From positions 62,001 to 126,000 of the forward strand of contig CAIQWD010000028.1 in the NCBI GenBank assembly GCA_903875445.1: 64,000 nt of DNA, given 5' to 3'. The translations under genes were made by a program, and so were the position numbers. Position 1 is the stretch's first letter. Every line of letters starts with the position of its first letter. The stretch comes from an uncultured delta proteobacterium (lineage in GTDB: Bacteria > Desulfobacterota > Desulfobulbia > Desulfobulbales > Desulfocapsaceae). Shown piece by piece: positions 1 through 64,000 of this stretch. Under the pieces are notes generated by a model. That model was not told the origin of the DNA and made no database searches. It worked only from the letters and a program-made list of their open reading frames with translations.

Positions 1-623
1 TTGGTGATCAGCACCTGTTCCGGGCTGACCGTAGTGCCCTCGGCGGAGAAGCGCCGGGCGATTTCCGCCCGCAGTTCGTACCTGCCAAGGGGATCGGTGG
101 CTTCGAGAAAATTGGCCCTTTTGTCCGCCAGGGTCTCGCGGCAAATCTCCTCAAGGAAATTTTCCGGCAGAAAGGCCGGATCGGGGACGCCCTTGGTGAG
201 ATGGATGATCCCCGGCTTGTCGGCCAGCGACATGATATCCCGCAGAGCCTTGCCGACGCCCATGCGCAGACGCCGCGCCGCATATTCGAGGGGGTTATGG
301 GCGGCAGACGGGTTGTTCGTGCCGAGAGTTGCAAGGGGTTTGTGACTGTCGCGAAATTCTCCCGGGCTTGCCTCGGCGGTATTTGGGTTCTGGATAAAGG
401 TGCCGCGTCCGACATGGCAGCAGGCCTGGCCGGCGTCGCTCAAATCCTGCAGCGCCCGGCGAACGGTCGCCTGGGTAACCCCGATCTCCTTGGCCAGGCC
501 GGCAACCGACGGCAGCCTGTCGCCGGGATGCAACTCGCCCAGACGAATGGCCTCCTGGATGACGTCGCGAATCTGTATATAGAGGGGGGTGTCGGACTCT
601 TTATCTATTGTGTAATTGACCAT
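1..623 (-). CDS. MocR/PdxR-type GntR regulator with aminotransferase-like domain, partial
   Basis: Reading leftwards from an ATG at 623, an open frame runs off the window start after 207 codons. Residues 10-75 form a GntR winged helix (TPLYIQIRDVIQ, then DRLPSVAGLAKEIGVTQATV). After a linker, about residues 120-207 match the start of a fold-type I aminotransferase domain (MSLADKPGIIHLTKGVPDP, then LGRYELRAEIARRF). Family proteins bind PLP or an amino-acid aldimine and often control their own gene and a neighbouring transporter or metabolic gene. A good Shine-Dalgarno (AAGGAG) lies 7 bases upstream of the start. The C-terminal half and any target gene to the left are outside the window, so the ligand cannot be told. 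Confidence 0.85.
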   Translation of the reverse strand, partial: MVNYTIDKESDTPLYIQIRDVIQEAIRLGELHPGDRLPSVAGLAKEIGVTQATVRRALQDLSDAGQACCHVGRGTFIQNPNTAEASPGEFRDSHKPLATLGTNNPSAAHNPLEYAARRLRMGVGKALRDIMSLADKPGIIHLTKGVPDPAFLPENFLEEICRETLADKRANFLEATDPLGRYELRAEIARRFSAEGTTVSPEQVLIT

Positions 624-640
624 TGCACTCTCCTTGCTGT

Positions 641-661
641 GTATTGATACCGTATTGATAC
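641..661. promoter_or_regulatory. Tandem operator repeat upstream of the MocR gene
   Basis: Two identical copies of GTATTGATAC lie at 641-650 and 652-661, repeated with an 11-base period, about one helical turn. Each copy is itself a near-palindrome (GTAT-TG-ATAC). They sit 18-38 bases upstream of the regulator's start codon. MocR/PdxR proteins are known to bind direct repeats, so autoregulation is a reasonable inference. Confidence 0.55.
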
Positions 662-757
662 AGTAATGATTTTATTTGGTCAAGGAGAAAAATTGTCAGG
701 AGGTGACGGTTCGGCAAAAAAAAGCCACGAAGGTGTGCTCCAACGAAGAATAGCCGG

Positions 758-2095
758 TTATTTTTCGAGAAGGACTACAGTTTCAATATGATGGGTCTGG
801 GGAAACATATCGATCGGCTGGATTTTTCGAATGGAAAAGCCGTGCTCGATCAGGTCGGCAAGGTCCCGGCACAGGGTCGCCGGGTCGCAGGAGATATAAA
901 CCAGCCGTTCGCCGGTAAGTGCTGCTAATTGACCGGCAAGATCGGGGGCACCTTGGCGGGGCGGATCGATGACCACGCAGTCGAAGCGGGCGCCCCTTGC
1001 CAGCAATTCGGAGCAGGCGGTGTGGATCGGGCTTTGCTGAAAACGAGCATGGGCAAGACCGGCCCTGGCGGCGTTGTTTTTGGCCATGCGAATTGCCGAG
1101 CCCTGGCCCTCAATGCCCAGCACCTCAGCTCCAAGGAGGGCTAAGGGAATGGCAAAATTGCCCATGCCGCAATACAGGTCAAGGACACTCCGACCTTTTT
1201 CAACCTGACAAAAATCCAAGACCGTTTCGATGAGGGCGCGATTTTGCCCCAGATTAACCTGGCAAAAACCACCAGCCTCCCAGTGCAATTCGAGATCCTC
1301 CGGAAGCCCGGCAACGGCGGGATAATGGATGCCAAGCACATTGCCCGCCACCGTACCTTCCGCATCGCCATAGGGTCCCATAAGAGAGTATTGTTCCCCG
1401 GCAAAGAAAACCCGCTCCACCGTGTCGCTCTCCCGCGCGAAGCGTTCGGCCGCCAGGATTTCGGCTGGGCGGGGTTTGCGCGGCAATCGGAAGATGACGA
1501 CGGTTTTGCCGGTGCGAGGATTCTCCTGCAGTTCCACCTCGGACGCCAGAGACGTCAGTTTCCGACCGTCGGGCGCAGCTCTCAGAGCGACGAGGGTACT
1601 GTTCAGGGTCGCTCCGGCCAGCAGACATGCTTTGATGGGGATGAGGGTATGGGACCGAAAGCGATGAAAACCAAGTACGCCCCCCCCTTCAACCTGGAGG
1701 CGGAGGCGCTGCCGGTAAGCGAACTCCGCGGGTGCGGGGATCGGTTCCGCCAGTAATGATAAGGAATTCCGCAATTCTTCACGGTTGCTGCGACTGAGGA
1801 GGTCGACGACTACATCTTTTTTGATTTGCAGCTGGCCGACATACTCGCCATGTTGCAGGTCGCAGCCGCCACACTCGCCGAAATAGGGACAGGGTGGGGT
1901 ACGCCTGGCGGGATGGCGAGTGACGATTTGCCGAACTTGACCGAAAAGATAGTTTTTTTTCTTTTCTTCAATGCTTACAATGACAGTCTCGCCGGGAAGT
2001 ACCTGGCGGACGAGGACGACCTGCCCGGTCGCCAGGTGGGCGAAGCCGTAACCGCCGTTGACTATTTTGCTTATGTTAATTGTTTCCAGTTGCAT
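758..2095 (-). CDS. rlmD: 23S rRNA (uracil-5-)-methyltransferase, RlmD/RumA family
   Basis: The product (445 aa) methylates a uracil of ribosomal RNA at C5 with SAM. An N-terminal TRAM RNA-binding domain (about 1-60) is followed by the iron-sulfur cysteines C69, C75 and C78 (CPYFGECGGCDL) with a later partner in IPIKACLLAG. The C-terminal Rossmann methyltransferase domain has the SAM loop VLDLYCGMGNFAIPLA, the IDPPRQG motif, the catalytic cysteine C403 in ISCDPATLCRDL and the general base E438 in HHIETV. Length is normal. RlmD and RlmCD cannot be separated by eye, so the exact uracil target is an inference. It is divergent from tamA with only a short gap. Confidence 0.9.
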   Translation of the reverse strand: MQLETINISKIVNGGYGFAHLATGQVVLVRQVLPGETVIVSIEEKKKNYLFGQVRQIVTRHPARRTPPCPYFGECGGCDLQHGEYVGQLQIKKDVVVDLLSRSNREELRNSLSLLAEPIPAPAEFAYRQRLRLQVEGGGVLGFHRFRSHTLIPIKACLLAGATLNSTLVALRAAPDGRKLTSLASEVELQENPRTGKTVVIFRLPRKPRPAEILAAERFARESDTVERVFFAGEQYSLMGPYGDAEGTVAGNVLGIHYPAVAGLPEDLELHWEAGGFCQVNLGQNRALIETVLDFCQVEKGRSVLDLYCGMGNFAIPLALLGAEVLGIEGQGSAIRMAKNNAARAGLAHARFQQSPIHTACSELLARGARFDCVVIDPPRQGAPDLAGQLAALTGERLVYISCDPATLCRDLADLIEHGFSIRKIQPIDMFPQTHHIETVVLLEK

Positions 2096-2210
2096 CTTCT
2101 AGCCTGGAGCGATTAGACCTTAGAAATATATGTAGCCCGTGCAGTTCATCCACAGCATAGCAAAATGGAGACTGCACCCTGACGGTCAGCCTTTTCATAA
2201 TATAACATCC

Positions 2211-3953
2211 GTGTTCTGTCGAATAATATTCCTCTTTCTAGCGTTTCACCTCTTTCTGCCTGCGGCGGTGTCGGCCTCGGTACAGCTTGAGGTGACGGTA
2301 ACCGGGATCAGCGATCCGCTGTACAAGAACGTCCTGGCCCGTCTGACCATTCTGCTGCAAAAAAATAACGAGCGACTGCAAGCCAGTGCCATCCGCCGCT
2401 TGCATCGCCAGGCCGAGGAGGATATTCGCGCAGCCCTGGCCCCGTTCGGCTACTACAATCCGACTATCAAAGGCAGTCTGAATAAAAAGGATGATGTGTG
2501 GAATGCCCAATATGCCATCGACCAGGGGCCGCCAGTTGTGCTCGAAAAGGTCGACCTGCAGTTGGCCGGTGCAGGCGCAAACAATGCGCCCCTTTTAGCC
2601 GCCCTTGAAAAATTTCCTTTGAAAAAAGGCGAGGTGCTGAATCAGGAACTGTATGAGCAGGGCAAGAAAAAACTGGTGAACCTCGCCTTTGGCGAAGGTT
2701 TCCTCGATGCCACCTTTAGCGAACGGTCCCTGCGCATAAGCGCGGAAACCAATAGTGCCTCACTTCACTTGGTGCTCGACACCGGTCGTCAGTATCTCTT
2801 CGGGGTGACGGCCAGTACCCAGCAGATCTTGAAGCAAGACCTGCTTAATCGCTATCTTCCCTACAAGGTAGGCGACCCCTACAATCCGGCAAAACTTTTC
2901 GAATTGCAGTCAATCCTTAATCAAACAAACTACTTCAGCAAGGTTTCGGTGCGGGGGCAGCTGGACCGGATTCAGGCTCTCGCCATTCCTGTTGAGATCG
3001 ATCTGACCGCCCCGGAACATCTCAATAAATACAGTTTCGGTTTGGGGTATGGCACCGATACCGGGGTGCGCGGCAAAATCGACTGGGAAAATCGGCTGTT
3101 CAATTCGAGTGGCGATAAGGTCAGCGCCTCGCTCCAGCTGGGGGAACGGGAAAACACCATTGCTTTGCGTTACCGGATGCCGGTTGATGATGATCCCAGG
3201 TATCAATCTCTGGCCAGCAGTCTTGCCTATCAGGATAAGCAATGGGAAAATACCACTACCCAACTGTTCACCGCCTCTATGGCGAGAGAATATGTGGATC
3301 CGCGATTTAAACTCAGCACCGGCCTTGAGTTGCGCAACGAGATTTACGATGTCGGCAATACCAGCGGTGAATCGACCCTGCTCCTGCCTTCCTTGAACGT
3401 CGGCGGGATTTTTGCCGACGATATTCTCAACACTAAAAATGGTTTGCAGGCGGCGGTGGGATTTCTTGGCGGCATGAAAGGACTGGGCTCCGATGCCAGT
3501 TTTTTGCAGGCCACGGTCAATGGCAAGGCGATCGTCTCGCCGTTTCAGGACTGGCGGCTCATCGGCCGCGGCTCCTTTGGGGCAACCTTGGTTGATAGCA
3601 TCAATTCCCTGCCGCCGTCACTCAGGTTTTACACCGGCGGTGACAATACCCTGCGCGGCTACGGCTATAAATCCATAGGCACCAGGGACGCTTCCGGGCA
3701 GATCATCGGCGGCAGGTATCTGGTGGTCGGCAGCATCGAGGCGGAAAGGGTCGTCTTCAATCAATGGAGCCTCGCTTCCTTTTGGGATGTCGGCACGGCA
3801 ACCGACGACCTGACCCTGAATTTCTTTCAGGGTGTCGGTGTCGGGGTGCGTTTTCGCCTGCCTTTCGGACAGATTCGCCTCGATGTCGCTTCGGCCATCA
3901 CTGAAGACGGCAAGCCCCTGCGAGTCCATCTGACGGTTGGGGGTGACCTGTGA
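2211..3953 (+). CDS. tamA: TamA, Omp85-family outer membrane assembly protein
   Basis: This is an outer-membrane beta-barrel insertase subunit that works with TamB in autotransporter and outer-membrane protein or lipid assembly. The N-terminus is a clean signal peptide (VFCRIIFLFLAFHLFLPAAVSAS), followed by POTRA repeats (about residues 25-250) and a 16-strand Omp85 barrel ending near LRVHLTVGGDL. The barrel holds the typical lid-loop-like segment YTGGDNTLRGYGYKSIG. I place the start at GTG 2211 because translation from there begins directly with the signal peptide. An in-frame GTG at 2139 would add 24 residues, and neither site has a clear ribosome binding site. The stop overlaps the tamB start, showing translational coupling. 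Confidence 0.88.
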   Translation: MFCRIIFLFLAFHLFLPAAVSASVQLEVTVTGISDPLYKNVLARLTILLQKNNERLQASAIRRLHRQAEEDIRAALAPFGYYNPTIKGSLNKKDDVWNAQYAIDQGPPVVLEKVDLQLAGAGANNAPLLAALEKFPLKKGEVLNQELYEQGKKKLVNLAFGEGFLDATFSERSLRISAETNSASLHLVLDTGRQYLFGVTASTQQILKQDLLNRYLPYKVGDPYNPAKLFELQSILNQTNYFSKVSVRGQLDRIQALAIPVEIDLTAPEHLNKYSFGLGYGTDTGVRGKIDWENRLFNSSGDKVSASLQLGERENTIALRYRMPVDDDPRYQSLASSLAYQDKQWENTTTQLFTASMAREYVDPRFKLSTGLELRNEIYDVGNTSGESTLLLPSLNVGGIFADDILNTKNGLQAAVGFLGGMKGLGSDASFLQATVNGKAIVSPFQDWRLIGRGSFGATLVDSINSLPPSLRFYTGGDNTLRGYGYKSIGTRDASGQIIGGRYLVVGSIEAERVVFNQWSLASFWDVGTATDDLTLNFFQGVGVGVRFRLPFGQIRLDVASAITEDGKPLRVHLTVGGDL

Positions 3954-6900
3954 TGAAAACAAGTGTCCGGATGGCTCTTGCCTCGATGCTCCTTATTCTT
4001 CTGTTCTGCGCTCTCCTCTTGGGCAGCGGGCCAGGTTTGTGGCTGGTGCAAACAGGTATCCAGCTGCTGAGTGGCGGCAGTGTAGCCATCGGGGAGGCGG
4101 AGGGTGCGCTCCTTGGCCACTTCAGCCTCGGAAAAATCCGCATCGTCCTTCCCGGGGCCGATATCAGGGTCGAAAAATTTGACTGGGACTGGTCCCCGGC
4201 AAAACTCTTCGAAGGTGAGCTGCGTATAGCGGACCTTGATGTCGCGGGGGTAGTAATCGGACTGCGTGACAGCCCGGCAAGGCCATCCGCCGGGGGACCG
4301 ATGATGCTGCCGCGGCTTCTTCTGCCCCTCGGGTTAGCAGTCGATCGGGCAGCGGTGAAATCGCTGCAGGTACAGGGGAGTGATGGCAGCGAACTGATAG
4401 CCTTCGAGAGCATAGATGTCCAGCTGGAGGCGAAAGATGGCCATCTGAGCATCGGCAACATTTCGCTGCAGGGCCCGGAAATTGGTCTGGACGTGCACGG
4501 CACCGTCGATTTTGACGGCGACCGGCATGTCGATCTGCTCGGGAACTGGCGGCTGGTGAATTATGGTTTCCATTCGCTTGCGGGCACATTTTCCGCCCTC
4601 GGGCCGCTTGTTTCGCCCCATGCCACCTTTGCCGTCAACAGCCCCGCCGACATCCGGGTAGAGGGGGATGTCGGCAATCTCCTGGAAAAACCGGAGTGGA
4701 CCGCAACCCTTCTGGCACGGGACGTGGATCTTTCGGCGCTCATCAAATATTGTCCGAAGATAGATTTGGCCACGGTGAACGGGCAGTTGTCAGGTAATAC
4801 CGACGGTTACCGCGGCCAGGTGCAGGCGGTCGGCAGCTGGGGAAAACTTGACAAGATGCAGTTGCAAGCCGCCATAACCGCCGGTCTGTGGGGCATCGAC
4901 TTCGACTCCCTGCGCATTGACCGCGGCGATGGCTGGGCGGTGGCCGAGAATGCCAAGATCGACTGGAAAAAGCTCTTCGACTGGCAAGGTCTTTTTCATT
5001 TTAAAAATTTTGATCCTTCCGCCTTTTTCGATTGGTTGCCGGGCAAACTGACTGCCGACCTCACCAGTGTCGGGACGGTCAGGGACGACCTGGGTGTCGA
5101 TGTCGCCTTTGAGGTTTTCCGCCTTGACGGCAAACTGCGGGACCAGCCGATCTCCGCTGTCGGCAAGATCGCCCTTACTGAAAACGACGTGCGAACCGAT
5201 AACCTGACAATCCGCAGCGGCGAGGTGGAGGGCAGTGCCCGCATCGAAAAAGGGATGCTCTCATGGGCCGATAAACTCAGCTGGTCGGGAGAGATTCATT
5301 TGCATAACTTCGATCCCTCCGGAATCTATCCCGATTTTCCCGGCCAAGTGAGCGGCTTGTTGGCAGGGGAGGGTTTCCTTGGTCCTGCGGGCGCCGAGGG
5401 GTACTTGAAAATAAGCGATATCGCGGGAAATTTACGTGGCAATACCCTGGCTGGAAGCGGAGAAATCAGTCTCTCCGGTGAGACCATTCATACAACCGGC
5501 CTGTTTCTCAAGAGCGGCGCCTCGCAGCTGGTGGTGCAGGGCCAGGCCGGGGAAGCCTTTGCCCTCGATTTCAATCTCACTTCTCCCGATATCGGCACAC
5601 TTCTGCCGGAGACGAGCGGTGCCGTGCAATTTCTTGGCAGGCTGCGCGGCAGTTTCGCGGCACCAGTGTTTGACATCGAAATGCATGGACAAGGGCTTGG
5701 CCTTGGTACCGGCAGGTTCTCTCGGCTTGAAGCCAAGATCCATTCGCAACTGGGAAAGGAGGATCGCTTGCAAGGCACCTTGCTCGGGGAAAAGATGAGT
5801 TTTGCCGGTCTGCCGGTTGATCAGGCGCAAATCGATTTTTCCGGGACTTTTAAGGAACAGGACCTTGCCGCCCAAGCAGCGGGTACCTTCGGACGATTGC
5901 AGCTTCGGGCGCAAGCCTCAAAGGACAACGGCTGGATGGGGGGGATCTCCGATGTGCATCTCACCTCTTCTTCCTACGGTAACTGGCGGCAAGAGGACAG
6001 AGCGGCTTTCAGCGCCGATAGAAAGGGTGTGGTTCTCGACGATTTTTGCCTGGCCGAGGGTGAAGGTGCGGTCTGTGTCGGAGGTTACATCCAGGTGGCG
6101 GAAGATATCGACTGGCGACTCAAGAGCCGATTTTCGGCACTCTCCTTAAACTGGTTGAACCGCTTGAAATTCCTTGCCGCGCCGGTGAACGGCTTGTTTT
6201 CCGGCGAGATTGCCGCATCCGGCAAAAACCGCCGGCTAACTTCCGCCCGGGCGGAGATCAGGTTGCCGGAAGCCACCTTTGAACTGGGTGTCGAAGACGA
6301 GGAATTTAACACCATCCATTGCGAAGACACCGTCTTTAATCTGCTGCTCGCCGATTCTTCCTTACAAACAAATTTTGTCACCCGGATGAAAAACGGCAGT
6401 CGTCTCACCTTGGCCGCGGCCACTCGGGGGGAGGATGTGTTTGCCATGCCCGCTCGATCGTTACCGCTCTCTGGGAGCCTTGATCTGGAGAATTTCGACC
6501 TGGCAATCCTCTCCGCCCTCACCGGATACGGTGTCGACCCAACCGGTCGGGTAAGCAGTTCCTTCACCCTTATGGGGACGGTCGGACGACCTGAACTGGT
6601 CGGTCAGGGCAGGATTGAGGACGGCGGTATCGCCCTGCCGTACCAGGGTATTACCCTGGAAAATGTGAAGGTTGCGGTGGTCGCTGCGGAAGATGGGGCA
6701 AAGGTCCTCTGTCATGCTACCTCCGGGCCGGGCGAGATGAGCGCCGAGGGCCGTGTCCGTTACGGCGATGAGGGGGTGGAGGGTGATCTGCATGTCAGCG
6801 GTCACAATTTTCTCCTCGTCAATCTCCCGGAATACGCAATCCGGGTAAACCCCGACGTGCAGTTCCTGTTCGCTAAAAAAAAGGCGGCGATCAAGGGTTC

Positions 6901-7741
6901 GGTACAGATCCCCTATGCCTTGCTCACGCCTGAGGAGATGAAAGATTCAGTACAGGTTTCCAAAGACGTCATTCTCGTCAACGGTCGGCAGGAGGTCAAG
7001 GTAGCCGGGTGGCCCTTCTCCTTGGATCTTGATGTCCTTTTGGGGGACGATGTGCGCATTAAGGGCCACGGACTGGCCGGCAGGCTTACCGGGCAGCTCC
7101 GGGTCAAGACCAACCCGAATGAATTTCCGACGGCGCAGGGGGAGCTTAATCTCATCGACGGAGTTTTTTCCATCTACGGTCGGACTCTTGATATTGAGCG
7201 CGGCCGGGTGTTGTTCACCGGCGGTCCCATAGATAATCCCGGAGTGGATGTGCGGGCTCAAAAAAAATTCAGCGATGAGGAGGCAAAAATTCGGGGTTAC
7301 ACGGTTGGTGTGGATATCAGCGGCCTGGCCCAGGATCTCAGTTATCACCTCTTTTCTGATCCGTATATGGATGACACGGAAATTCTCTCCCAGATGATCG
7401 TCGGCCATTCCCTGGCCTTTTCCAATAAAGAGGAGGATAGTCTCCTTGAGGCGGCCGCGAAGAGTCTTGGCCTGAAAGGCGGCGCCGATCTCTTTCAAGG
7501 GCTTGGCAATATCCTGCAGATAGACGACATGCATCTCGAAGGCAGCAGCCAGAAGGCCAATGTCTCGCTGGTTGTCGGCAAACGGGTAACGAAAGAGCTG
7601 TATATCGGCTATGATATGAATATGTTCAGCCAGCTCGGTCAGTTCCGGGTGCGCTACGATCTGACCCGGGGATTCGCCGTCGAGACCAGAAGCTCTTCCC
7701 AGTCAACCGGCACCGATCTGCTCTATTCATTTGAAAAATGA
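3953..7741 (+). CDS. tamB: TamB, inner-membrane-anchored translocation and assembly module protein
   Basis: A protein of about 1262 aa with one N-terminal membrane anchor (residues about 7-30, MALASMLLILLFCALLLGSG) and a very long repetitive beta-rich periplasmic body typical of AsmA/TamB proteins. It ends in the DUF490/TamB domain, seen in ELNLIDGVFSIYGRTLDIERG, DDTEILSQMIVG and the terminal barrel-like strand FRVRYDLTRGF. TamB bridges inner and outer membranes with TamA, and the family is now linked to phospholipid transport. ATG 3953 overlaps the tamA stop by one base (TGATG); a GTG three bases earlier is possible. Gene order tamA-tamB is the classic one. Confidence 0.9.
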   Translation: MKTSVRMALASMLLILLFCALLLGSGPGLWLVQTGIQLLSGGSVAIGEAEGALLGHFSLGKIRIVLPGADIRVEKFDWDWSPAKLFEGELRIADLDVAGVVIGLRDSPARPSAGGPMMLPRLLLPLGLAVDRAAVKSLQVQGSDGSELIAFESIDVQLEAKDGHLSIGNISLQGPEIGLDVHGTVDFDGDRHVDLLGNWRLVNYGFHSLAGTFSALGPLVSPHATFAVNSPADIRVEGDVGNLLEKPEWTATLLARDVDLSALIKYCPKIDLATVNGQLSGNTDGYRGQVQAVGSWGKLDKMQLQAAITAGLWGIDFDSLRIDRGDGWAVAENAKIDWKKLFDWQGLFHFKNFDPSAFFDWLPGKLTADLTSVGTVRDDLGVDVAFEVFRLDGKLRDQPISAVGKIALTENDVRTDNLTIRSGEVEGSARIEKGMLSWADKLSWSGEIHLHNFDPSGIYPDFPGQVSGLLAGEGFLGPAGAEGYLKISDIAGNLRGNTLAGSGEISLSGETIHTTGLFLKSGASQLVVQGQAGEAFALDFNLTSPDIGTLLPETSGAVQFLGRLRGSFAAPVFDIEMHGQGLGLGTGRFSRLEAKIHSQLGKEDRLQGTLLGEKMSFAGLPVDQAQIDFSGTFKEQDLAAQAAGTFGRLQLRAQASKDNGWMGGISDVHLTSSSYGNWRQEDRAAFSADRKGVVLDDFCLAEGEGAVCVGGYIQVAEDIDWRLKSRFSALSLNWLNRLKFLAAPVNGLFSGEIAASGKNRRLTSARAEIRLPEATFELGVEDEEFNTIHCEDTVFNLLLADSSLQTNFVTRMKNGSRLTLAAATRGEDVFAMPARSLPLSGSLDLENFDLAILSALTGYGVDPTGRVSSSFTLMGTVGRPELVGQGRIEDGGIALPYQGITLENVKVAVVAAEDGAKVLCHATSGPGEMSAEGRVRYGDEGVEGDLHVSGHNFLLVNLPEYAIRVNPDVQFLFAKKKAAIKGSVQIPYALLTPEEMKDSVQVSKDVILVNGRQEVKVAGWPFSLDLDVLLGDDVRIKGHGLAGRLTGQLRVKTNPNEFPTAQGELNLIDGVFSIYGRTLDIERGRVLFTGGPIDNPGVDVRAQKKFSDEEAKIRGYTVGVDISGLAQDLSYHLFSDPYMDDTEILSQMIVGHSLAFSNKEEDSLLEAAAKSLGLKGGADLFQGLGNILQIDDMHLEGSSQKANVSLVVGKRVTKELYIGYDMNMFSQLGQFRVRYDLTRGFAVETRSSSQSTGTDLLYSFEK

Positions 7742-7774
7742 GTGAGGCGTTTTCCAAGGCTTACGACGTCATCA

Positions 7775-8272
7775 TTAAACATCATTACCGATCTCTTCAA
7801 ATTTATTCAACGTCAGGTTTTTTCTCACCTTAGCTGCGGCAAAAATCCGCCCGTTCATGGCGATATAGACCCCCGGCGGCAGGACCTGCACCGCACCCAG
7901 AGCGCAGCCGATATTGAACACCGCATCGCTGGTCTTGAACAGGGCCGGTTCCAGCGCCCCGGTGAGGACGACGGTCTTGCCGGGAGGGTTGCAGAGGGCC
8001 AAGGCGGTTGCAACCATGGTGTCGGTGCCGTGGGTGATGATAATCCGGGGACAGGGGTCCTCGGCCACCGCACCCGCGATCAGCGAGCGGTCATCGTCGG
8101 TCAGATCGAGACTGTCCTTGCGCATCAAGGAATTGATGTGGTAGGTGATCGACAGGTTCAGTTCGGCCAGAACCTTTTCTACGTTCGGTGGCCCGACTTC
8201 ATATTCACTTTTGGCATCGAAATAGATTTTGTCGATGGTGCCGCCGACGCTGATTATGGAAATGTTGTGCAT
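7775..8272 (-). CDS. Single-domain asparaginase-like protein
   Basis: The 165-residue protein matches only the N-terminal half of type I/II L-asparaginases, which are about 330 aa. The nucleophile-type threonine motif is SVGGTIDK near the start, and the second catalytic segment is HGTDTM (Thr-Asp). After the segment VVLTGALEPALFKTSDAVFN the protein ends at about the domain border, with the stop in place and no frameshifted remainder downstream, so it looks like a genuine short family member. The start is set at ATG 8272, although the frame extends to 8365 with unrelated-looking residues. Whether it hydrolyses asparagine is unproven, since normal enzymes complete their active site with the C-terminal domain of the partner subunit. 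Confidence 0.75.
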   Translation of the reverse strand: MHNISIISVGGTIDKIYFDAKSEYEVGPPNVEKVLAELNLSITYHINSLMRKDSLDLTDDDRSLIAGAVAEDPCPRIIITHGTDTMVATALALCNPPGKTVVLTGALEPALFKTSDAVFNIGCALGAVQVLPPGVYIAMNGRIFAAAKVRKNLTLNKFEEIGNDV

Positions 8273-8375
8273 GTTTGTCTCTCGGATTGAGGGTATTCGG
8301 TATTTTTTGGGGCCTTGCAACAAGGACCGCCGAGCCCGGTTCGCCCGGTCGGCATCAAATTCCAAAGTTTATGCC

Positions 8376-8406
8376 TTGCTTTTCCGGCAAGATGGTAACA
8401 TATAAT
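8376..8406 (+). promoter_or_regulatory. Probable sigma-70 promoter of the orphan response regulator
   Basis: A perfect -10 box TATAAT (8401-8406) is preceded by TTGCTT (8376-8381) at 19 bases, a slightly long spacing. It lies about 75 bases upstream of GTG 8481. Confidence 0.4.
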
Positions 8407-8480
8407 GGTATCTTAGAGAAACACTATCGTTGCAGCGTGCACTATGCCGGTGCGGTAAATGCCAAGGGAGAAGGAACAAG

Positions 8481-9854
8481 GTGACAGGAAAAAAGGGGCC
8501 GATAACCATTCTGGTGGTTGATGACGATCAGGTGCATCGTTTTATGCTCTGTTCGCTCATCAAGGAGTGGGGCTGGCGCAGTGTCGAGGCCGATGACGGA
8601 GTGACGGCGGTTGCCGCCGTGGCTAAACAACCCTACGACGCGGTACTCATGGACGTGCGGATGGCAAAAATGGATGGGCGGGAAGCTTTTACCCGAATCC
8701 AGGGTCTGCAACCTGCCCTGCCGGTGATCATCATGACCGCCTATTCCTCGGTTGACGATGCGGTGGAGGCAATTCAGCAGGGGGCCCACGATTATCTGAC
8801 CAAGCCTCTTGATTTCGATCGGCTGCGTCTCGCCCTCATGCGGGCCGTCGACCACCAGCAGGTGGTGCGCCGCAAGCAGCAGCCGGCGGCGGAGCGGAAG
8901 GCACTGGAAACGGCGATTATCGGCTCGTCGCCGCCGATGCAGGAACTGCTGGAGATGGTCGGTTATGTGGCGCCGACCGAGGCGACGGTGCTCATCTACG
9001 GTGAATCGGGTACCGGCAAGGAGCTGGTCGCCGAGGCCCTGCACCGCAACAGCGAGCGTCGCAACAAACCTTTTGTCAAGGTCAATTGTGCCGCTCTCGC
9101 CGAGAGTCTGCTTGAGTCCGAGCTTTTCGGCCATGAAAAAGGCGCTTTTACCGGTGCCGAGAAACGGCGGGAAGGAAAATTTGTTCAGGCCGACGGCGGC
9201 ACTCTTTTCCTCGACGAGATTGGTGAAACCTCCCAGGCCATGCAGGTTAAGCTCCTGCGAGTGCTGCAGGAACACGAGTTGCAACGGGTCGGTGGCGAGG
9301 ATACGGTTAAGGTCGATGTACGAATCATCGCCGCCACCAACCGCAACCTCGAAGAGGAGGTGAGCCGCAACGCCTTCCGAGAGGATCTTTATTACCGGCT
9401 GAACGTGGTTATGCTCACCGTCCCGCCGCTACGCACCCGCGGGGCGGATATTCCTGCGCTTGTCGAACATTTTGCCCGGAAGTTCGCCGAAAAAAACCGT
9501 CGAGTCCTCGACCGGATCACCTCCGAGTGTATGGAGCTGCTGACCGACTACCCATGGCCCGGCAATGTGCGGGAATTGGAAAACGCCATCGAGCGTGGCA
9601 TCATTCTCATGCGCGGCACCGAACTGACCGAAAAGAGCCTGCCTTTGTCGATTCAAAAACAGGCGGACAAACTGCCGGAAAAACAGGCGCCGGTCGCCGA
9701 CGAAGTTGAAGCGGGCTCCCTTTTTGCGGCGGAAAAGCAGCTCATCCTCAGGACCCTGGAAGAGACCGCCGGCAACAAAAGCGAGGCGGCCCGAAGGCTG
9801 GGCATTACCCGCAAGACCTTGCTCAACAAATTGAACAAATACGAAGTCGAATAG
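8481..9854 (+). CDS. Sigma-54-dependent response regulator, NtrC/ZraR type (orphan)
   Basis: A 457-aa regulator with the standard three domains. The receiver (about 7-125) has acidic residues D14-D16 and phosphoacceptor D58. The AAA+ domain (about 145-380) shows Walker A GESGTGKE, the canonical sigma-54 contact loop GAFTGA and Walker B LFLDEIGE. The C-terminus is a Fis-type helix-turn-helix ([20 protein letters not shown]). It should activate sigma-54 promoters after phosphorylation. GTG 8481 is chosen because GGGAGAAGG precedes it at proper spacing; the open frame goes back to 8430 without family similarity. No histidine kinase is next to it, so its partner must be elsewhere. Confidence 0.88.
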
Positions 9855-9977
9855 CGATCAGCGCTTGTTTCAGGTCCCTCCGATTACCCTCGCAGTCAAG
9901 CCTCCCTGTGGTGTTTTATATTGAAATTATTATAATTTTTATTCCTGTCGTGGGCATGAATATTGGCTCTTGGCTAC

Positions 9978-10006
9978 TTGACAAGAAAAAATCGGCTACT
10001 TATTGT
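9978..10006 (+). promoter_or_regulatory. Promoter upstream of grpE
   Basis: A consensus TTGACA (9978-9983) is followed after 17 bases by TATTGT (10001-10006). A small hairpin (CCGGG/CCCGG, 10032-10046) sits in the leader before grpE. I see no CIRCE element (TTAGCACTC-N9-GAGTGCTAA), so HrcA control is not indicated here. Confidence 0.5.
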
Positions 10007-10083
10007 TGGCACAAGTTTGAATTTTGCCGCACCGGGCTCATCCCGGAGTGGGAGAGAAATGCAATAAAGAGAGGGAGAATGAG

Positions 10084-10689
10084 GTGAGCAAGGAGAAATT
10101 AAACGAAGAACTTCAGGCAAGTCCTGAGGTTGCGGTTGAGGATGGAAGCGTCTCCGAAGCCCCCGAGGAAGCATCTGATAAGTCGGCCGAAGAAGCGCCG
10201 GAAGCATACGATCCGGAGAAGGAGCTTGGCGATGCCCGTGAGGAGATTGCCGGTCTTCGTGACAGGATGCTGCGGATGGCCGCGGACAATGAAAACTTTA
10301 AAAAACGGGTGGAGAGGGAACGTTTGGCCGGGTTGAAATATGCCGGGGAGATCATTTTCCGGGAGATTCTGCCGGTCGTCGACAACCTGGAAAGGGCTAT
10401 GGGGCAGGGCGTAATCGAAGGCGCCGATGCGGAAAAAAACCTTTCCGCCCTGCTTGCCGGTGTTCAGTTGACTTTGAAAAGCCTTACTTCCACCTTGGAA
10501 AAATTTGAGGTAAAGGCGGTGGAAAGTGTCGGCAAGCCCTTTGATCCGCAACAGCAGGAGGCCATGACCATGGATGCCAGCGACAGCATCCCGGTCAATC
10601 ACGTTATCCTCGAATTTGAGAAGGGTTATTATTATAAGGACCGGTTGCTGAGAGCCGCCAAGGTCGTGGTCTCCTCCGGCCCAAAATGA
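10084..10689 (+). CDS. grpE: GrpE, nucleotide exchange factor of DnaK
   Basis: The 201-residue protein releases ADP from DnaK in the chaperone cycle. An acidic, disordered N-terminal 60 residues leads into the long coiled coil (EKELGDAREEIAGLRDRM, NENFKKRVERE) and then the four-helix and beta-wing part ending in the family signature VNHVILEFEKGYYYKDRLLR. GTG 10084 is preceded by GGGAG at fitting distance; earlier in-frame codons lack similarity. It lies directly upstream of dnaK with a 172-base gap that contains a TTGACA-like element near 10735, so dnaK may also have its own promoter. Confidence 0.93.
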   Translation: MSKEKLNEELQASPEVAVEDGSVSEAPEEASDKSAEEAPEAYDPEKELGDAREEIAGLRDRMLRMAADNENFKKRVERERLAGLKYAGEIIFREILPVVDNLERAMGQGVIEGADAEKNLSALLAGVQLTLKSLTSTLEKFEVKAVESVGKPFDPQQQEAMTMDASDSIPVNHVILEFEKGYYYKDRLLRAAKVVVSSGPK

Positions 10690-10861
10690 TGGGAATGGCG
10701 TCGTGGGTGGCCTTCGAAAAGATCCGCAAATCCCTTGACAAACAGGGGAAAATGACAACTTTACAGTAGGTTGCTGCTACCACGGGTAGAGCAATCGACA
10801 AATAATTGAACAATGCTGGACGGATATTTAATCCGCTGAGAAAGTTTTAAGGAGAGAGAAG

Positions 10862-12775
10862 ATGGGTAAAATTATCGGAATAGATCTGGGGACCACCAAC
10901 TCATGTGTGGCCATTATGGACGGGGGCGAGCCGAAGGTCATTGCCAATGCCGAAGGCAACAGAACCACTCCGTCGGTTGTCGCTTTTAATGACAGTGATG
11001 AGCGCTTGGTTGGACAGATAGCAAAACGTCAGGCGGTTACCAACCCGACACGGACACTCTATGCCATCAAGCGCCTTATCGGTCGCAAATTCACCGATCA
11101 GGAAGTAAAAAAATCAATTGAAATCAGTCCCTTCAAGATTGTTGAAGGGTCGCATGGCAGTGTCTCCGTCGATGTGAACAATAAGACGTATCGCCCGGCG
11201 GAGATTTCAGCAATGGTTTTGGCGAAAATGAAGCAAACCGCCGAGGAATATCTGGGCGAAGAAGTCACCGACGCGGTCGTTACCGTGCCCGCCTACTTCA
11301 ACGATTCGCAGCGCCAGGCCACAAAGGATGCCGGCAAGATCGCCGGCCTCAATGTCCTGCGCATTATCAACGAGCCTACTGCGGCATCGCTTGCCTATGG
11401 CCTTGACAAGAAGGCGGAAGAAAAAATCGCTGTCTACGACCTGGGTGGCGGCACCTTCGACGTTTCCATCTTGGAAATCGGCGACGGCGTTTTCGAGGTC
11501 AAATCGACCAACGGCGATACCTTTCTCGGCGGTGAAGACTTCGACATGCGTATTGTCAACTGGCTGGCCGACGAATTCAAGCGCGAGCAGGGCATCGATC
11601 TGCGCAAAGACAAGATGGCCCTGCAACGTCTGAAGGAAGAGGCGGAAAAGGCCAAAATGGAGCTTTCCACCACCAAGGAAACCGACATCAACCTGCCGTT
11701 TATTACCGCCGATGCCTCCGGCCCGAAACATCTGAATCTCAAGCTAAGCCGTGCCAAGCTCGAGAGTCTGGTGGAAGACCTGGTCGAACGGACCGTCGGT
11801 CCCTGCCGTACCGCTTTAAAGGATGCCGGTCTTTCCGCCTCCGATATCGACGAGGTCATTCTCGTCGGCGGCATGACCCGTATGCCGATGGTACAGGCGA
11901 AGGTTAAGGAGATTTTCGGCAAGGAACCGCATAAGGGTGTGAATCCCGACGAGGTCGTTGCCATCGGTGCGGCCATCCAGGGCGGTGTTCTCCAGGGCGA
12001 TGTCAAAGACGTGCTGCTCCTCGACGTCACCCCGCTTTCTCTCGGCATCGAGACCCTCGGCGGCGTTACCACCAAGCTTATAGAGAAAAACACTACGGTA
12101 CCGACCAAGAAAAGCCAGATTTTCTCAACCGCCGCCGACAACCAGCCGGCGGTTTCCATCCATGTGCTCCAGGGCGAGCGGGAAATGGCGGCGGACAACA
12201 AGGCCATCGGTCGCTTTGAACTGGCCGATATCCCCATGGCCCCGCGCGGCGTGCCGCAGATCGAGGTTACTTTTGACCTTGATGCCAACGGCATTCTCAG
12301 CGTTTCAGCCAAGGATCTGGGTACCGGCAAGGAGCAGTCGATCCGCATCACCGCTTCCTCCGGCCTGACCAAAGATGAGATTGAACGAATGACCAAGGAT
12401 GCCGAACTGCATGCCGAGGATGATAAACGCCGCAAGGAACTGGTTGAAACTCGTAACTCGGCCGACGCCATGGTCCATGCCACCGAGAAAAGCCTGAAGG
12501 ATCTCGGCGATAAGGTCGATGCAGCGACCAAGGCGAGCGTCGAGAAGGAAATCGACAACGTCAAGAAGGTGAAAGACAGCGACGATGTTGCCGCCATCAA
12601 GACGGCGGTCGAAGCCCTCACCCAGGCCTCGCATAAACTAGCGGAACTCATGTATCAGCAGGCTGCTAAAGAAAATCCCGATGCCGGCGGCGGTGCCGGT
12701 CCGGGGGCCGGGACCAAAGGCAAGAAGAAGGATGACGACGATGTAGTTGACGCCGATTTTGAAGAGGTCAAATAA
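10862..12775 (+). CDS. dnaK: DnaK, Hsp70 chaperone
   Basis: A full-length Hsp70 of 637 aa. The ATPase domain (about 1-385) has the phosphate-1 motif [11 protein letters not shown], the phosphate-2 motif [12 protein letters not shown] and the adenosine motif [11 protein letters not shown]. The linker [14 protein letters not shown] leads to the peptide-binding domain and helical lid, and the protein ends with the conserved EEVK-type tail (DADFEEVK), which is typical of bacterial DnaK. The AAGGAGAG ribosome site is ideal. grpE is just upstream, no dnaJ follows, and the transcript ends at a strong terminator. Confidence 0.97.
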
Positions 12776-12805
12776 TACCTCCTGCGGCCGAGCGGTCATT
12801 TATAC

Positions 12806-12847
12806 AAGGGGAGTAGGGGACAGCGTTTCCCTACTCCCCTTTTTTTT
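12806..12847 (+). terminator. Rho-independent terminator after dnaK
   Basis: A perfect 11-base stem GGGGAGTAGGG (12808-12818) pairs with CCCTACTCCCC (12829-12839). An AA/TT extension lengthens the stem, and eight T residues follow (12840-12847). It closes the grpE-dnaK unit before trpS. Confidence 0.93.
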
Positions 12848-12920
12848 GTTTTTACAGTATGGTAGCGGACGGAAAAATTATCAATCCCATCTCTCTTTCT
12901 TTAACAATTGCAGGAAACGC

Positions 12921-13886
12921 ATGAAAATCTTATCAGGTATCCAACCCTCCGGCCAACTGCACATCGGCAACTACTTCGGCATGATGCAGACCATGATCGC
13001 CCATATGGAAAGCGATGAGCTGTACGTCTTTATCGTCGATCTCCATGCCTTAACCTCCGTTCGAGAACGGGACCGGCTGGCCGGCGGCACCTTGGAGGCG
13101 GCTGCCGATTTTCTTGCCCTTGGCCTCGATCCCGATAAATGTACCTTCTGGGTGCAATCGGACGTTCCCGAGGTTTGCGAACTGACCTGGGTTCTTTCCA
13201 CCATTGCCCCGATGGGGTTGATCGAGCGCTGCCATTCCTACAAGGATAAGGTGGCCAAGGGCATCTCCGCCAGTCACGGGCTGTTCTCCTATCCGGTGCT
13301 GATGGCCGCCGATATTCTTTTGTACCAGGCGGAACGGGTGCCGGTCGGCAAGGATCAAAAGCAGCACCTCGAAGTGGCCCGCGACCTGGCTATCAAGTTT
13401 AACCATGAATACGGCGATACCTTTGTTGTCCCCGAGCCGGCCATCAACGAATCGACGGCCATCGTTCCCGGCCTTGACGGGCTGAAGATGTCCAAGTCCT
13501 ACGGCAACACCATTCCCATCTTTATGGAGGGAAAAGATTTGAAAAAACGGGTCATGGCCATCGCCACCGATGCAACCCCGGTGGAGGAACCGAAGAATCC
13601 CGATACCTGCAGCCTCTACAAGATCATGAAGCTTTTCGCCACCCCTGCCCGGATGACGGAGATCCATAATCTCTACGTGGGTGGCGGGGCCGCTTACGGT
13701 TATCTGAAACTTGAACTGCTCGATTTGCTCAATGATACCTTCGGGGCAGCGCGGCGAAAGAAGGCTGAGTTGCTCGCCGATCCGCCGATGCTCCGGGCGA
13801 TTCTCGAAAAGGGCCGGGATAAAGCACGGGCGAAAGCGGTAGTGACTCTCGATCTGGTCCGCGATCGTGTCGGTTTGAAATATTAA
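12921..13886 (+). CDS. trpS: Tryptophanyl-tRNA synthetase
   Basis: A class I aminoacyl-tRNA synthetase of 321 aa that charges tRNA-Trp. The HIGH-like motif is in SGIQPSGQLHIGNYFG right at the N-terminus, and the KMSKS loop is in GLDGLKMSKSYGN. The segment PVGKDQKQHLEVARDLA is typical of TrpRS. ATG 12921 follows AGGAAA and starts with the family's normal first residues (MKILSGIQPSG). An upstream in-frame extension to 12747 runs through the dnaK terminator and is not coding. An HD-domain gene follows after 11 bases. Confidence 0.95.
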   Translation: MKILSGIQPSGQLHIGNYFGMMQTMIAHMESDELYVFIVDLHALTSVRERDRLAGGTLEAAADFLALGLDPDKCTFWVQSDVPEVCELTWVLSTIAPMGLIERCHSYKDKVAKGISASHGLFSYPVLMAADILLYQAERVPVGKDQKQHLEVARDLAIKFNHEYGDTFVVPEPAINESTAIVPGLDGLKMSKSYGNTIPIFMEGKDLKKRVMAIATDATPVEEPKNPDTCSLYKIMKLFATPARMTEIHNLYVGGGAAYGYLKLELLDLLNDTFGAARRKKAELLADPPMLRAILEKGRDKARAKAVVTLDLVRDRVGLKY

Positions 13887-13897
13887 AGGAGAAAACT

Positions 13898-14464
13898 ATG
13901 ACCTACGGCATAACGCGGGCTGAGGCCCTGGAACTGGTTCGCTCGAATCTCAAGAGCGAGCATCTCGTCAATCACTCTCTCGCCTCGGAAGCGGTCCTGC
14001 GGGCGGCGGCCGGGCGGTTGGGCGCCGACCAGGTGCAATGGGGGTTGGCTGGTCTCCTGCATGATCTCGATTCGGAAACGAGGCCGGATCTCGCTACCCA
14101 CACCACGGAGACCGTGGCGATTTTACAGGAAAAAGGGGTCGATCCAGAGATTGTCGAAGCGATCCGTCTGCACAATCTCACCGCCTGGCCGGGGGAAAAA
14201 CGCAGTACCCCGTTCCATTACGCCCTTGCCGCCGGCGAGACCATTACCGGGCTGATCGTTGCCGCCGCCCTAGTTATCCCCGAGAAAAAGCTGGCGCTGG
14301 TGAAGGCCAAATCGGTACAGAAGCGCTTTAAGGAAAAGGCTTTTGCCCGGGGTGCCGACCGTGAGATCATTGGCGAATGTGAGCTTGCGGGAATCCCCCT
14401 CGCTGAATTCTGTCAAATAAGCCTTGCGGCGATGCAGGGTATCGCCGGGGATATCGGTTTGTAA
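13898..14464 (+). CDS. HD-domain (HDIG-type) protein
   Basis: A 188-aa protein with an HD phosphohydrolase domain. The metal-binding residues are the first His in HLVNHSLASE, the His-Asp pair in GLLHDLDSE, and later histidines in LATHTTE and IRLHNLT. Related small proteins are annotated as HDIG phosphohydrolases with unknown nucleotide-like substrates. The AAAGGAG site before ATG 13898 is strong, and it is probably co-transcribed with trpS. The function cannot be assigned further from sequence. Confidence 0.8.
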   Translation: MTYGITRAEALELVRSNLKSEHLVNHSLASEAVLRAAAGRLGADQVQWGLAGLLHDLDSETRPDLATHTTETVAILQEKGVDPEIVEAIRLHNLTAWPGEKRSTPFHYALAAGETITGLIVAAALVIPEKKLALVKAKSVQKRFKEKAFARGADREIIGECELAGIPLAEFCQISLAAMQGIAGDIGL

Positions 14465-14517
14465 GGTCTCATACAACGGAGAAACTCTTCACCCTGGCCA
14501 AAAGCCTGACAACGCCT

Positions 14518-15447
14518 ATGAATGCCAAGAAAACAATGAATTTTCTCAAATCGCTAGTCCTTTCCGTTCTGGTTGTATGTGCTCTTACCGCTTGCGGCAA
14601 ACCAGTAGACGAATCGGCCGCTGTTTACCATCATCTGGTTATTCTTGGAGATCCGCATCTTCCTGGACGTGATATCGAGAAAAAAGAACAGGTTGTGGAA
14701 AAAATCAATTCCTGGGAAGATGTCGAGATGGTGGTGGCGGTCGGCGATATCTGTGCCAATGTGGGAACCGACGACGAATATCAGGCGGCAAAAACCTTTT
14801 TCAGTAAGCTGCAGGCACCGTTCTTTCCCATTGCCGGTAACCACGATTATTTCTATGCCGATAGCCAAGGTCAGCTCCTCGCCGGCACACAGGCGTCGCG
14901 GGAAGCAAAGCTCAGGAAGTTCCGCGAAACATTTGAGTTAAAAAGCTATTATTACAGTAAATATGTCGGGGATTACCTGCTGGTGTTTCTTTCCGCAGAT
15001 CATTCACATTTCTTTTCCGGCATGTCGGACCAGCAGCTGACATGGTTGCGCACCGAGCTTGCGAGCAACAAAAAGACGCCGACCATCATCATCTTTCATG
15101 GCCCCTTGAACGGCACCCTGCGGGACTATGGAAAATGGGTCAATACCCCGAATTTTGTCGCCCAGCCGGTGGCGACCATAGATGAGATCCTGAAAGCCAA
15201 TAAACAGGTATTCCTCTGGGTTTCCGGTCATACCCATACCCCGCCGACGGAAGAAAGTTATGCTTCGCCGATCAATCTCTACGATGGCCGCGTCACCAAT
15301 ATCCATAACAAGGATATGAACCGCGGCACCATCTGGACCAACTCGCTCTTTTTATATCCGAATAAGGTGGTTGTGAAAACCTACAATCATCAGGAAAATG
15401 TCTGGCTGCCGGAACTTGAGCGGACGATTGAGACACCGAAGCATTAA
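14518..15447 (+). CDS. Metallophosphoesterase lipoprotein
   Basis: A 309-aa calcineurin-like phosphoesterase anchored in the envelope. A signal peptide ends in the lipobox LTAC with C26 as the lipid-bearing residue. The binuclear metal motifs appear in order: GDPHLPG, AVGDIC, GNHDY and GHTHTPP, with FHGPL between the last two. This is the complete set for an active enzyme. The substrate is unknown. No neighbour suggests a pathway, and it begins about 50 bases after the HD gene. Confidence 0.82.
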   Translation: MNAKKTMNFLKSLVLSVLVVCALTACGKPVDESAAVYHHLVILGDPHLPGRDIEKKEQVVEKINSWEDVEMVVAVGDICANVGTDDEYQAAKTFFSKLQAPFFPIAGNHDYFYADSQGQLLAGTQASREAKLRKFRETFELKSYYYSKYVGDYLLVFLSADHSHFFSGMSDQQLTWLRTELASNKKTPTIIIFHGPLNGTLRDYGKWVNTPNFVAQPVATIDEILKANKQVFLWVSGHTHTPPTEESYASPINLYDGRVTNIHNKDMNRGTIWTNSLFLYPNKVVVKTYNHQENVWLPELERTIETPKH

Positions 15448-15624
15448 CTCTCCCTGCGAGAAAATGGTTGGCCAGGTCTCGACCACAATTCCAGCCCCAG
15501 TGGCGAGCATTGCCGAGCGTTTTTGAAGAGCGGAAAGAGTTTGCATAAATTTTAATAAATCTAGTAAGTTAGCAAAATTGAATGTCCATACACGAATTAT
15601 TTGAAACTATTTTCGAGGATAATA

Positions 15625-15921
15625 ATGAAGAAAACGTTTAAAATTACCGATCCTAAAATCAAAAGAGACCGACTTATAGAAGCTGTAAGACACGAAATTA
15701 AAAAGTACATAAAGAGAGAGCGTAATAAAAACCTGCCGGATGGCGTCGATTTTTGGGATTTCGACTGCAAATTCGGCCCAGCTGCCGAAAGTGCGAAGGA
15801 AATTCACTTGGCGGAAATTACTAAATGTATTGATCAGGCTCAAGAGCAGCAGTTAGAAACGTTTTATCTGGAAATTCTGGCCAAGCCGGGTCACAGAACG
15901 AAAAAACCAATACCGAATTAA
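15625..15921 (+). CDS. DUF6172-family small protein
   Basis: The 98-residue product matches my memory of the DUF6172 family, which carries MKKTFK at the start, VDFWDFDCKFG in the middle and EILAKPGHRTKKP at the end. The N-terminal half is strongly basic (RHEIKKYIKRERNK), which suggests nucleic-acid or ribosome contact, but no function is known. ATG 15625 has GAGG upstream and gives the usual family start; the frame opens earlier at 15601. Base composition is clearly more AT-rich than the surrounding genes, like the next gene. The gap 15448-15624 before it holds nothing I recognise. Confidence 0.7.
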   Translation: MKKTFKITDPKIKRDRLIEAVRHEIKKYIKRERNKNLPDGVDFWDFDCKFGPAAESAKEIHLAEITKCIDQAQEQQLETFYLEILAKPGHRTKKPIPN

Positions 15922-16015
15922 TGATTGATAACCTGTAAGGACACTGCGAACAGAACCATGCCGATAAGGGAGAATGAGACTCCAAAGCATAAGACAGTTT
16001 AAACATTGTTCTCAG

Positions 16016-16050
16016 TTTCCTATAGTTAGGTTTCCATATGTCATAGGAAA
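16016..16050. repeat. Inverted repeat upstream of the alanine-racemase-like gene
   Basis: TTTCCTAT (16016-16023) and ATAGGAAA (16043-16050) form perfect 8-base arms 19 bases apart, 31 bases before the TTG start. It could be an operator or a leader hairpin; nothing else supports either choice. Confidence 0.3.
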
Positions 16051-16080
16051 TAATCTTTCTCGGTCAAAAGGAGAGGTAAG

Positions 16081-17259
16081 TTGGGATCTTTTTTTCGTTC
16101 GATTCCAGATCAAGCTTTTGGAATTAAACCGATTATTCGCATCAGAGACATTGCTGCGGTGGTACACAATTTTCAATTGTTTAAAGAAAGGGCTGATAAA
16201 ACTGGGTCAATCTGTGCTCCTGTTTTGAAAGCGGAAGTACATGGGTTGCAGATGAAAGATGTAGCACCTGCTTTATATAATGAAGATGCTAGACATTTTT
16301 TCGTGGCCGAATTATTTGAAGCAATCAATTTAAGAGATATTCTCCCCCAACAAGATGCTAAAATATATACGTTAGCTGGAATTCTGGAAAATGAAGAGGC
16401 CTATTTTAAGAAATACAGAATTACCCCCTGTGTAAATTGTCTTGAACAATTGGAGCGATGGAATCAATTTTGTAAAATTAATGGAAAAAGTTCAGTCATT
16501 ATCCATATGAATCGTCTTGGATTATTGGACGATGAGGTCGCAATATTAAGTCAGGACCATGCGAATCTGGTTTCACATCTGGATATAGAATTTTATATGA
16601 GTCATTTTTATGACATTAAAGGGAACGATTTTACTAACTGTAATCGACAAATCCGAATATTACACAATTACCTTCAGAAACTGCCTCAAGCGCCTATCAC
16701 CCTAGCCTGTACAGACAGTGTTATTCTTTTGGACAACCAAGAAGTAAATTTTGATATGATCAGGCCGGGAATTGGATTAGTTGGTGGAGCCCCTAATGCG
16801 GCACATCCTCTTTCATCTGAAACCAAACATACACTGGAGATTTATGCAAAAATATCGCAGATCAAGAGGATAGCCAAAGGTCAGACAGTGGGCTATGGTG
16901 GAGCATATACCACCAAAAGGGATACAACCATAGCTTTGGTTCATATCGGCTACAAGGATGGGTATATGAGAACGCTAAGCGAACTCGATAACCATCCCCA
17001 AGGAGTCTATATGGTAATCAATGGCTACCGTGCTCCGGTTATAGGAAAAATATCTTTGGATGCCACTACTATTGATGTCACCGATGTCCCGGAAGAGTTA
17101 TTGAAAGTGGCTAAGTATGCCGAAGTAGTAGGCCCAAATGTCGACATTAAAGTTTTAGCAGATATATCAGGTTGCTACGAGATTATGGTGGCTTTAGGCA
17201 GGGAAAATAAAAAGATCAGTGATTATACTCTACAAGAGTTTAACCAACTTCATGTATAA
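16081..17259 (+). CDS. Alanine-racemase-like PLP enzyme (low GC)
   Basis: The 392-aa protein has the fold-type III alanine racemase layout. A PLP-lysine motif is present as PVLKAEVHGLQ (K50, where Alr proteins have KANAYG). The C-terminal beta domain contains VGYGGAYTT, the segment HIGYKDGYMR with the conserved GYxDGxxR pattern, and GKISLDATTIDVT, where the usual methionine of CMD is Leu. Start TTG 16081 has AAAAGGAGAGG upstream. The gene is far more AT-rich than its neighbours, uses many AT-ending codons and has no cell-wall gene nearby, so horizontal acquisition and a racemase acting on a different amino acid are possible. Confidence 0.75.
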   Translation: MGSFFRSIPDQAFGIKPIIRIRDIAAVVHNFQLFKERADKTGSICAPVLKAEVHGLQMKDVAPALYNEDARHFFVAELFEAINLRDILPQQDAKIYTLAGILENEEAYFKKYRITPCVNCLEQLERWNQFCKINGKSSVIIHMNRLGLLDDEVAILSQDHANLVSHLDIEFYMSHFYDIKGNDFTNCNRQIRILHNYLQKLPQAPITLACTDSVILLDNQEVNFDMIRPGIGLVGGAPNAAHPLSSETKHTLEIYAKISQIKRIAKGQTVGYGGAYTTKRDTTIALVHIGYKDGYMRTLSELDNHPQGVYMVINGYRAPVIGKISLDATTIDVTDVPEELLKVAKYAEVVGPNVDIKVLADISGCYEIMVALGRENKKISDYTLQEFNQLHV

Positions 17260-17314
17260 AACATCCCCTGATGGCCGATGATATCAAAATCAAGCTACTG
17301 AGAAGGCTAAAAAT

Positions 17315-18388
17315 ATGACAGACAAAACGATTCAAGAACGCGCAGTCGGCGCCATCATGGGCGCCTTGATCGGTGATGCCCTGGCCCTCGGGCCGCACTG
17401 GTATTACGACTTGGCAGAGCTGCGGCGTGACTACGGCGAATGGATCTCGGGCTATACCGACCCCAAACCGAACCGCTACCACGCAGGACTGAAAGCCGGA
17501 CAGCTTTCCCAGGCCGGCTATCTTCTCACCCTGACGTTGAAGTCGCTGGCGGATTGCGGTGGCTACGATGAGGCCGATTTTTACCGGAGATTGGAGGATG
17601 AGCTTTTTCCATTGCTCGATGGCACCCCGATGAATGGGCCCGGTGGCTATACCAGTCAGTCCATCCGGGAAGCCTGGCGAAGGCGGGTGCAACAGAAACT
17701 GCCCTGGAACCAGACCGGCGGACATGCCGATACCACGGAGGCTATCGAACGTACCCTTGCCATTGCGGTTTGCTATGCCCGGCAACCGAGTAAGCTCGCC
17801 GCAGCCGTTGCCGGCAATACCGTCCTGACGCAGGCAGATGATACCGTGGTCTCGATGACTGTTGCTTTTGCTGCTGTATTAAGCCTCTTGGTTCAAGGCC
17901 ACCGGCTTGATACGAAGCTCTCCGGTAAACTGATGAAGCTTGTCAAAACCGGGGAGCTGCCTTTTCATGCTGTCACCAGCGACAATATGCAACCGCCTAA
18001 ACCGGGAGACCCCGACCCACCTCGTATAGGACGCTTTGCCTCACCGGATGCCTTGCTTACTCCATCCTACATGGCTGCAGCGGCCTCTGATCCGGAAATC
18101 AAGATCGAGCCGGCCTGGAAGGTGTCCCTCGTCTATGGTATGCCCTGCGCCATCTATCATCAACTGCCGGCTGCCTACTACCTGGCAGCACGGTTTCATG
18201 ATGATTTTGAATCTGCCTTGCTGCATGCCGTTAATGGCGGTGGCCAGAATCAGGCGCGGGCTATTCTCACCGGGGCGCTGGTCGGAGCGCAAACCGGACT
18301 TTCCGGCATTCCCCAGCGCTTTCTCGATGGTCTTGAAAATTCGGTCAATCTCCGAGGACTTGCCGAACGGGTGGCGATTCTGGTATGA
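17315..18388 (+). CDS. ADP-ribosylglycohydrolase-family protein
   Basis: A 357-aa member of the DraG/ARH family. The N-terminus shows GAIMGALIGDALALGPHWYYD, and the middle has GGHADTTEA, fitting metal-binding positions. In the C-terminal signature, where classical hydrolases have GGD-x-DT, this protein reads NGGGQNQARAILTGALVGA, so the two aspartates are absent. The same pattern is known in crystallin J1-like members, whose substrate is unclear. The gene stands alone on the plus strand, 55 bases after the racemase-like gene, and converges with the rhodanese gene. GC content returns to the local average here. Confidence 0.75.
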   Translation: MTDKTIQERAVGAIMGALIGDALALGPHWYYDLAELRRDYGEWISGYTDPKPNRYHAGLKAGQLSQAGYLLTLTLKSLADCGGYDEADFYRRLEDELFPLLDGTPMNGPGGYTSQSIREAWRRRVQQKLPWNQTGGHADTTEAIERTLAIAVCYARQPSKLAAAVAGNTVLTQADDTVVSMTVAFAAVLSLLVQGHRLDTKLSGKLMKLVKTGELPFHAVTSDNMQPPKPGDPDPPRIGRFASPDALLTPSYMAAAASDPEIKIEPAWKVSLVYGMPCAIYHQLPAAYYLAARFHDDFESALLHAVNGGGQNQARAILTGALVGAQTGLSGIPQRFLDGLENSVNLRGLAERVAILV

Positions 18389-18401
18389 CAAACCTTTCAA
18401 T

Positions 18402-18764
18402 CTACTGTACTACACCTCTCTGTAACACTTTTGAGGCATTTTCTACCGTTTCAAGATTCATGAGGTTCCCGTAGCCGGCTTTTTTCAAAGTGTCCGCGGC
18501 GATGCCTGCTCTTCGACCGGTCTGGCAGTACAGGTAAATTTTCTCCTCCTTATCGGTCGCCACCTTTGATATCTCATTGCCGATCCGCTCATAGGGGATC
18601 AGCACCGCTCCATCAATGTGGCCGTTTGCCCACTCGGCTTCGGTTCTGACATCAATAATGACGTGTTTCTTCTCTAAACTGTTTTCTGCGGCATATACCG
18701 TCGGTATCAGTATTGCAAGCATGAGAACCATCGTCAACAGTATGGTTTTCAACATTTTCATCAT
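18402..18764 (-). CDS. Periplasmic rhodanese-domain protein
   Basis: The 120-residue protein has a signal peptide (LLTMVLMLAILIPTVYA) and a single rhodanese domain. The domain reads VIIDVRTEAEW, GHIDGAVLIPY and the active-site loop YCQTGRRAG, whose cysteine would carry the persulfide. This is the PspE-like class of exported sulfurtransferases. It lies 20 bases downstream of the MlaD-like lipoprotein gene on the same strand, with a CTCCT-type ribosome site complement, so the two are probably an operon. Confidence 0.85.
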   Translation of the reverse strand: MMKMLKTILLTMVLMLAILIPTVYAAENSLEKKHVIIDVRTEAEWANGHIDGAVLIPYERIGNEISKVATDKEEKIYLYCQTGRRAGIAADTLKKAGYGNLMNLETVENASKVLQRGVVQ

Positions 18765-18784
18765 CGATACTCCTTTGGATGGTT

Positions 18785-19564
18785 CTAAATCCTGCTCATC
18801 TCTTTGACTTGCTTGTCGATTCCCTCAACTTCCTCGTCTCGGCCTTGTTCATGAAGCAGTTCCTGAAGCCGGTCGAGTTCCTTGTGTAGTTGCGGTATCA
18901 GTTCCTTGCGTATGTGTTCTCGAACATTCTGTTGCGCCTTAATAACTTCCTCGGCGAATCGGTTGAGAGTTTGTTCCAGTTGTTTTATTTCTTGTTTGTC
19001 TGGAACTTTTTTCACTTCAAGGTGTAAATCATGCAGCTGCCGGGAGAGATCGTCAAGCGCGCCCGCCATTTCTTGGTCGAGTTTCTGGGAGGTCAGGTTA
19101 AAAGATTTTTTCATCTCTTGAACGGCGTCCTGCAGTCCGTATTGTGCAGCAGTGGCTGTGCGTTTGATGCCGCTCAACATGTCATCGAGAAACCCAGCCC
19201 TTACCGAACCTTGCACAACGGCACCGTTTGTCAAAACTCTTCCGCCGGGCCTTTCCTGCAAAATAATCACGGCCTTGCTTTGATGGTTTTTGAGATCGTC
19301 ATCAATGACAAACCGCGAATCTACCGTGGCGGCGTTTTTAAATTCCGGAACAATGCTCAACTCAACCAGGTAGTCCCCTTGTTGGCTATAGGAGACCTTT
19401 TGCACTTTACCGATTTCGCTTTCTTTAAAATATACTGGATCGCCTTGTTTTAACCCTATAACCTCGGCATAACGCACCTGAAGGGTGAAAGAGCTGTCAA
19501 AACACCCCGATAACAACAGGAGTGCCGGGAAAATGAGTATACGAACAATGTATTTGCGATTCAT
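18785..19564 (-). CDS. MCE/MlaD-domain lipoprotein with C-terminal coiled coil
   Basis: A 259-aa lipoprotein (lipobox LLSGC, lipid-bearing C21). Residues about 28-110 form an MCE (MlaD) beta-barrel domain, with the typical motif IGLKQGDPVYFKESEIGKVQKV. The remaining 150 residues are charged and helical, likely a long coiled coil (KKSFNLTSQKLDQEMAGAL, then KELDRLQELLHEQ). MCE proteins form hexameric lipid channels between membranes, normally with a permease MlaE and ATPase MlaF. Neither is encoded here, so this may be an accessory or independent MCE lipoprotein. Confidence 0.78.
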   Translation of the reverse strand: MNRKYIVRILIFPALLLLSGCFDSSFTLQVRYAEVIGLKQGDPVYFKESEIGKVQKVSYSQQGDYLVELSIVPEFKNAATVDSRFVIDDDLKNHQSKAVIILQERPGGRVLTNGAVVQGSVRAGFLDDMLSGIKRTATAAQYGLQDAVQEMKKSFNLTSQKLDQEMAGALDDLSRQLHDLHLEVKKVPDKQEIKQLEQTLNRFAEEVIKAQQNVREHIRKELIPQLHKELDRLQELLHEQGRDEEVEGIDKQVKEMSRI

Positions 19565-19914
19565 TAAGTGTCTCCTTGAACCATTGCCGGTTTGTCACAA
19601 TGCATGTCAACTGGATAAAAAGTATGAGTTATTTCTTGATGGCCCCTAAATTGTAGCCAGTTTGGCCTGGCAATGAAACTGTTAAGCTGTCGGCAAAAAA
19701 AAATAAGGTGAAATTCTTTTTGCCATGATGTTTTTAGAGGAGTTGGCTATACTCTCTTCTTGTGTTAGTTTCACGATTTCCCCAAAATTCTTCAGCTGCC
19801 TGCTGAGATGCCGTCGGCCCAACAGATTCACAGAAAAACAGTACTATCAAGGTGTTGATGAAGATGACTGGTTTTTCCATTATCATGATAATCTGAAAAA
19901 GGAGGAGAATGACT
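19565..19914. other. 350-base non-coding region between the MCE gene and cooS
   Basis: No convincing gene lies here; a 67-codon frame at 19725-19928 has no family look and runs into cooS. The region must hold divergent promoters for the MCE lipoprotein and the CO dehydrogenase operon. The only clear element is the palindrome at 19879-19892. A weak FNR-like half site (TTGAT near 19855) is seen without a good second half. Confidence 0.5.
19879..19892. promoter_or_regulatory. Palindrome in the cooS leader
   Basis: ATTATCATGATAAT is a perfect 14-base palindrome, ending 8 bases before the cooS Shine-Dalgarno and 22 bases before its start codon. Its position fits an operator for a dimeric repressor or a CRP/FNR-family regulator, but it matches no consensus I can name with confidence. 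Confidence 0.4.
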
Positions 19915-21834
19915 ATGACACAATCTAAGGAGACAACGGAAAAGAGTCTAGACCCGGCGATTCAGCAGATGATTGCCAAGGCCGGTGCACAAAACATAAC
20001 GACTATCTGGGACCGTTATGCCGCCATGACCCCCCAGTGCGGCTTTGGTGATACCGGCCTGTGCTGTCGGCACTGCTTGCAGGGGCCGTGTCGTATCGAT
20101 CCCTTTGGCGAAGGCCCCAAGGTTGGGATCTGCGGCGCCTCGGCCGATGTCATGGTGGCTCGGGGGCTCGACCGCGCCATTGCCGCCGGAACGGCGGCCC
20201 ACTCCGGCCATGCCAAACACCTGGCGCATACTCTAAAAAAGATGGCCCAGGGCAAAGCCGAGGCCTACAGCATCAAGGAGCCCGGCAAGCTGCGGGCCGT
20301 GGCCGCCCGTCTGGGCATCAACACCGAAGGTCGGCAGGACCAAGAGATCACTCTCGATGTGGCCAATGCGGCACTCGCCGATTTCCACGAAAAGGACACC
20401 CCGGTACTTTGGGCGGCGACGGTCGTCAACCCGGAACGGGTCAAGATTTTGAGCAAGCTGAATCTCGTACCCAAAGGCATCGATCACGAGGTCTCGGAAA
20501 TCATGCATCGCACCTTATACGGCGTCGATGCCGACCCGGTGAATCTCCTCTTGGGCGGATTGCGCTGCGGCGTTGCCGATCTGGCCGGCTGTTATATGGG
20601 CACTGACCTTGCCGACATCCTCTTCGGGATTCCGCAGCCGACCTTCTCCGCCGCCAACCTCGGCACCTTGAAAGCGGGTGCGGTGAATATCGCCTTGCAC
20701 GGCCACAATCCGGTACTGTCGGAGGTGCTGGTTTCTGCGACCCGGCTGAAAGAGGAGGATGCCAAGAAGGCAGGGGCCAGCGGTATTAACCTGGTGGGCA
20801 TCTGCTGTACCGGCAACGAAATCATGATGCGTCACGGTATCCCGTCCTGTACCCATTCGGTGAGCCAGGAAATGGCCCTGGTCACCGGCGCCGTGGACGC
20901 AATGGTCGTCGATTATCAATGCATCATGCCTTCGGTGGTGAACGTCGCCGAATGTGTCGGCACGCAGATTATCACCACCATGGATATCGCCAAGATAAGC
21001 GGCGCCACCCATGTAGAATTCAGCGAAGAGGCAGCCCTTACCAAGGCCTTTGAGATCATCGACCTGGCCATCGAGCAGTTCAAAAGGCGAAGGCATAAAC
21101 CGGTGGAAATACCGGCGATCGTCACCCCGGTAGTCGCCGGTTTTTCGGTCGAAGCCATTGTTGCGGCACTCGCAAAGCTTGATGCCGAGCAGCCCCTCCG
21201 GCCGCTTATCGACAATATCAAGTCAGGCAACATTCGTGGCGTCTGTCTTTTTGCCGGCTGCAACAACGTCAAGGTGCCCCAGGACAAAAATTTTCTGCAG
21301 ATGGCGAAAATTCTTCTCAAGGAAAATGTCCTGGTTCTGGCTACCGGCTGCGGCGCCGGCGCCCTGATGCGCCATGGTTTTATGAATCCGGCCAACGTCG
21401 AGGCCCTGTGCGGCGATGGTCTGAAAGCGGTGCTCACCGCCATAGGTCAAGCCAACAATCTCGGCGGTCCCTTGCCGCCGGTGCTGCATATGGGCTCCTG
21501 TGTCGACAATTCCCGGGCGGTAGCCCTGACGGTTGCCGTTGCCGAATATCTGGGGGTGGACACCCAGCAATTGCCGGTGGTCGCCTCGGCGGCTGAGGCG
21601 GTTTCCGAAAAGGCGGTTTCCATCGGTGTCTATGCGGTTGCCGCCGGTTTGCCCACCCATGTGGGGGTTATGTTGCCAGTACTCGGCAGTCCCCTGGTGA
21701 CCGAGATCCTTACCGATAAAGTTAAAGATCTTACCGGCGGCTATTTCATCGTTGATCTTGATCCCGAGAGCGCAGCCGAAAAGTTACTGGCGGCCATTGA
21801 TGAGAGACGAAGAGGCTTGGGATTGGCATGCTAG
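19915..21834 (+). CDS. cooS: Anaerobic Ni-Fe carbon-monoxide dehydrogenase catalytic subunit
   Basis: The 639-aa enzyme oxidises CO to CO2 with transfer of two electrons to a ferredoxin. The cluster cysteines are in the expected places: C42 and C50 for the bridging D cluster, and C51, C54, C59 and C73 for the B cluster. The later C-cluster segments include GICCTGNEIMMRHG, LFAGCNN, ATGCGAGALMRHG and HMGSCVDNSRA. ATG 19915 is preferred over ATG 19909 because GGAGGAG (19901-19907) is 7 bases from it but only 1 base from the earlier codon. A CooF-like ferredoxin and a flavin oxidoreductase follow. There is no acetyl-CoA synthase gene nearby and no nickel-insertion CooC in the window. Confidence 0.95.
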   Translation: MTQSKETTEKSLDPAIQQMIAKAGAQNITTIWDRYAAMTPQCGFGDTGLCCRHCLQGPCRIDPFGEGPKVGICGASADVMVARGLDRAIAAGTAAHSGHAKHLAHTLKKMAQGKAEAYSIKEPGKLRAVAARLGINTEGRQDQEITLDVANAALADFHEKDTPVLWAATVVNPERVKILSKLNLVPKGIDHEVSEIMHRTLYGVDADPVNLLLGGLRCGVADLAGCYMGTDLADILFGIPQPTFSAANLGTLKAGAVNIALHGHNPVLSEVLVSATRLKEEDAKKAGASGINLVGICCTGNEIMMRHGIPSCTHSVSQEMALVTGAVDAMVVDYQCIMPSVVNVAECVGTQIITTMDIAKISGATHVEFSEEAALTKAFEIIDLAIEQFKRRRHKPVEIPAIVTPVVAGFSVEAIVAALAKLDAEQPLRPLIDNIKSGNIRGVCLFAGCNNVKVPQDKNFLQMAKILLKENVLVLATGCGAGALMRHGFMNPANVEALCGDGLKAVLTAIGQANNLGGPLPPVLHMGSCVDNSRAVALTVAVAEYLGVDTQQLPVVASAAEAVSEKAVSIGVYAVAAGLPTHVGVMLPVLGSPLVTEILTDKVKDLTGGYFIVDLDPESAAEKLLAAIDERRRGLGLAC

Positions 21835-21915
21835 GGCGCTTGCCTTGTCTGCCTAACCGGAGAAGTTTTGTTCGGTACCTGCTGCAACCAACCTCGATTT
21901 TTTAAGGAGAAAAAT

Positions 21916-22422
21916 ATGACAGAAGCCAAAGAGATCTTTGTCCGCTTGGATCGCTGCATGGCATGCCATAGCTGTGAAATGGCCTGCGCCGTAGCCCACT
22001 CCGCCGGACAATCGTTATACACCGCAATATCCGAGAAACCGACCCCCAAGCCGCGCCTTTACGTCGAATGGGTGGCACCGGACCGGGCTGTCCCCATTGT
22101 CTGCCGGCACTGTGAAGACGCCCCCTGCATGCATGCCTGCATTGCCGGGGCGATCAGCCGTTCCCCTGCGGGGGTGGTGGAAACCGACGCCGACAAGTGC
22201 ATCGGTTGCTGGACCTGCGTCATGGTCTGCCCCTACGGGGTCATCGGCCGCCATCTTGAGGAACATAAGGCCTATCGCTGCGATCGCTGCCCGGACCGGG
22301 AGACACCTGCCTGCGTCAACGCCTGCCCGACCAGGGCTCTCATCTATCAAAGCGCAACCGGCTATTCCCGCAGTCAAAGACAAACCGCCTCCCGCGCCAT
22401 GCTGGCCGGAAACGGGGGGTAA
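21916..22422 (+). CDS. cooF: CooF-like four-cluster ferredoxin
   Basis: A 168-aa polyferredoxin with four cysteine groups that should hold four 4Fe-4S clusters. These are CMACHSCEMAC near the start, CRHCEDAPCMHAC, CIGCWTCVMVCP and CDRCPDRETPACVNACP. The family (HycB/CooF/DmsB-like) carries electrons from CooS to a partner enzyme. ATG 21916 follows TTAAGGAG. It lies between cooS and the flavoprotein, and its stop overlaps the next start by one base (TAATG), so these proteins are made together. Confidence 0.92.
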   Translation: MTEAKEIFVRLDRCMACHSCEMACAVAHSAGQSLYTAISEKPTPKPRLYVEWVAPDRAVPIVCRHCEDAPCMHACIAGAISRSPAGVVETDADKCIGCWTCVMVCPYGVIGRHLEEHKAYRCDRCPDRETPACVNACPTRALIYQSATGYSRSQRQTASRAMLAGNGG

Positions 22423-23687
22423 TGGCCATGGAAGGTAAACGCTATGTGATTGTCGGCGGCAGCGCCGCCGGAATGGCCGCCGCCGAAACCATTAGAAGGC
22501 TCGATCCCGGGGGCTCGGTCCGGGTGCTGAGCGAGGAGGTGGATGCCCCCTATTTCAGGCCGATGATTCCTTTTCTGGTCAGCGGCAAGAAGAGCCCGGC
22601 AGAGATCTCTCTGCAGGGCTGTGGTCCCTATCAGGCAAAGGGGATAGAGGTATTGCTGGAGAATCGAGCGGCGAGGATCGATACCGGTTGCGCCCAAGTG
22701 GTAACCGAGCGCGGTGAATCCCTTGCCTATGACCGACTGCTTCTCGCCACCGGCAGCCGTCCGCATCTTCCGCCCGGTATTGGCGGAGTGAGCAGCGATG
22801 GGGTTTTCGCCCTTCGTTCTCTGGCGGATGCCCGGCGGACTGCCCTACGGGCAAAGAGCACAAGGCAGGCGGTGATGCTGGGCGGCGGGCTTCTCAATCT
22901 GAAGGTTGCCTTTGCCCTCTTGGAGTGCGGCATCAAAGTCACCCTCGTGGTGCAATCCCCCGAGGTGCTCAGCCAGCTGATGGAACCGGCCGACGCTTTT
23001 CTTGTCAGGGATGCCTTGGATCAGGCTGGTCTTAAGATAATTACCGGACGGAGTGCGAGACAAATCCTCAGCAATGAAGATGGCGTGAACGGCGTGGTTC
23101 TCGATGACGGTGCGGAACTCGCCTGCCGGATGGTCTGCATCGGCAAAGGCGTGCAACCCAATGCCGACTGGATCGACCCCCGGCAAATTCCGGTAAACCG
23201 CGGGATCGTTGTCGATAAATATACCCGCACGGCGGCTGAAAATGTCTATGCCGCAGGCGATGTGGCGGTCACCTTCGAGCCGATTACCGGCGCGGCGATA
23301 ATCACCGGACTGTGGACCAATGCGGTTGCGATGGGTCGCTGTGCCGGAGCCAACATGGCCGATCGGCCTACGGCCTACGGCGGCACCTTCGGCATCCTCA
23401 ATGCCACTCAGGTTGCCCGTATGCCTTTTGTCTCTATGGGAATCGTCCATACCGCAGGCACCGATTACGAGACCCATAGCCGGAGTTCACCGGGCGCCCA
23501 TCGCAAGCTGGTTTTTTCGGCGGATGGCAATCGTCTGCTCGGGGCGCTTTTTGTCGGCGATATCGCCAGGGCAGGCCTTTACCACACCGTTATTCGCGAA
23601 CAGGTGAGGATGGACGATATAAAAAAGCAGGTGATCGACCACCGCCTGCACTATGGCCATCTTCTCTGTGCCAGGAGGTACTCGTGA
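22422..23687 (+). CDS. CO-dehydrogenase-associated FAD/NAD(P) oxidoreductase
   Basis: This 421-aa protein belongs to the pyridine nucleotide-disulfide oxidoreductase class. It has an N-terminal FAD loop YVIVGGSAAGMAAAE, a second dinucleotide loop VMLGGGLLNLKVA and the FAD-closing motif VYAAGDVAV. No redox CxxxxC pair is seen, which fits NADH:acceptor reductases rather than disulfide reductases. The gene order CooS, ferredoxin and this flavoprotein is a recurring arrangement thought to couple CO oxidation to NAD(P) reduction. That coupling is inferred from context. Its stop overlaps a further GTG start (see 23684). Confidence 0.88.
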   Translation: MAMEGKRYVIVGGSAAGMAAAETIRRLDPGGSVRVLSEEVDAPYFRPMIPFLVSGKKSPAEISLQGCGPYQAKGIEVLLENRAARIDTGCAQVVTERGESLAYDRLLLATGSRPHLPPGIGGVSSDGVFALRSLADARRTALRAKSTRQAVMLGGGLLNLKVAFALLECGIKVTLVVQSPEVLSQLMEPADAFLVRDALDQAGLKIITGRSARQILSNEDGVNGVVLDDGAELACRMVCIGKGVQPNADWIDPRQIPVNRGIVVDKYTRTAAENVYAAGDVAVTFEPITGAAIITGLWTNAVAMGRCAGANMADRPTAYGGTFGILNATQVARMPFVSMGIVHTAGTDYETHSRSSPGAHRKLVFSADGNRLLGALFVGDIARAGLYHTVIREQVRMDDIKKQVIDHRLHYGHLLCARRYS

Positions 23688-23983
23688 GAAAGAGGAGGTA
23701 TTTTTGTACTCCCTGGCTTTTTCTCTCCATCCTGCTCGCCGCCATAGCTCTCTTCATTTTTTTAATCCTTAGAAAAAGGTGCTCAAATGACAAGCCGCAA
23801 CCGAACGCTATCTCACTCTTTTTCCTGCTTTCTCTTTCTTGTCCTTTTGGCTTTTGGGCAGGGCTGTGCCTTTACCCCCAAGCCGGTATTTTTAACGGAA
23901 AAGCCAAGCAGTGCCGAACAGCTGGCAAAGAAAGATATCCGTTTGGCCCTAGTCGTCAAAGATACCAGGCCGACTTCCTATAA
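23684..23983 (+). CDS. Possible small membrane protein coupled to the flavoprotein gene
   Basis: A GTG at 23684 overlaps the flavoprotein stop (GTGA) and is preceded by a perfect AGGAGGT (23673-23679) four bases away, so initiation there is plausible. The 99-residue frame starts with basic residues and a strong membrane helix (WLFLSILLAAIALFIFLIL) followed by RKRC. From about residue 35 it overlaps the next lipoprotein gene in another frame, so only the N-terminal third looks natural. It may be a real overlapping gene, a shortened remnant, or a chance frame using a good ribosome site. Confidence 0.35.
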   Translation: MRKRRYFCTPWLFLSILLAAIALFIFLILRKRCSNDKPQPNAISLFFLLSLSCPFGFWAGLCLYPQAGIFNGKAKQCRTAGKERYPFGPSRQRYQADFL

Positions 23984-24647
23984 GGATTACAACATGGTCG
24001 GCCTTATGCGAAACAGCTTCATGATCCCGACCAGCTTTGTTTTCCTGGCACACAAGGAAAACCTGGAGACCCTTCTGGCTTATCATGTAAAGGGGATTCT
24101 CGAAAACTCCGGCTACCAGGTGATCTCGACAGTGCCTGAAATTCCGGTCAGGCTAGGTGCCGAGAAACTCGCAAAACCACCGGGTGACAGCGGTAAATCC
24201 TCCGCGGCCATGGAGAATATCTCAAGTACAAACAGGCAGGACCTGCAAGCCGCGGAGGTGAAACAACAGGGCAGCACGGTCACCGACCTTGATACTTCAG
24301 ACAGTGAAGAGGCCTATGGTTTGCAAGGGGCGGATGCCATCCTGGAGATAAAAGTCGATAAATATAGCAGCGACGTTCTCCAGGCAATGCTTTTTGTCTC
24401 AACCCAAGCCTGGGCAAAGCTGAAACTTGCGGCGATTGATCCGACCGTGGAAAAGCGGCGGATACTCTTCGGCAAGACCGTCACCGGATTCGGCACCTCC
24501 GGCCCCAGGCAGATCATCACTGAGGATTGTTTCATCGTTGCCGTCAATATGTCGCACTGGATTGCCTTAAACGAGGTCGAAAATATTGTCAGGTCGGATG
24601 AGTTTGTAAACGCCGTTAAGAAGGTTAAAACCGTAGCGAAACAGTAA
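23787..24647 (+). CDS. Hypothetical lipoprotein
   Basis: The 286-aa product has a signal peptide and lipobox (FGQGC, C27). The mature part contains a mixed alpha/beta start (KDIRLALVVKDTRP), a low-complexity acidic and polar middle (about 130-180) and a C-terminal part with ADAILEIKVDKYSSDV. I do not recognise the family. It lies 7 bases before a CsgG-type lipoprotein gene. Such pairs of small lipoproteins are common in envelope secretion clusters, so the two may work together at the outer membrane. Confidence 0.65.
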   Translation: MTSRNRTLSHSFSCFLFLVLLAFGQGCAFTPKPVFLTEKPSSAEQLAKKDIRLALVVKDTRPTSYKDYNMVGLMRNSFMIPTSFVFLAHKENLETLLAYHVKGILENSGYQVISTVPEIPVRLGAEKLAKPPGDSGKSSAAMENISSTNRQDLQAAEVKQQGSTVTDLDTSDSEEAYGLQGADAILEIKVDKYSSDVLQAMLFVSTQAWAKLKLAAIDPTVEKRRILFGKTVTGFGTSGPRQIITEDCFIVAVNMSHWIALNEVENIVRSDEFVNAVKKVKTVAKQ

Positions 24648-24675
24648 CCCGGCTATGGCAAAGCGAGAGATTTTT

Positions 24676-25254
24676 ATGCGAAATTTCCCTGTCTTGTTCC
24701 TCTACCTTGCTCTTTTACCGGCCTTCGGCTGCGTTTCCACACCAAACGCCAGGTTTGACACGGCGGAAATGCAACAAATCAATCGCATCGCTGTTATGGA
24801 CTTTTCCGACGCCCCCAAAGCGGAGGCCGCCAGTTCCGGAGTGGTTGTCGCTGCCGCCCTGGTCAATGAATTGCTGGCGACGAAAGGCATAACCGTGGTG
24901 GAAAGAAGTAAGCTTCACTCCTTGCTTGAAGAACAAAAACTCTCCATGATCGGTCTGGTTGATGAAAAAACGGCGGTTGAAGCGGGAAAGATCCTGGGGG
25001 TGAATATGATCGTTCTTGGCTCGGTGAGTGAATATGATACTTCTTCCATCCCGATCTTCTTGGGGCTGGTAACCTATTATATGGATCTCTATAACGTTGC
25101 AGGCACCATGCGAATTATTAATGTGGAAACCGGTAAGGTGGTATTTTCCGGCGAATGCTCGGCGAAGAGTAAGGTGAGTTATCAAGACGCCGCCATCGAT
25201 GTCGCCAAGGCACTGGTCAAGCGCATTCAAGAAAGCCGTGGGGATTTCCAATAA
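24676..25254 (+). CDS. CsgG-family lipoprotein
   Basis: The 192-aa lipoprotein (lipobox LPAFGC, C19) carries the CsgG/HfaB fold signature. The segment NRIAVMDFSD is followed by VVAAALVNELLATKGITVVERSKLHSLLEEQ, then GKILGVNMIVLGSVSEY. CsgG proteins form outer-membrane secretion pores or periplasmic assembly factors, but at under 200 residues this is shorter than curli CsgG (about 277), so pore formation is uncertain. ATG 24676 gives a compact signal peptide; an in-frame ATG at 24655 adds seven residues and lacks a ribosome site. Confidence 0.8.
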   Translation: MRNFPVLFLYLALLPAFGCVSTPNARFDTAEMQQINRIAVMDFSDAPKAEAASSGVVVAAALVNELLATKGITVVERSKLHSLLEEQKLSMIGLVDEKTAVEAGKILGVNMIVLGSVSEYDTSSIPIFLGLVTYYMDLYNVAGTMRIINVETGKVVFSGECSAKSKVSYQDAAIDVAKALVKRIQESRGDFQ

Positions 25255-25363
25255 CCTGTTATTGCAAGAGGTTATTGGGGGGAAGGTGGATCGACTGATT
25301 CCATCTGTCAAGAAGCGAAACTGTAACACAGCGGGTTTTCCTGCACAAGTCTCGGAGAAGTTT

Positions 25364-26218
25364 ATGGATGGACTGCCAAGCAAAACAGCCCTGCGTGTCG
25401 CCATGCACCGCGTTGCTCACCAAATCCTCGATGATCCCAGGATATTCGACGATCCCCTGGCGCTTCGCGTGGTGGGTGCGGGAGATGCGGCGGCGGGGCA
25501 AGACCTGCGGCAGGCCTGTTTAGAAGAAACTCCTTTATCGAGAGTGCTTCGGGCCTCCCTGGCGGCACGCAGTCGATATGCTGAAGACCAGGTCCATGCC
25601 GCGGTAAAAAAGGGCGTCGACCAGTATGTTGTTCTCGGTGCCGGCCTCGACACCTTTGCCTACCGAAACCTCTACTCCCGGGATGTCTTGCATGTTTTTG
25701 AGGTGGACTATCCGGCTACCCAGATTTGGAAGCGCAGGTGTCTTGAGGAAGCAGGCATCCCCATCCCGCCGACCCTCACATTTTCGCCTGTCGATTTTGA
25801 GACCCAGACCCTTGAGAACGGACTGCGGCAGACTGGTTTCGATACCGGCAAGGGCGCTATTTTTTCATGGCTAGGGGTGACGATGTATTTGACGAACAGC
25901 GCAATTAATGCCACACTGCAACTCGTTGCCTCGATGCCGGCCGGCAGCGGGATAGTCTTTGACTACATGATTTCGTCGGCACTGCTGCATCCAAGCGCCC
26001 GTATGGCATTTGCCGGTTTGGCTCATCGCGTAGCCCTGGTAGGTGAACCTTTTCAGACCTTTTTTGAGCCCTCTGCCCTCAAGGCCCATCTGCAGGCCAT
26101 GGGATTCAGGGAGGTCATCGATTTAGGACCGGAAGAAATGGATGACCTTTATTTCCGGGGACGGACGGATAAGTTGCAATTCGGGAGGCTGGCACACGTA
26201 ATACATGCGAGGAATTGA
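25364..26218 (+). CDS. SAM-dependent methyltransferase, leucine-carboxyl-methyltransferase-like
   Basis: The 284-aa product belongs to the class I methyltransferase group with PPM/LCMT similarity (TIGR00027-type). The N-terminal region RIFDDPLALRVV is typical of this group. The SAM-binding loop is YVVLGAGLDTFAYR, and the acidic end of strand 2 is VFEVDYPATQIWKR. The motif FSWLGVTMYLT matches the family segment usually written as EGVxMYL. ATG 25364 follows CGGAGAAG; the open frame begins at 25199 inside the previous gene. The substrate is unknown. The next gene overlaps by 14 bases. Confidence 0.82.
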   Translation: MDGLPSKTALRVAMHRVAHQILDDPRIFDDPLALRVVGAGDAAAGQDLRQACLEETPLSRVLRASLAARSRYAEDQVHAAVKKGVDQYVVLGAGLDTFAYRNLYSRDVLHVFEVDYPATQIWKRRCLEEAGIPIPPTLTFSPVDFETQTLENGLRQTGFDTGKGAIFSWLGVTMYLTNSAINATLQLVASMPAGSGIVFDYMISSALLHPSARMAFAGLAHRVALVGEPFQTFFEPSALKAHLQAMGFREVIDLGPEEMDDLYFRGRTDKLQFGRLAHVIHARN

Positions 26219-26828
26219 CTACAAACATCTGCAAGAACTGCTGCAAGGCGCCCGCCTTGTCGGGGCGACGGAAGCGGCAATAGTTGCTGCCAAGGATATC
26301 GTGGTTGAAGACGAATTGGCCGAACGCTGCCGTCTGCCGCGCTGCGAAAATTACGGACTCTCAATGAGTTGTCCGCCGCATGTCGGCGGTCCTGCGGCCA
26401 TGAGAAAACAGCTTGAAGCCTGCGAACAGGCATTGTTTTTCCGGATTGATGTCCCGTCGGCCATGCTGTATTCCAGTGAGAGCCGCGAGATTTTTCAATT
26501 GCTCCATGAGATAGCGGCGGGGATCGAAAGGGCTGCCGTCAGGCTTGGATTCGACCAGGCCAAGGCCTTTGCCGGGGATTCCTGCAAGAGGATTTTCTGT
26601 TTTGACCAGCCGGAGTGTCAGGCCCTTGCCGCACCCGGAAAATGCCGGCATCCGCAGTCGGCCAGGCCCTCCATGTCCGGTTTTGGCATCAACGTGGAAA
26701 GGCTGCTACAAAGCGTCGGCTGGGATATCGGCATTGGCGACCGCAGTATGTCCGGCGAGTCGGAAAAAAACACCTTTGTTTGTGGTCTGGTGTTACTTAA
26801 GCATCTCCAACAAAACGAGCAGGAGTAA
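26205..26828 (+). CDS. DUF2284 cysteine-rich metal-binding protein
   Basis: The 207-aa protein has the DUF2284 cysteine pattern. The first set, CRLPRCENYGLSMSCPPH, is followed by a second set CKRIFCFDQPECQAL and GKCRHP near the C-terminal end. It is a predicted metal or iron-sulfur protein that is common in anaerobes, and its role is unknown. Its start overlaps the end of the methyltransferase gene, so expression is coupled. No redox partner lies beside it. Confidence 0.85.
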   Translation: MRGIDYKHLQELLQGARLVGATEAAIVAAKDIVVEDELAERCRLPRCENYGLSMSCPPHVGGPAAMRKQLEACEQALFFRIDVPSAMLYSSESREIFQLLHEIAAGIERAAVRLGFDQAKAFAGDSCKRIFCFDQPECQALAAPGKCRHPQSARPSMSGFGINVERLLQSVGWDIGIGDRSMSGESEKNTFVCGLVLLKHLQQNEQE

Positions 26829-26830
26829 TC

Positions 26831-27721
26831 ATGACGCATTATCTTCAAGCTTTTCAACCGTGTGAGAATGATCCGCTTACTTTGCTTATAGCAAAAGATG
26901 AGGATCTTCATGATAATGGCAGTATCACCACGAAAAAATCAAAAGAGAAGGTGGTCTCTTTCGCCGAAGTCTGCAAAATCATTTTTGGTCATGGATTTTT
27001 ATTTCAGACCTTGACGCCACACGAGATGAATATGCATTCGCTTGGAGAACGGATAGGGCGTTTTGCAACACGTCCTTTCCCTGCACCCTCTTTGATTGAG
27101 TTTATGGCAGTTACCAAAGAACTGCTTGCAGGGCACGAGCTACCTGAATCAAATCAATATTCCCAACGATTCTATCAAAATGGCGGCCTATCGCCCGCGG
27201 CTTTCCGTGTTCTTCAGCGGTATGGTGATGACGTTATTCTCTCAAGCGAGCGAACACATTTTGTCGGCGACGTTATGCTTTTGGGAACATTTATTAAGAT
27301 GGTCAAAGCCTTTAGTCGATTTGGCGAAAAAAACGCTTTTAACTTGGATTTTATCGGCGAGTTGTCCCAAGCGCGACGTACTATTGAGGTAGAGGCTGGG
27401 GTCGTTCCCGTATTTCATGAGGATTATCGTCCTGTTGTCTTGACTATGCCATATTTTGATGGGAACCATTGGTATCCGCCTGTCCCTGTTTTGTTGCAAC
27501 CGGGCGATGTCGTGTGGAACACCAATGCCGAAGCCATGTATCTTTTGAATGAGTTTACAATCTTGAATCATAAAATTGGCAATAAAAGTGCTGTGCCGAA
27601 CCGCACTTTTATTAAGACAACCGGGAGCAGCTGCAGCGCCACAACACTGGTAGGCTATGGAAGAAACTTGCAAAACATTTTGCGTTGCGGCAGACGAGGC
27701 GTTTTTTTTGAACCTAAGTAA
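26831..27721 (+). CDS. Hypothetical protein, more AT-rich than its neighbours
   Basis: A 296-aa soluble-looking protein without signal peptide or membrane segment. I do not recognise any family motif. The C-terminal third (PYFDGNHWYPPVPVLLQPGD, then FIKTTGSSCSATTLVGYGR) is rich in aromatic, proline and glycine residues. GC content is visibly lower than in the flanking genes, which suggests separate ancestry. It starts 2 bases after the DUF2284 stop. The AGGAG six bases before ATG 26831 makes the start clear. Confidence 0.6.
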   Translation: MTHYLQAFQPCENDPLTLLIAKDEDLHDNGSITTKKSKEKVVSFAEVCKIIFGHGFLFQTLTPHEMNMHSLGERIGRFATRPFPAPSLIEFMAVTKELLAGHELPESNQYSQRFYQNGGLSPAAFRVLQRYGDDVILSSERTHFVGDVMLLGTFIKMVKAFSRFGEKNAFNLDFIGELSQARRTIEVEAGVVPVFHEDYRPVVLTMPYFDGNHWYPPVPVLLQPGDVVWNTNAEAMYLLNEFTILNHKIGNKSAVPNRTFIKTTGSSCSATTLVGYGRNLQNILRCGRRGVFFEPK

Positions 27722-27779
27722 CGTTTTTCAAATCTCCATGATTAAGTTACCTTACCTGTGTTGAATGATGAAGGCTTCT

Positions 27780-28424
27780 ATGCGCCAGCAACAACTTGCT
27801 CTTACCTCCCGACAAAGGGAATTCTACGACTACCTGCGCAACTGTATCGGCAGTGGTGCCGGTTCACCCAGTCTCCGAAAAGCGGCGGAAGACCTCAAGA
27901 TAACGCATACGGCTGTTGCCGGTTTGGTCCAAACACTGCAGGAAAAGGGCTGGATACGACGCGAAGGACGTTACAGCCGGGAAATCGCCTTACTTACCTC
28001 CGATTGCACCAAAACTTCTTCCGATGGGCGAACAGTGCCGATCCTCGGTAAGGTCGCTGCCGGCCTCCCGTTGTATGCCCAGCAGGAATGGGCAGGGAAT
28101 ATACTCGTTGACGCAAGCATCTACCGGGGCAATCATCTTTTTGCCCTGCTGGTGCAAGGCGATTCCATGAAGAAGGTCGGCATATTCGCAGGAGATCTGG
28201 CTATCTGCGAACCACGACAGTTCGCTGTGAACGGCGAAATTGTAGTTGCACTGATCAACGATGAAGAAGCCACCATCAAGCGTTTCTTTTACCAGGGAGA
28301 TCATATAGACCTGCTACCGGAAAACGACAGCTTTCCGGTGATGACCTATAGCCTCGGCGAAGTACTGATCCAAGGTAAAGTAATCGGCATTCATCGCGGC
28401 CCCGAGCAGATGGCAAGACTGTGA
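27780..28424 (+). CDS. lexA: LexA-type SOS repressor
   Basis: A 214-aa protein with a winged-helix DNA-binding domain (LTSRQREFYDYLR, SLRKAAEDLKITHTAV) and an S24 autoprotease domain. The cleavage site is the A94-G95 bond in KVAAGLPLYA, the nucleophile is S129 in VQGDSM, and the general base is K167 in EATIKRFF. All residues needed for RecA-stimulated self-cleavage are present. ATG 27780 is preferred since AAGG lies five bases before it, while ATG 27765 lacks a site. No E. coli-type SOS box is visible upstream, as expected for a lineage with its own operator. Confidence 0.82.
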   Translation: MRQQQLALTSRQREFYDYLRNCIGSGAGSPSLRKAAEDLKITHTAVAGLVQTLQEKGWIRREGRYSREIALLTSDCTKTSSDGRTVPILGKVAAGLPLYAQQEWAGNILVDASIYRGNHLFALLVQGDSMKKVGIFAGDLAICEPRQFAVNGEIVVALINDEEATIKRFFYQGDHIDLLPENDSFPVMTYSLGEVLIQGKVIGIHRGPEQMARL

Positions 28425-28439
28425 TGCAGGGCGGATGGC

Positions 28440-29117
28440 TTATCTGTTATTCTCCAGCACACCGTCGCGCAAGGTGAAACAGTGATCCATCCGTTCCGCC
28501 AGAAGGGTGTTGTGGGTCACCATGATCGTGCTCAGTTTTCGCTTGCGGCAGAGGTTATGGAGAAGTTCAAAGACCAGGTTGCCGGCCCGCGAATCGAGAT
28601 TGCCGGTCGGTTCATCGGCAAAGAGCAGGTCCGGTTGCATGACCAGCGCCCGAGCCAGGGCCGCCCGCTGCTGTTCGCCGCCGGAGAGTTCCAGAACCTT
28701 ATGGTGGGTGCGATGGCCGAGTTCCACCTGCTCAAGCAGGTCGCGGGCCGGATCGGTCATCTCCAGCCTGCTTTTGCCGGCAATGAGACCGGGAATCATG
28801 ACATTTTCGAGAGCGGTGAAATCGGGCAGGAGATGGTGGAACTGAAAGATGAAACCGATTGCGGCGTTGCGGAATTTTGCCAGTTCCTTCGAGGACTTGG
28901 CAAGTAGTGGCTGGTCGCGGTAGAAAATCTCCCCGCCGCTCGGCAGATCGAGGGTGCCGAGGATCTGCAGGAGGGTGGTTTTACCGGAACCGGAGGCACC
29001 GATGACGCCGGTCATCTCGCCCGGTTCGACGGCAAGGGAAATGCCCTTCAGCACGGTCACGGTATTTTCCCCAAGACCGTAGGTTTTGGTGACGTTCTGC
29101 GCGGAAAAAAGAGCCAT
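28440..29117 (-). CDS. lolD: LolD, lipoprotein-release ABC transporter ATPase
   Basis: The 225-aa ATPase shows Walker [10 protein letters not shown], the signature [16 protein letters not shown] and Walker [14 protein letters not shown]. It is of the LolD/MacB class, driving transfer of mature lipoproteins from the inner membrane to LolA. ATG 29117 overlaps the lolC stop by one base (TAATG), which fixes the start; the frame extends 14 codons further upstream without need. It is the last gene of the lysS-lolC-lolD operon on the minus strand. Confidence 0.92.
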
Positions 29118-30349
29118 TAGGATAACACCTCGGCCGGTTGAACAGCGGAAGCCTTCCATGAAGGATAGAGGGTCGCTAGTAGGGTGATGACGATGGAGCT
29201 GACGGCGATGATGGTGACGTCGAGGGGCAGCACCTTGATGGGCAGAGTGGTCATCGGATAGACGTTTGAGGGCAGCTCGATGAATTTGTAGCGCGACAGC
29301 AGTTCACACAAGCCGAGGCCGCCGAAGACGCCGAGGGTCGTGCCGGCAACGGCGATAACCATGCCCTGCAGGAAAAAGATGCGCATGATCGCCTGCGAGG
29401 TCGCTCCCATGGATTTGAGGATGGCGATATCCTTGCTCTTTTCCATAACCACCATAACCAGAGCGCTGATGATATTGAGGGCGGCCACCAGGATGATCAA
29501 GGCCACGGCGATAAACATGCCGATCTTTTCCAGTTTGAAGGCGGCATAGAGGTTGTGATTCATTTTCATCCAGTCCTTGGCGATAAAGCCGGGGCCGAGT
29601 TTTTGGGTAATCCGGGCGGCGATCTGATCGGCGTTGTTCAGTTCCGACTTCTTCACCGCCACTTCGATGCCATGAACGATATCCTCAATGCCGAGAAAGC
29701 TTTGGGCCTCGGCTATGGACATGTACGTATGGGTGGAATCGTACTCATACATGCCGGTCTCGAAGATACCGGATATTCGACAGGTTTTAACCTTAGGTAT
29801 GATACCCATGGGGGTGAGCGGGCCGGAAGGGGAGATGAGTTTTACCCGGTCATCGACACGCACCCGGAGATCGTTTGCCAGATTCTTGCCGATAATAATG
29901 TTGGGGACACCGCTGCCGGTCGGATCATTCAGGAGATCATCGACTGACCCTGAGATCATCTGGTGGGGGAGGTTTATAACATTTTTTGCAGTGGCCGGGT
30001 CAATCCCCCGCAGGATCACGCCATTGCCGCCGCTGGCACTGCTCAGCAAACTTTGCGCATAGAGATAGGGAGTGGCCCCAACGACATCGTCAACGGTGAG
30101 GATGCGCTCCCTGGTAAGTTCATAATCCTTTATCGATCCCGCCATTTGCTGGACGATGATGTGGGAATTAACGCCCAGGATCTGATCGCGCAGGCCGTCG
30201 GTAAAACCGGAAAAGACCGCCAGGACGACAATGAGAGCGATGACTCCGACGGTGATCCCGCCCACGGAAATGAGAGAGATCAGGGAAATAAAACCATGCC
30301 GGTGTTTGGCACGGAGATAGCGCAGGCCGATGAACCATTCGAAAATCAT
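29117..30349 (-). CDS. lolC: LolC/LolE-type lipoprotein-release permease
   Basis: The 410-aa membrane protein has the MacB/FtsX permease layout. A first membrane helix (VGGITVGVIALIVVLAVF) is followed by a large periplasmic domain (about 45-265) and three C-terminal membrane helices. Its N-terminus, FEWFIGLRYLRAKHRHGFISLIS, is the LolC/LolE family signature. Only one permease gene is present, so the complex is likely a LolCD homodimer type as in many Desulfobacterota. It overlaps lysS by 4 bases (ATGA) and lolD by 1 base. Confidence 0.9.
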   Translation of the reverse strand: MIFEWFIGLRYLRAKHRHGFISLISLISVGGITVGVIALIVVLAVFSGFTDGLRDQILGVNSHIIVQQMAGSIKDYELTRERILTVDDVVGATPYLYAQSLLSSASGGNGVILRGIDPATAKNVINLPHQMISGSVDDLLNDPTGSGVPNIIIGKNLANDLRVRVDDRVKLISPSGPLTPMGIIPKVKTCRISGIFETGMYEYDSTHTYMSIAEAQSFLGIEDIVHGIEVAVKKSELNNADQIAARITQKLGPGFIAKDWMKMNHNLYAAFKLEKIGMFIAVALIILVAALNIISALVMVVMEKSKDIAILKSMGATSQAIMRIFFLQGMVIAVAGTTLGVFGGLGLCELLSRYKFIELPSNVYPMTTLPIKVLPLDVTIIAVSSIVITLLATLYPSWKASAVQPAEVLS

Positions 30350-31884
30350 AAAACTCTTCCTGTCGCCTGATTTTCACCTGCTTCGTCTTTTTCCGCCTGC
30401 AGCCCTGTCTCGGGTTTCAGGTGGGGAAAGAGGATGACATCGCGGATGGACGGGGCATCGGTGAGGAGCATGACCAGGCGGTCGATACCAATGCCTTCAC
30501 CGGCGGCCGACGGCATGCCGTATTCCAGGGCGCGGATATAGTCGGCATCCAGTTCCGGATGGATCTCCTCGTCGTCGCCGCGGTCGGCGATTTGTTTTTC
30601 AAAGCGGGCCAGCTGATCGCGGGGATCGTTCAGTTCGCTGAAGCCGTTGGCCAGCTCGCGGCCGGTAATGAACAGTTCAAAACGGTCGGTGACCGTCGGA
30701 TCCTCGTCATTACGTCGGGCAAGCGGCGACACCTCGGTCGGATAGGAGGTGATGAAGGTCGGGTTGATGAGTTTTTCCTCAACCAGCAGTTCGAACAATT
30801 CGGTCTTGGCCTTGCCCGGACCGGCACTGTCGTCAAGTTTAATACCTTTCTCCTTGGCAAGCACCAGTACCCTGGCACCGTCGGCGAGGATTTCCGGGGC
30901 AATTCCGGCCACCTGGCTCAGGGCCTCATCCATGGTCAGTTTGGTCCACGGGGGAGTGAGGTCGACTTCCGTTCCCTGGTAGGTGATGTGCATCGAGCCG
31001 TTGACCTTCAGACAGATGTCGGAGATCATGTTCTCGGTGAGGGTGATGAGGTCTGTATAGGTGGCATAGGCCTGATAAAACTCGAGCATGGTGAATTCCG
31101 GGTTATGCCGGGTCGACAAGCCTTCGTTGCGAAAATTGCGGTTGATTTCGAAAACCCGCTCAAAGCCGCCGACCAGGAGTCGTTTCAGATACAGTTCCGG
31201 GGCGATACGCAGGAAGAGATCCATATTCAGGGCATTATGGTGGGTCTTGAACGGTTTGGCCGTGGCCCCGCCGGGGATTGGCTGCATCATCGGCGTCTCG
31301 ACTTCCATGAAACTGCGGGTGTTGAGATATTCCCGCATCAGACGGATAATCTCGACCCGCTTTCTGAATATTCCCCTGACCTCCGGGGTGACGATGAGAT
31401 CGACATAGCGCTGCCGGTAGCGGGTCTCGACATCGGTCAGGCCATGCCATTTATCCGGCAGGGGCCGCAGGGATTTGGAGATCATGACGATTTTCGCCGC
31501 CTGAATGGATAATTCCCCGACCTTGGTCTTGAACAGGGAACCTTCAACGCCGACGATATCGCCGATATCCCATTTCTTGAAGGTTTCGAAAACCTCGTTG
31601 CCCAAAATGTCCAGCTTGACATAAATCTGGATTTGGTCGCTGCTGTCGGCGACGGTGCAGAAGGCCGCCTTGCCGAATTTACGCATGGCCATGACCCGTC
31701 CGGCAACACTGTAGATCGCCTCTCCCGGTTCTACTTCTTGGGCCTCTAGGGTGGCGCCTTTCGGTAGAAGCTCCTCTATTGCGTTGGCCGGTTTAAAGCT
31801 GTTTATATACAGTTTGACCCCTAACTGCGCCAGGGAATCGGCTTTTTCTTTACGTTGGACGAGGGTTTGATTTTCTTCACTCAT
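30346..31884 (-). CDS. lysS: Lysyl-tRNA synthetase, class II
   Basis: The 512-aa enzyme charges tRNA-Lys. It has an N-terminal OB-fold anticodon domain (YSVAGRVMAMRKFGKAAF) and a class II catalytic domain. Motif 2 reads FEINRNFRNEGLSTRHNPEF, and motif 3 is GIGIDRLVML near the C-terminus. Length is the usual one. It heads an operon with the lipoprotein-release genes lolC and lolD, an arrangement known from several Desulfobacterota, with a 4-base overlap to lolC. Confidence 0.96.
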   Translation of the reverse strand: MSEENQTLVQRKEKADSLAQLGVKLYINSFKPANAIEELLPKGATLEAQEVEPGEAIYSVAGRVMAMRKFGKAAFCTVADSSDQIQIYVKLDILGNEVFETFKKWDIGDIVGVEGSLFKTKVGELSIQAAKIVMISKSLRPLPDKWHGLTDVETRYRQRYVDLIVTPEVRGIFRKRVEIIRLMREYLNTRSFMEVETPMMQPIPGGATAKPFKTHHNALNMDLFLRIAPELYLKRLLVGGFERVFEINRNFRNEGLSTRHNPEFTMLEFYQAYATYTDLITLTENMISDICLKVNGSMHITYQGTEVDLTPPWTKLTMDEALSQVAGIAPEILADGARVLVLAKEKGIKLDDSAGPGKAKTELFELLVEEKLINPTFITSYPTEVSPLARRNDEDPTVTDRFELFITGRELANGFSELNDPRDQLARFEKQIADRGDDEEIHPELDADYIRALEYGMPSAAGEGIGIDRLVMLLTDAPSIRDVILFPHLKPETGLQAEKDEAGENQATGRVL

Positions 31885-32055
31885 GATGAACGCTCTTTGC
31901 TGGATAGAGGATTTGATGCGTGGGCAATGATAAAAAAAGCGGCAGATGGCCGCTGGAATAAAGTCTTTAGGAATTACCGGGAAACGACAAATCTGTCAAT
32001 TTAATTCCCGAAACGAGTGTGTCGGAGTTTGCCGATATCTGGAGTTTTCTGGCCG

Positions 32056-32628
32056 TTACCGGTTTTTTTGCATTTCCAGGGTAAAGAACATCAACCCGTT
32101 GAGGACCAAACCGTGGTTTATATTGCCGTCAAGGATCAGGGACTCGACTTTTTCCCGGGGTAAGGTCAGGACTTCGATGTCCTCCATATCGTCTTGCTTC
32201 GGTTCAGCGATTTGCCGCACATTTTCAACCAGGACCGTGTAACAGAGATTGTTCTGGATCGCCGGATTTGGGCATATCTTGCCGATTATCCGGCTATTTT
32301 CTCCGGAATATCCGGTTTCTTCAAGCAGCTCTCGGAGGCCGGCCGTAAGAGGACTTTCCCCGTCGTTCACTGCTCCTCCGGGAATCTCCAGCTCCATCCG
32401 GTCGGTGCCGAAGCGGTACTGGCGGATCAGGACCAGTTCGCCGGCAGCGGTTACGGCGATGACGTTGACCCAGCGGGGAAATTCAAATCTATAGAAATCC
32501 TGGGTTTTGCCGGTTCGGCCGGAACGTACCTTGCTTGTGACCATCTTCATGATCGGGTTGGCGAACAGCGTTCTTGGCTCGTCGATTTGCCAGCCTTCGG
32601 GGCGTGCAGGGAAATGCGTTGTTTTCAT
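32056..32628 (-). CDS. Nudix hydrolase, ADP-ribose pyrophosphatase-like
   Basis: The 190-aa protein carries a complete Nudix box starting GGAVNDGESP and ending RELLEETGYSG, with the catalytic glutamates in REllEE. The preceding VLIRQYRFGTDRMELEIPGG is typical of ADP-ribose/ADP-sugar pyrophosphatases of the NudF type. It likely splits ADP-ribose or a similar nucleotide-diphosphate. ATG 32628 gives the usual length and has GGAAC upstream; the frame stays open to 32730 with unrelated residues. Confidence 0.82.
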   Translation of the reverse strand: MKTTHFPARPEGWQIDEPRTLFANPIMKMVTSKVRSGRTGKTQDFYRFEFPRWVNVIAVTAAGELVLIRQYRFGTDRMELEIPGGAVNDGESPLTAGLRELLEETGYSGENSRIIGKICPNPAIQNNLCYTVLVENVRQIAEPKQDDMEDIEVLTLPREKVESLILDGNINHGLVLNGLMFFTLEMQKNR

Positions 32629-32752
32629 TTGAGTTCCGATATGTCTGGCGTTTGAAATGATCGTAATTGACGGCACAATGCCTGGGCATGCCGCAGGCTT
32701 TCGAGAGAAAGACCTCGGAATGTATATCACGCACCGTCGTTGTGATCAAGTG

Positions 32753-33646
32753 TTAGCCTCGCTTCAATAAAAATACCCCTGCAAAAATGGTGATGGTAGC
32801 GACATAATCCAGCCATTCGATCGGTTCGCCAACGATGAAAGCACCAATAAAGAGAGCAACAACAGGCGGGATATAAGAAACTGAAGAAGCTGCGACGGCA
32901 CCAAGTCTCTCGATGATATAGTAATAGATGATGTACGCCCCGCCGGTGCCGAGGAGGCCTAAACCGACTATCATGCCGATTGAGGCATGCACGTCCGTCC
33001 AAATCTTGCCGATCCCAGTGTAATCGGTCACTATCGCAAGCATTGCCAACCCGATTCCCAGTTGATAGGTAGTCAAAGCCGCCGCCGGGATTTGCAGAGG
33101 GCTTATATATTTTCTGGCGTAGACAAAGGAAGCGCCGACACTCAACGAACCGGCCACTATATAGAGGACACCCTGCAGATTGGTGGAGAGCAGTTGCTCT
33201 CCGGATGGGCGACCAATGACGATGACGCCGAGAAGACCGATGATCAAGCCGACGATTCTTGAAGTGGTTTTTTTCTCTCCCGGCAGAAAAAGCAGGGCAA
33301 GGACAAAGGAAAAGAGCGGGATGGATCCGGAGACGGCCCCCGCTACGCCGGAAAGCAAAAGAGATGTGCCTTTGACATAGGCATAGTAGTAAAGGGTGGT
33401 TGCCAACAAGGCCATGACAAAAAAATGCCTGATATGTCGCAGATGACGCCAAGCTAAGGAACCCGAGAGGGAGGCGTAGACGAGTACCGGCAGAAAACCG
33501 AAAAGAACCCGGAGAAAGACGATCTGAAGAGGGGCGATGAGGCTCGCCGCAAGTTTCATATAGATAAAGTTGCTTCCCCAAATGAGCCCAAGCAAAAAGA
33601 ACGCTGCTATCGGCAGATACGAATTTTTACGCATCGGTCGAGACAT
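32753..33646 (-). CDS. EamA/DMT-family transporter
   Basis: The 297-aa protein has about ten membrane helices in two EamA halves, each with the typical pattern (IWGSNFIYMKLAASLIAP; GGAYIIYYYIIERLGAVAAS). Drug/metabolite transporters of this type export amino acids or other small metabolites. The gene is divergent from an XRE-cupin regulator across a 172-base region with palindromes, so that regulator probably controls it. The substrate cannot be deduced. An AAGGAG ribosome site precedes ATG 33646. Confidence 0.85.
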   Translation of the reverse strand: MSRPMRKNSYLPIAAFFLLGLIWGSNFIYMKLAASLIAPLQIVFLRVLFGFLPVLVYASLSGSLAWRHLRHIRHFFVMALLATTLYYYAYVKGTSLLLSGVAGAVSGSIPLFSFVLALLFLPGEKKTTSRIVGLIIGLLGVIVIGRPSGEQLLSTNLQGVLYIVAGSLSVGASFVYARKYISPLQIPAAALTTYQLGIGLAMLAIVTDYTGIGKIWTDVHASIGMIVGLGLLGTGGAYIIYYYIIERLGAVAASSVSYIPPVVALFIGAFIVGEPIEWLDYVATITIFAGVFLLKRG

Positions 33647-33759
33647 TGGTATTTCTCCTTATTCTGTGAGTAGACCTTACTGAGACACTCTTGATTGCCA
33701 GGGTCGACATGCTTCTCATGAATCATCTCTTGAAAATCTTGCCATCATCACGTATTTTA

Positions 33760-33802
33760 ACGATCAAATGATCGTCATAGTGTAACGCCGTTCAATATAT
33801 TG
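33760..33802. promoter_or_regulatory. Two palindromes between the transporter and its putative regulator
   Basis: ACGATCA-AA-TGATCGT (33760-33775) is a perfect inverted repeat with 7-base arms, and CAATATATTG (33793-33802) is a perfect 10-base palindrome 17 bases further on. They lie in the only gap between the divergent transporter and XRE-cupin genes and are the best operator candidates. Confidence 0.5.
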
Positions 33803-33818
33803 TCAATATGGATGTTAT

Positions 33819-34373
33819 ATGGAGCAGTCGATTGAAGCAGTATCGGAAAATCTCCGGACGGTACGGGAGAGCAGGGGCTTAAGTCTTGATCAGCTTGCCG
33901 AACTGACGGGTGTGAGCAAGAGTATGTTGCGACAGATTGAAACCGGTAAGTCCAGCCCAACCATCTCAACCATATGGAAGATCGCCAATGGTTTGCATTT
34001 ATCGTTCACGGCTCTGCTCAGAAAACCAACGGTGCAGGCAGAGGTGAAATCCTTTAAGGGGGTGCAGCCGCTGACTGCAGAAGGGGAAAAATATCGTCTT
34101 TATCCTTTAATCTCCTTTGATCCGCATCAATCGTTTGAGACCTATTATTTTGAAATTGATCCCGGGGCGATTTTCACAGGCGAACCGCATAAGGGCAATA
34201 TCTATGAGTATGTCTTTGTCATAAAAGGGACATTGCAGATAACTATAGATGGCAAATCCTTCATGATCGAGGAAAATGAATTTTTGCAATTCAAGGCCGA
34301 TCATCCTCATAAATATATGTGTGTAGGTAAGAAGATGGCGTCGGCAATCATGCAGGTCAGCTATCTATCATGA
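33819..34373 (+). CDS. XRE-family regulator with cupin domain
   Basis: The 184-aa regulator has an N-terminal helix-turn-helix (LRTVRESRGLSLDQLAELTG, then LRQIETGKSSPTISTI) and a C-terminal small-molecule-binding cupin (about 105-182; GEPHKGNIYEYVFVIKGTLQ, then NEFLQFKADHPHKY). Proteins of this class often sense a ligand with the cupin and repress a neighbouring exporter. The divergent EamA transporter is the obvious target here. Its stop overlaps the next small gene by 4 bases. Confidence 0.85.
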   Translation: MEQSIEAVSENLRTVRESRGLSLDQLAELTGVSKSMLRQIETGKSSPTISTIWKIANGLHLSFTALLRKPTVQAEVKSFKGVQPLTAEGEKYRLYPLISFDPHQSFETYYFEIDPGAIFTGEPHKGNIYEYVFVIKGTLQITIDGKSFMIEENEFLQFKADHPHKYMCVGKKMASAIMQVSYLS

Positions 34374-34579
34374 GTGAATTTACTCCCAAGAGCATCCCGA
34401 CTATGACCCGCAAAACAGAAACCTCAGCCCAGTCAACCCCCTATACCTGCAGAGAATACCGGGGGGAAATGATTCTGCTGGCCTTGCAACAACGCATCAG
34501 CCAAGCGGATATTTCCAGCGAAGAACGCGAAGTGCTGAAAAAGGAGATAGCCAGGCTTGAAAAAGAGATCGGTTTCTGA
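34370..34579 (+). CDS. Small conserved hypothetical protein
   Basis: A 69-residue protein whose start overlaps the regulator's stop by four bases (ATGA). The N-terminal 25 residues look disordered. The rest is one charged helix (YRGEMILLALQQRIS, then EEREVLKKEIARLEKEIGF) of coiled-coil character. Similar short YRxEM..L proteins occur in Desulfobacterota as I recall, with no known role. A partly symmetrical hairpin (TTGTCTC/GAGACAA, 34624-34646) follows it. Confidence 0.6.
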   Translation: MSEFTPKSIPTMTRKTETSAQSTPYTCREYRGEMILLALQQRISQADISSEEREVLKKEIARLEKEIGF

Positions 34580-34677
34580 AAATCTCCAATACCTCTTTCG
34601 TCACCTCCTGAGGGGATTGCAATTTGTCTCTTAATCTCTGAGACAACGAACCGAAAACCCATATTTGGCGACGGCTT

Positions 34678-35343
34678 CTAAAACGGAGGTTCGGAAAAAA
34701 ACTCCACCGGCGCATTGCTGGTCGGGTGGCGAAAGCCCAGGTGCGTGGCATGGAGAAGCATTTGCGCACCGTCCCGGCCGCTGCCGTAGAGGCTGTCGCC
34801 GATGATTGGTGCGGCAAGCCCCAGGGGATGGGCGGCGTGTACCCGCAGTTGATGGGTGCGACCGGTGAGGGGGATGAAGACAACCCGGGTGTTTGCTCCC
34901 TGCACGGCGATTTTCTGCCAGTGGGTGACCCCTATCTTGCCGTGCAGTGTATCGTAAATCTGCAGAGGGCGGTTGTCGGGATCGAGCCGGAAGGGAAGGC
35001 GGATCTCACCGCCGTCTTTTTCAAGAACGCCTTGCACCACTGCCGTATAGCGTTTATTGACCTCACGCCGGGCAAAGCGCTGGGAAAGCAGGCGATGCGC
35101 CTCGGTGGTCATGGCAAAGACCATCAGTCCGGAGGTGTACATATCCAGTCGATGGACCGCCGGCTGGACAATCATGGCGGGAAAGAGGCGACACAGCCTA
35201 GTTGCGGCACAGTCCTGTTTCTCTGCGCCACGACCGGGGACGGCCAGCAAGCCTCCCGGCTTGTCAATGATGACGATTGCCTCGTCCTGAAAAACAATTT
35301 TCATATTTTCCCGGTAGCTGGTTCCCTCGTTGTTCGCGTTCAT
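34678..35343 (-). CDS. RluA-family pseudouridine synthase, catalytic half of a split protein
   Basis: The 221-aa protein is a complete RluA-type catalytic domain. It has IIDKPGGLLAVPGRG, the catalytic aspartate in VHRLDMYTSGLMVF, and TGRTHQLRVHAAHPLG. It should isomerise uridine to pseudouridine in rRNA or tRNA. In many gammaproteobacteria this domain is fused behind an accessory domain of about 200 residues. Here that domain is a separate gene just upstream, whose stop overlaps this ATG (ATGA, 35340-35343). The two halves are thus translationally coupled rather than broken. Confidence 0.85.
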   Translation of the reverse strand: MNANNEGTSYRENMKIVFQDEAIVIIDKPGGLLAVPGRGAEKQDCAATRLCRLFPAMIVQPAVHRLDMYTSGLMVFAMTTEAHRLLSQRFARREVNKRYTAVVQGVLEKDGGEIRLPFRLDPDNRPLQIYDTLHGKIGVTHWQKIAVQGANTRVVFIPLTGRTHQLRVHAAHPLGLAAPIIGDSLYGSGRDGAQMLLHATHLGFRHPTSNAPVEFFSEPPF

Positions 35344-36146
35344 GACTGGCAGCCATCCTCCAGCTCGTCCAGGCCACAGAGCATAAAACCCAGAATTGGC
35401 ATGCATTTTTCTTTGCAAGAGCCGCTAAGAGATGCATGCTGCCGCGTGCCGGAAGGGTTTTCTCGCCCCCAGTAGAACTCAGACAAGCCGATGGGGCGCA
35501 ACCGGTGCCTGGCGGCAAAATTTAGCAGTTTCGGGGCACAGCAGTCACCGGTGCCGGTCGGAATGCCGGTTTCTCCGAGAAAGACGTCCCTTAGGGTGGC
35601 CGTTTTTCCCCGGAAGTTGGTAAGGTGGTAGAGGCTGTGGAGATCTTCCATCAGTTGCCGGGAAAGATGGAGGCGCTCTTTTCTTAAGGCCAGCCATTTT
35701 TCGCCACCACCATCGCGGTCGATCTGTCGGCTAAGCGCCTTGATCCGGGGTTCGACTGCCCCGCTTAAGGCGAGAAATGCATCAACATCAAAAAGCGGCG
35801 GCACCCAGCCGCGAACGAGCCAGCAGCCCTTGTATTGTCCGGAAAAGGCGTAGAGGAAGGTGGTTGTCCCGCCCGGTCGAAGACATTCCAGAATACCAAA
35901 CATCTTGCCGCGCGCCGGACCAAACAGCCAGTCGGTGGCTAGGGCCGGGGCAAAAGGCGGCTGGTCGGAGAAAAGGTCGATCGTGCCACATTCGGCCAAA
36001 AGCTGCATGAGGTGGCGGCAATGTTCAAGGGTATTGCCTTGACCAAGCCAGTGCTCGCGACCGCATCTTCGGCAGAAGCCGCCGCTCCTGACGGCTTTAT
36101 GGTGTTGTTCGACTGTTGGTTGCCAGGGCTGTGGGGCAGAAATCAT
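35340..36146 (-). CDS. Accessory N-terminal domain protein of the split RluA-type synthase
   Basis: The 268-aa product matches, from memory, the N-terminal part of long (about 550 aa) RluA-family fusions. It has GKMFGILECL, AFSGQYKG, VPPLFD and the closing segment TGDCCAPKLLNFAARHRLRPIGLSEFYWG. A zinc-like pair CRRCGREH lies near the start. The function is unknown, presumably RNA recognition. The frame stays open to a GTG at 36218; I use ATG 36146 because the fused proteins begin close to the CxxC region. The C-terminal end overlaps the catalytic-half gene by 4 bases. Confidence 0.7.
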   Translation of the reverse strand: MISAPQPWQPTVEQHHKAVRSGGFCRRCGREHWLGQGNTLEHCRHLMQLLAECGTIDLFSDQPPFAPALATDWLFGPARGKMFGILECLRPGGTTTFLYAFSGQYKGCWLVRGWVPPLFDVDAFLALSGAVEPRIKALSRQIDRDGGGEKWLALRKERLHLSRQLMEDLHSLYHLTNFRGKTATLRDVFLGETGIPTGTGDCCAPKLLNFAARHRLRPIGLSEFYWGRENPSGTRQHASLSGSCKEKCMPILGFMLCGLDELEDGCQS

Positions 36147-36461
36147 CTGATATTTTTCATCCGGATCTAAAGAGAGGCAAAGAGGAAGAAAAGATACACC
36201 GGTTTCGGTCCGATGCACAAGCTTTTCAGAGAGCGTTTACGCAGTTGGCGGTCGATTGCGCCGTTCGAAAGTGCTTTTCGGGCAGGGATTCGATGCATGT
36301 TTTTGCGAAAAATTATGCATAAAGGGACTTATCCCGGATGTCCGGAAAACAGTTGCTACCGCAAATGATTTTGCTGTGTTACTATCATCGTCGATGCCGG
36401 GAAGGTGTCGATCGGGCGACCCGGGTGCAAGGGGTAAAATTATTAACGAAGAAAGGATATC

Positions 36462-37469
36462 ATGACCGTTCAGCAAAAAGATACAACCGGGGATTTTCAA
36501 GACTTGGGGCCGGATCGGGTGCTGAATCTGGTGGAAAAGGCTCTGGGGATTCGCTGCAACAATCTTTTCCGCCCTCTGAACAGCTATATCAACCGGGTTT
36601 TTGAGATCGAAACGAAGGAAGGTGTTCGCATGGTGGTAAAATTCTACCGCCCCGGTCGTTGGTCGAAAAAGGCCATCCTTGATGAACACACCTTCCTCAC
36701 CCAGCTGGCCAAGCAGGAGATTCCGGTCATTGCCCCCCTCTCTTTTTTAGATGGTGCGACGCTTGCCGAAAGCGAAAAACTCCTCTTCGCGGTTTTTCCA
36801 AAGTGTGGCGGGCGGAGCAGTGATGAATTCAACGAGGAGCAATGGCTGCAAATTGGCCGCCTGCTAGGCAGGGTCCATCAGGTTGGTGAGGCCGGCAAGG
36901 CGAAAAACCGGATCACCATGGCGCCGAGCCACTCGACCCTCGACCAACTCAACTATCTGCTTGGCGCGTCGTGTGTTGCAGAGGACCTGAAACCACTCCT
37001 CAAGACCACGGTTTTGAGGATAATCGAGGAGATAGAACCGCTCTTTGCACAAACCAAGTCCATCCGTATCCATGGGGATTGCCACTTCTCCAATATCATT
37101 CACCGCCCCGGAGAGTCCTTCTTCCTTATTGATTTCGACGATATGGCCATGGGTCCTCCGGTCCAGGATATCTGGATGCTGTTGCCGGGGGCTGAGGAAG
37201 AGGCGGTGGTCGAACTTGATCTTCTTTTGGAAGGCTACGAGACCTTCCGCGCCTTTGATCGTCGGACCCTACGCCTGATCGAGCCGCTCAGGGCGATGCG
37301 CTTTATCCACTATATGGCCTGGTGCGCCCATCAGGTCGAGGCGGACGGGATGACCAGAGCCATCGACGACTTCGGCTCCCGTGACTACTGGCAGCGGGAG
37401 ATCGATGATCTCGTTGATCAGGAGGCGAGAATCGCCGAGAGTAGGCTGCCTTCCGGCAACGTCCTCTAA
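36462..37469 (+). CDS. srkA: SrkA/YihE-type stress response kinase
   Basis: The 335-aa protein belongs to the APH/YihE protein kinase group. The N-lobe has YINRVFEIETKEGVRMVVKFYRP with the ATP-site lysine. The catalytic loop is RIHGDCHFSNII, and the metal-binding DFG-equivalent is LIDFDDMAMGPPVQDIW. YihE is a serine/threonine kinase that protects cells from stress-induced death in E. coli. Length equals the family norm (328 aa). GAAAGGA upstream fixes ATG 36462. The 240 bases in front show no clear promoter. The stop overlaps the convergent gene by 4 bases. Confidence 0.85.
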   Translation: MTVQQKDTTGDFQDLGPDRVLNLVEKALGIRCNNLFRPLNSYINRVFEIETKEGVRMVVKFYRPGRWSKKAILDEHTFLTQLAKQEIPVIAPLSFLDGATLAESEKLLFAVFPKCGGRSSDEFNEEQWLQIGRLLGRVHQVGEAGKAKNRITMAPSHSTLDQLNYLLGASCVAEDLKPLLKTTVLRIIEEIEPLFAQTKSIRIHGDCHFSNIIHRPGESFFLIDFDDMAMGPPVQDIWMLLPGAEEEAVVELDLLLEGYETFRAFDRRTLRLIEPLRAMRFIHYMAWCAHQVEADGMTRAIDDFGSRDYWQREIDDLVDQEARIAESRLPSGNVL

Positions 37470-38269
37470 GCCCTCTGCAGAAAAGCCAACAATCTTTCCG
37501 AGAGACTCAGGTTGTTGGCTTTTGCCACTCCCACAAGTTCCTTGAAATTTATCCCGTAACTGTTTGTAAGTCCCGCGAAATGTTTGTTTTTGAGAAGAAG
37601 GCGCGACCAGGGAACGGCCTCGTTCATGGCGAGGGCGACGATATTGCCCCGGTCGGGGACCGGAAGATAGAGGCAGCCGGCAAAATGGTCGGCGAGAATC
37701 GTTCTGATCTCCCGGTAGCGGAGGAGATCATTACTCCACAGATTGCAACTGATAACCCCCGAACTTTTGAGACAGGCCGTGCAGCGAAAAAAAAACGGCT
37801 CCGAGTAGACACTGGGGGCCATGCCCTGATCGTCAAAGGCATCAACCAGGATGAGGTCGTAGCGTTTTTTCCTCGTTTCCCCAAGAAACTGCAGGCCGTC
37901 CAGGCAGTGCACCACAATCCGCGCATCTGTCGGCAGGCGGAAGTAGCCTCTCGCCACATGGATGATATGGGAAGAGGAGTCGACGGCATCGATTCGGCAA
38001 TGAGGGAAATGGTGGAAAAAGAAACGGACCAGCGAGCCGGCCCCGATGCCGACGATGAGGATATCCTGCGGTTCCGGCACCAGCAGCAAGGCGGTGAGCA
38101 TATACCGGGTGTACGACAGAACCAGATCCTCGGGTCGGGACAGGGACATCCGGCTTTGCAGATGTTCGGAGCCGAAATAGAGACTCCGGTGGTCGCCGTT
38201 ATCTCTGACCTCGACCCTGTGTCCATTCCAAGATTCTTTGTGGACAAGAAAGCCCGGACTGTGTGCCAT
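37466..38269 (-). CDS. Spermidine-synthase-like methyltransferase-fold protein
   Basis: The 267-aa protein has the polyamine synthase Rossmann fold. Motif I reads ILIVGIGAGSLVRFF, acidic motif II is IDAVDSSSHIIHVARGYF, and the active-site aspartate segment is YDLILVDAFDDQG. The N-terminal beta domain of true SpeE is short here (YFGSEHLQSRMSL). Many such proteins are annotated as spermidine synthases but have unknown substrates, so I do not give the symbol speE. No SAM decarboxylase gene is nearby. Confidence 0.72.
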   Translation of the reverse strand: MAHSPGFLVHKESWNGHRVEVRDNGDHRSLYFGSEHLQSRMSLSRPEDLVLSYTRYMLTALLLVPEPQDILIVGIGAGSLVRFFFHHFPHCRIDAVDSSSHIIHVARGYFRLPTDARIVVHCLDGLQFLGETRKKRYDLILVDAFDDQGMAPSVYSEPFFFRCTACLKSSGVISCNLWSNDLLRYREIRTILADHFAGCLYLPVPDRGNIVALAMNEAVPWSRLLLKNKHFAGLTNSYGINFKELVGVAKANNLSLSERLLAFLQRA

Positions 38270-38413
38270 ACGATGCCGTGCAGTGGTGCCGCAGGCCGGG
38301 AGGCGGCTGGGAGTGGAATGAGAAAAATGTTACCGGCTTCGCCATAATACTCCGGCGGAGTGAGTCTGTCAAAAAGGTGAATGCTTCCCACTATCTTTTT
38401 GCCGGTAATTTCC

Positions 38414-38443
38414 TTGACTGTTGAGTTTTTATTTTGGCATACT
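38414..38443 (+). promoter_or_regulatory. Promoter of the single-receiver gene
   Basis: TTGACT (38414-38419), an 18-base spacer and CATACT (38438-38443) fit a sigma-70 promoter. Transcription would begin near 38450, which excludes the upstream ATG at 38434 and supports ATG 38470 as the start of the receiver protein. Confidence 0.5.
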
Positions 38444-38469
38444 ACAAAGAGCAAGAATATCGTGCGGCA

Positions 38470-38907
38470 ATGTCCGGGCTATCGGAGGAAAACCCCTTGC
38501 AATCGAAAGAGACAAAAAAGAAGATCCTCGTCATGGACGATGAGGATATGGTGGGGGAAATCGCCTGCCAGATGCTCAAATATTTGGGTTTTGACGGTGT
38601 CTGGGTAGCAAATGGAGCGGAGGCAATACGGGAATACAGCAAGCAGATAGAAGCAGGGCAAGCCTATACGGCAATCATCATGGACCTCACCATTCCCGGC
38701 GGGATGGGCGGCAAGGAGGCTATCGTAGAAATTCTCGCCCTTGACCCGGCGGTCAAGGCCTTTGTCTCCAGCGGCTATGCCAACGACCCGATAATGGTCA
38801 ACTACAAGGACTACGGTTTTACCGGAGTTATCGCCAAACCCTTCGACATCGCGGCCGTGCAGCAGATTCTCAATACCGTACTGTCGAGACCCTCAGCCTC
38901 TGCATAA
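38470..38907 (+). CDS. Single-domain response regulator (receiver only)
   Basis: A 145-aa CheY-like receiver. The acidic pair is in ILVMDDEDMVGEIACQ, the phosphoacceptor in IIMDLTIPGGMGGKEA, the switch residue in FVSSGYAND and the conserved lysine in GVIAKPFD. The sequence style (MDLTIPGGMGGKE) is that of receivers attached to hybrid histidine kinases. There is no output domain, so it should act in a phosphorelay or by protein contact. No kinase is adjacent. Confidence 0.82.
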   Translation: MSGLSEENPLQSKETKKKILVMDDEDMVGEIACQMLKYLGFDGVWVANGAEAIREYSKQIEAGQAYTAIIMDLTIPGGMGGKEAIVEILALDPAVKAFVSSGYANDPIMVNYKDYGFTGVIAKPFDIAAVQQILNTVLSRPSASA

Positions 38908-38932
38908 AGAGTACTGTTCCGATTAAAGCCTC

Positions 38933-40087
38933 GTGACTGATTCGTCAAGCAAATATCTGTACTTCGCAACCGTTGTGACCTTTTGTTCGCTGTACGCGGC
39001 GCAGCCGATACAGCCTTTATTTAAAAGCGAATTCCAACTCAGCAATTTTCAGGCCATCCTTTTTACTACGCTGATGATGGCGCCGCTCGGCGTCGCTCCC
39101 CTGGTCTACGGCTACCTCCTCGAATCCTTCTCCGCCAAGGTGATGCTGCGCTGGGCGCTGTTGCTCCTCGGCATCCTCGAGTTGTTTTTCGCCACCGCCG
39201 ACAGCTATTTCACCCTCCTCGCTCTGCGCGGTATTCAGGGCCTGATGATCCCGGCGATCCTGACCTCCCTTATGGCCTATATCAGTTATACCTCGCCTAG
39301 AGACAAGGTGCAGCACAACATCGCCGCCTATATTGCCGCCACCATTGTCGGCGGCTTTCTCGGGCGATTTTTATCCGGCCTGTGTACCGATCTTTTTGGC
39401 TGGCGCTTTTTCTTTTTTGCCCTCGGTCTGCTCCTTATGCTGAACAGCTATCTGCTGGGGGGTATGGCCAAGGATGCCAAGTTGCAATATGCCCGGCCAA
39501 GGCTTTCGGAAATTATCGCCTTGCTCCGCTCCAGACCATTTTTGTGGAGCTATGCCTCGATTTTTTGCCTGTTTTTTGTTTTTGCCGGACTCATGAATTT
39601 TCTCCCCTTTGAACTGAAGCGGATCAATCCCGCCTCGCGGGAAACCGGGATCGGACTTTTATATCTTGGTTACGGCATGGGGCTGCTGGTTTCCCTGAGT
39701 ACCCGGCAGATCATCCGCCGCTTCGGCAATGAAATCAATGCCATCACCGTCGGCATTGTGATTTTTGCCCTGGGAACCCTCATTTTTATGGTGGAGAAAT
39801 ATCTGGTGCTGTTTCTCGGGATGTTTGTCTTCTGCGCCGGTCTCTTTACCGCCCATTCCCTGCTGTCCGGCCTTGTCAACAAGCTGGCCCGTGACAACAA
39901 GGCCATTGCCAACGGCTTATATATCTCCTTCTATTATACCGGTGGAACCCTTGGTTCGGTTTTGCCCGGAGCGGTATTTCAGCGCTTTGGCTGGCAGGCC
40001 TTTCTTTTGCAACTTCTGGCCATGATCGCCCTTGCCTTCTTTTTCACCCGGCGGCTCAGAGCGGTGGTGGAAATACCGGCTGTTTGA
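38933..40087 (+). CDS. Major facilitator superfamily transporter
   Basis: The 384-aa protein has twelve predicted membrane helices. The loop YGYLLESFSAKVMLRWALL resembles the MFS loop 2-3 region, and the segment LRGIQGLMIPAILTSLMAYIS corresponds to helix 4. It is likely an efflux pump of small molecules, but the substrate is not evident. The start is GTG 38933, 26 bases after the receiver gene, so both may be on one transcript. It ends before the promoter of the macroglobulin operon. Confidence 0.85.
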   Translation: MTDSSSKYLYFATVVTFCSLYAAQPIQPLFKSEFQLSNFQAILFTTLMMAPLGVAPLVYGYLLESFSAKVMLRWALLLLGILELFFATADSYFTLLALRGIQGLMIPAILTSLMAYISYTSPRDKVQHNIAAYIAATIVGGFLGRFLSGLCTDLFGWRFFFFALGLLLMLNSYLLGGMAKDAKLQYARPRLSEIIALLRSRPFLWSYASIFCLFFVFAGLMNFLPFELKRINPASRETGIGLLYLGYGMGLLVSLSTRQIIRRFGNEINAITVGIVIFALGTLIFMVEKYLVLFLGMFVFCAGLFTAHSLLSGLVNKLARDNKAIANGLYISFYYTGGTLGSVLPGAVFQRFGWQAFLLQLLAMIALAFFFTRRLRAVVEIPAV

Positions 40088-40098
40088 AAAACCTTTGA

Positions 40099-40127
40099 TT
40101 GAAATTGCCCTAAGTATTTGCTATAGA
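40099..40127 (+). promoter_or_regulatory. Promoter of the alpha-2-macroglobulin operon
   Basis: TTGAAA (40099-40104), exactly 17 bases, then TATAGA (40122-40127) gives a good sigma-70 promoter. It is followed by a strong AAAAGGAGGT ribosome site (40167-40176) for the first gene at TTG 40181. Confidence 0.6.
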
Positions 40128-40180
40128 AAACAATGAGCGTTTTCCTGACATATTGGCCCTGAATTTAAAAGGAGGTCGCC

Positions 40181-41695
40181 TTGATCCCTTCCCCGATTGG
40201 CAGATTTTTTGTTTTGTTGTGGCTCTTCTGTTGTTGGATTCCCTGCGCTTTTGCCACCACTTCGCAAGAGCCTGACGTCACTATTCGGAGGGGCGCTGAG
40301 TTGACCGGCAAAGGTACCAAGATGCCCGTCGTTACTATCACCCAGCCCGCCGGCGGCTGGACGACGAGCCTGCAGCTTGAGGTGAGCGGTACCTGCTCCG
40401 ACCCTACGGCCGACCCGGTCGCCGCCAACATTAACGGCGTGCGCTACTACCTGCGGACGTTTGCCGGTGCCTTTTCCAAGAAATTCCCGGCATCCAAGGG
40501 GAAAAACACGGTGATTGTCGAGTGCAGCAACAAGGCCGGAACATCCAGGGCGAGCGCGATGGTCGATGCCGTCATCAACCCCATTCCCTTAAAAGTTGTG
40601 TTGACCAGCGACACCGACGGGGTCTATACCGATTTGCACCTCTACGAGCCGGATCGGACTCATGTTTACTGGGCCGAGACCCATTCTCCCTCCGGCGGCA
40701 TCTTTTTTTTAAATAAGCAAGGCGAATCCTTCGATCAGCCGGGTTATGGTCCCTATCTCTACGTACATCCAGCCCCTCCTGTAGGCGTTTTTCGGGTTGA
40801 CGTCAACTATTGGCCGGGGGAAGCCGTGCAGCATACCCTTGCCAATCTCGATATCATCACCAATGAAGGGCTCCCCAGCGAAAGCCGCAAACGGGTAAGA
40901 AAACCCTTGGCGCGACCGGGTGAAACCCAGACCTTTGCCTATATCGTTTTTCGTGGCAATGGCCAGGTACCCTCGATTTTTATCCCGGGACAAGACCCGG
41001 AGAGCGACATGCCGGAGGAGGTGCGGGCCTACAAGAAACAGGGAGAACCGAAACTCGAGGGCGATTTCGCTTATCTCTCCGCAGTGGATGAAAAGGCCCT
41101 GCGTGACTCGGTGACGCGCCTGGCGCTATTGCAGGCGAAAAAAACCAGCCCTCTGTGGGAGGACAAGCAGCGGGATTGCGCCGGCCTTGTCAGATTTGCC
41201 TACAGCAGGGCGCTGCAAAACCCGACGCCGGCGGAAAAGCGGAAAATGGGCATCCCGGACGCCCTCCATCTTCCGCCGGTTTCAGCCTTTGCCAAACGGG
41301 TTTTTCCGGATCATTCGCGTATTTGGCAGGTGGGCTTTGAAGCGACTGCGCCTCGCTACGGAGCGTTTGCCGACGCCGAGACGCTCATCGGCTTTAATTT
41401 TCACAAGAAAACCCGTGACGTGACCCTTGCCCGTGACGGCGATCTTCTCGTCTATCAAAAGGGCTTTGAAGAAAGCGTGCCCTATCATCTGATGATCTAT
41501 GTGCAAAACCGGCCTGAGAACCTCGCCGTTTACCATAACGGTGCCAGCGGCCAGGAGGCCCAGGTCCGCGTCGTGCGACTGCAGGATCTCATGACATCCC
41601 CCGACCCGGTGTGGATTCCCGGAGCCGATAACCCCTATTTTTTGGGAGTGTACGAGTGGAATCGAATCGACCCGCAAGGCGTAAAGGTATTATAA
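40181..41695 (+). CDS. DUF2135-DUF1175 fusion, NlpC/P60-like exported protein (YfaP-YfaT type)
   Basis: The 504-aa protein has a signal peptide ([17 protein letters not shown]) and joins two domains encoded separately in E. coli (yfaP, yfaT). Residues about 50-270 are the DUF2135 beta-rich domain ([20 protein letters not shown]). Residues about 300-500 are DUF1175. In the latter, C333 in [12 protein letters not shown] and H436 in [10 protein letters not shown], with GDLLVYQ between, imitate the Cys-His pattern of NlpC/P60 cysteine peptidases. I infer that DUF1175 is a papain-like hydrolase, perhaps a cell-wall amidase. TTG start with excellent ribosome site; first gene of the operon. Confidence 0.82.
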
Positions 41696-43383
41696 CGGCG
41701 GTCTTTTTGGGGCTTTTGTGCTGCGGCCTCCTGGCTTTCTGGGCATTGCGGGGGCTGCACCGAGCACCTGTAGCCGAGGTCGTCAAACTGGTACATAAAG
41801 ACATTCCGATCCTTGCTCTCGATCTTGCCTTTACCGACCTCAAGGGAAACCCCGTCCCAGCCGCCGAGACCCGACTGTTGGCAGGTGTCGTTGCAAAAGC
41901 GGACCAAGCGAAAGGTGCGGCTACCTGCCCGGAAATTACCGGCGGCGACGCCCCGAACGGCGCAATTTCTCCCGAAAAACGGAAAATGGACGATAACTGC
42001 CCAAAACACGCCACCTGGTATGTGAAACGCCATCCACTGGGGCTGTCGCTTTATTTCATGGAGCCGGCGAAGATTTTACCCCTTTTTGAAAAAGAAGGGG
42101 CGATGAAAACTCTTTGGGAAAGCCGGTTCGTTCAAGGGATTTTACGCGAACCGCTGATGAGCGGCCGCGTCCGAGCCGAAGACCTCGGGCTTGCAGGTCT
42201 TGAGGGGGCGTTTTTTGAAAAACTGGTAAAAGAAGCTTTGTCGGCGGATGCTATCTTGCACTATGATTTCATTCACGGCAACAAGGGCTTTGTCTTTTCC
42301 TTTGTCAGGAATAAGTGCCTCTATGCCGCCAAGGCCCTGCCCATCATTGCCGCCAAACTGGTCCGCAGCGGCTATCAGGTGCCGGGAATCGAGGAACCGG
42401 TACTGGAGATGCATGTAGGCTTGCAACGCCTCTTTTTCTGCCAGTACAAGGAGCGGGTGTATTTCGCCAATGGCCTCGAAGCCCTCTTAAACGTGGTGGA
42501 CCAGGAAGCACCGCCGGAAAGCGACGCACCGAAAACGCCACTGCTCCTCTCTCTGCGGGCCGAAGCCTTTCTCGATAAGCTTGTTCCGGCCTTGGCGGGA
42601 AAATCCGGATTGCACATGAATCTCGGAATCGATTTTTCCGAAGACTCCCCCGGAGCGCTCCGTTTCACTGCGGGAGAGTATGCGAAGCATCTGCGACCCA
42701 CTCTTTTTAAAGGTGTGCCGGCAAGCATCCCGCGGGATGTGTTTGCGGCCGTCATCACCAGCTTTCATCTCTCCCCCGACATAAGCGAAGAGGCGTGGCA
42801 GGAACTGGCAACCAAGGGACCGGGAGAGACCCCCGCCAAGGAACCGCAAGAGAGCGGCGTTGCCATTCTCTGGGATCTCTCCGCCGAGGAGCGCGGAATC
42901 ACCAGCGTTGGCGTGGCTATCGCTAGTCAAACAGCGCCGAGTGATGCGAAAGAATTGAACCACTATTTTAAAAATAAGGAACTGACGGCCGTTTGCGGCG
43001 GTGGAACAGTCTACCTTGCCGCCACCAATAAAAATCTCCTGCTGCGCATGCAGGAGAGCTGTGAGCACCGGTCGATGAGCATTCTCGACTGGGAAAGAGG
43101 GCAAAAATCAAATCTCTATGCCTCCTCCCAGTTGTCGATGTTTATCAATCCGGGGGGCGGCCTGCGGGAGTTGCTTCTTTCCGGAGGTGCGGCGGCAACC
43201 GAGACTACCGATTTTCTCCCCCAGTGGAAACAGGAATTGGAAAAGGCCAAGGCCCGGCTGTATGCAGAGGGAAAAACGGTTTTCGGCGGCCTGCCCATTT
43301 TGGCCTATTCGGGTAATGTCGCTCCGGGGGGCAAGACCGTCGAACTGCAAGGATTCACCGTTAAACAAGGAGTGTCGCCATGA
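41656..43383 (+). CDS. DUF2138 protein (YfaA type)
   Basis: The 575-aa protein has one N-terminal membrane helix ([21 protein letters not shown]), so most of it should face the periplasm. The order between the DUF1175 and macroglobulin genes, and the length (E. coli YfaA is about 560 aa), identify it as the DUF2138 partner of macroglobulin operons. The function is unknown. Start GTG 41656 overlaps the previous gene by 40 bases. Its end overlaps the macroglobulin start by 4 bases (ATGA), so translation is coupled through the operon. Confidence 0.78.
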
Positions 43384-46300
43384 AGGTCCGTCGTCCCTGT
43401 ATTGGCCTTTTTCTCGGCTTTGTAGGCGCGCTTTTCTTGCCTTTCATCCCGACCGGAGTGTTGGCCGGAAGCCCCTTTTATCTCACCGTTGAAAGAAGCT
43501 TTTCCACCAGCGAAAAGCCCGAGGTGCGGCTTGACTATACGGCAACCGACAAACCGATGCACCTCCGGGTGCTCCAGCCGAAAAACCTGGAGACCTTTCT
43601 CGACGGGCAACTGCACATCAGCCGCAGTTACGAAGAGCCGGTCTCGGAGTTGAACCCCGGCCACTATATCGTCACCGGACTGAACAAAACCGCATCGCCG
43701 CTCAAAGCCTTCCGCAATATGCTCGATCCCGAGTTCCGGGCGGGGTTTGCCGGAACCTCCTTCAGCGAAACCATTGTCGAGACGCCGAAAGAGACGCTCG
43801 CAAGCCCGCCGGAAGAGGTCATCCAGGGACCGCCGTCTGGGTTTACGGTCGTTCGGGATTACTTTATCGATCTGCAGTACGGCGGAACGGCGACAAACGA
43901 TCTCGGCTGGTGGTTTGCCTCTTCCGCATGGGATGAGGGCCACTATCAAATCCGCCGCATCGCCCTTGATGCCCTTCCGGACGGCGTCTATCTCCTGCAA
44001 GCAGTGCAGGGCAAGGCCGAGGGACAGTGCCTCATGCAGGTGAGCAGCCTCTCCGTGCAGGTGAAGCAATCGACGGAGCAGCTCGTCGTCCGGGTGATCG
44101 ACCGAGGGCTGAACCCGATTTTAGGTGCGAGCGTGAGCTACCGGGATGGACGGGGGCATTGGATCCTGCTTGATCAAAAAACCAATGCCGCGGGAGAAGT
44201 CGCCTTTGCCAATCCCGAAGGAATTCTAGACGGCAAACTGGTCGTCAAGGTCGAGACGGCCGATGGCCGGAAAGCCTTGACGGACACCGATTTTCTTCCC
44301 ACGGTAGCAAGCGACGACCCGGTTTTTATGATCACCGACCGGCCGATTTTCAAACCGGGCGAGAACGTCTTTTATAAGGGCGTCATTCGCACCTTCGACA
44401 AGGGGCAGCTGAAGGTCCCGTCCTTTAAGGATACCAAGGCGAAAATTCACCTGGTGCGCAGCGACGGCCAGGCAACGGAGGTGAACGAAACCGTGCCCCT
44501 CACCCCCTTCGGGTCTTTTAGCGGTGAACTGGACCTCGACCCCTTGCAAACCCCCGGCCTTTACCGCCTCATTGCCGAAATTGAAAAGAAACCCTATGGC
44601 GGCGAGTTCCGGGTGCGCGACTATGTGAAACCCAAGTTTTATCTGGAACTCATCGACCGGAGCCCTGTAGTCGTAGAGGGTGAGCAATTTTCCGTAAAAT
44701 TTAAGGCCAGGCGCTACGGTGGCGGCGTACCTGCCGGGGTTAAGTACGAGGTCTTCCTCTATCGTAAAAAATTCGAGGCACCCCAGTGGGTTACCGAGGC
44801 CGGCGGCGGGCTTTCATCCGGTACCGACTACTGGGGGGAGATCCGCTCCACCTCGGCCCTGACCGAGCCCCAGCGGATATTCAGTTCCTCGGAAAGCCGT
44901 CTCACCGCTATCGACCCCTCTTTGTCCAACCCCTGGGACACCGCCCCGCAAATGAATGAAAGCGGCGAAGAATCCTTCACCTTCGATCTACCCAAAACGG
45001 AAGTGAAAAAAGACGCAAACGAAGGGAAATCGACGGATGAGGAGTGGATCTATACGCTCATGGTCCGAGCCATGGACCCCGCCGGCTCGACGGCAATCCT
45101 CACCGACAATATCTTCGTTTCTCGTTCCGAAGCCCTGCCCCTGGTGCGGTTTTCCAGCAACACGGCGCGGGTCGGCGAAAAGGGCTTGACCCTGCAGCTC
45201 CGCTCCACCTATCCGGATGGCAAGCCCGCCTCACTGGCTGGCGGAGTGATCGATCTCTTCATGGAAAAAGGCAAGGAGGCGCCGGAAAATATCGGCAAGT
45301 TCCCCTTCGCAACCGACGAACGGGGCCTCTATCAACTCACCCTGCCCGAATCGGCCAAAGCGGGACGACTCAGAGCTGTTGCCACCCTTGAAACCCTTGC
45401 CGGCAAGCCGATGCGCCATCCGGCCGCATCCGAGCCCGCCCTCATGGTGATCGGCAGCGATGATGGCACGGCCGTTTTCGAGGCGGACGGGTTGCAGCTC
45501 TATACCTCGAAAACAATTTTAAGCGCCGGTGAAAAAGCCGAGGTGCTGGCGATTCTTCCCGCCGGTTGGGGCAAGGAAGAGAGCGGCACAGTCTGGGAAA
45601 CCATTGCCGGTACAAGGGTGTATGAGACCAAGGCAACTGCCGTTCAGGGCCGCAGTCGCTGGTTCGCAGTCGAAGCAAAACCGGAATACGGCACGGGCTT
45701 TTACCACACGGTGAGCATCCCGACGAAAGGCGGACGTTACGACGAAAAGACCCTCGGCTTTCGCATCATCCCCGAGAGCAAGCGGCTTCGCATTGCCGTA
45801 ACCCCGGAGCTGGAGGAAACCGCCCCGTTAAAACCGATGAAAATTGCCCTGAAGGTAGAGGATGTTAGCGGCTCTCCCGCCCCGGACACCGAACTTGCGG
45901 TCACCATTGTCGACCGGGCGGTGTATGCGGTGCAGCCGGAGATCAGGCCCGGTATCTTCGACTTTTTCTACCCGCTGCCGCGGCAGAATGTTGCGACCTT
46001 CTACTCCGATGAACTCCAGGGCTACGGCTATGCCGATATCCTGAAAAAACCCAACTTCAAATTGGGCGCTTTGAAAAGCCAAAGCAAGATGGCCAAAAAA
46101 TCGATGCGCGACACGGCCGGCTGGTTTCCCCATGTAATGACCGATAAGGATGGTCTCGCCACCATCACCGTCGATCTTCCGGCCAATGTCACCGAGTGGC
46201 TTATTACCGCCGTCGCTGCTGATAAACTCGGTCGTGTGGGGGAAGAGAAAAGGCAATTCCGCACCCGCTCGGATATCGCAGTCGAAGTGCTGGCACCGCA

Positions 46301-48287
46301 ATTCGTCAGGAAAGGCGATACTGCCACCCTGAACGTTCAGAGTATCAACCACCTGGAGCGGAGTATTCCGGCGACAACCAACATTGAAATCACCGAACCG
46401 GGAGTCCCTAAAAGCGGCGCGATTGGAGAATCTTTCATCCTTGAGAAAAAGGGCGAACATCTTCAGCCGCTGGTGTTCAACGCCACCGGCGAGAGCGGAG
46501 CGGCCGAGGTTAATGTCGCGTTAAAAACTGCAGAAGACCTTCTGGTGGCGGGCAATGAAGCCTTCGAACTGCCCTTGAAACCTGCGGCCATGCAGCAGGT
46601 GTTAGGAAGTGTGCCCCAGGACGGCAGGTTCCTCACCACAATTCCGGAAACGGCGACGGTTCGCAGCTTGAAGGTTGAGGTCCTGTCGGGCCTTCTCGGT
46701 GCGGCCTTGAACTCGGCGGCGGTCCTTGTCTCCTACCCGTATGGCTGTACGGAACAGCTGGTGCATTCGACCGTTCCCAACCTTGTTCTTATGGATTTGG
46801 TCCGGAAGGCCGGGATCTTGCCAGGGCAACTGGGACCTCTTGGCAAAACCCTGCTGCAGGCCGAGAAAAACGCCGCCGTCGGCATCGGCAACATTATGAA
46901 AAACCAGAAGACGGACGGCGGCTTCGGGGCCTGGCGAGGGACGTCCGAGACTTCCGTGTCCGTGACCCTGACCGCGCTGTACGCGCTAAATCTCGCAAGA
47001 GACCTGAAAATCGGAGGCGCCGAACTGTCGTTTGGCCGGGGGGTGGAATGGCTGGCTAAGAAGATCGATGCCCCAAAAGACTTGAAGGATCACAGAGCCT
47101 TTTCTCCCTATGAGCTGTCGCGATTTGCGCAAATCTCTGCCTATTCACAACCCTGGGACGAACAGATTGCTTTTGTCAATACCTTGGCGCAAGCGTCGGC
47201 TCCGCCCCTTATGCACCTCGTTTACGGGCTGCGGATATTTAAGGCTAACGAGCAGCAGGATTGGAACCGCTTCAGTCAGGAATTCAAGGAGAGCAAAGTT
47301 CGGGAAACGCTTGTCGGTAAATTGAAGAAATCCCTTGAACCCTTGGAGTCTCTTGCAGAAACTCAGCTCCTTGAAAAAGATCCGCAGTTCTTCGAACAGT
47401 TGGGCTTCGGTTACGGACTACCCGCTGTCGTGTCGTCGGTGCTCGGTGTGCTGAACGATGAAAAGGCCCTTTCGCCGGACCTTAAGATGCGGCTTGGTCG
47501 CATTCTTCTCCAAGGGATGAAAAATGGCTACTGGACCTCGACCTTCGATACCGCGCAGGTGATTTTCAATACCCGAGGCCTGCTTGCCAAGGAGGCGGCC
47601 GCTGCGGCCCATGAAAAAACCGCGAGGTCCCTTACGGTTGTCCTGCAAGACGGTCGGGTGTTAGGATCGCTCGAACGGATTCCGGCGGGCTTCACCGGCC
47701 TTTTCGCAAGTCCCGGGGCGTCCGGCGATCTTGCCGATATTCGCATCACCGGGCTGCTGCCGAACGAAGTCGTATATACCCATCTGACGGCCGACGTGCC
47801 CTTTGAGGCGGTGAAACCGGTAGTGGGCGGCATCGTGGTTGAAAGAAATCTTTTCCTTGTGACCCCCACCGGCCATGAGGAGTTGAAGTCCGACACATCC
47901 CTGCGGAAGGGTGATAGCATAGTTAGTGAAATTACCGTGAAACGAGGAAGGTTGTCGGAGAAGGGGGCTCTCCAGAGCCGCTTCGTGGTGGTGGAAGACG
48001 GGGTTCCGTCGCTGGCGCAAACCATCGATAACGATGAAAGCCTTTTGGCGGATGCCAAATTGAAGCCGGATGCACCCAATTACTGGTCGTTGATCAAAGA
48101 GACCCAGCGCTATCCGGAGAAAACCATCCGCATAGCCGAGGTTGCCCCCGGCGGCGAAATCAAACTCTACCAGGTGTGGCAGGTAACCTTTAGCGGCGAG
48201 GCGTCGCTTCCACCCGCTTTGGCTTTTGACATGTATGATGAAAGTGTCCGGGGAAATACCGGGCCCGAACGCCTGAAGGTCGAATAG
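43380..48287 (+). CDS. Bacterial alpha-2-macroglobulin, YfaS/MagD operon type, with thioester motif
   Basis: A 1635-aa periplasmic protein with a signal peptide (LFLGFVGALFLPFIPTGVLA). It has successive macroglobulin beta-domains, seen in FMITDRPIFKPGENVFYKG, the MG3-like FRVRDYVKPKFYLEL and the bait-like region before FVSRSEALPL. An alpha-2-macroglobulin core follows (TAGWFPHVMTDKDG), then a helical thioester domain with SYPYGCTEQL, where C1123 and Q1126 can form the internal thioester. Family members trap proteases that cut the bait. Published work describes this operon type as usually lacking the CxEQ motif, so its presence is notable. It overlaps the DUF2138 gene by 4 bases and is followed 14 bases later by the DUF2300 gene. 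Confidence 0.9.
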   Translation: MKVRRPCIGLFLGFVGALFLPFIPTGVLAGSPFYLTVERSFSTSEKPEVRLDYTATDKPMHLRVLQPKNLETFLDGQLHISRSYEEPVSELNPGHYIVTGLNKTASPLKAFRNMLDPEFRAGFAGTSFSETIVETPKETLASPPEEVIQGPPSGFTVVRDYFIDLQYGGTATNDLGWWFASSAWDEGHYQIRRIALDALPDGVYLLQAVQGKAEGQCLMQVSSLSVQVKQSTEQLVVRVIDRGLNPILGASVSYRDGRGHWILLDQKTNAAGEVAFANPEGILDGKLVVKVETADGRKALTDTDFLPTVASDDPVFMITDRPIFKPGENVFYKGVIRTFDKGQLKVPSFKDTKAKIHLVRSDGQATEVNETVPLTPFGSFSGELDLDPLQTPGLYRLIAEIEKKPYGGEFRVRDYVKPKFYLELIDRSPVVVEGEQFSVKFKARRYGGGVPAGVKYEVFLYRKKFEAPQWVTEAGGGLSSGTDYWGEIRSTSALTEPQRIFSSSESRLTAIDPSLSNPWDTAPQMNESGEESFTFDLPKTEVKKDANEGKSTDEEWIYTLMVRAMDPAGSTAILTDNIFVSRSEALPLVRFSSNTARVGEKGLTLQLRSTYPDGKPASLAGGVIDLFMEKGKEAPENIGKFPFATDERGLYQLTLPESAKAGRLRAVATLETLAGKPMRHPAASEPALMVIGSDDGTAVFEADGLQLYTSKTILSAGEKAEVLAILPAGWGKEESGTVWETIAGTRVYETKATAVQGRSRWFAVEAKPEYGTGFYHTVSIPTKGGRYDEKTLGFRIIPESKRLRIAVTPELEETAPLKPMKIALKVEDVSGSPAPDTELAVTIVDRAVYAVQPEIRPGIFDFFYPLPRQNVATFYSDELQGYGYADILKKPNFKLGALKSQSKMAKKSMRDTAGWFPHVMTDKDGLATITVDLPANVTEWLITAVAADKLGRVGEEKRQFRTRSDIAVEVLAPQFVRKGDTATLNVQSINHLERSIPATTNIEITEPGVPKSGAIGESFILEKKGEHLQPLVFNATGESGAAEVNVALKTAEDLLVAGNEAFELPLKPAAMQQVLGSVPQDGRFLTTIPETATVRSLKVEVLSGLLGAALNSAAVLVSYPYGCTEQLVHSTVPNLVLMDLVRKAGILPGQLGPLGKTLLQAEKNAAVGIGNIMKNQKTDGGFGAWRGTSETSVSVTLTALYALNLARDLKIGGAELSFGRGVEWLAKKIDAPKDLKDHRAFSPYELSRFAQISAYSQPWDEQIAFVNTLAQASAPPLMHLVYGLRIFKANEQQDWNRFSQEFKESKVRETLVGKLKKSLEPLESLAETQLLEKDPQFFEQLGFGYGLPAVVSSVLGVLNDEKALSPDLKMRLGRILLQGMKNGYWTSTFDTAQVIFNTRGLLAKEAAAAAHEKTARSLTVVLQDGRVLGSLERIPAGFTGLFASPGASGDLADIRITGLLPNEVVYTHLTADVPFEAVKPVVGGIVVERNLFLVTPTGHEELKSDTSLRKGDSIVSEITVKRGRLSEKGALQSRFVVVEDGVPSLAQTIDNDESLLADAKLKPDAPNYWSLIKETQRYPEKTIRIAEVAPGGEIKLYQVWQVTFSGEASLPPALAFDMYDESVRGNTGPERLKVE

Positions 48288-48301
48288 GTTTTTTTTCAAA
48301 A

Positions 48302-50473
48302 ATGTTTGGGTTTTTCCGGAGGCTTTTTGCCAAAACGCTGTTCTTGGAGGCCGGCGCGGCACTTCTTTTTTTTGGCTCTTTGATCCATAACGAGGCGCTC
48401 TTCCAGCATGGCGAAAGGGCACTCGCAGAGTTGCAAAGTCAAGGCTACCAAGGTCCAACAGTTGCCGAACCGGTGCGGATCTACCCGGGCAAGACCGATG
48501 GACCATTCAGCGGCGTTCATGCCGGCAGCTGGCGACCGGGCGTCATCACCTTGCGACAGCAACCCCAAGGCGTTTTTGGCTCCGAGGTGTATCTTCGCCA
48601 CGAGTTGCTGCACGAGGCCTCGTTTCGCACCTGCAAGGGCAACCTGCCTCTCTGGGCCGAGGAGGCGGCAGCCATCCACTTCAGCGGCGAGCTTCCGGCA
48701 GACGTTTCCATAAAAGCGATTTCCGAACCTTCACTCGAACACTTACGGGAGCGCGTCCGGGCAGGCGCGCGGTTGGACGAGGAAAGCTACACTGCGCTTT
48801 CACATCTTCTGAACTTGCACGGTTGGCCGCAAACCCCTTGCAGCGTTTCACCAGCCATCGCCAAGGCGCTGCAGCCGCTATCCGCCGCAGCAAAACAGGA
48901 CTTCAGTTACCTTCTGATAAGTTTACTCTCCGGTCGGATCCTGGAGGCCAAAGGTGACCTCCAAGAGCGCTATCCTCCGGGCTCTCTCTTGAAAATTCCC
49001 TATGCCGCGTCCTTAAACGAGGCAGCCAGCGAGGTTGTCGGGGCTGAACTTTCGGCAAGCGACACCGGAAAACTTCTTGCCCGCCGACAGGCATTTAATA
49101 TCGACCGTTACCGGCTGCTCATTTCGATGATTGCCGATGCGCCCCTTGGCGAGCGGGTTGCGCCGCAAGAAGCAGCCAGCAAAAACCAGACATTTTGGCG
49201 GCGCTATCTCGGGGAGCGGGATGAGGCCGGCCTTTTCCCGCTAGAGGCGAATTTGCAAGAACTTGCCCTCATGCTGCGTGCCGCCCTTCTCTCGACTCCC
49301 GAACGTTTTTCCGGTTTGTCACAAAATGGAATAACGCCAGGATCGACCCTCTACGAGCGGCCTGAAACGGAAAAGAAGATTGTTAACAAGCTCCGGGCCC
49401 TTTGCAAAACCGGCACGGTGTCGGACGAGCGGGGACAACCGCTGGCAGGCCACCTCATGGTGGCGTGGCCCAAGGAGAATCCGGTCTATCTGGCGATATT
49501 CCGCAAGACCGGGGTGCCTGGGTCGGCAGTTTTGCGACCGGCTGCCCTCGTATTAAAAGAATGGGAAAAGAGGTGGCCAAGCAGTTTCGGAGAAGTGCGG
49601 GTGCGGCTGCTTTCCCTTGTCCCAGCCACTTCCTGGAAGGCCTATGAGCCCTGCCCGGTTTTGCCGCTTCGGGAACACGAGAAACTCGTCGAAAAAGCAA
49701 GCCTCTGCGGTAGGTTCCAAATCATTTCGTCGGCCAAGGGCGGTCGGCCGGAGCGCATTGTCTGGGGCGTTCTCGAAACTCGGTCGGAAGCGGACGCCGT
49801 GGTTCTTGAAACGGACCCCTTCACATTTGCCGATCAGGTGCTGGAGAGTGAAGCCGACGATCTCAGCGGCGAGGCCAAGGCTGCTCTCCGGGCGGTGATC
49901 GTCTGGAACGGGGTCCATGGCGGACACAGACATCCGGAAACGGAGGCCCTGTGCGATTCCACCCACTGCATGGTGTTTCAGGGGGTGCTCCCCGGAAAGA
50001 CGGAAAAAAGACCCGATCCGATAGAACCGCGACTTATTGCACTGTTGAATGGCATCGCCAAAAAGCAACAAGGTGATTGGCTCTCCTTTTCCGAAGGCGG
50101 GGCAGAAAAATGGACAAAACAGCTGTCCTTTACGGAAATCGAGCGCCTGGTGAATGAGCCGAGGGTCCACGATATCCGCCGCGAGAGAAAACGCAGCGGC
50201 GAGATCGTCATTCACCTCATGTACCCGGAAAATGAAGAAGTCGTGCCATGCGAAGTATTCCGCAACCGGATGAAACTCCTTTCTTGCCCTGCCGTCATCG
50301 AACGGGATGAACCAGGGCACCTGTGGCGTTTCGAAGGAATCGGCAAAGGGCATGGCCTCGGGCTCTCGGTTGCGCGGGCAAGAATACTTTCCCAAACCGG
50401 CTACGATGCGGCAAAAATTATTGAGGATGCTTACGGAGCGGGATTGGGTGGGGGGAGCGTCGCGTCCGAGTAG
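48302..50473 (+). CDS. DUF2300 (YfaQ-type) protein with HELLH, PBP-like and SpoIID-like motifs
   Basis: A 723-aa protein anchored by an N-terminal hydrophobic helix (FLEAGAALLFFGSLI). Three enzyme-like regions can be read. First, HELLH at 100-104 with WAEEAAAIHF about 14 residues on is the zinc metalloprotease pattern. Second, S228-L-L-K231 in PGSLLKIPYAAS, S293-K-N295 and K369-T-G371 in ALCKTGTVSDERG reproduce the SxxK, SxN and KTG boxes of penicillin-binding proteins and serine beta-lactamases. Third, the C-terminal part with GKGHGLGLS (681-689) resembles SpoIID lytic transglycosylases. E. coli YfaQ is shorter (about 550 aa). It is the last gene of the operon, and activities are inferred from motifs only. 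Confidence 0.8.
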   Translation: MFGFFRRLFAKTLFLEAGAALLFFGSLIHNEALFQHGERALAELQSQGYQGPTVAEPVRIYPGKTDGPFSGVHAGSWRPGVITLRQQPQGVFGSEVYLRHELLHEASFRTCKGNLPLWAEEAAAIHFSGELPADVSIKAISEPSLEHLRERVRAGARLDEESYTALSHLLNLHGWPQTPCSVSPAIAKALQPLSAAAKQDFSYLLISLLSGRILEAKGDLQERYPPGSLLKIPYAASLNEAASEVVGAELSASDTGKLLARRQAFNIDRYRLLISMIADAPLGERVAPQEAASKNQTFWRRYLGERDEAGLFPLEANLQELALMLRAALLSTPERFSGLSQNGITPGSTLYERPETEKKIVNKLRALCKTGTVSDERGQPLAGHLMVAWPKENPVYLAIFRKTGVPGSAVLRPAALVLKEWEKRWPSSFGEVRVRLLSLVPATSWKAYEPCPVLPLREHEKLVEKASLCGRFQIISSAKGGRPERIVWGVLETRSEADAVVLETDPFTFADQVLESEADDLSGEAKAALRAVIVWNGVHGGHRHPETEALCDSTHCMVFQGVLPGKTEKRPDPIEPRLIALLNGIAKKQQGDWLSFSEGGAEKWTKQLSFTEIERLVNEPRVHDIRRERKRSGEIVIHLMYPENEEVVPCEVFRNRMKLLSCPAVIERDEPGHLWRFEGIGKGHGLGLSVARARILSQTGYDAAKIIEDAYGAGLGGGSVASE

Positions 50474-50508
50474 AGCCGTGACAGTGAAATCGGCAAAGTG
50501 CCAAGTCG

Positions 50509-51918
50509 TCACCTGATAGTCTCTACAGCTGGGTAGTCCTCAATGACCAGCATTTTCTTCCAAGCCCCGCGCCGGAAACGCAGGGCGGAGAGGACAAAAA
50601 GCACGGTGACAAAGCAAAGCACCCAGAGCCAGGCGGTATGGACACTGATCTGCAGGTATTCGATCCCGATATACACCGGCAAAACCAGACAGAATGGCGA
50701 AACTAGAGCTATGGCCAGCATCATGAAGCGCGTATCGCCGGCACCGCGCAGGGCGCCGCTGAAGACCATGTATAAGGCGTCGAAAAACAGGTAGGCGCTG
50801 ACAATTTGCAGTAGCGGTCGGCTGAGGTGCAGCACAGCCTCATGCGTTCTGGCACCCTGACCAGTGGCGAGAAAGGGCGAGAGGACAAGGTCGGGGACAA
50901 AGATGAAGACCAGATCGACCCCCAGGATATAGAGCATGAGCAGATGGCAGCCGCTGGCGACATATTCCGAGGCAAGGCTGGGCTTGCCTCGCCCCAGGGC
51001 CTGGCCGACAAGAACACTCATTCCCTGGGAGACGCCCATGGAGGGCATGAAGGCCAGGGCATTGATGGACAGGACGATGTTGGTTGCCGCCAGCTCAGCA
51101 AGTCCAATGCGACCGACGAGGAGAATAAACAGGGTGAAGGCCAGGATGTCCATGGTAAACTGCAGCGAGCCGGGGACCCCGAAGCGCATCAGCCGAGCAA
51201 AGATCTCCCGGTCGAAGCGCATATTTTTAAAGATCCCGAAACGGCGATTGTTGGCCTTGGTGAAGATCAGTCCGGCGAGACAGGCAACATTCACTCCCCA
51301 GGACACAACCGTGGCCATGGCGGCACCCTTGATGCCTAGCGCAGGCAGCCCCCAGTGGCCGAAGATCAGGGCGTAATCGAGGGGAATGTGGATAAAAACA
51401 CTGAAAAAGGTGATAAGCATTACCGGCCTGGTCTTACCCCGACCGCTGAAAAAGGCGGCGAGGGTCACCATCGCCACATGGAGAACGGCACCCCGGCAAA
51501 GAATGGAAAAGTAGATCTCCTCAAGCTCTCGTACTCCTTGCGGGTGCCCGGCCAGGGTAAAGAGCGGTCCCGCGGCAAAGACCCCCAGCAGCCAGAGAAG
51601 CAGGCCGGAGGCAAGGGTGAAATAGATGCCCTGCCACAGCACGCAGCCGATCTTTCGTTCATCGCCCCGGCCGGTATACTGAGCGATGAAGACCCCGGCA
51701 TAGCCGCCGACGCCCCCGAAAAAAGCGATGGGCAGATAGGAGGTGATGCCGGCGGGAAGGGCGGCGGAGATCGCGTCAAGGCTGTAGTTGGCAAGAAAGA
51801 CCCGGTCGGTGAATTCCATCAGGGTGGTAGCCGAAAGGCTGATGACCAGTGGGAGACAGACTCGCAGTACCTCCCGGTAACGGTCTCTCCGGCGCCAAAT
51901 TTTTAGAAAAAAGATCAT
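50509..51918 (-). CDS. MATE-family efflux transporter
   Basis: The 469-aa protein has about twelve membrane helices in two repeated MATE halves (YREVLRVCLPLVISLSATTL at the start of the first, GVPGSLQFTMDILAFTLFI at the second). Such pumps exchange Na+ or H+ for cationic drugs or metabolites. It faces the macroglobulin operon tail to tail with a 35-base gap. On its other side it diverges from a ferredoxin-nitroreductase gene with 40 bases between start codons. No specific substrate is suggested. Confidence 0.87.
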   Translation of the reverse strand: MIFFLKIWRRRDRYREVLRVCLPLVISLSATTLMEFTDRVFLANYSLDAISAALPAGITSYLPIAFFGGVGGYAGVFIAQYTGRGDERKIGCVLWQGIYFTLASGLLLWLLGVFAAGPLFTLAGHPQGVRELEEIYFSILCRGAVLHVAMVTLAAFFSGRGKTRPVMLITFFSVFIHIPLDYALIFGHWGLPALGIKGAAMATVVSWGVNVACLAGLIFTKANNRRFGIFKNMRFDREIFARLMRFGVPGSLQFTMDILAFTLFILLVGRIGLAELAATNIVLSINALAFMPSMGVSQGMSVLVGQALGRGKPSLASEYVASGCHLLMLYILGVDLVFIFVPDLVLSPFLATGQGARTHEAVLHLSRPLLQIVSAYLFFDALYMVFSGALRGAGDTRFMMLAIALVSPFCLVLPVYIGIEYLQISVHTAWLWVLCFVTVLFVLSALRFRRGAWKKMLVIEDYPAVETIR

Positions 51919-51958
51919 GATGTGGGTGTTGTTTCCGAGTTAATTTTGGGAATTTCCT

Positions 51959-52876
51959 ATGGTGCAGGAACAGATAATCATCGATCGACAAAAATGCACG
52001 GGCTGCGGCGTTTGTGCGGCGATTTGTCCGTATCGGGTAATCAGTATGAAGGACGGCATTGCCGAGCACAGCGGCGTGGCCTGCTTTCTCTGCGACCACT
52101 GCCGGGCGGTCTGTCCGCAGGAGGCAATTACCACACCTCTGCAGAGTGCCACCCTCGGATTGGTCACCATCGAGGAAAAATCTGAGGTCATAGGTCCCGG
52201 CACAAGCAATGTGCCTGCGCTCGTCGCCCTGATGCGTTCCCGGCGCTCATGCAGGAATTATCGGGATAAAACCGTACCCCTGGCAATGCTCCTCGATCTG
52301 GTGAAGATCGGTACCACCGCCCCCTCCGGCACCAACAGTCAGGGCTGGAATTTTGTTGTTCTGCCCAGTCGCGAAGATGTTCTGGTGCTTGGCAGCATGG
52401 TGTCCAATTACTACCGGAAATTGAACCGGATGGCGGCAAATCCGCTGTTGCGCGGCTTGGTTAAGATATTTGGCGGCGACAGTCTCGGGCGTTATTATCG
52501 CAACTATTTTGCCTCCGTCGCCGAGGCCCTGCGGCAGTGGGACGAGCAGGGAATGGACCGGTTATTTCATGGGGCGACGGCGACCATCCTGATCACCGGC
52601 CGGAAGACAGCCAGCTGCCCGGCGGAAGACGCCCTCCTTGCCACCCAGAATATCCTCCTGGCGGCCCATGCCATGGGTCTTGGCTGCTGCCTCATCGGCT
52701 TTGCGGTGGAGGCGATGCGTCGTGCCGGTAGCATGAGACAAAAGGTGGAGATTCCGGACGACGAAGAAATCTACAGTGTCATTGCCCTCGGTTTTCCAGC
52801 GGTGGCCTATTATCGCCACGCCAGCCGCAAGCTTGTCGAGCCGAGGATTGTCCGGTTGGCAACTTCGCGAAGATAA
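51959..52876 (+). CDS. Ferredoxin-nitroreductase fusion protein
   Basis: The 305-aa protein begins with a two-cluster ferredoxin domain (C13-C16-C19-C23 in CTGCGVCAAICP, and C42-C45-C48-C52 in CFLCDHCRAVCP). It continues with an FMN-binding nitroreductase domain (about 85-290; SRRSCRNYRDKTVP, APSGTNSQGWNFVV, ALGFP). Such fusions are widespread in anaerobes and reduce unknown substrates using reduced ferredoxin electrons. The start is ATG 51959. It is followed after 132 bases by a RapZ-like gene with its own promoter. Confidence 0.87.
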   Translation: MVQEQIIIDRQKCTGCGVCAAICPYRVISMKDGIAEHSGVACFLCDHCRAVCPQEAITTPLQSATLGLVTIEEKSEVIGPGTSNVPALVALMRSRRSCRNYRDKTVPLAMLLDLVKIGTTAPSGTNSQGWNFVVLPSREDVLVLGSMVSNYYRKLNRMAANPLLRGLVKIFGGDSLGRYYRNYFASVAEALRQWDEQGMDRLFHGATATILITGRKTASCPAEDALLATQNILLAAHAMGLGCCLIGFAVEAMRRAGSMRQKVEIPDDEEIYSVIALGFPAVAYYRHASRKLVEPRIVRLATSRR

Positions 52877-52897
52877 CCCTTCCCGGATGTTCAGGTC

Positions 52898-52925
52898 TTG
52901 CAAGGTTTGGTAAATGGTTTATATA
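52898..52925 (+). promoter_or_regulatory. Promoter of the RapZ-domain gene
   Basis: TTGCAA (52898-52903), a 16-base spacer and TATATA (52920-52925) suggest a sigma-70 promoter. The leader that follows (52960-53008) is a G-rich string of imperfect repeats. Confidence 0.4.
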
Positions 52926-52958
52926 AGCAGGACAAGGCGATGGCGAGAGCACTCGGCG

Positions 52959-53007
52959 GGAGGTCGCCGGGCACCGGGAGGTGACCGGGGGTACCGGAGG
53001 AGACCGG
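52959..53007. repeat. G-rich imperfect tandem repeats in a leader
   Basis: Three units of roughly 17-20 bases follow each other: GGGAGGTCGCCGGGCACC, GGGAGGTGACCGGGGGTACC and GGAGGAGACCGGC. The last ends at the start codon of the RapZ-domain gene and supplies its Shine-Dalgarno, so folding of the repeats could affect translation. Confidence 0.4.
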
Positions 53008-53008
53008 C

Positions 53009-53401
53009 ATGGATACGACAAGGCAGTTAAGAGTTATACTCTTTTCCTTTGGCTTTAAATACGGTACGCCGGTTGATATCAATCAACTCTGGGATGTGCG
53101 CTTTCTCCCCAACCCCTATTGGGTTCCCGACCTGCGGCCGAAGAACGGTAAGGACCCCGAGGTCGCCGAATATGTTCTGGCGAGCCAGCCGGGCCTGACC
53201 TTCTGGCAGCATCTCCAACCTCTCCTGCTTTTTCTCATCAAAGAAAACCTGGCGACCGAGAAGAAAACCCTGCGGATCGCCGTCGGCTGCACCGGGGGAC
53301 GACACCGGTCTGTTGCCGTCACCGAAAAGATTGCCGCACTTCTTTCCGAGCAGCCGGTACAACTGACGGTCTTTCACCGGGATATCGCCAGAGACGAATA
53401 G
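53009..53401 (+). CDS. Stand-alone RapZ C-terminal domain protein
   Basis: The 130-aa protein matches only the C-terminal half of RapZ (about 285 aa). It has FSFGFKYGTPVDINQLWDVRF with LPNPYWVPDLR, and the signature AVGCTGGRHRSVAVTEK. In RapZ this half binds RNA and the effector glucosamine-6-phosphate, while the missing N-terminal half has the Walker-type P-loop. Short proteins of this kind exist in other phyla. RNA binding here is inference. It starts at ATG 53009 with GGAGGAG upstream. Confidence 0.82.
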   Translation: MDTTRQLRVILFSFGFKYGTPVDINQLWDVRFLPNPYWVPDLRPKNGKDPEVAEYVLASQPGLTFWQHLQPLLLFLIKENLATEKKTLRIAVGCTGGRHRSVAVTEKIAALLSEQPVQLTVFHRDIARDE

Positions 53402-53427
53402 CTCGCATAGTTTACAACCGAGTCACT

Positions 53428-54600
53428 ATGGAAAAGATACCCCTTTTGTTGCTCTTTCTCGGCCATGTCACGGTGGACACCTGCCAGGGCACCCTGCCGG
53501 TTGTGATGGCTAAGCTGAAAGAAGTTTTTGAGTTGAGTTACTTCCAGGTGGGCATCATGATGATGCTCCTCAATCTCACCTCATCGGTGATCCAGCCGAT
53601 ATTCGGGATGGTTTCCGACCGTTTTCGCACCGGCTGGTTTGTTCCGGTGGGCATTCTCTGGACGGCCCTTGCCATGGGCCTGGTCGGCTGGGCACCCAGC
53701 TACGGTGTCGCGGCGCTTCTGGTGGGGCTGGCCGGGCTCGGTACTGCCGCCTTTCACCCCCGGGCGATGATGGCGGTGTATCTGGTCAGCGGCATGCAGC
53801 GCGGGTTTGGCGCCGCCATCTTCTCGACCGGAGGCAATCTGGGCTTTGCCCTGGGACCGGTGCTGGGCAGTCTGTTGGTGCTCGGTATCGGGCTCCATGC
53901 TACGCTTGCCTTGATCCCTGTCGGCGTGCTGCTGTTTTGGGTCATCATCTTCTATTCCGGTGATTTCCTCCGCCGCGAGACAGCCAAAAAAACATCGTCA
54001 CAACAGAAAGATGGGAAAAAAGCTGCAGGGATTCCCTGGATCGGGCTGATTGCCCTGTGTTTGATCGTCACCATCCGTTCCTGGGTCTATATGAGCACCA
54101 TTACCTATCTGCCCCTGTTGTTCCAGAATCGGGGCATTCAGCTCGCATCCGGCAGCCTGATCCTGACACTTTTTCTCGCCTGCGGTGCCGCCGCCGGACT
54201 TTATGGCGGGCATGTCTCCGACCGGGCCGGACGGAAGATCGTCATCATCGGCAGTTCTCTCCTCTTTCCGCTCTTGGCTGCGGCGATGCTCGTAGCCAAA
54301 GGGCCCTGGCTGTGGCTTCTCGCCGGGGCTTCGGGTGCTGCCCTGCTTGCCTCCTTTTCGGTGACGATCGTTCTTGCCCAGGAACTCTTGCCGAATAATC
54401 TGGGTCTTGCTTCGGGGTTGATTTTGGGCCTCGGCTTCGGCACCGGTGGGTTGGGTACCGCCCTTTCCGGCTATCTCGCCGATCATATCGGCCTGTATCA
54501 AACCTTCTGGGTACTGGCCCTTGCCCCTCTTCTCAGCATCGTTCTCGTCGGTTTCATCAAGTTGACCAAGGAACCTGCCCCGAGCGAGGTGCGTGGGTAA
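53428..54600 (+). CDS. MFS transporter, fosmidomycin-resistance (Fsr)-like
   Basis: The 390-aa protein has twelve predicted membrane helices and the Fsr-type N-terminus (LLLFLGHVTVDTCQGTLPVVM) with the conserved early Asp and His. The signature loop is GMVSDRFRTGWFVPVG, and the second-half loop is GGHVSDRAGRKIVIIG. Fsr-like pumps export fosmidomycin-like or other compounds. It is 26 bases downstream of the RapZ-domain gene and ends 14 bases from a convergent response regulator. Confidence 0.83.
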   Translation: MEKIPLLLLFLGHVTVDTCQGTLPVVMAKLKEVFELSYFQVGIMMMLLNLTSSVIQPIFGMVSDRFRTGWFVPVGILWTALAMGLVGWAPSYGVAALLVGLAGLGTAAFHPRAMMAVYLVSGMQRGFGAAIFSTGGNLGFALGPVLGSLLVLGIGLHATLALIPVGVLLFWVIIFYSGDFLRRETAKKTSSQQKDGKKAAGIPWIGLIALCLIVTIRSWVYMSTITYLPLLFQNRGIQLASGSLILTLFLACGAAAGLYGGHVSDRAGRKIVIIGSSLLFPLLAAAMLVAKGPWLWLLAGASGAALLASFSVTIVLAQELLPNNLGLASGLILGLGFGTGGLGTALSGYLADHIGLYQTFWVLALAPLLSIVLVGFIKLTKEPAPSEVRG

Positions 54601-54614
54601 TTGCAAGGGCGATT

Positions 54615-56042
54615 TTATTCCAAGATATGCCGAAAATCAGCACCCCGTATGTCTTGGCGCTTCATAATCTTTTGCAAAGCCACCCTTGATATCCCCGACA
54701 GTTCAGCGCCTTGGGATACATTACCTCCTGTTCTTCTCAGAAGGGCACTGATATAGTTTTTAGTGAATCCATCAATGATACGATCTTTGGCATCTTTGTA
54801 TGCTTCGAATTCTCCGTTTTTTTCAAAATCCTCAAAGAAAGCAGATTCCATAACAGGCCGCGGAGGATTCTCTATAAAATTCAGATCGTCCAGAGTAATA
54901 ATATCGTTTTGACAAAACATCACCGCCCGTCGCACCACATTTTGTAATTCTCTGATATTTCCCGGCCACCTGCGATTCATCAGGGCCGTTATTGCCCACT
55001 GGTCAAAACGCTTTTGCGGAAGATTGAGTTCACAGCATACTTTTTTGGTGAAATGAGCCACAAGTAAAGGGATGTCTTCCGACAGATCCTTGAGGGACGG
55101 AGTGGTTACAGTTACCACGTTCAACCTGTAGAAAAGATCTTCCCTGAATAGCCGATCTTTGATCATTTGCTCCAGGTTCAGATTCGTCAGAGCAACAATG
55201 CGAACATCAACCTTTATGGTCCTGGTTGATCCTAGGGGTTTTATTTCGTTTTCTTGCAGAACCCGGAGGAGTTTACTCTGAATGGCAAAGGGAATGTCTC
55301 CGATTTCGTCTAAACAGAGTGTTCCGCCATGAGCCGCGGCAAAAAGTCCTTTCTGGTCCTGGTTCGCATTGGTAAAAGCACCGCGGGTATATCCAAACAA
55401 TTCGGATTCGAGAAGATGTTCAGGTATTGCCGGGCAGTTGACCATGATGAGCGGTTTGTCCTTCCGGTCACTGAGATTGTGAATTGCCCGGGCGGTCAGT
55501 TCCTTGCCGGTTCCTGACTCTCCCCTGACAAGTATGGTGTAATTCGACCGTGCTATCGTCTCAAGATTTTTATAAAAACGTTGGAAAGCTGTTGATTGTC
55601 CAACAAGTTCTTCCGTTGGAACTTTGGTGCAAACCTGCTCTTTCAGAGTGTAATTCTCTCGCAGCAAACGGCTTCTTTCAATCGCCTTACTGATGGTTCT
55701 ATAAATGAGATCCTTCTCAAAGGGTTTGGTGATAAAATCATAGGCACCGAGTTTTATCGCTTCAACTGCCGTGGCGATGGAGCCGAAACCGGTCATCATA
55801 ATAGCGGTAAGCCATGGATCATCGGCCATCAGCTGCTTCAGAAGATCCAAGCCATTCATTCCCGGCATTTTGATGTCCAGGAGAGCCAAATCGGCCGAGT
55901 CTTTCTCGAAATAATTGATTGCCTGTTCCGCGTCAGGAAGGCCGATTATTTGCAATCCTGGAAACTCTCGGCCAAGAAGACGTTGCAGGCCATTGCGCAT
56001 ATCAATTTCGTCATCAACAATAACAAGTCGATTTTTTATCAT
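54615..56042 (-). CDS. Sigma-54-dependent response regulator paired with the heme kinase
   Basis: The 475-aa regulator has a receiver domain (phosphoacceptor D56 in LALLDIKMPG) and an AAA+ domain with GESGTGKE and the Walker B region CLDEIGD. A Fis-type helix-turn-helix ends the protein (GNVSQGAELSGISRVAL). The sigma-54 contact loop reads GAFTNA rather than GAFTGA. Its start overlaps the kinase stop by 4 bases (56039-56042), so kinase and regulator are one unit. A -24/-12 promoter before the nearby YeiH operon is the most likely target. Confidence 0.9.
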   Translation of the reverse strand: MIKNRLVIVDDEIDMRNGLQRLLGREFPGLQIIGLPDAEQAINYFEKDSADLALLDIKMPGMNGLDLLKQLMADDPWLTAIMMTGFGSIATAVEAIKLGAYDFITKPFEKDLIYRTISKAIERSRLLRENYTLKEQVCTKVPTEELVGQSTAFQRFYKNLETIARSNYTILVRGESGTGKELTARAIHNLSDRKDKPLIMVNCPAIPEHLLESELFGYTRGAFTNANQDQKGLFAAAHGGTLCLDEIGDIPFAIQSKLLRVLQENEIKPLGSTRTIKVDVRIVALTNLNLEQMIKDRLFREDLFYRLNVVTVTTPSLKDLSEDIPLLVAHFTKKVCCELNLPQKRFDQWAITALMNRRWPGNIRELQNVVRRAVMFCQNDIITLDDLNFIENPPRPVMESAFFEDFEKNGEFEAYKDAKDRIIDGFTKNYISALLRRTGGNVSQGAELSGISRVALQKIMKRQDIRGADFRHILE

Positions 56043-58003
56043 TGATTTCCTCTTGGAGTTGGCAAGGTAATGATAAACCGGGTTGGTTTTCCTGAAGGGC
56101 TCTGTGCGGTAATTTCTCCATCGTGATCCATGATGATCCCGTAACTTATCGAGAGACCCAGTCCTGTGCCCTTTCCGGCAGGTTTGGTGGTGAAGAATGG
56201 ATCGAATATTTTTTCAAGAAGACCGGAAGGTATGCCTGGACCATTGTCTTCAACAATAATTTGCGTTTTATGGTTGTCGGCATCATACCGGGTAGAGAGT
56301 GTTATCTTGCCTTTTTCGCTTATGGCCTGGGCGCTGTTGATCAGCATATTCAAGATCACCTGCTTCATTTTATCAATATCGACGATAAGATCGGGAATGG
56401 CCTGATCAAGATGCAGTTCGATATCTATCTGTTGTTTCCGGAATTGGCTGCCGACCATGAACACTACATCTTCGAGAATGTCATTGATGGAATGGGGCTC
56501 TTTGGCCGAGGTGTGCTGGTGGGCGAATTTCAATAGATCGGCGATGATAGTGCGACAGGTTCCCGCGTGTTTTTCGATGATTGCCAAGTCGGCTTGAATT
56601 TCCGGTGACAGATTTGTATCACCTTTAATGAGATCTATATGGCACAGGATCACCCCGAGAGGGTTATTTATTTCATGGGCGATCCCGGCAGCCAACTGGC
56701 CGATGGAGGCGATTTTCTCGGTGTGTTGAATTTTTAATTCCAACCGTTTCCGTTCGGTAATGTCTTTGACATAACAGACCATGCTCTCAGGTTTTTGCCC
56801 GAATAACTGGATCGGATAAAAATAGATGAGGAAAATTTCTCCTGTCTCCATCTGTATCTCGCGACTAATTGGATGATCCGGAAAATTTTCGAGAACATCA
56901 TTACACATAGCCAACGGGCAGCAATCGCTTTTCTGCAGTTCGGTCGGTTTCTGATCCAGTACTTGTTCCATCGGCAGCTTGTAGCGCCTAAGGAATGCCG
57001 CGTTGACAACCTTGATTTGCCCTTTGCGGCCCACGAGGACCACCGGGTCGGTAATTCCATCAAAAACCGACTGGAGCAGATTTTTACTCTGCAATACCTC
57101 GCCGGCATAATTTTCCAACATGTTCTGCTTGTGACGCAAATGTTCGGCAATTGCCTTGGCGGTAGCCGTCAATTCATCGATTTCATCAATTTTCTGCGAA
57201 TTTTCGAAGATGCTTCTACCTTTGTCATCTTTGATATTGGTGCGAAAAAAACTGAGAATATTTCTGAGATTACTTGCTATATAGCGATTGAAAAAAGCGC
57301 TGATGGCTAAATAAACAATAACGATAGATGGAATTACTCCTACGAATAATGCGATAATAAATTTCTTTATTTTTTCAATATCGAGATCTATGGGCATGCC
57401 GACACCAATGACACCTGCGATCTCATCGGGTTTATAAAAATAGCCTCTTGTTTTTCCGTACAGGGCGTTGATCGCTTGCGGCGCATCATCCGGGTTGCCA
57501 TGACAGTTCAAACAGCGGCTCTTGAACACGACAGGCTGAAAGCGCATGAAATATCTTTCCGTTTTCATCACAATAATACCGTGCCATTCTTCCATTTGAG
57601 GATTGGCTCGGAACCGTTCGATCATCTCTATTTCCAACGGATTAGCCTCATATTCGGGGTTTTTGGCATTTGTTGCTACCCGGCGGTAAACAAAAGCAGG
57701 TGCTTTCTGATTGAAACGCTCCATAATCATCCGGCTGATATAGGATGAGGACATGGCTTCAAGGATAAATCTTTCTTCTCCCAGTTCTCTGTACATGGTC
57801 GGCCGGAGGACATCTTGGATGTAATCCCTGTGGGCCTCTATGGTTTTCATTATCAGGTCGGTCTTTTCATAGGCATTGCCCTGCAGATTATCCATCTCAT
57901 GATGATAGAAAATAAAAGCTGTAATACCTGAAAAAATGATGAGGATTGCCGCGATGACCAGTAAAAATCTGGTTTGAAATCCGGTAGGTTTGGCATTGGT
58001 CAT
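56039..58003 (-). CDS. Histidine kinase with periplasmic heme-binding (Tll0287-like) domain
   Basis: The 654-aa kinase has membrane helices at about 11-33 and 214-238. They enclose a periplasmic domain of the DUF3365/Tll0287 heme-PAS type with a CxxCH motif (C164-L-N-C167-H168). A PAS domain (about 312-415), a HisKA domain with phosphoacceptor H443 in [11 protein letters not shown], and an ATPase domain with DNGPGIP and GKGTGLGLS follow. A covalent heme suggests sensing of redox state or a gas. The phosphoryl partner is the overlapping sigma-54 regulator. The region is more AT-rich than the rest of the window. Confidence 0.9.
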
Positions 58004-58112
58004 GGCGAGTTTCTATGTCCGTGAAGAGTTTATCGTCTCTGTTGAAATCCCATGGTCCAACAAGTCGGCAGGTGACGAATTCCCCATTATCGCACTCTTT
58101 GGCCCTCCGGTC

Positions 58113-58166
58113 AAAAAAAAGGAAGCTCTTTCCCCTTTCCCGTTTCAGGGAGAAAGAAAAGAGCTT
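58113..58166 (-). terminator. Rho-independent terminator after the universal stress protein gene
   Basis: AAGCTCTTT (58123-58131) and AAAGAGCTT (58158-58166) form a perfect 9-base outer stem with additional CCC/GGG pairing inside. On the minus strand the stem is followed by a run of eight T residues (58113-58120). It separates the YeiH operon from the kinase-regulator pair. Confidence 0.85.
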
Positions 58167-58194
58167 TACACTGCAGAGGGCAACTTCGCTTTTG

Positions 58195-58680
58195 TCAGGT
58201 CGCTATGGATGCCACAAGTAAGTCACCGACATCACTTGCAGAACGATGAGACTGGTTGTCCCGAATCAGGTAAACAGAACAATTTGCCTGTTTCAAAATA
58301 ACGCCTGCGGCGTCTCTCATCATTTCCAGACCCCGCCGAAATGGGTGGCTCATGATGAGCAGCTCGTACTTACCTTCGGTAAGCTCCAGCAAAATCTCAT
58401 CAGTCACTCGCCCTGTGGCGGTTTTGATTTCACACGCCGAGGGGCAACGGGCGCGAAACTTGGCTATGATATCAGTTTCGCTCGTGATTTCGGCATCCCT
58501 GGCATATTCCAAGAAATCCGCACGGGAACCACTTCCTGACAACCAATCATGACCGGTATAGTCATTCCAGGTGCTATCCAGGACAAACAGGGCGGTGAGA
58601 TCGGCCTTTTTTTCCGTGGCAAACCTGAGTGCCTCGTCCATAGTATCAGTCGACGGGTCTAAAGCCAGCAGTATCTTCAT
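58195..58680 (-). CDS. Universal stress protein family member
   Basis: The 161-aa protein has the UspA fold start (MKILLALDPSTDTMDEALRFA, then ADLTALFVLD) and the end pattern LKQANCSVYLIRD. The ATP-binding signature GxxGx9G(S/T) is not present: the corresponding part reads MSHPFRRGLEMMRDAAGVILK. It therefore probably belongs to the non-ATP-binding UspA class. It is the last gene of the transporter operon, starting directly after the lipoyl-like gene. Its role may be to regulate or sense the transporter state. Confidence 0.8.
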   Translation of the reverse strand: MKILLALDPSTDTMDEALRFATEKKADLTALFVLDSTWNDYTGHDWLSGSGSRADFLEYARDAEITSETDIIAKFRARCPSACEIKTATGRVTDEILLELTEGKYELLIMSHPFRRGLEMMRDAAGVILKQANCSVYLIRDNQSHRSASDVGDLLVASIAT

Positions 58681-59082
58681 TTATGGCAGGGTTCCTTTTA
58701 CATGTTCCAAGACCAGAATATCGTTCTTATCCTTTTTTACCTCATCCCCGGCTTTGGCCATGACGGAGAGGATTTTGCCGCTTGTTTTTGCATGGATCTC
58801 TTTGGTTACGATCTTTTCTTCCAGGGCCTCATGGGCGTACTTTTTTTCCTTGGTTTCAATAGAATAGAGGAGATCACCTTTATTTACCTGGGCTTGCGGT
58901 TGGACGGTAACTGCGGTGATTTTTCCGTCCATAGGCGCCTGCAGGGTGATACTCGGAACTATATACGCCATATAGACAAGTACCGAGACTACGGCAATGG
59001 TCACGAAAAACATGGCAGCCAGATCTTCGTGGCGATCTGTTTTAAAAACGGTCATCTTCACGTTTTTCTTTGCTTCAGACAT
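58681..59082 (-). CDS. Membrane-anchored biotinyl/lipoyl-like domain protein
   Basis: The 133-aa protein has one membrane helix (residues about 23-43, AMFFVTIAVVSVLVYMAYIV) and then a barrel-sandwich hybrid domain. Its first half is LQAPMDGKITAVTVQPQAQV, with KGDLLYSIE directly after, and its second half is IHAKTSGKILSVMAKAGDEV with LVLE at the end. It lacks a clear MKM biotinylation motif, so it may be structural like HlyD adaptors rather than a carrier. It sits between the YeiH-type transporter and the stress protein with almost no gaps, so it probably binds the transporter. Confidence 0.72.
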   Translation of the reverse strand: MSEAKKNVKMTVFKTDRHEDLAAMFFVTIAVVSVLVYMAYIVPSITLQAPMDGKITAVTVQPQAQVNKGDLLYSIETKEKKYAHEALEEKIVTKEIHAKTSGKILSVMAKAGDEVKKDKNDILVLEHVKGTLP

Positions 59083-59093
59083 ATAGTATCTCC

Positions 59094-60203
59094 TTAAAAA
59101 TTGGCTTCTTTTGAAACAAAAAGCAGGACTACCACCAGGGCCAGGGCATATTTACAAAGACCGGCCGCCAAGCCGACCTTAAGAGGGGCGCCTCCTGCGG
59201 CTTTCAACTCGCGAACATCAATGTAAGCACCCTGACCAATGAGCCCCAATCCGAAGATCCAACTCATAACCGTACGCATCAGCTGGATTGTCGCAGAACC
59301 CTCTGCACCCAGCATTCCCAGAGATGAAAATGCGGTCATCGCAAAGAAGCCTATGATAAAAATGGGAAACTTGTCCTTGATGATGCCAATCAGAGTTACA
59401 TGCTCGGCCTCGGCCTCGGCACGCCAATACCACATGGTAATAAAGAAAACGACAAAGGGGATAGAGATGACCCGGACTACGTTCCAGATTTCTCCGTATG
59501 CAACTGCAGTACCGGGCGCAATGGTCGGATTATAGGCAAGACAAGTAGCCAGAACCTGTCCAGAGTTAAGGATACCGGTGCCGACCCAGGCACCGAACTG
59601 GTAATCGGAGAGGTGCAACATATGGCCGATAAAGGGGGAGATAAACATACTCGCAATACCAAAACCAAGGACGGTGGCGATTGCCAGGGCTACATCTGCA
59701 GGTTTGGCACGCACGGCCGGTGTGGTTGCTATCGCTGCGGAAACACCGCAGACACCGCAGGCAGCAGCCATGACTCCGACCAGGGAGCGATCCATCTTCT
59801 GAAATCGTCCGTAATACATGACGAAAAGAATGGTGCCGAAAACAAAGGTCATAATCAAGGTAATGGCAACACCGCCAACCTTTGCCAGGCTCTGGATGGT
59901 ATAAAGAGAACCAAGCATCATAACACCTGCTTTTATAAACAGGCGCGTTGTGCGGAAACCTTCTTCCGCCCAAGCAGGAATCTTTCCAGCCCAGAGGAGA
60001 TTCCGATACAGCATACCGGCGATAATGGCTAGAAGGATGTAATTCAGATGAAGTACCTTGACGAGCCATCCTTTTTGGCCAAGAATCACAGCTGTTGTCA
60101 TCCACGGTTCAACATATGTTCGCAGGATGTAGAGGGTAAGTACCATAAATGCTAGGCCAGGGATGATGGCTACAACCTTGGTCATCCCATGTTTTTCTTC
60201 CAT
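59094..60203 (-). CDS. YeiH/UPF0324-like putative sulfate exporter family transporter
   Basis: The 369-aa protein has about ten to eleven membrane helices and motifs of the YeiH family. These include IIAGMLYRNL, FIKAGVMMLGSLYTI, the glycine- and cysteine-rich GVMAAACGVCGVSAAIATTP, and VGTGILNSGQVLATCLAY. Members are linked to sulfate or sulfonate-derived sulfite export, but evidence is limited. ATG 60203 follows AAAGGAGAA on the minus strand. It is the first gene of an operon with the lipoyl-like and stress proteins, preceded by a sigma-54 promoter. Confidence 0.82.
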   Translation of the reverse strand: MEEKHGMTKVVAIIPGLAFMVLTLYILRTYVEPWMTTAVILGQKGWLVKVLHLNYILLAIIAGMLYRNLLWAGKIPAWAEEGFRTTRLFIKAGVMMLGSLYTIQSLAKVGGVAITLIMTFVFGTILFVMYYGRFQKMDRSLVGVMAAACGVCGVSAAIATTPAVRAKPADVALAIATVLGFGIASMFISPFIGHMLHLSDYQFGAWVGTGILNSGQVLATCLAYNPTIAPGTAVAYGEIWNVVRVISIPFVVFFITMWYWRAEAEAEHVTLIGIIKDKFPIFIIGFFAMTAFSSLGMLGAEGSATIQLMRTVMSWIFGLGLIGQGAYIDVRELKAAGGAPLKVGLAAGLCKYALALVVVLLFVSKEANF

Positions 60204-60270
60204 AAATTCTCCTTTAAGTTTGATTTCATTAACCCTTCGCATTTCCGTACTGCTTACTGGTCACGTACTT

Positions 60271-60286
60271 AGCAAGGAGGATGCCG
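60271..60286 (-). promoter_or_regulatory. Sigma-54 (-24/-12) promoter of the YeiH operon
   Basis: On the minus strand the sequence reads CGGCATCCTCCTTGCT. The invariant GG (60285-60284) and GC (60273-60272) are separated by exactly 10 bases, and GGCA and TTGCT match the consensus TGGCAC-N5-TTGCA well. Transcription would start near 60260, about 57 bases before ATG 60203. Confidence 0.65.
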
Positions 60287-60323
60287 AATTATCAAAGATG
60301 AGTGAATTTTGATTGCTCCAAAA

Positions 60324-60338
60324 ATTAATAGTATTAAT
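60324..60338. promoter_or_regulatory. Candidate upstream activator site
   Basis: ATTAATA-G-TATTAAT is a perfect palindrome with 7-base arms. It is centred about 70 bases upstream of the predicted sigma-54 transcription start, where an enhancer-binding protein such as the neighbouring regulator could bind. Confidence 0.45.
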
Positions 60339-60549
60339 CAGTAGTTACCAATATGAAAAAAGCGGGAGATACAATGGGCAACTTTGTTCATTGAGGTTTA
60401 CTGCAACCACACGGAAACAGTGTTGCCGATTGTTGTCAAGAGACGAGACAAGGCTGAGATGGAAATGAAGGAAAGAGCCTAAGCTATGGTTGATTCTTCA
60501 AGGTTAACGCAAGCGCGGCCACAGGCACGATTCACCGCGCCCGCCCGGT

Positions 60550-61437
60550 TTATAAGGCAAGGATGTCGAGGATCCCGCTGCCGTTATCCCGATCAACCTT
60601 TAACCAGGCAAACCACTCTTCCAAGGTGATATCTTCCCAGGGGAGGTGCATCATCTGCCACTGCTTTTCAAAATCGGGAAGATAGGTGGTAAGAGCGGCT
60701 TTCAGGGTCTGTTCGTTCGGCCTGTCCGGGAGGGTGTACATATGGGCAAGAAAGTCGGCAAGCTGAATGACCAGTGGGTATCCCTGCAGTTTCTCGGCGT
60801 TGCCGGGAGTATGGTGATACTGCAGGGCGGTAACGAGGTTGTCCGGGAACTGCCAGCGTTGCAGGAGCCTGCTGCCGACGATTTCGTGGCTGATGGCGAA
60901 GGCCTGACGTTCTTCCTTCTGCCTCTCCATGGTAGAGATTCCCGAGAGCCATTTGCTCGGGTCATATCTTTTATCGAAGGCGAGTAACATGGCGAGTTTG
61001 CCGATATCATGCAGCAAACCGGCGACAAAAAATTGGCCGGAAGGCAGATTGATGTGTTCTCCGACAATTCTCGCCGCCAGCCCGCAGGTGAAAGAATGAT
61101 CCCAGAAAGCGGCCATCGCCTCCTTATTGGTTTTAAAGATCGGTTGGAAGGCTTGCACCGCCGCTTTAGCCAGGACTATATTTTGCACTTCTTGGAAGCC
61201 GAGCACGACGACCGCGGTTTCCAGGGAGCTGACTTTTTTGGGACGTCCGTACAGCACCGAATTGGCAATTTTCAGCACGGCGATACACATGGTCTGATCC
61301 GGTAAAATTGCTTTAACCAGGTCATTTGCCGAACTGTCCGGGTTGTTGGTTACCGTCAGGACATTGGCGACGGTGATCGGCAACGGCGGCAGGGAGGCAA
61401 TCTGTTGCTCGATGGGTATCGGTTTTTGCTCATTCAT
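60550..61437 (-). CDS. HDOD-domain signalling protein
   Basis: The 295-aa protein is a single HDOD domain. It has SLPPLPITVANVLTVTNNPDS at the start, the helical core LKIANSVLYGRPKKVSSLETA, and FVAGLLHDIGKLAMLL, which keeps an HD pair. HDOD proteins act in signalling networks (chemotaxis, cyclic di-GMP or stress) by protein binding, and only some may retain hydrolase activity. It stands alone; no GGDEF, EAL or kinase gene is adjacent. Confidence 0.85.
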   Translation of the reverse strand: MNEQKPIPIEQQIASLPPLPITVANVLTVTNNPDSSANDLVKAILPDQTMCIAVLKIANSVLYGRPKKVSSLETAVVVLGFQEVQNIVLAKAAVQAFQPIFKTNKEAMAAFWDHSFTCGLAARIVGEHINLPSGQFFVAGLLHDIGKLAMLLAFDKRYDPSKWLSGISTMERQKEERQAFAISHEIVGSRLLQRWQFPDNLVTALQYHHTPGNAEKLQGYPLVIQLADFLAHMYTLPDRPNEQTLKAALTTYLPDFEKQWQMMHLPWEDITLEEWFAWLKVDRDNGSGILDILAL

Positions 61438-61767
61438 TGAGAGGGTCTCCGTTGAAGCGGGAACCGCAAAATTGAAGGTGTCAGGCCTTTACACACCAAC
61501 TCGGCAGACAGTCAGCTACGCTTAAGCATAAGGTATTCTGACGGCGAGTGCAAATTTTCTGAAATGAATTCGATCAAGTTATTATTTGACCAGAGCTTGA
61601 AGTTTCTTGTGCGGAAGGCGTGAACGACGTATTTTGTGGCAAGCGGGCTTTATTCTGTTCGATGTGGGGATGGCATTCATCCTCTTCCCGATAACCGGGA
61701 TTCTTTTTTATGCCCCCTAGCGGGGTAGTCCCTTGACGAAAACTCTTTTACTATGGGGGAACAGCCT
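61438..61767. other. 330-base gap between HDOD and DUF3060 genes
   Basis: No gene is seen. A short hairpin TCCCG-ATAAC-CGGGA (61686-61700) followed by TTCTTTTTT on the plus strand looks like a weak intrinsic terminator, with a second GC-rich hairpin (CCCC...GGGG) right after at 61713-61725. With no upstream plus-strand gene, these may be leader attenuation elements for the DUF3060 gene. Confidence 0.35.
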
Positions 61768-62310
61768 ATGAAAACTTTGATGCTTTTGGCCGGCGGAATT
61801 TTCTTGGCGGCAGCCTCTGCGGTTCTTGCGGCGGAGAATCCCGTTATCAGTTTACCGGGGTTGGAGATTCGCTCGGACGGCAGCATTTCCGCGCCCGGCG
61901 TTGAGATCGGATCGGGTGGCAGTGTGCGGACGCCGGGTGCGGCAGCAGGGCAGGGAAAGGTCAGTGCCTCCGGTGTAGCGATTGACGCAAACGGCCGGGT
62001 GGAGACCCCCGGGGTGGTTATCGAAAAGGGGCGTGACGGTCGCGAGGGTGATGTGATCCTCACCTCCGATGGCGGCAATATCAACACCTCCGTTTCCAAA
62101 CAGAACATTTTGCTCAAAGGCGACAATAACACCTTTAACGGCGCGGGGCATGTGTTGACCCTGACTGTAGAAGGCAGCCATAACAAAATCGAACTGCGCG
62201 ACAAAGTGGATCGGATAGTTTATAAAGGCGATGATAATTTCATCAAGTTTCCCAAGGGCGATACCCGCATAGAAGATTTGGGGAAAGACAACCTTTATCA
62301 GAGACAATAG
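61768..62310 (+). CDS. DUF3060 protein with N-terminal tandem peptide repeats
   Basis: The 180-aa exported protein has a signal peptide (LMLLAGGIFLAAASAVLA). Residues about 26-95 are five imperfect repeats of about 13 residues, such as APGVEIGSGGSVR and ASGVAIDANGRVE. The last 85 residues form the DUF3060 domain, a small beta-helix with NILLKGDNNTFNGAG, GSHNKIEL and KGDDNFIKF. Function is unknown; beta-helical envelope proteins often bind surfaces or sugars. ATG 61768 has GGGGGAA upstream, while ATG 61753 would add five residues. Confidence 0.75.
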   Translation: MKTLMLLAGGIFLAAASAVLAAENPVISLPGLEIRSDGSISAPGVEIGSGGSVRTPGAAAGQGKVSASGVAIDANGRVETPGVVIEKGRDGREGDVILTSDGGNINTSVSKQNILLKGDNNTFNGAGHVLTLTVEGSHNKIELRDKVDRIVYKGDDNFIKFPKGDTRIEDLGKDNLYQRQ

Positions 62311-62333
62311 GGGCGAGTTCCAGCATCTTTTGT

Positions 62334-63287
62334 TTACCTTCGGGCCTCTTTGAATTTGACCAATGCGGTGAGGAGCTCGCAGGTAGGGGTCGGCAGCTGC
62401 AACCGCTTGCCCTGACTGCTTACATATCCCACCAGGGCATCGACCTCGGTCGGTTTGCCCTGTTCCAGGTCCTGGAGCATTGAGGCCCGGTGGTTATACG
62501 TTGCCGGCAAAAGGGTGCTGTAAAAGACCTGCTTGTAGCCGTCGGCATCGAGCCAGGGGGTGTTGCCGCCGAGGGCGGTGATGACCGCAAAGGTCTCGTC
62601 GATCACCTTGTTCATCAGCTCTCGTGTCTCCAGCCGCTCGGCCAGTGCGCCGTAGTGCACGCCGAGGATGGCACCGAGCGGATTGAGGGCGCAATTATAA
62701 AGAAGTTTGGCAAAGAGCGATTGGTGGATGTCGGCCACCGCCAGAGCAGGATGACCGGCCCGGCTGAGCAACAGGGCAAGCAGGCGGGCCGACTCGGGTA
62801 CGGTGCCGCGAACGCTGCCGCCCACATGGACGGCATCGGCGGAAACGGTTATATTGATCAGCCCTGGGCGAACTATGGTGAAACCGGTTATGACCCTGGC
62901 CCCCAGAGTTTTTTCCGGGCCGAAACAGCCTTCAACCAGTTCCACATTGCCGCAGCCGTTTTGCATGGAGACGACGCTGGCGGCACGGTCGCCAAGGGTG
63001 GCGATGTCGCGAATGGCGGCGGCGGTATCATAGGCCTTGGTGGTAAGCAATACATAATCGTAATGCCTGTCGGCCTGGTCGATGCCCGCCAGGAGGCGGC
63101 AGTTTGACCTGGGGGCGGAAAAATCTCCCAGAATGCCGGTTACTTTCAGGCCGTCTTCAGCAATTTGCTGGATGAACCGCGGGCGGAGGATGAAATCTGT
63201 CCGGTGCCCGGCGGCGGCCAGCATGCAGCCCAGGGCCTGTCCCAGAGCGCCTGCTCCGAAGATAAGAAAATTCATTGCGTTACTCAT
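62334..63287 (-). CDS. Ketopantoate reductase-like (ApbA/PanE family) dehydrogenase
   Basis: The 317-aa protein has the NADP-binding start MNFLIFGAGALGQALGCML and the middle motif VSMQNGCGNVE. The catalytic lysine region LFAKLLYNCALNPLGAILGV and the C-terminal part ASMLQDLEQGKPTEVDALVG are the usual ApbA/PanE signatures. The typical reaction reduces 2-dehydropantoate to pantoate for coenzyme A synthesis, but genomes often hold several paralogues with other substrates, so no symbol is given. It diverges from selD. Confidence 0.85.
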   Translation of the reverse strand: MSNAMNFLIFGAGALGQALGCMLAAAGHRTDFILRPRFIQQIAEDGLKVTGILGDFSAPRSNCRLLAGIDQADRHYDYVLLTTKAYDTAAAIRDIATLGDRAASVVSMQNGCGNVELVEGCFGPEKTLGARVITGFTIVRPGLINITVSADAVHVGGSVRGTVPESARLLALLLSRAGHPALAVADIHQSLFAKLLYNCALNPLGAILGVHYGALAERLETRELMNKVIDETFAVITALGGNTPWLDADGYKQVFYSTLLPATYNHRASMLQDLEQGKPTEVDALVGYVSSQGKRLQLPTPTCELLTALVKFKEARR

Positions 63288-63620
63288 TCTGTGAGAGTGG
63301 GTGAAAAAGCCTGGTCCCTTCGAGGCAAGCAGGGGCCAAGCAAAGCCTCTTCTTTAATGGGCGCAAATCCAATTGTCAACAGGTAGACCCGATCGGGACC
63401 GTATCTCGACACTTCAGGACCTTTTTCTGAAAACTTTCCGGGTCAGCAGGTCGCCGATATTATTTTCCCCCTTGCTTGGTTGGCCTATTTGATTATTGTG
63501 AACTTGCGACAAATGTTTATCGGGATTGGCAACAGCCCCCCGGAAGAAATACCTTTGCCAAGGTCGCACGCAAAACGGCATTAATGATGCCAAGATAATG
63601 AATTTTGAGGAGAAAAGTGG
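63288..63620. other. 333-base region between the PanE-like gene and selD
   Basis: No gene is supported. A frame on the minus strand from 63956 to 63414 runs through selD and has no family look. An inverted repeat GAGGC/GCCTC (about 63323-63350) followed by TTCTTT is present. I see no tRNA-Sec gene or recognised riboswitch. Confidence 0.4.
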
Positions 63621-64000
63621 ATGTGGTCGTTTAAAAAAAAGACGCTGACAGGACTCGCCAGAACCTGTGGCTGAGCGGCGAAAATCGGTCCGGCGGATCT
63701 GTCGGACGCACTTAACGGGCTCAATTTTCAGCGTAACGAAAACCTCCTTGTCGGCATAGAAACCTCCGACGATGCCGCTGTCTATAAACTCTCCGACCAG
63801 GTGGCAATGATCAACACCGTTGATTTTATTACTCCACCGGTCGATGATCCCTATTGGTTCGGGCAGATTTCGGCTGCCAACTCCATCTCCGATGTCTATT
63901 CCATGGGCGGCAAACCCCTTACCGCTTTGAATGTGGTGATGTTTCCGTCCAAGCACCTCGATATGGGAATTCTCCGCGAGATTCTGCGCGGCGGCAACGA
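63621..64000 (+). CDS. selD: Selenophosphate synthase, selenocysteine-containing, partial
   Basis: SelD makes selenophosphate from selenide and ATP for selenocysteine synthesis. The frame from ATG 63621 (GAGGAG 8 bases upstream) has an in-frame TGA at codon 18 (63672-63674) in the context [14 protein letters not shown]. This aligns with the catalytic Cys17 of E. coli SelD, so the TGA is read as selenocysteine. Beyond it the frame continues without any stop to the window end and shows the family motifs [29 protein letters not shown] and [15 protein letters not shown]. Automatic gene finding would split or lose this gene. About 126 of the usual 345-350 residues are in the window. Confidence 0.93.
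63672..63707 (+). promoter_or_regulatory. Selenocysteine UGA and candidate bacterial SECIS hairpin of selD
   Basis: The UGA at 63672-63674 is followed by a stem GTCCG (63688-63692) / CGGAC (63703-63707) with a 10-base loop GCGGATCTGT. The loop lies 18-28 bases after the UGA and contains GGATCT, similar to the GGTCT apical loop of E. coli fdhF that binds SelB. Confidence 0.6.

Follow-up and report, generated by a model that had tools for sequence, protein, structure and literature searches.

A predicted peptidase-, transpeptidase- and SpoIID-like protein encoded directly behind an alpha-2-macroglobulin gene in a Desulfocapsaceae genome

Introduction

What might an envelope protein with three enzyme-like motif sets do directly behind a bacterial alpha-2-macroglobulin gene? 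The question is raised by a locus in a 64,000-nucleotide stretch of DNA, here called the window, from an uncultured delta proteobacterium of the Desulfocapsaceae (GenBank assembly GCA_903875445.1, contig CAIQWD010000028.1). According to passages of PMC5764988, type I macroglobulins are linked with PBP1c, and section 3 of that paper calls the roles of other mag operon proteins unclear. None of the matches listed in our literature search, which covered few subscription papers, described the modules treated here. An earlier note on the window, made from its letters, had read the gene product as a DUF2300 protein combining zinc protease-like, penicillin-binding protein (PBP)-like and lytic transglycosylase-like parts.

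Results

A yfa/mag-type operon with a thioester macroglobulin

DUF1175, DUF2135 and macroglobulin genes are co-located in the window, as in the yfa/mag operon (Table 1). In the product of the DUF2135-DUF1175 fusion gene, PF00877 was matched below threshold (E = 9.8e-4). A Pfam search of the product of the second gene found no matching family, and its identity with YfaA was left unsupported by hhalign against YfaA-type proteins (E = 0.14). The CTEQ motif is present in all seven window-type macroglobulins, and a macroglobulin coding sequence lies immediately upstream of the three-module gene at 6/6 related loci. Domain searches found no BiPBP_C in the source genome. A pattern search of viral contigs (22 stretches) returned no relative, nor did a search of plasmids return any match to the window protein.

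Table 1. Features of the locus in window coordinates
Feature	Position	Strand	Basis or remark
DUF2135-DUF1175 fusion (NlpC/P60-like), operon partner	40181..41695	+	PF06672 E 2.6e-66; PF09906 E 1e-8
Operon partner in YfaA (DUF2138) position	41656..43383	+	position only
Alpha-2-macroglobulin	43380..48287	+	PF01835, PF00207, PF17973, PF07703, PF07678 above cut-offs
CTEQ thioester motif of macroglobulin	46746..46757	+	sequence motif
Three-module gene	48302..50473	+	ATG start, 723 aa
Gluzincin-like zinc peptidase module, residues 34-197	48401..48892	+	AF2, VIA, hhalign
HELLH, residues 100-104	48599..48613	+	HExxH 7/7; predicted zinc ligands H100, H104; predicted base E101
WAEE, residues 118-121	48653..48664	+	7/7; E121 predicted third zinc ligand
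Penicillin-binding transpeptidase-like module, residues 197-428	48890..49585	+	VIA, Foldseek
SLLK (SxxK), residues 228-231	48983..48994	+	7/7
SDT, residues 253-255	49058..49066	+	7/7; candidate second PBP motif instead of SKN, role inferred
SKN, residues 293-295, rejected as motif	49178..49186	+	1/7
KTGT, residues 369-372	49406..49417	+	7/7; on predicted strand
SpoIID-like lytic transglycosylase module, residues 488-711	49763..50434	+	hhalign
E517	49850..49852	+	7/7; putative counterpart of SpoIID catalytic Glu
H544/C551/H555/C556	49931..49969	+	7/7; putative counterpart of C. difficile SpoIID zinc site
GKGHGLGLS, residues 681-689	50342..50368	+	GxGHGxGLS 7/7

As a side observation, the codon of the macroglobulin thioester cysteine is an in-frame UGA in two genomes, and their products are predicted from sequence to be selenocysteine macroglobulins. 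Eight genomes have a UGA at a thioester-like site, and in six of them the gene is not a macroglobulin; one of these six (L071) gave a 32-residue BLAST match, but its frame is full of stops. An Rfam search at the UGA hairpin found no family, and the cysteine homologues carry interrupted hairpins. Among the literature matches listed, again covering few subscription papers, no selenocysteine macroglobulin was described.

Three conserved modules in one chain

The open reading frame exists as given in the earlier note. The order of the modules is peptidase-PBP-SpoIID, and a hydrophobic stretch at about residues 12-28 resembles a membrane anchor. Modelled in full with AF2, the protein reached a pLDDT of 60.5, and the remaining four models 33.7-51.4. 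Conservation was counted over seven aligned window-type proteins; since these are 42-92 % identical in pairs and fall into about four groups, they are not seven independent witnesses. HExxH, WAEE, SLLK, KTGT, E517, H544/C551/H555/C556 and GxGHGxGLS were kept in all seven. HELLH, WAEE, SLLK, KTGT and GKGHGLGLS lie where the earlier note had placed them, and the residues that it had singled out for a conservation check (H100, E101, H104, S228, K231 and K369) proved invariant.

The AF2 model of the peptidase module had a pLDDT of 84.5. Its best VIA match to a zinc peptidase had a Z of 7.8, below 8, with an rmsd of 3.7 over 148 residues; 49 of the best 50 VIA rows were zinc peptidases or ACE2 relatives, and Foldseek matches were weak (best E = 0.5). 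When the module was compared by hhalign with a reference alignment of eight rows, four of which pass Pfam Peptidase_MA_2, the probability was 88 and E was 3e-6; in Pfam searches with single sequences, this module matched no family in any of the seven members. WAEE lines up with the PVWLHEG stretch found in Peptidase_MA_2 proteins, and E121 stands at +17 from H104, a spacing shared with four Peptidase_MA_2 proteins of the phylum.

For the PBP-like module, VIA matched a middling-confidence model to PBP2a with a Z of 12.2 and an rmsd of 3.7 over 201 residues, and Foldseek gave an E of 1.2e-4. The best 50 Foldseek rows for the full model consisted entirely of PBPs and class A beta-lactamases; two carried DARPin titles. 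PF00905 matched none of the seven window-type proteins at E up to 10, and one member matched Beta-lactamase2 weakly (E = 0.043). A PDB sequence search with the profile of this module was headed by an unrelated dioxygenase (E = 0.91); a class D beta-lactamase with SxxK in register ranked lower (E = 1.5). At the level of sequence, the tie of this module to PBPs is therefore weak. The earlier note had also counted SKN in its PBP series. The three residues do sit where it put them, but SKN is kept in one of the seven proteins and was ruled out as the SxN motif; the other six read DKN, GKD, GWD, VES and, twice, D followed by gaps.

The SpoIID-like module was matched by hhalign to 12 PF08486 proteins over 218 columns (probability 96.7, E = 3.4e-10). 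In single-model searches, PF08486 was found in 3/7 members at E up to 1 (best 0.0053, under the Pfam cut-off), and TIGR02669 scored 19.6 bits (E = 6.9e-4) against a cut-off of 83.3. The residues of its putative zinc site were compared with those given for C. difficile SpoIID in a passage of PMC6221140. A PDB sequence search with the whole-protein profile returned two SpoIID chains (E = 0.15-0.18); with the window protein as a single sequence, it returned one unrelated match, and with the other three module profiles no usable match.

As a chance control, the residues of the window protein were shuffled 20,000 times. HExxH arose in 866 shuffles, KTG in 1914, the SxxK..SxN..KTG series with loose spacing in 38, and GxGHGxG[LM]S in none; all three motif sets jointly were likewise never obtained. 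Four mismatched module pairs compared by hhalign gave E values of 0.38-0.72. The earlier combined reading is upheld by the folds, by the profile-profile matches of the SpoIID and peptidase modules and by the invariance of the active-site residues in 7/7 proteins; where poor conservation or unrelated folds might have told against it, SKN alone fell and the other motifs stood.

The window protein and the YfaQ/MagE type

The label DUF2300 did not hold: PF10062 matches none of the seven members, a Pfam profile search found it nowhere in the source genome, and we reject it as a family name. Only the place in the operon and the set of modules agree with that name. YfaQ of E. coli (b2226) contains PF10062 (DUF2300) and PF08486; the yfaS gene of the same operon is a pseudogene in strain K-12. 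YfaQ-type proteins carry an SxxK / SCG / KT series, a SpoIID part and HEYLH; SCG and KT[FW] stand where SxN and KTG are expected in 3/3, and HEYLH is kept in 3/3. PF10062 matches these proteins twice, over the PBP-like part and over the HExxH part. Because the two parts did not match each other in a profile comparison (E = 0.55), the PF10062 model looks composite, and we discarded it as a single domain.

Full-length BLAST found no similarity between the window protein and YfaQ. The SpoIID parts of window-type and YfaQ-type proteins matched as profiles (E = 7.5e-4) and were the only module pair to do so, the PBP and peptidase modules giving no match (E = 0.19 each); the YfaQ peptidase part met the peptidase alignment at E = 0.005 with a probability of 7. 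PMC10977779 tabulates PA4488, which is magE, under the name YfaQ. Judged by gene position and module content, the window protein is the presumed counterpart of YfaQ/MagE, with a differing module order.

A split form in a related family

A different family of the phylum has the modules apart: in 4/4 genomes, the macroglobulin gene is followed by a true PBP gene and, as a gene of its own, a degenerate peptidase-like one. The PBPs score above the PF00905 cut-off and keep all three PBP motifs (4/4 for each), and the peptidase-like proteins read HExxL (4/4). The earlier expectation that a PBP-like module accompanies this macroglobulin operon holds in outline, the related family having a separate PF00905 gene in its place. 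Since similar modules are found both as split genes and fused in two different orders, a single chance fusion is unlikely to account for their association with a macroglobulin.

Discussion

We propose, with about even confidence for and against, that the three-module protein is the counterpart of YfaQ/MagE and a predicted wall-side partner of the macroglobulin, its peptidase most likely processing the macroglobulin. The protein would be periplasmic and probably membrane-anchored. At a damaged place, the SpoIID module, aided by the NlpC/P60-like DUF1175 partner, would trim glycan strands, the PBP-like module would bind or rejoin stem peptides, and the peptidase would cut a protein, most likely the macroglobulin, in processing or activation. 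Passages of PMC5764988 report that magE deletion disturbs the processing of the macroglobulin MagD; on this ground we suggest macroglobulin processing as the task of the peptidase module and the wall as the target of the others. Against this, the same passages describe MagE as cytoplasmic and without stable binding to the Mag complex, favour a chaperone or signal-peptide role for it, and link the 100 kDa form chiefly with MagB. One protein joining three enzyme-like parts beside a macroglobulin points to a physical link between protease trapping and cell-wall repair.

The absence of a conserved SxN at 293, SCG and KT[FW] in YfaQ-type proteins and HExxL in the split form hint that catalysis may have been lost in places. 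These same features would fit a pseudoenzyme scaffold, whose folds are kept to bind peptidoglycan and the macroglobulin, so as to tether the macroglobulin to the wall and sense damage, without catalysis. We hold this to be somewhat unlikely, since plain binding needs none of HExxH, Glu +17, SxxK, KTGT, E517 and the predicted zinc site, which are kept in 7/7 window-type proteins, and since HEYLH is retained by the YfaQ-type proteins and all three PBP motifs by the split-form PBPs.

An unlikely alternative is a wall-remodelling enzyme whose peptidase targets a lipoprotein of the envelope or a peptide bound to the wall; the macroglobulin would then only shield the complex from proteases and not serve as the substrate. 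That two of the three modules and the DUF1175 partner resemble wall enzymes speaks for it, as does the reported lack of stable binding of MagE to the Mag complex; yet the modules accompany the macroglobulin in split as well as fused forms, and it is MagD itself that magE deletion alters in the account of PMC5764988. That the motifs arose by chance in some unrelated protein of the envelope is hardly credible: HExxH alone is frequent in shuffles and SKN was indeed chance, but motif conservation, the PBP fold and the SpoIID and peptidase profile matches, set against the mismatched pairs, all oppose this reading.

A bolder version of the macroglobulin-processing proposal, which we regard as a long shot, is that YfaQ/MagE-type proteins are dedicated macroglobulin convertases: on meeting damaged peptidoglycan through the SpoIID and PBP modules, the gluzincin would clip its own macroglobulin and arm the trap. 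If true, bacteria would have an analogue of convertase-driven complement activation, conserved across at least three architectures (split, peptidase first and peptidase last). The module analysis provides predicted activities for a partner whose only annotation was DUF2300.

Like gluzincin peptidases (Peptidase_MA_2, M1, M4), the first module has HExxH with a Glu at +17 inside P-x-W-x-x-E and a modelled fold that may be similar, but it is small and built into a longer chain. The second shares its predicted fold, SxxK and KTGT with class B PBPs and the PF00905 domain; unlike class B PBPs, it is short, fused to two other modules and without a conserved SxN at 293. The third resembles SpoIID/LytB (PF08486, TIGR02669) in its putative catalytic-Glu counterpart, GxGHGxGLS and candidate His/Cys zinc site, whereas it sits in a three-module chain and scores under the Pfam and NCBIfam cut-offs. 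The gene follows the macroglobulin gene, as does that of YfaQ, in which the order is PBP-SpoIID-peptidase instead of peptidase-PBP-SpoIID; the likeness to MagE (PA4488, P. aeruginosa) is one of position behind the macroglobulin, MagE having been placed by publication and not by sequence. Unlike the type II scheme, in which the macroglobulin lacks CXEQ, this yfa/mag-type operon encodes a macroglobulin with a thioester motif; the pairing of the CXEQ thioester with operon type in the type I/type II scheme therefore does not always hold. Like type I macroglobulins with PBP1c, the window's thioester macroglobulin is accompanied by a PBP-like protein, but the PBP part of that protein is a small transpeptidase-like domain lacking a glycosyltransferase, and its operon is of the yfa/mag type. 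A PBP link, described for type I macroglobulins, is thereby extended to that operon type.

Three modules in a protein encoded behind a macroglobulin gene

We are fairly sure that the window protein, encoded by the last gene of a tight row, comprises three modules, the peptidase being the least sure of them. A Pfam search of this protein at E up to 1 returned no match, and residues 645-708 gave a sub-threshold match to SpoIID_LytB (NCBIfam, E 6.9e-4). Every motif named in the earlier note, which had proposed a combined zinc protease-like, penicillin-binding protein (PBP)-like and lytic transglycosylase-like protein, was found in place.

Genes of the row and in-frame TGA codons of the macroglobulin genes
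Feature	Position	Strand	Remark
DUF2135 fused to DUF1175	40181-41695		Upstream of the three-module gene
Protein in YfaA position	41656-43383		Without Pfam match; YfaA identity by position only
Alpha-2-macroglobulin	43380-48287		Directly before the three-module gene
Three-module gene	48302-50473	+	ORF, 723 residues
In-frame TGA	L057:5924-5926		G069 macroglobulin
In-frame TGA	L058:367-369		G170 macroglobulin

Among 57 genomes searched, the protein was present in two, its own and one other (58% identity). Two short peptide patterns run against an 84,980-species collection recovered at least six loci encoding proteins 46-58% identical to it, a lower bound in which the relative from the 57-genome search (L024) is counted once because it is the same protein. 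At all six loci a macroglobulin coding sequence with a CTEQ segment lies directly upstream, truncated at two by the end of the contig. When a two-row profile was run against 395 genomes of the phylum, 20 matched, but only the window's own genome across the whole protein; 18 matched at the SpoIID end only and one in the HExxH region only. With a single whole-protein match and few loci, the window type is therefore rare and patchy.

HExxH, WAEE, SLLK, SDT (253-255), KTGT, E517, H544/C551/H555/C556 and GxGHGxGLS were kept in all seven window-type proteins; because these rows are related (42-92% identical to one another) and the profiles have little depth (Neff around 1.9), such invariance is weaker evidence than "seven" implies. 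The proposed motif sets are thus conserved except for SKN, which was found in one of the seven.

Evidence for each module

The SpoIID-like module is supported by profile comparison. It matched 12 proteins of the phylum with prob 96.7 and E 3.4e-10 over 218 columns, and PF08486 was matched by all 12; these had been picked via the same C-terminal end, which favours a match there, and the region of the catalytic Glu was covered too. In a whole-profile PDB search the sole matches were 5i1t and 5txu (E 0.15-0.18), which we take to be C. difficile SpoIID chains. The His/Cys zinc site described for that enzyme in the available text of PMC6221140 has counterparts in 7/7 window-type proteins, the gap between first Cys and second His being one residue shorter.

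The AlphaFold2 model of the full protein, from seven rows, was mediocre (pLDDT 60.5, pTM 0.48; other four models, 33.7-51.4). Residues 197-428 of this model nevertheless matched penicillin-binding transpeptidases (best Foldseek E 1.2e-4; PBP2a by VIA, Z 12.2, rmsd 3.7, 201 residues), with KTGT on a strand and a helix starting three residues past S228, so that the claimed PBP-like fold holds in a model of middling confidence. Profile comparison with true PBPs gave E 1.1e-3 and prob 20 over 30 columns.

Residues 34-197, modelled alone, gave a good model (pLDDT 84.5, pTM 0.83). Its best 50 VIA rows were 49 zinc peptidases, presumably of M1, M2, M4, M9 or M61 type (ACE2, which we place with M2, among them), and one TFIID chain. 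Since Z reached 7.8 at best and Foldseek E was 0.5 or more, the fold alone is not decisive for the proposed zinc peptidase. Profile comparison supports this reading: eight peptidase-like proteins of the phylum matched with prob 88 and E 3e-6, HE and P-x-W-x-x-E being in register. Four of these pass the Pfam Peptidase_MA_2 cut-off and four are degenerate split-form proteins, of which two match that family weakly (E 0.027, 0.035) and two do not.

Split and permuted arrangements

DUF1175 was detected in six of the 395 genomes; a single family (f28) accounts for four. In each of these four, a PBP gene immediately precedes a peptidase-like gene, both behind the macroglobulin coding sequence. The PBPs match PF00905 (E 1.6e-45 to 4.8e-47) and keep GSLVK, SCN and KTGT. 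In the peptidase-like proteins (L046, L047, L043:11100-11765, L049) HExxL replaces HExxH, so these putative relatives of Peptidase_MA_2 are probably inactive; one shares 26-32% identity with peptidases of the four genomes whose HEYTH is intact. A six-frame scan of the four sequence stretches, each 5-19 kb long, showed no SpoIID tail motif in any frame. Among control genomes, Thermotoga maritima matches both DUF1175 and A2M, hinting that the operon type extends past Proteobacteria-like phyla.

E. coli YfaQ, a Citrobacter plasmid homologue and a protein of G056, a genome from the window's own order, align over their length. From N to C terminus they read GS[LV]WK, SCG, KT[FW]S, a SpoIID part (in E. 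coli YfaQ, PF08486 at 27 bits, cut-off 23; hhalign E 5e-8) and HEYLH near the C terminus; similar modules thus occur in another order than in the window type. Statistical support was uneven. The SpoIID parts matched each other (E 7.5e-4), and the YfaQ PBP module matched true PBPs (E 6.1e-5, prob 65) with SxxK and SCG/SCN in register; the peptidase alignment reached E 0.005 and prob 7 against the YfaQ peptidase part, and direct comparison of window and YfaQ gave E 0.19 for the PBP and E 0.19 for the peptidase module, against 0.38-0.72 for four mismatched module pairs. We therefore read the permutation from module content, homology being unproven for two of the three modules.

PF10062 (DUF2300) matches L003:4149-5798 and L030:1438-3261 twice each, in the PBP-like and HExxH parts; as these two parts of YfaQ-type proteins are unlike each other, the Pfam model looks composite. 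In Citrobacter portucalensis of gull origin, an IncFIB/IncFII plasmid carries a complete macroglobulin operon of the yfa type (L032:2028-11363, NZ_CP134684.1).

Thioester and predicted selenoester macroglobulins

In PMC5764988, the absence of CXEQ defines type II macroglobulins. By contrast, CTEQ is present in 7/7 window-type macroglobulins (window, 46746-46757; L024-L029) of this yfa/mag-type operon. With CVEQ in the G056 macroglobulin and CxEQ missing from the copy on the Citrobacter plasmid, operon type and thioester are separable. A second macroglobulin of the window genome (L056:3234-9263, on another contig, C114; 2010 residues, CSEQ) is followed by radical-SAM-like genes; the ORFs listed for an 18-kb stretch there show no PBP motif set, and BiPBP_C is absent from the window genome.

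In the macroglobulin frame of two genomes from one f28 genus (G069, G170), the thioester Cys codon is itself a TGA: GYPYG-[TGA]-NEQVMARFLPSV. It is the sole in-frame stop in 1,555 codons of the G069 gene, whose product is 60% identical over its full length to Cys-bearing homologues of G106 and G141; the G170 contig holds the C-terminal part only. Among eight matches to the TGA pattern in the 395 genomes (reversed control, one), only these two are macroglobulins. A hairpin of eight uninterrupted pairs and a 3-base loop, compared by bacterial SECIS rules, starts 12 bases past the TGA in both genes; 8 and 1 of 200 shuffles folded equally well, and Rfam gave no match there. As the Cys homologues fold at the same place with interrupted stems (-12.9 and -10.3 kcal/mol versus -12.3 and -15.9 for the TGA genes), the hairpin is suggestive only. 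SelB exceeded its cut-off in G069, G106 and G170 (one stop inside in the latter) and fell under it in G141. tRNA-Sec exceeded its cut-off in G069, G106 and G141 (G170, best 46.2 bits versus 47); this family is not very specific, since 5 of the 14 genomes used as controls also exceed it. Decay of the gene is the alternative; because a single TGA is conserved between two genomes and sits at the only residue that has to react, selenocysteine is the more probable reading, predicting a selenoester macroglobulin.

Comparison with the Mag and Yfa systems

According to the available text of PMC5764988, P. aeruginosa MagD traps protease, binds MagA, MagB and MagF, and exists as 165 and 100 kDa forms, the latter tied mainly to MagB; MagD processing is reported to be disturbed in a magE deletion, and MagE is cytoplasmic per earlier work cited there, with a suggested chaperone or signal-peptide role. 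PA4488 is magE, named YfaQ in a table of PMC10977779. If MagE has the modules of YfaQ, its HExxH part would be a plain candidate for the MagD-processing protease; macroglobulin processing by the window protein is a testable guess. PMC6221140 describes the substrates of SpoIID as glycan strands that an amidase has denuded. The DUF1175 partner, which carries an NlpC/P60-like DCAGLVRFA...H signature in 8/8 aligned proteins (Pfam NLPC_P60 matches under cut-off), could act upstream of the SpoIID module on the wall. In gene content the row corresponds to the yfa operon of E. coli (yfaA, yfaT, yfaS, yfaQ, yfaP), the YfaA counterpart being putative: it is an operon of a known kind with a new protein architecture, in which the window protein has three real modules.
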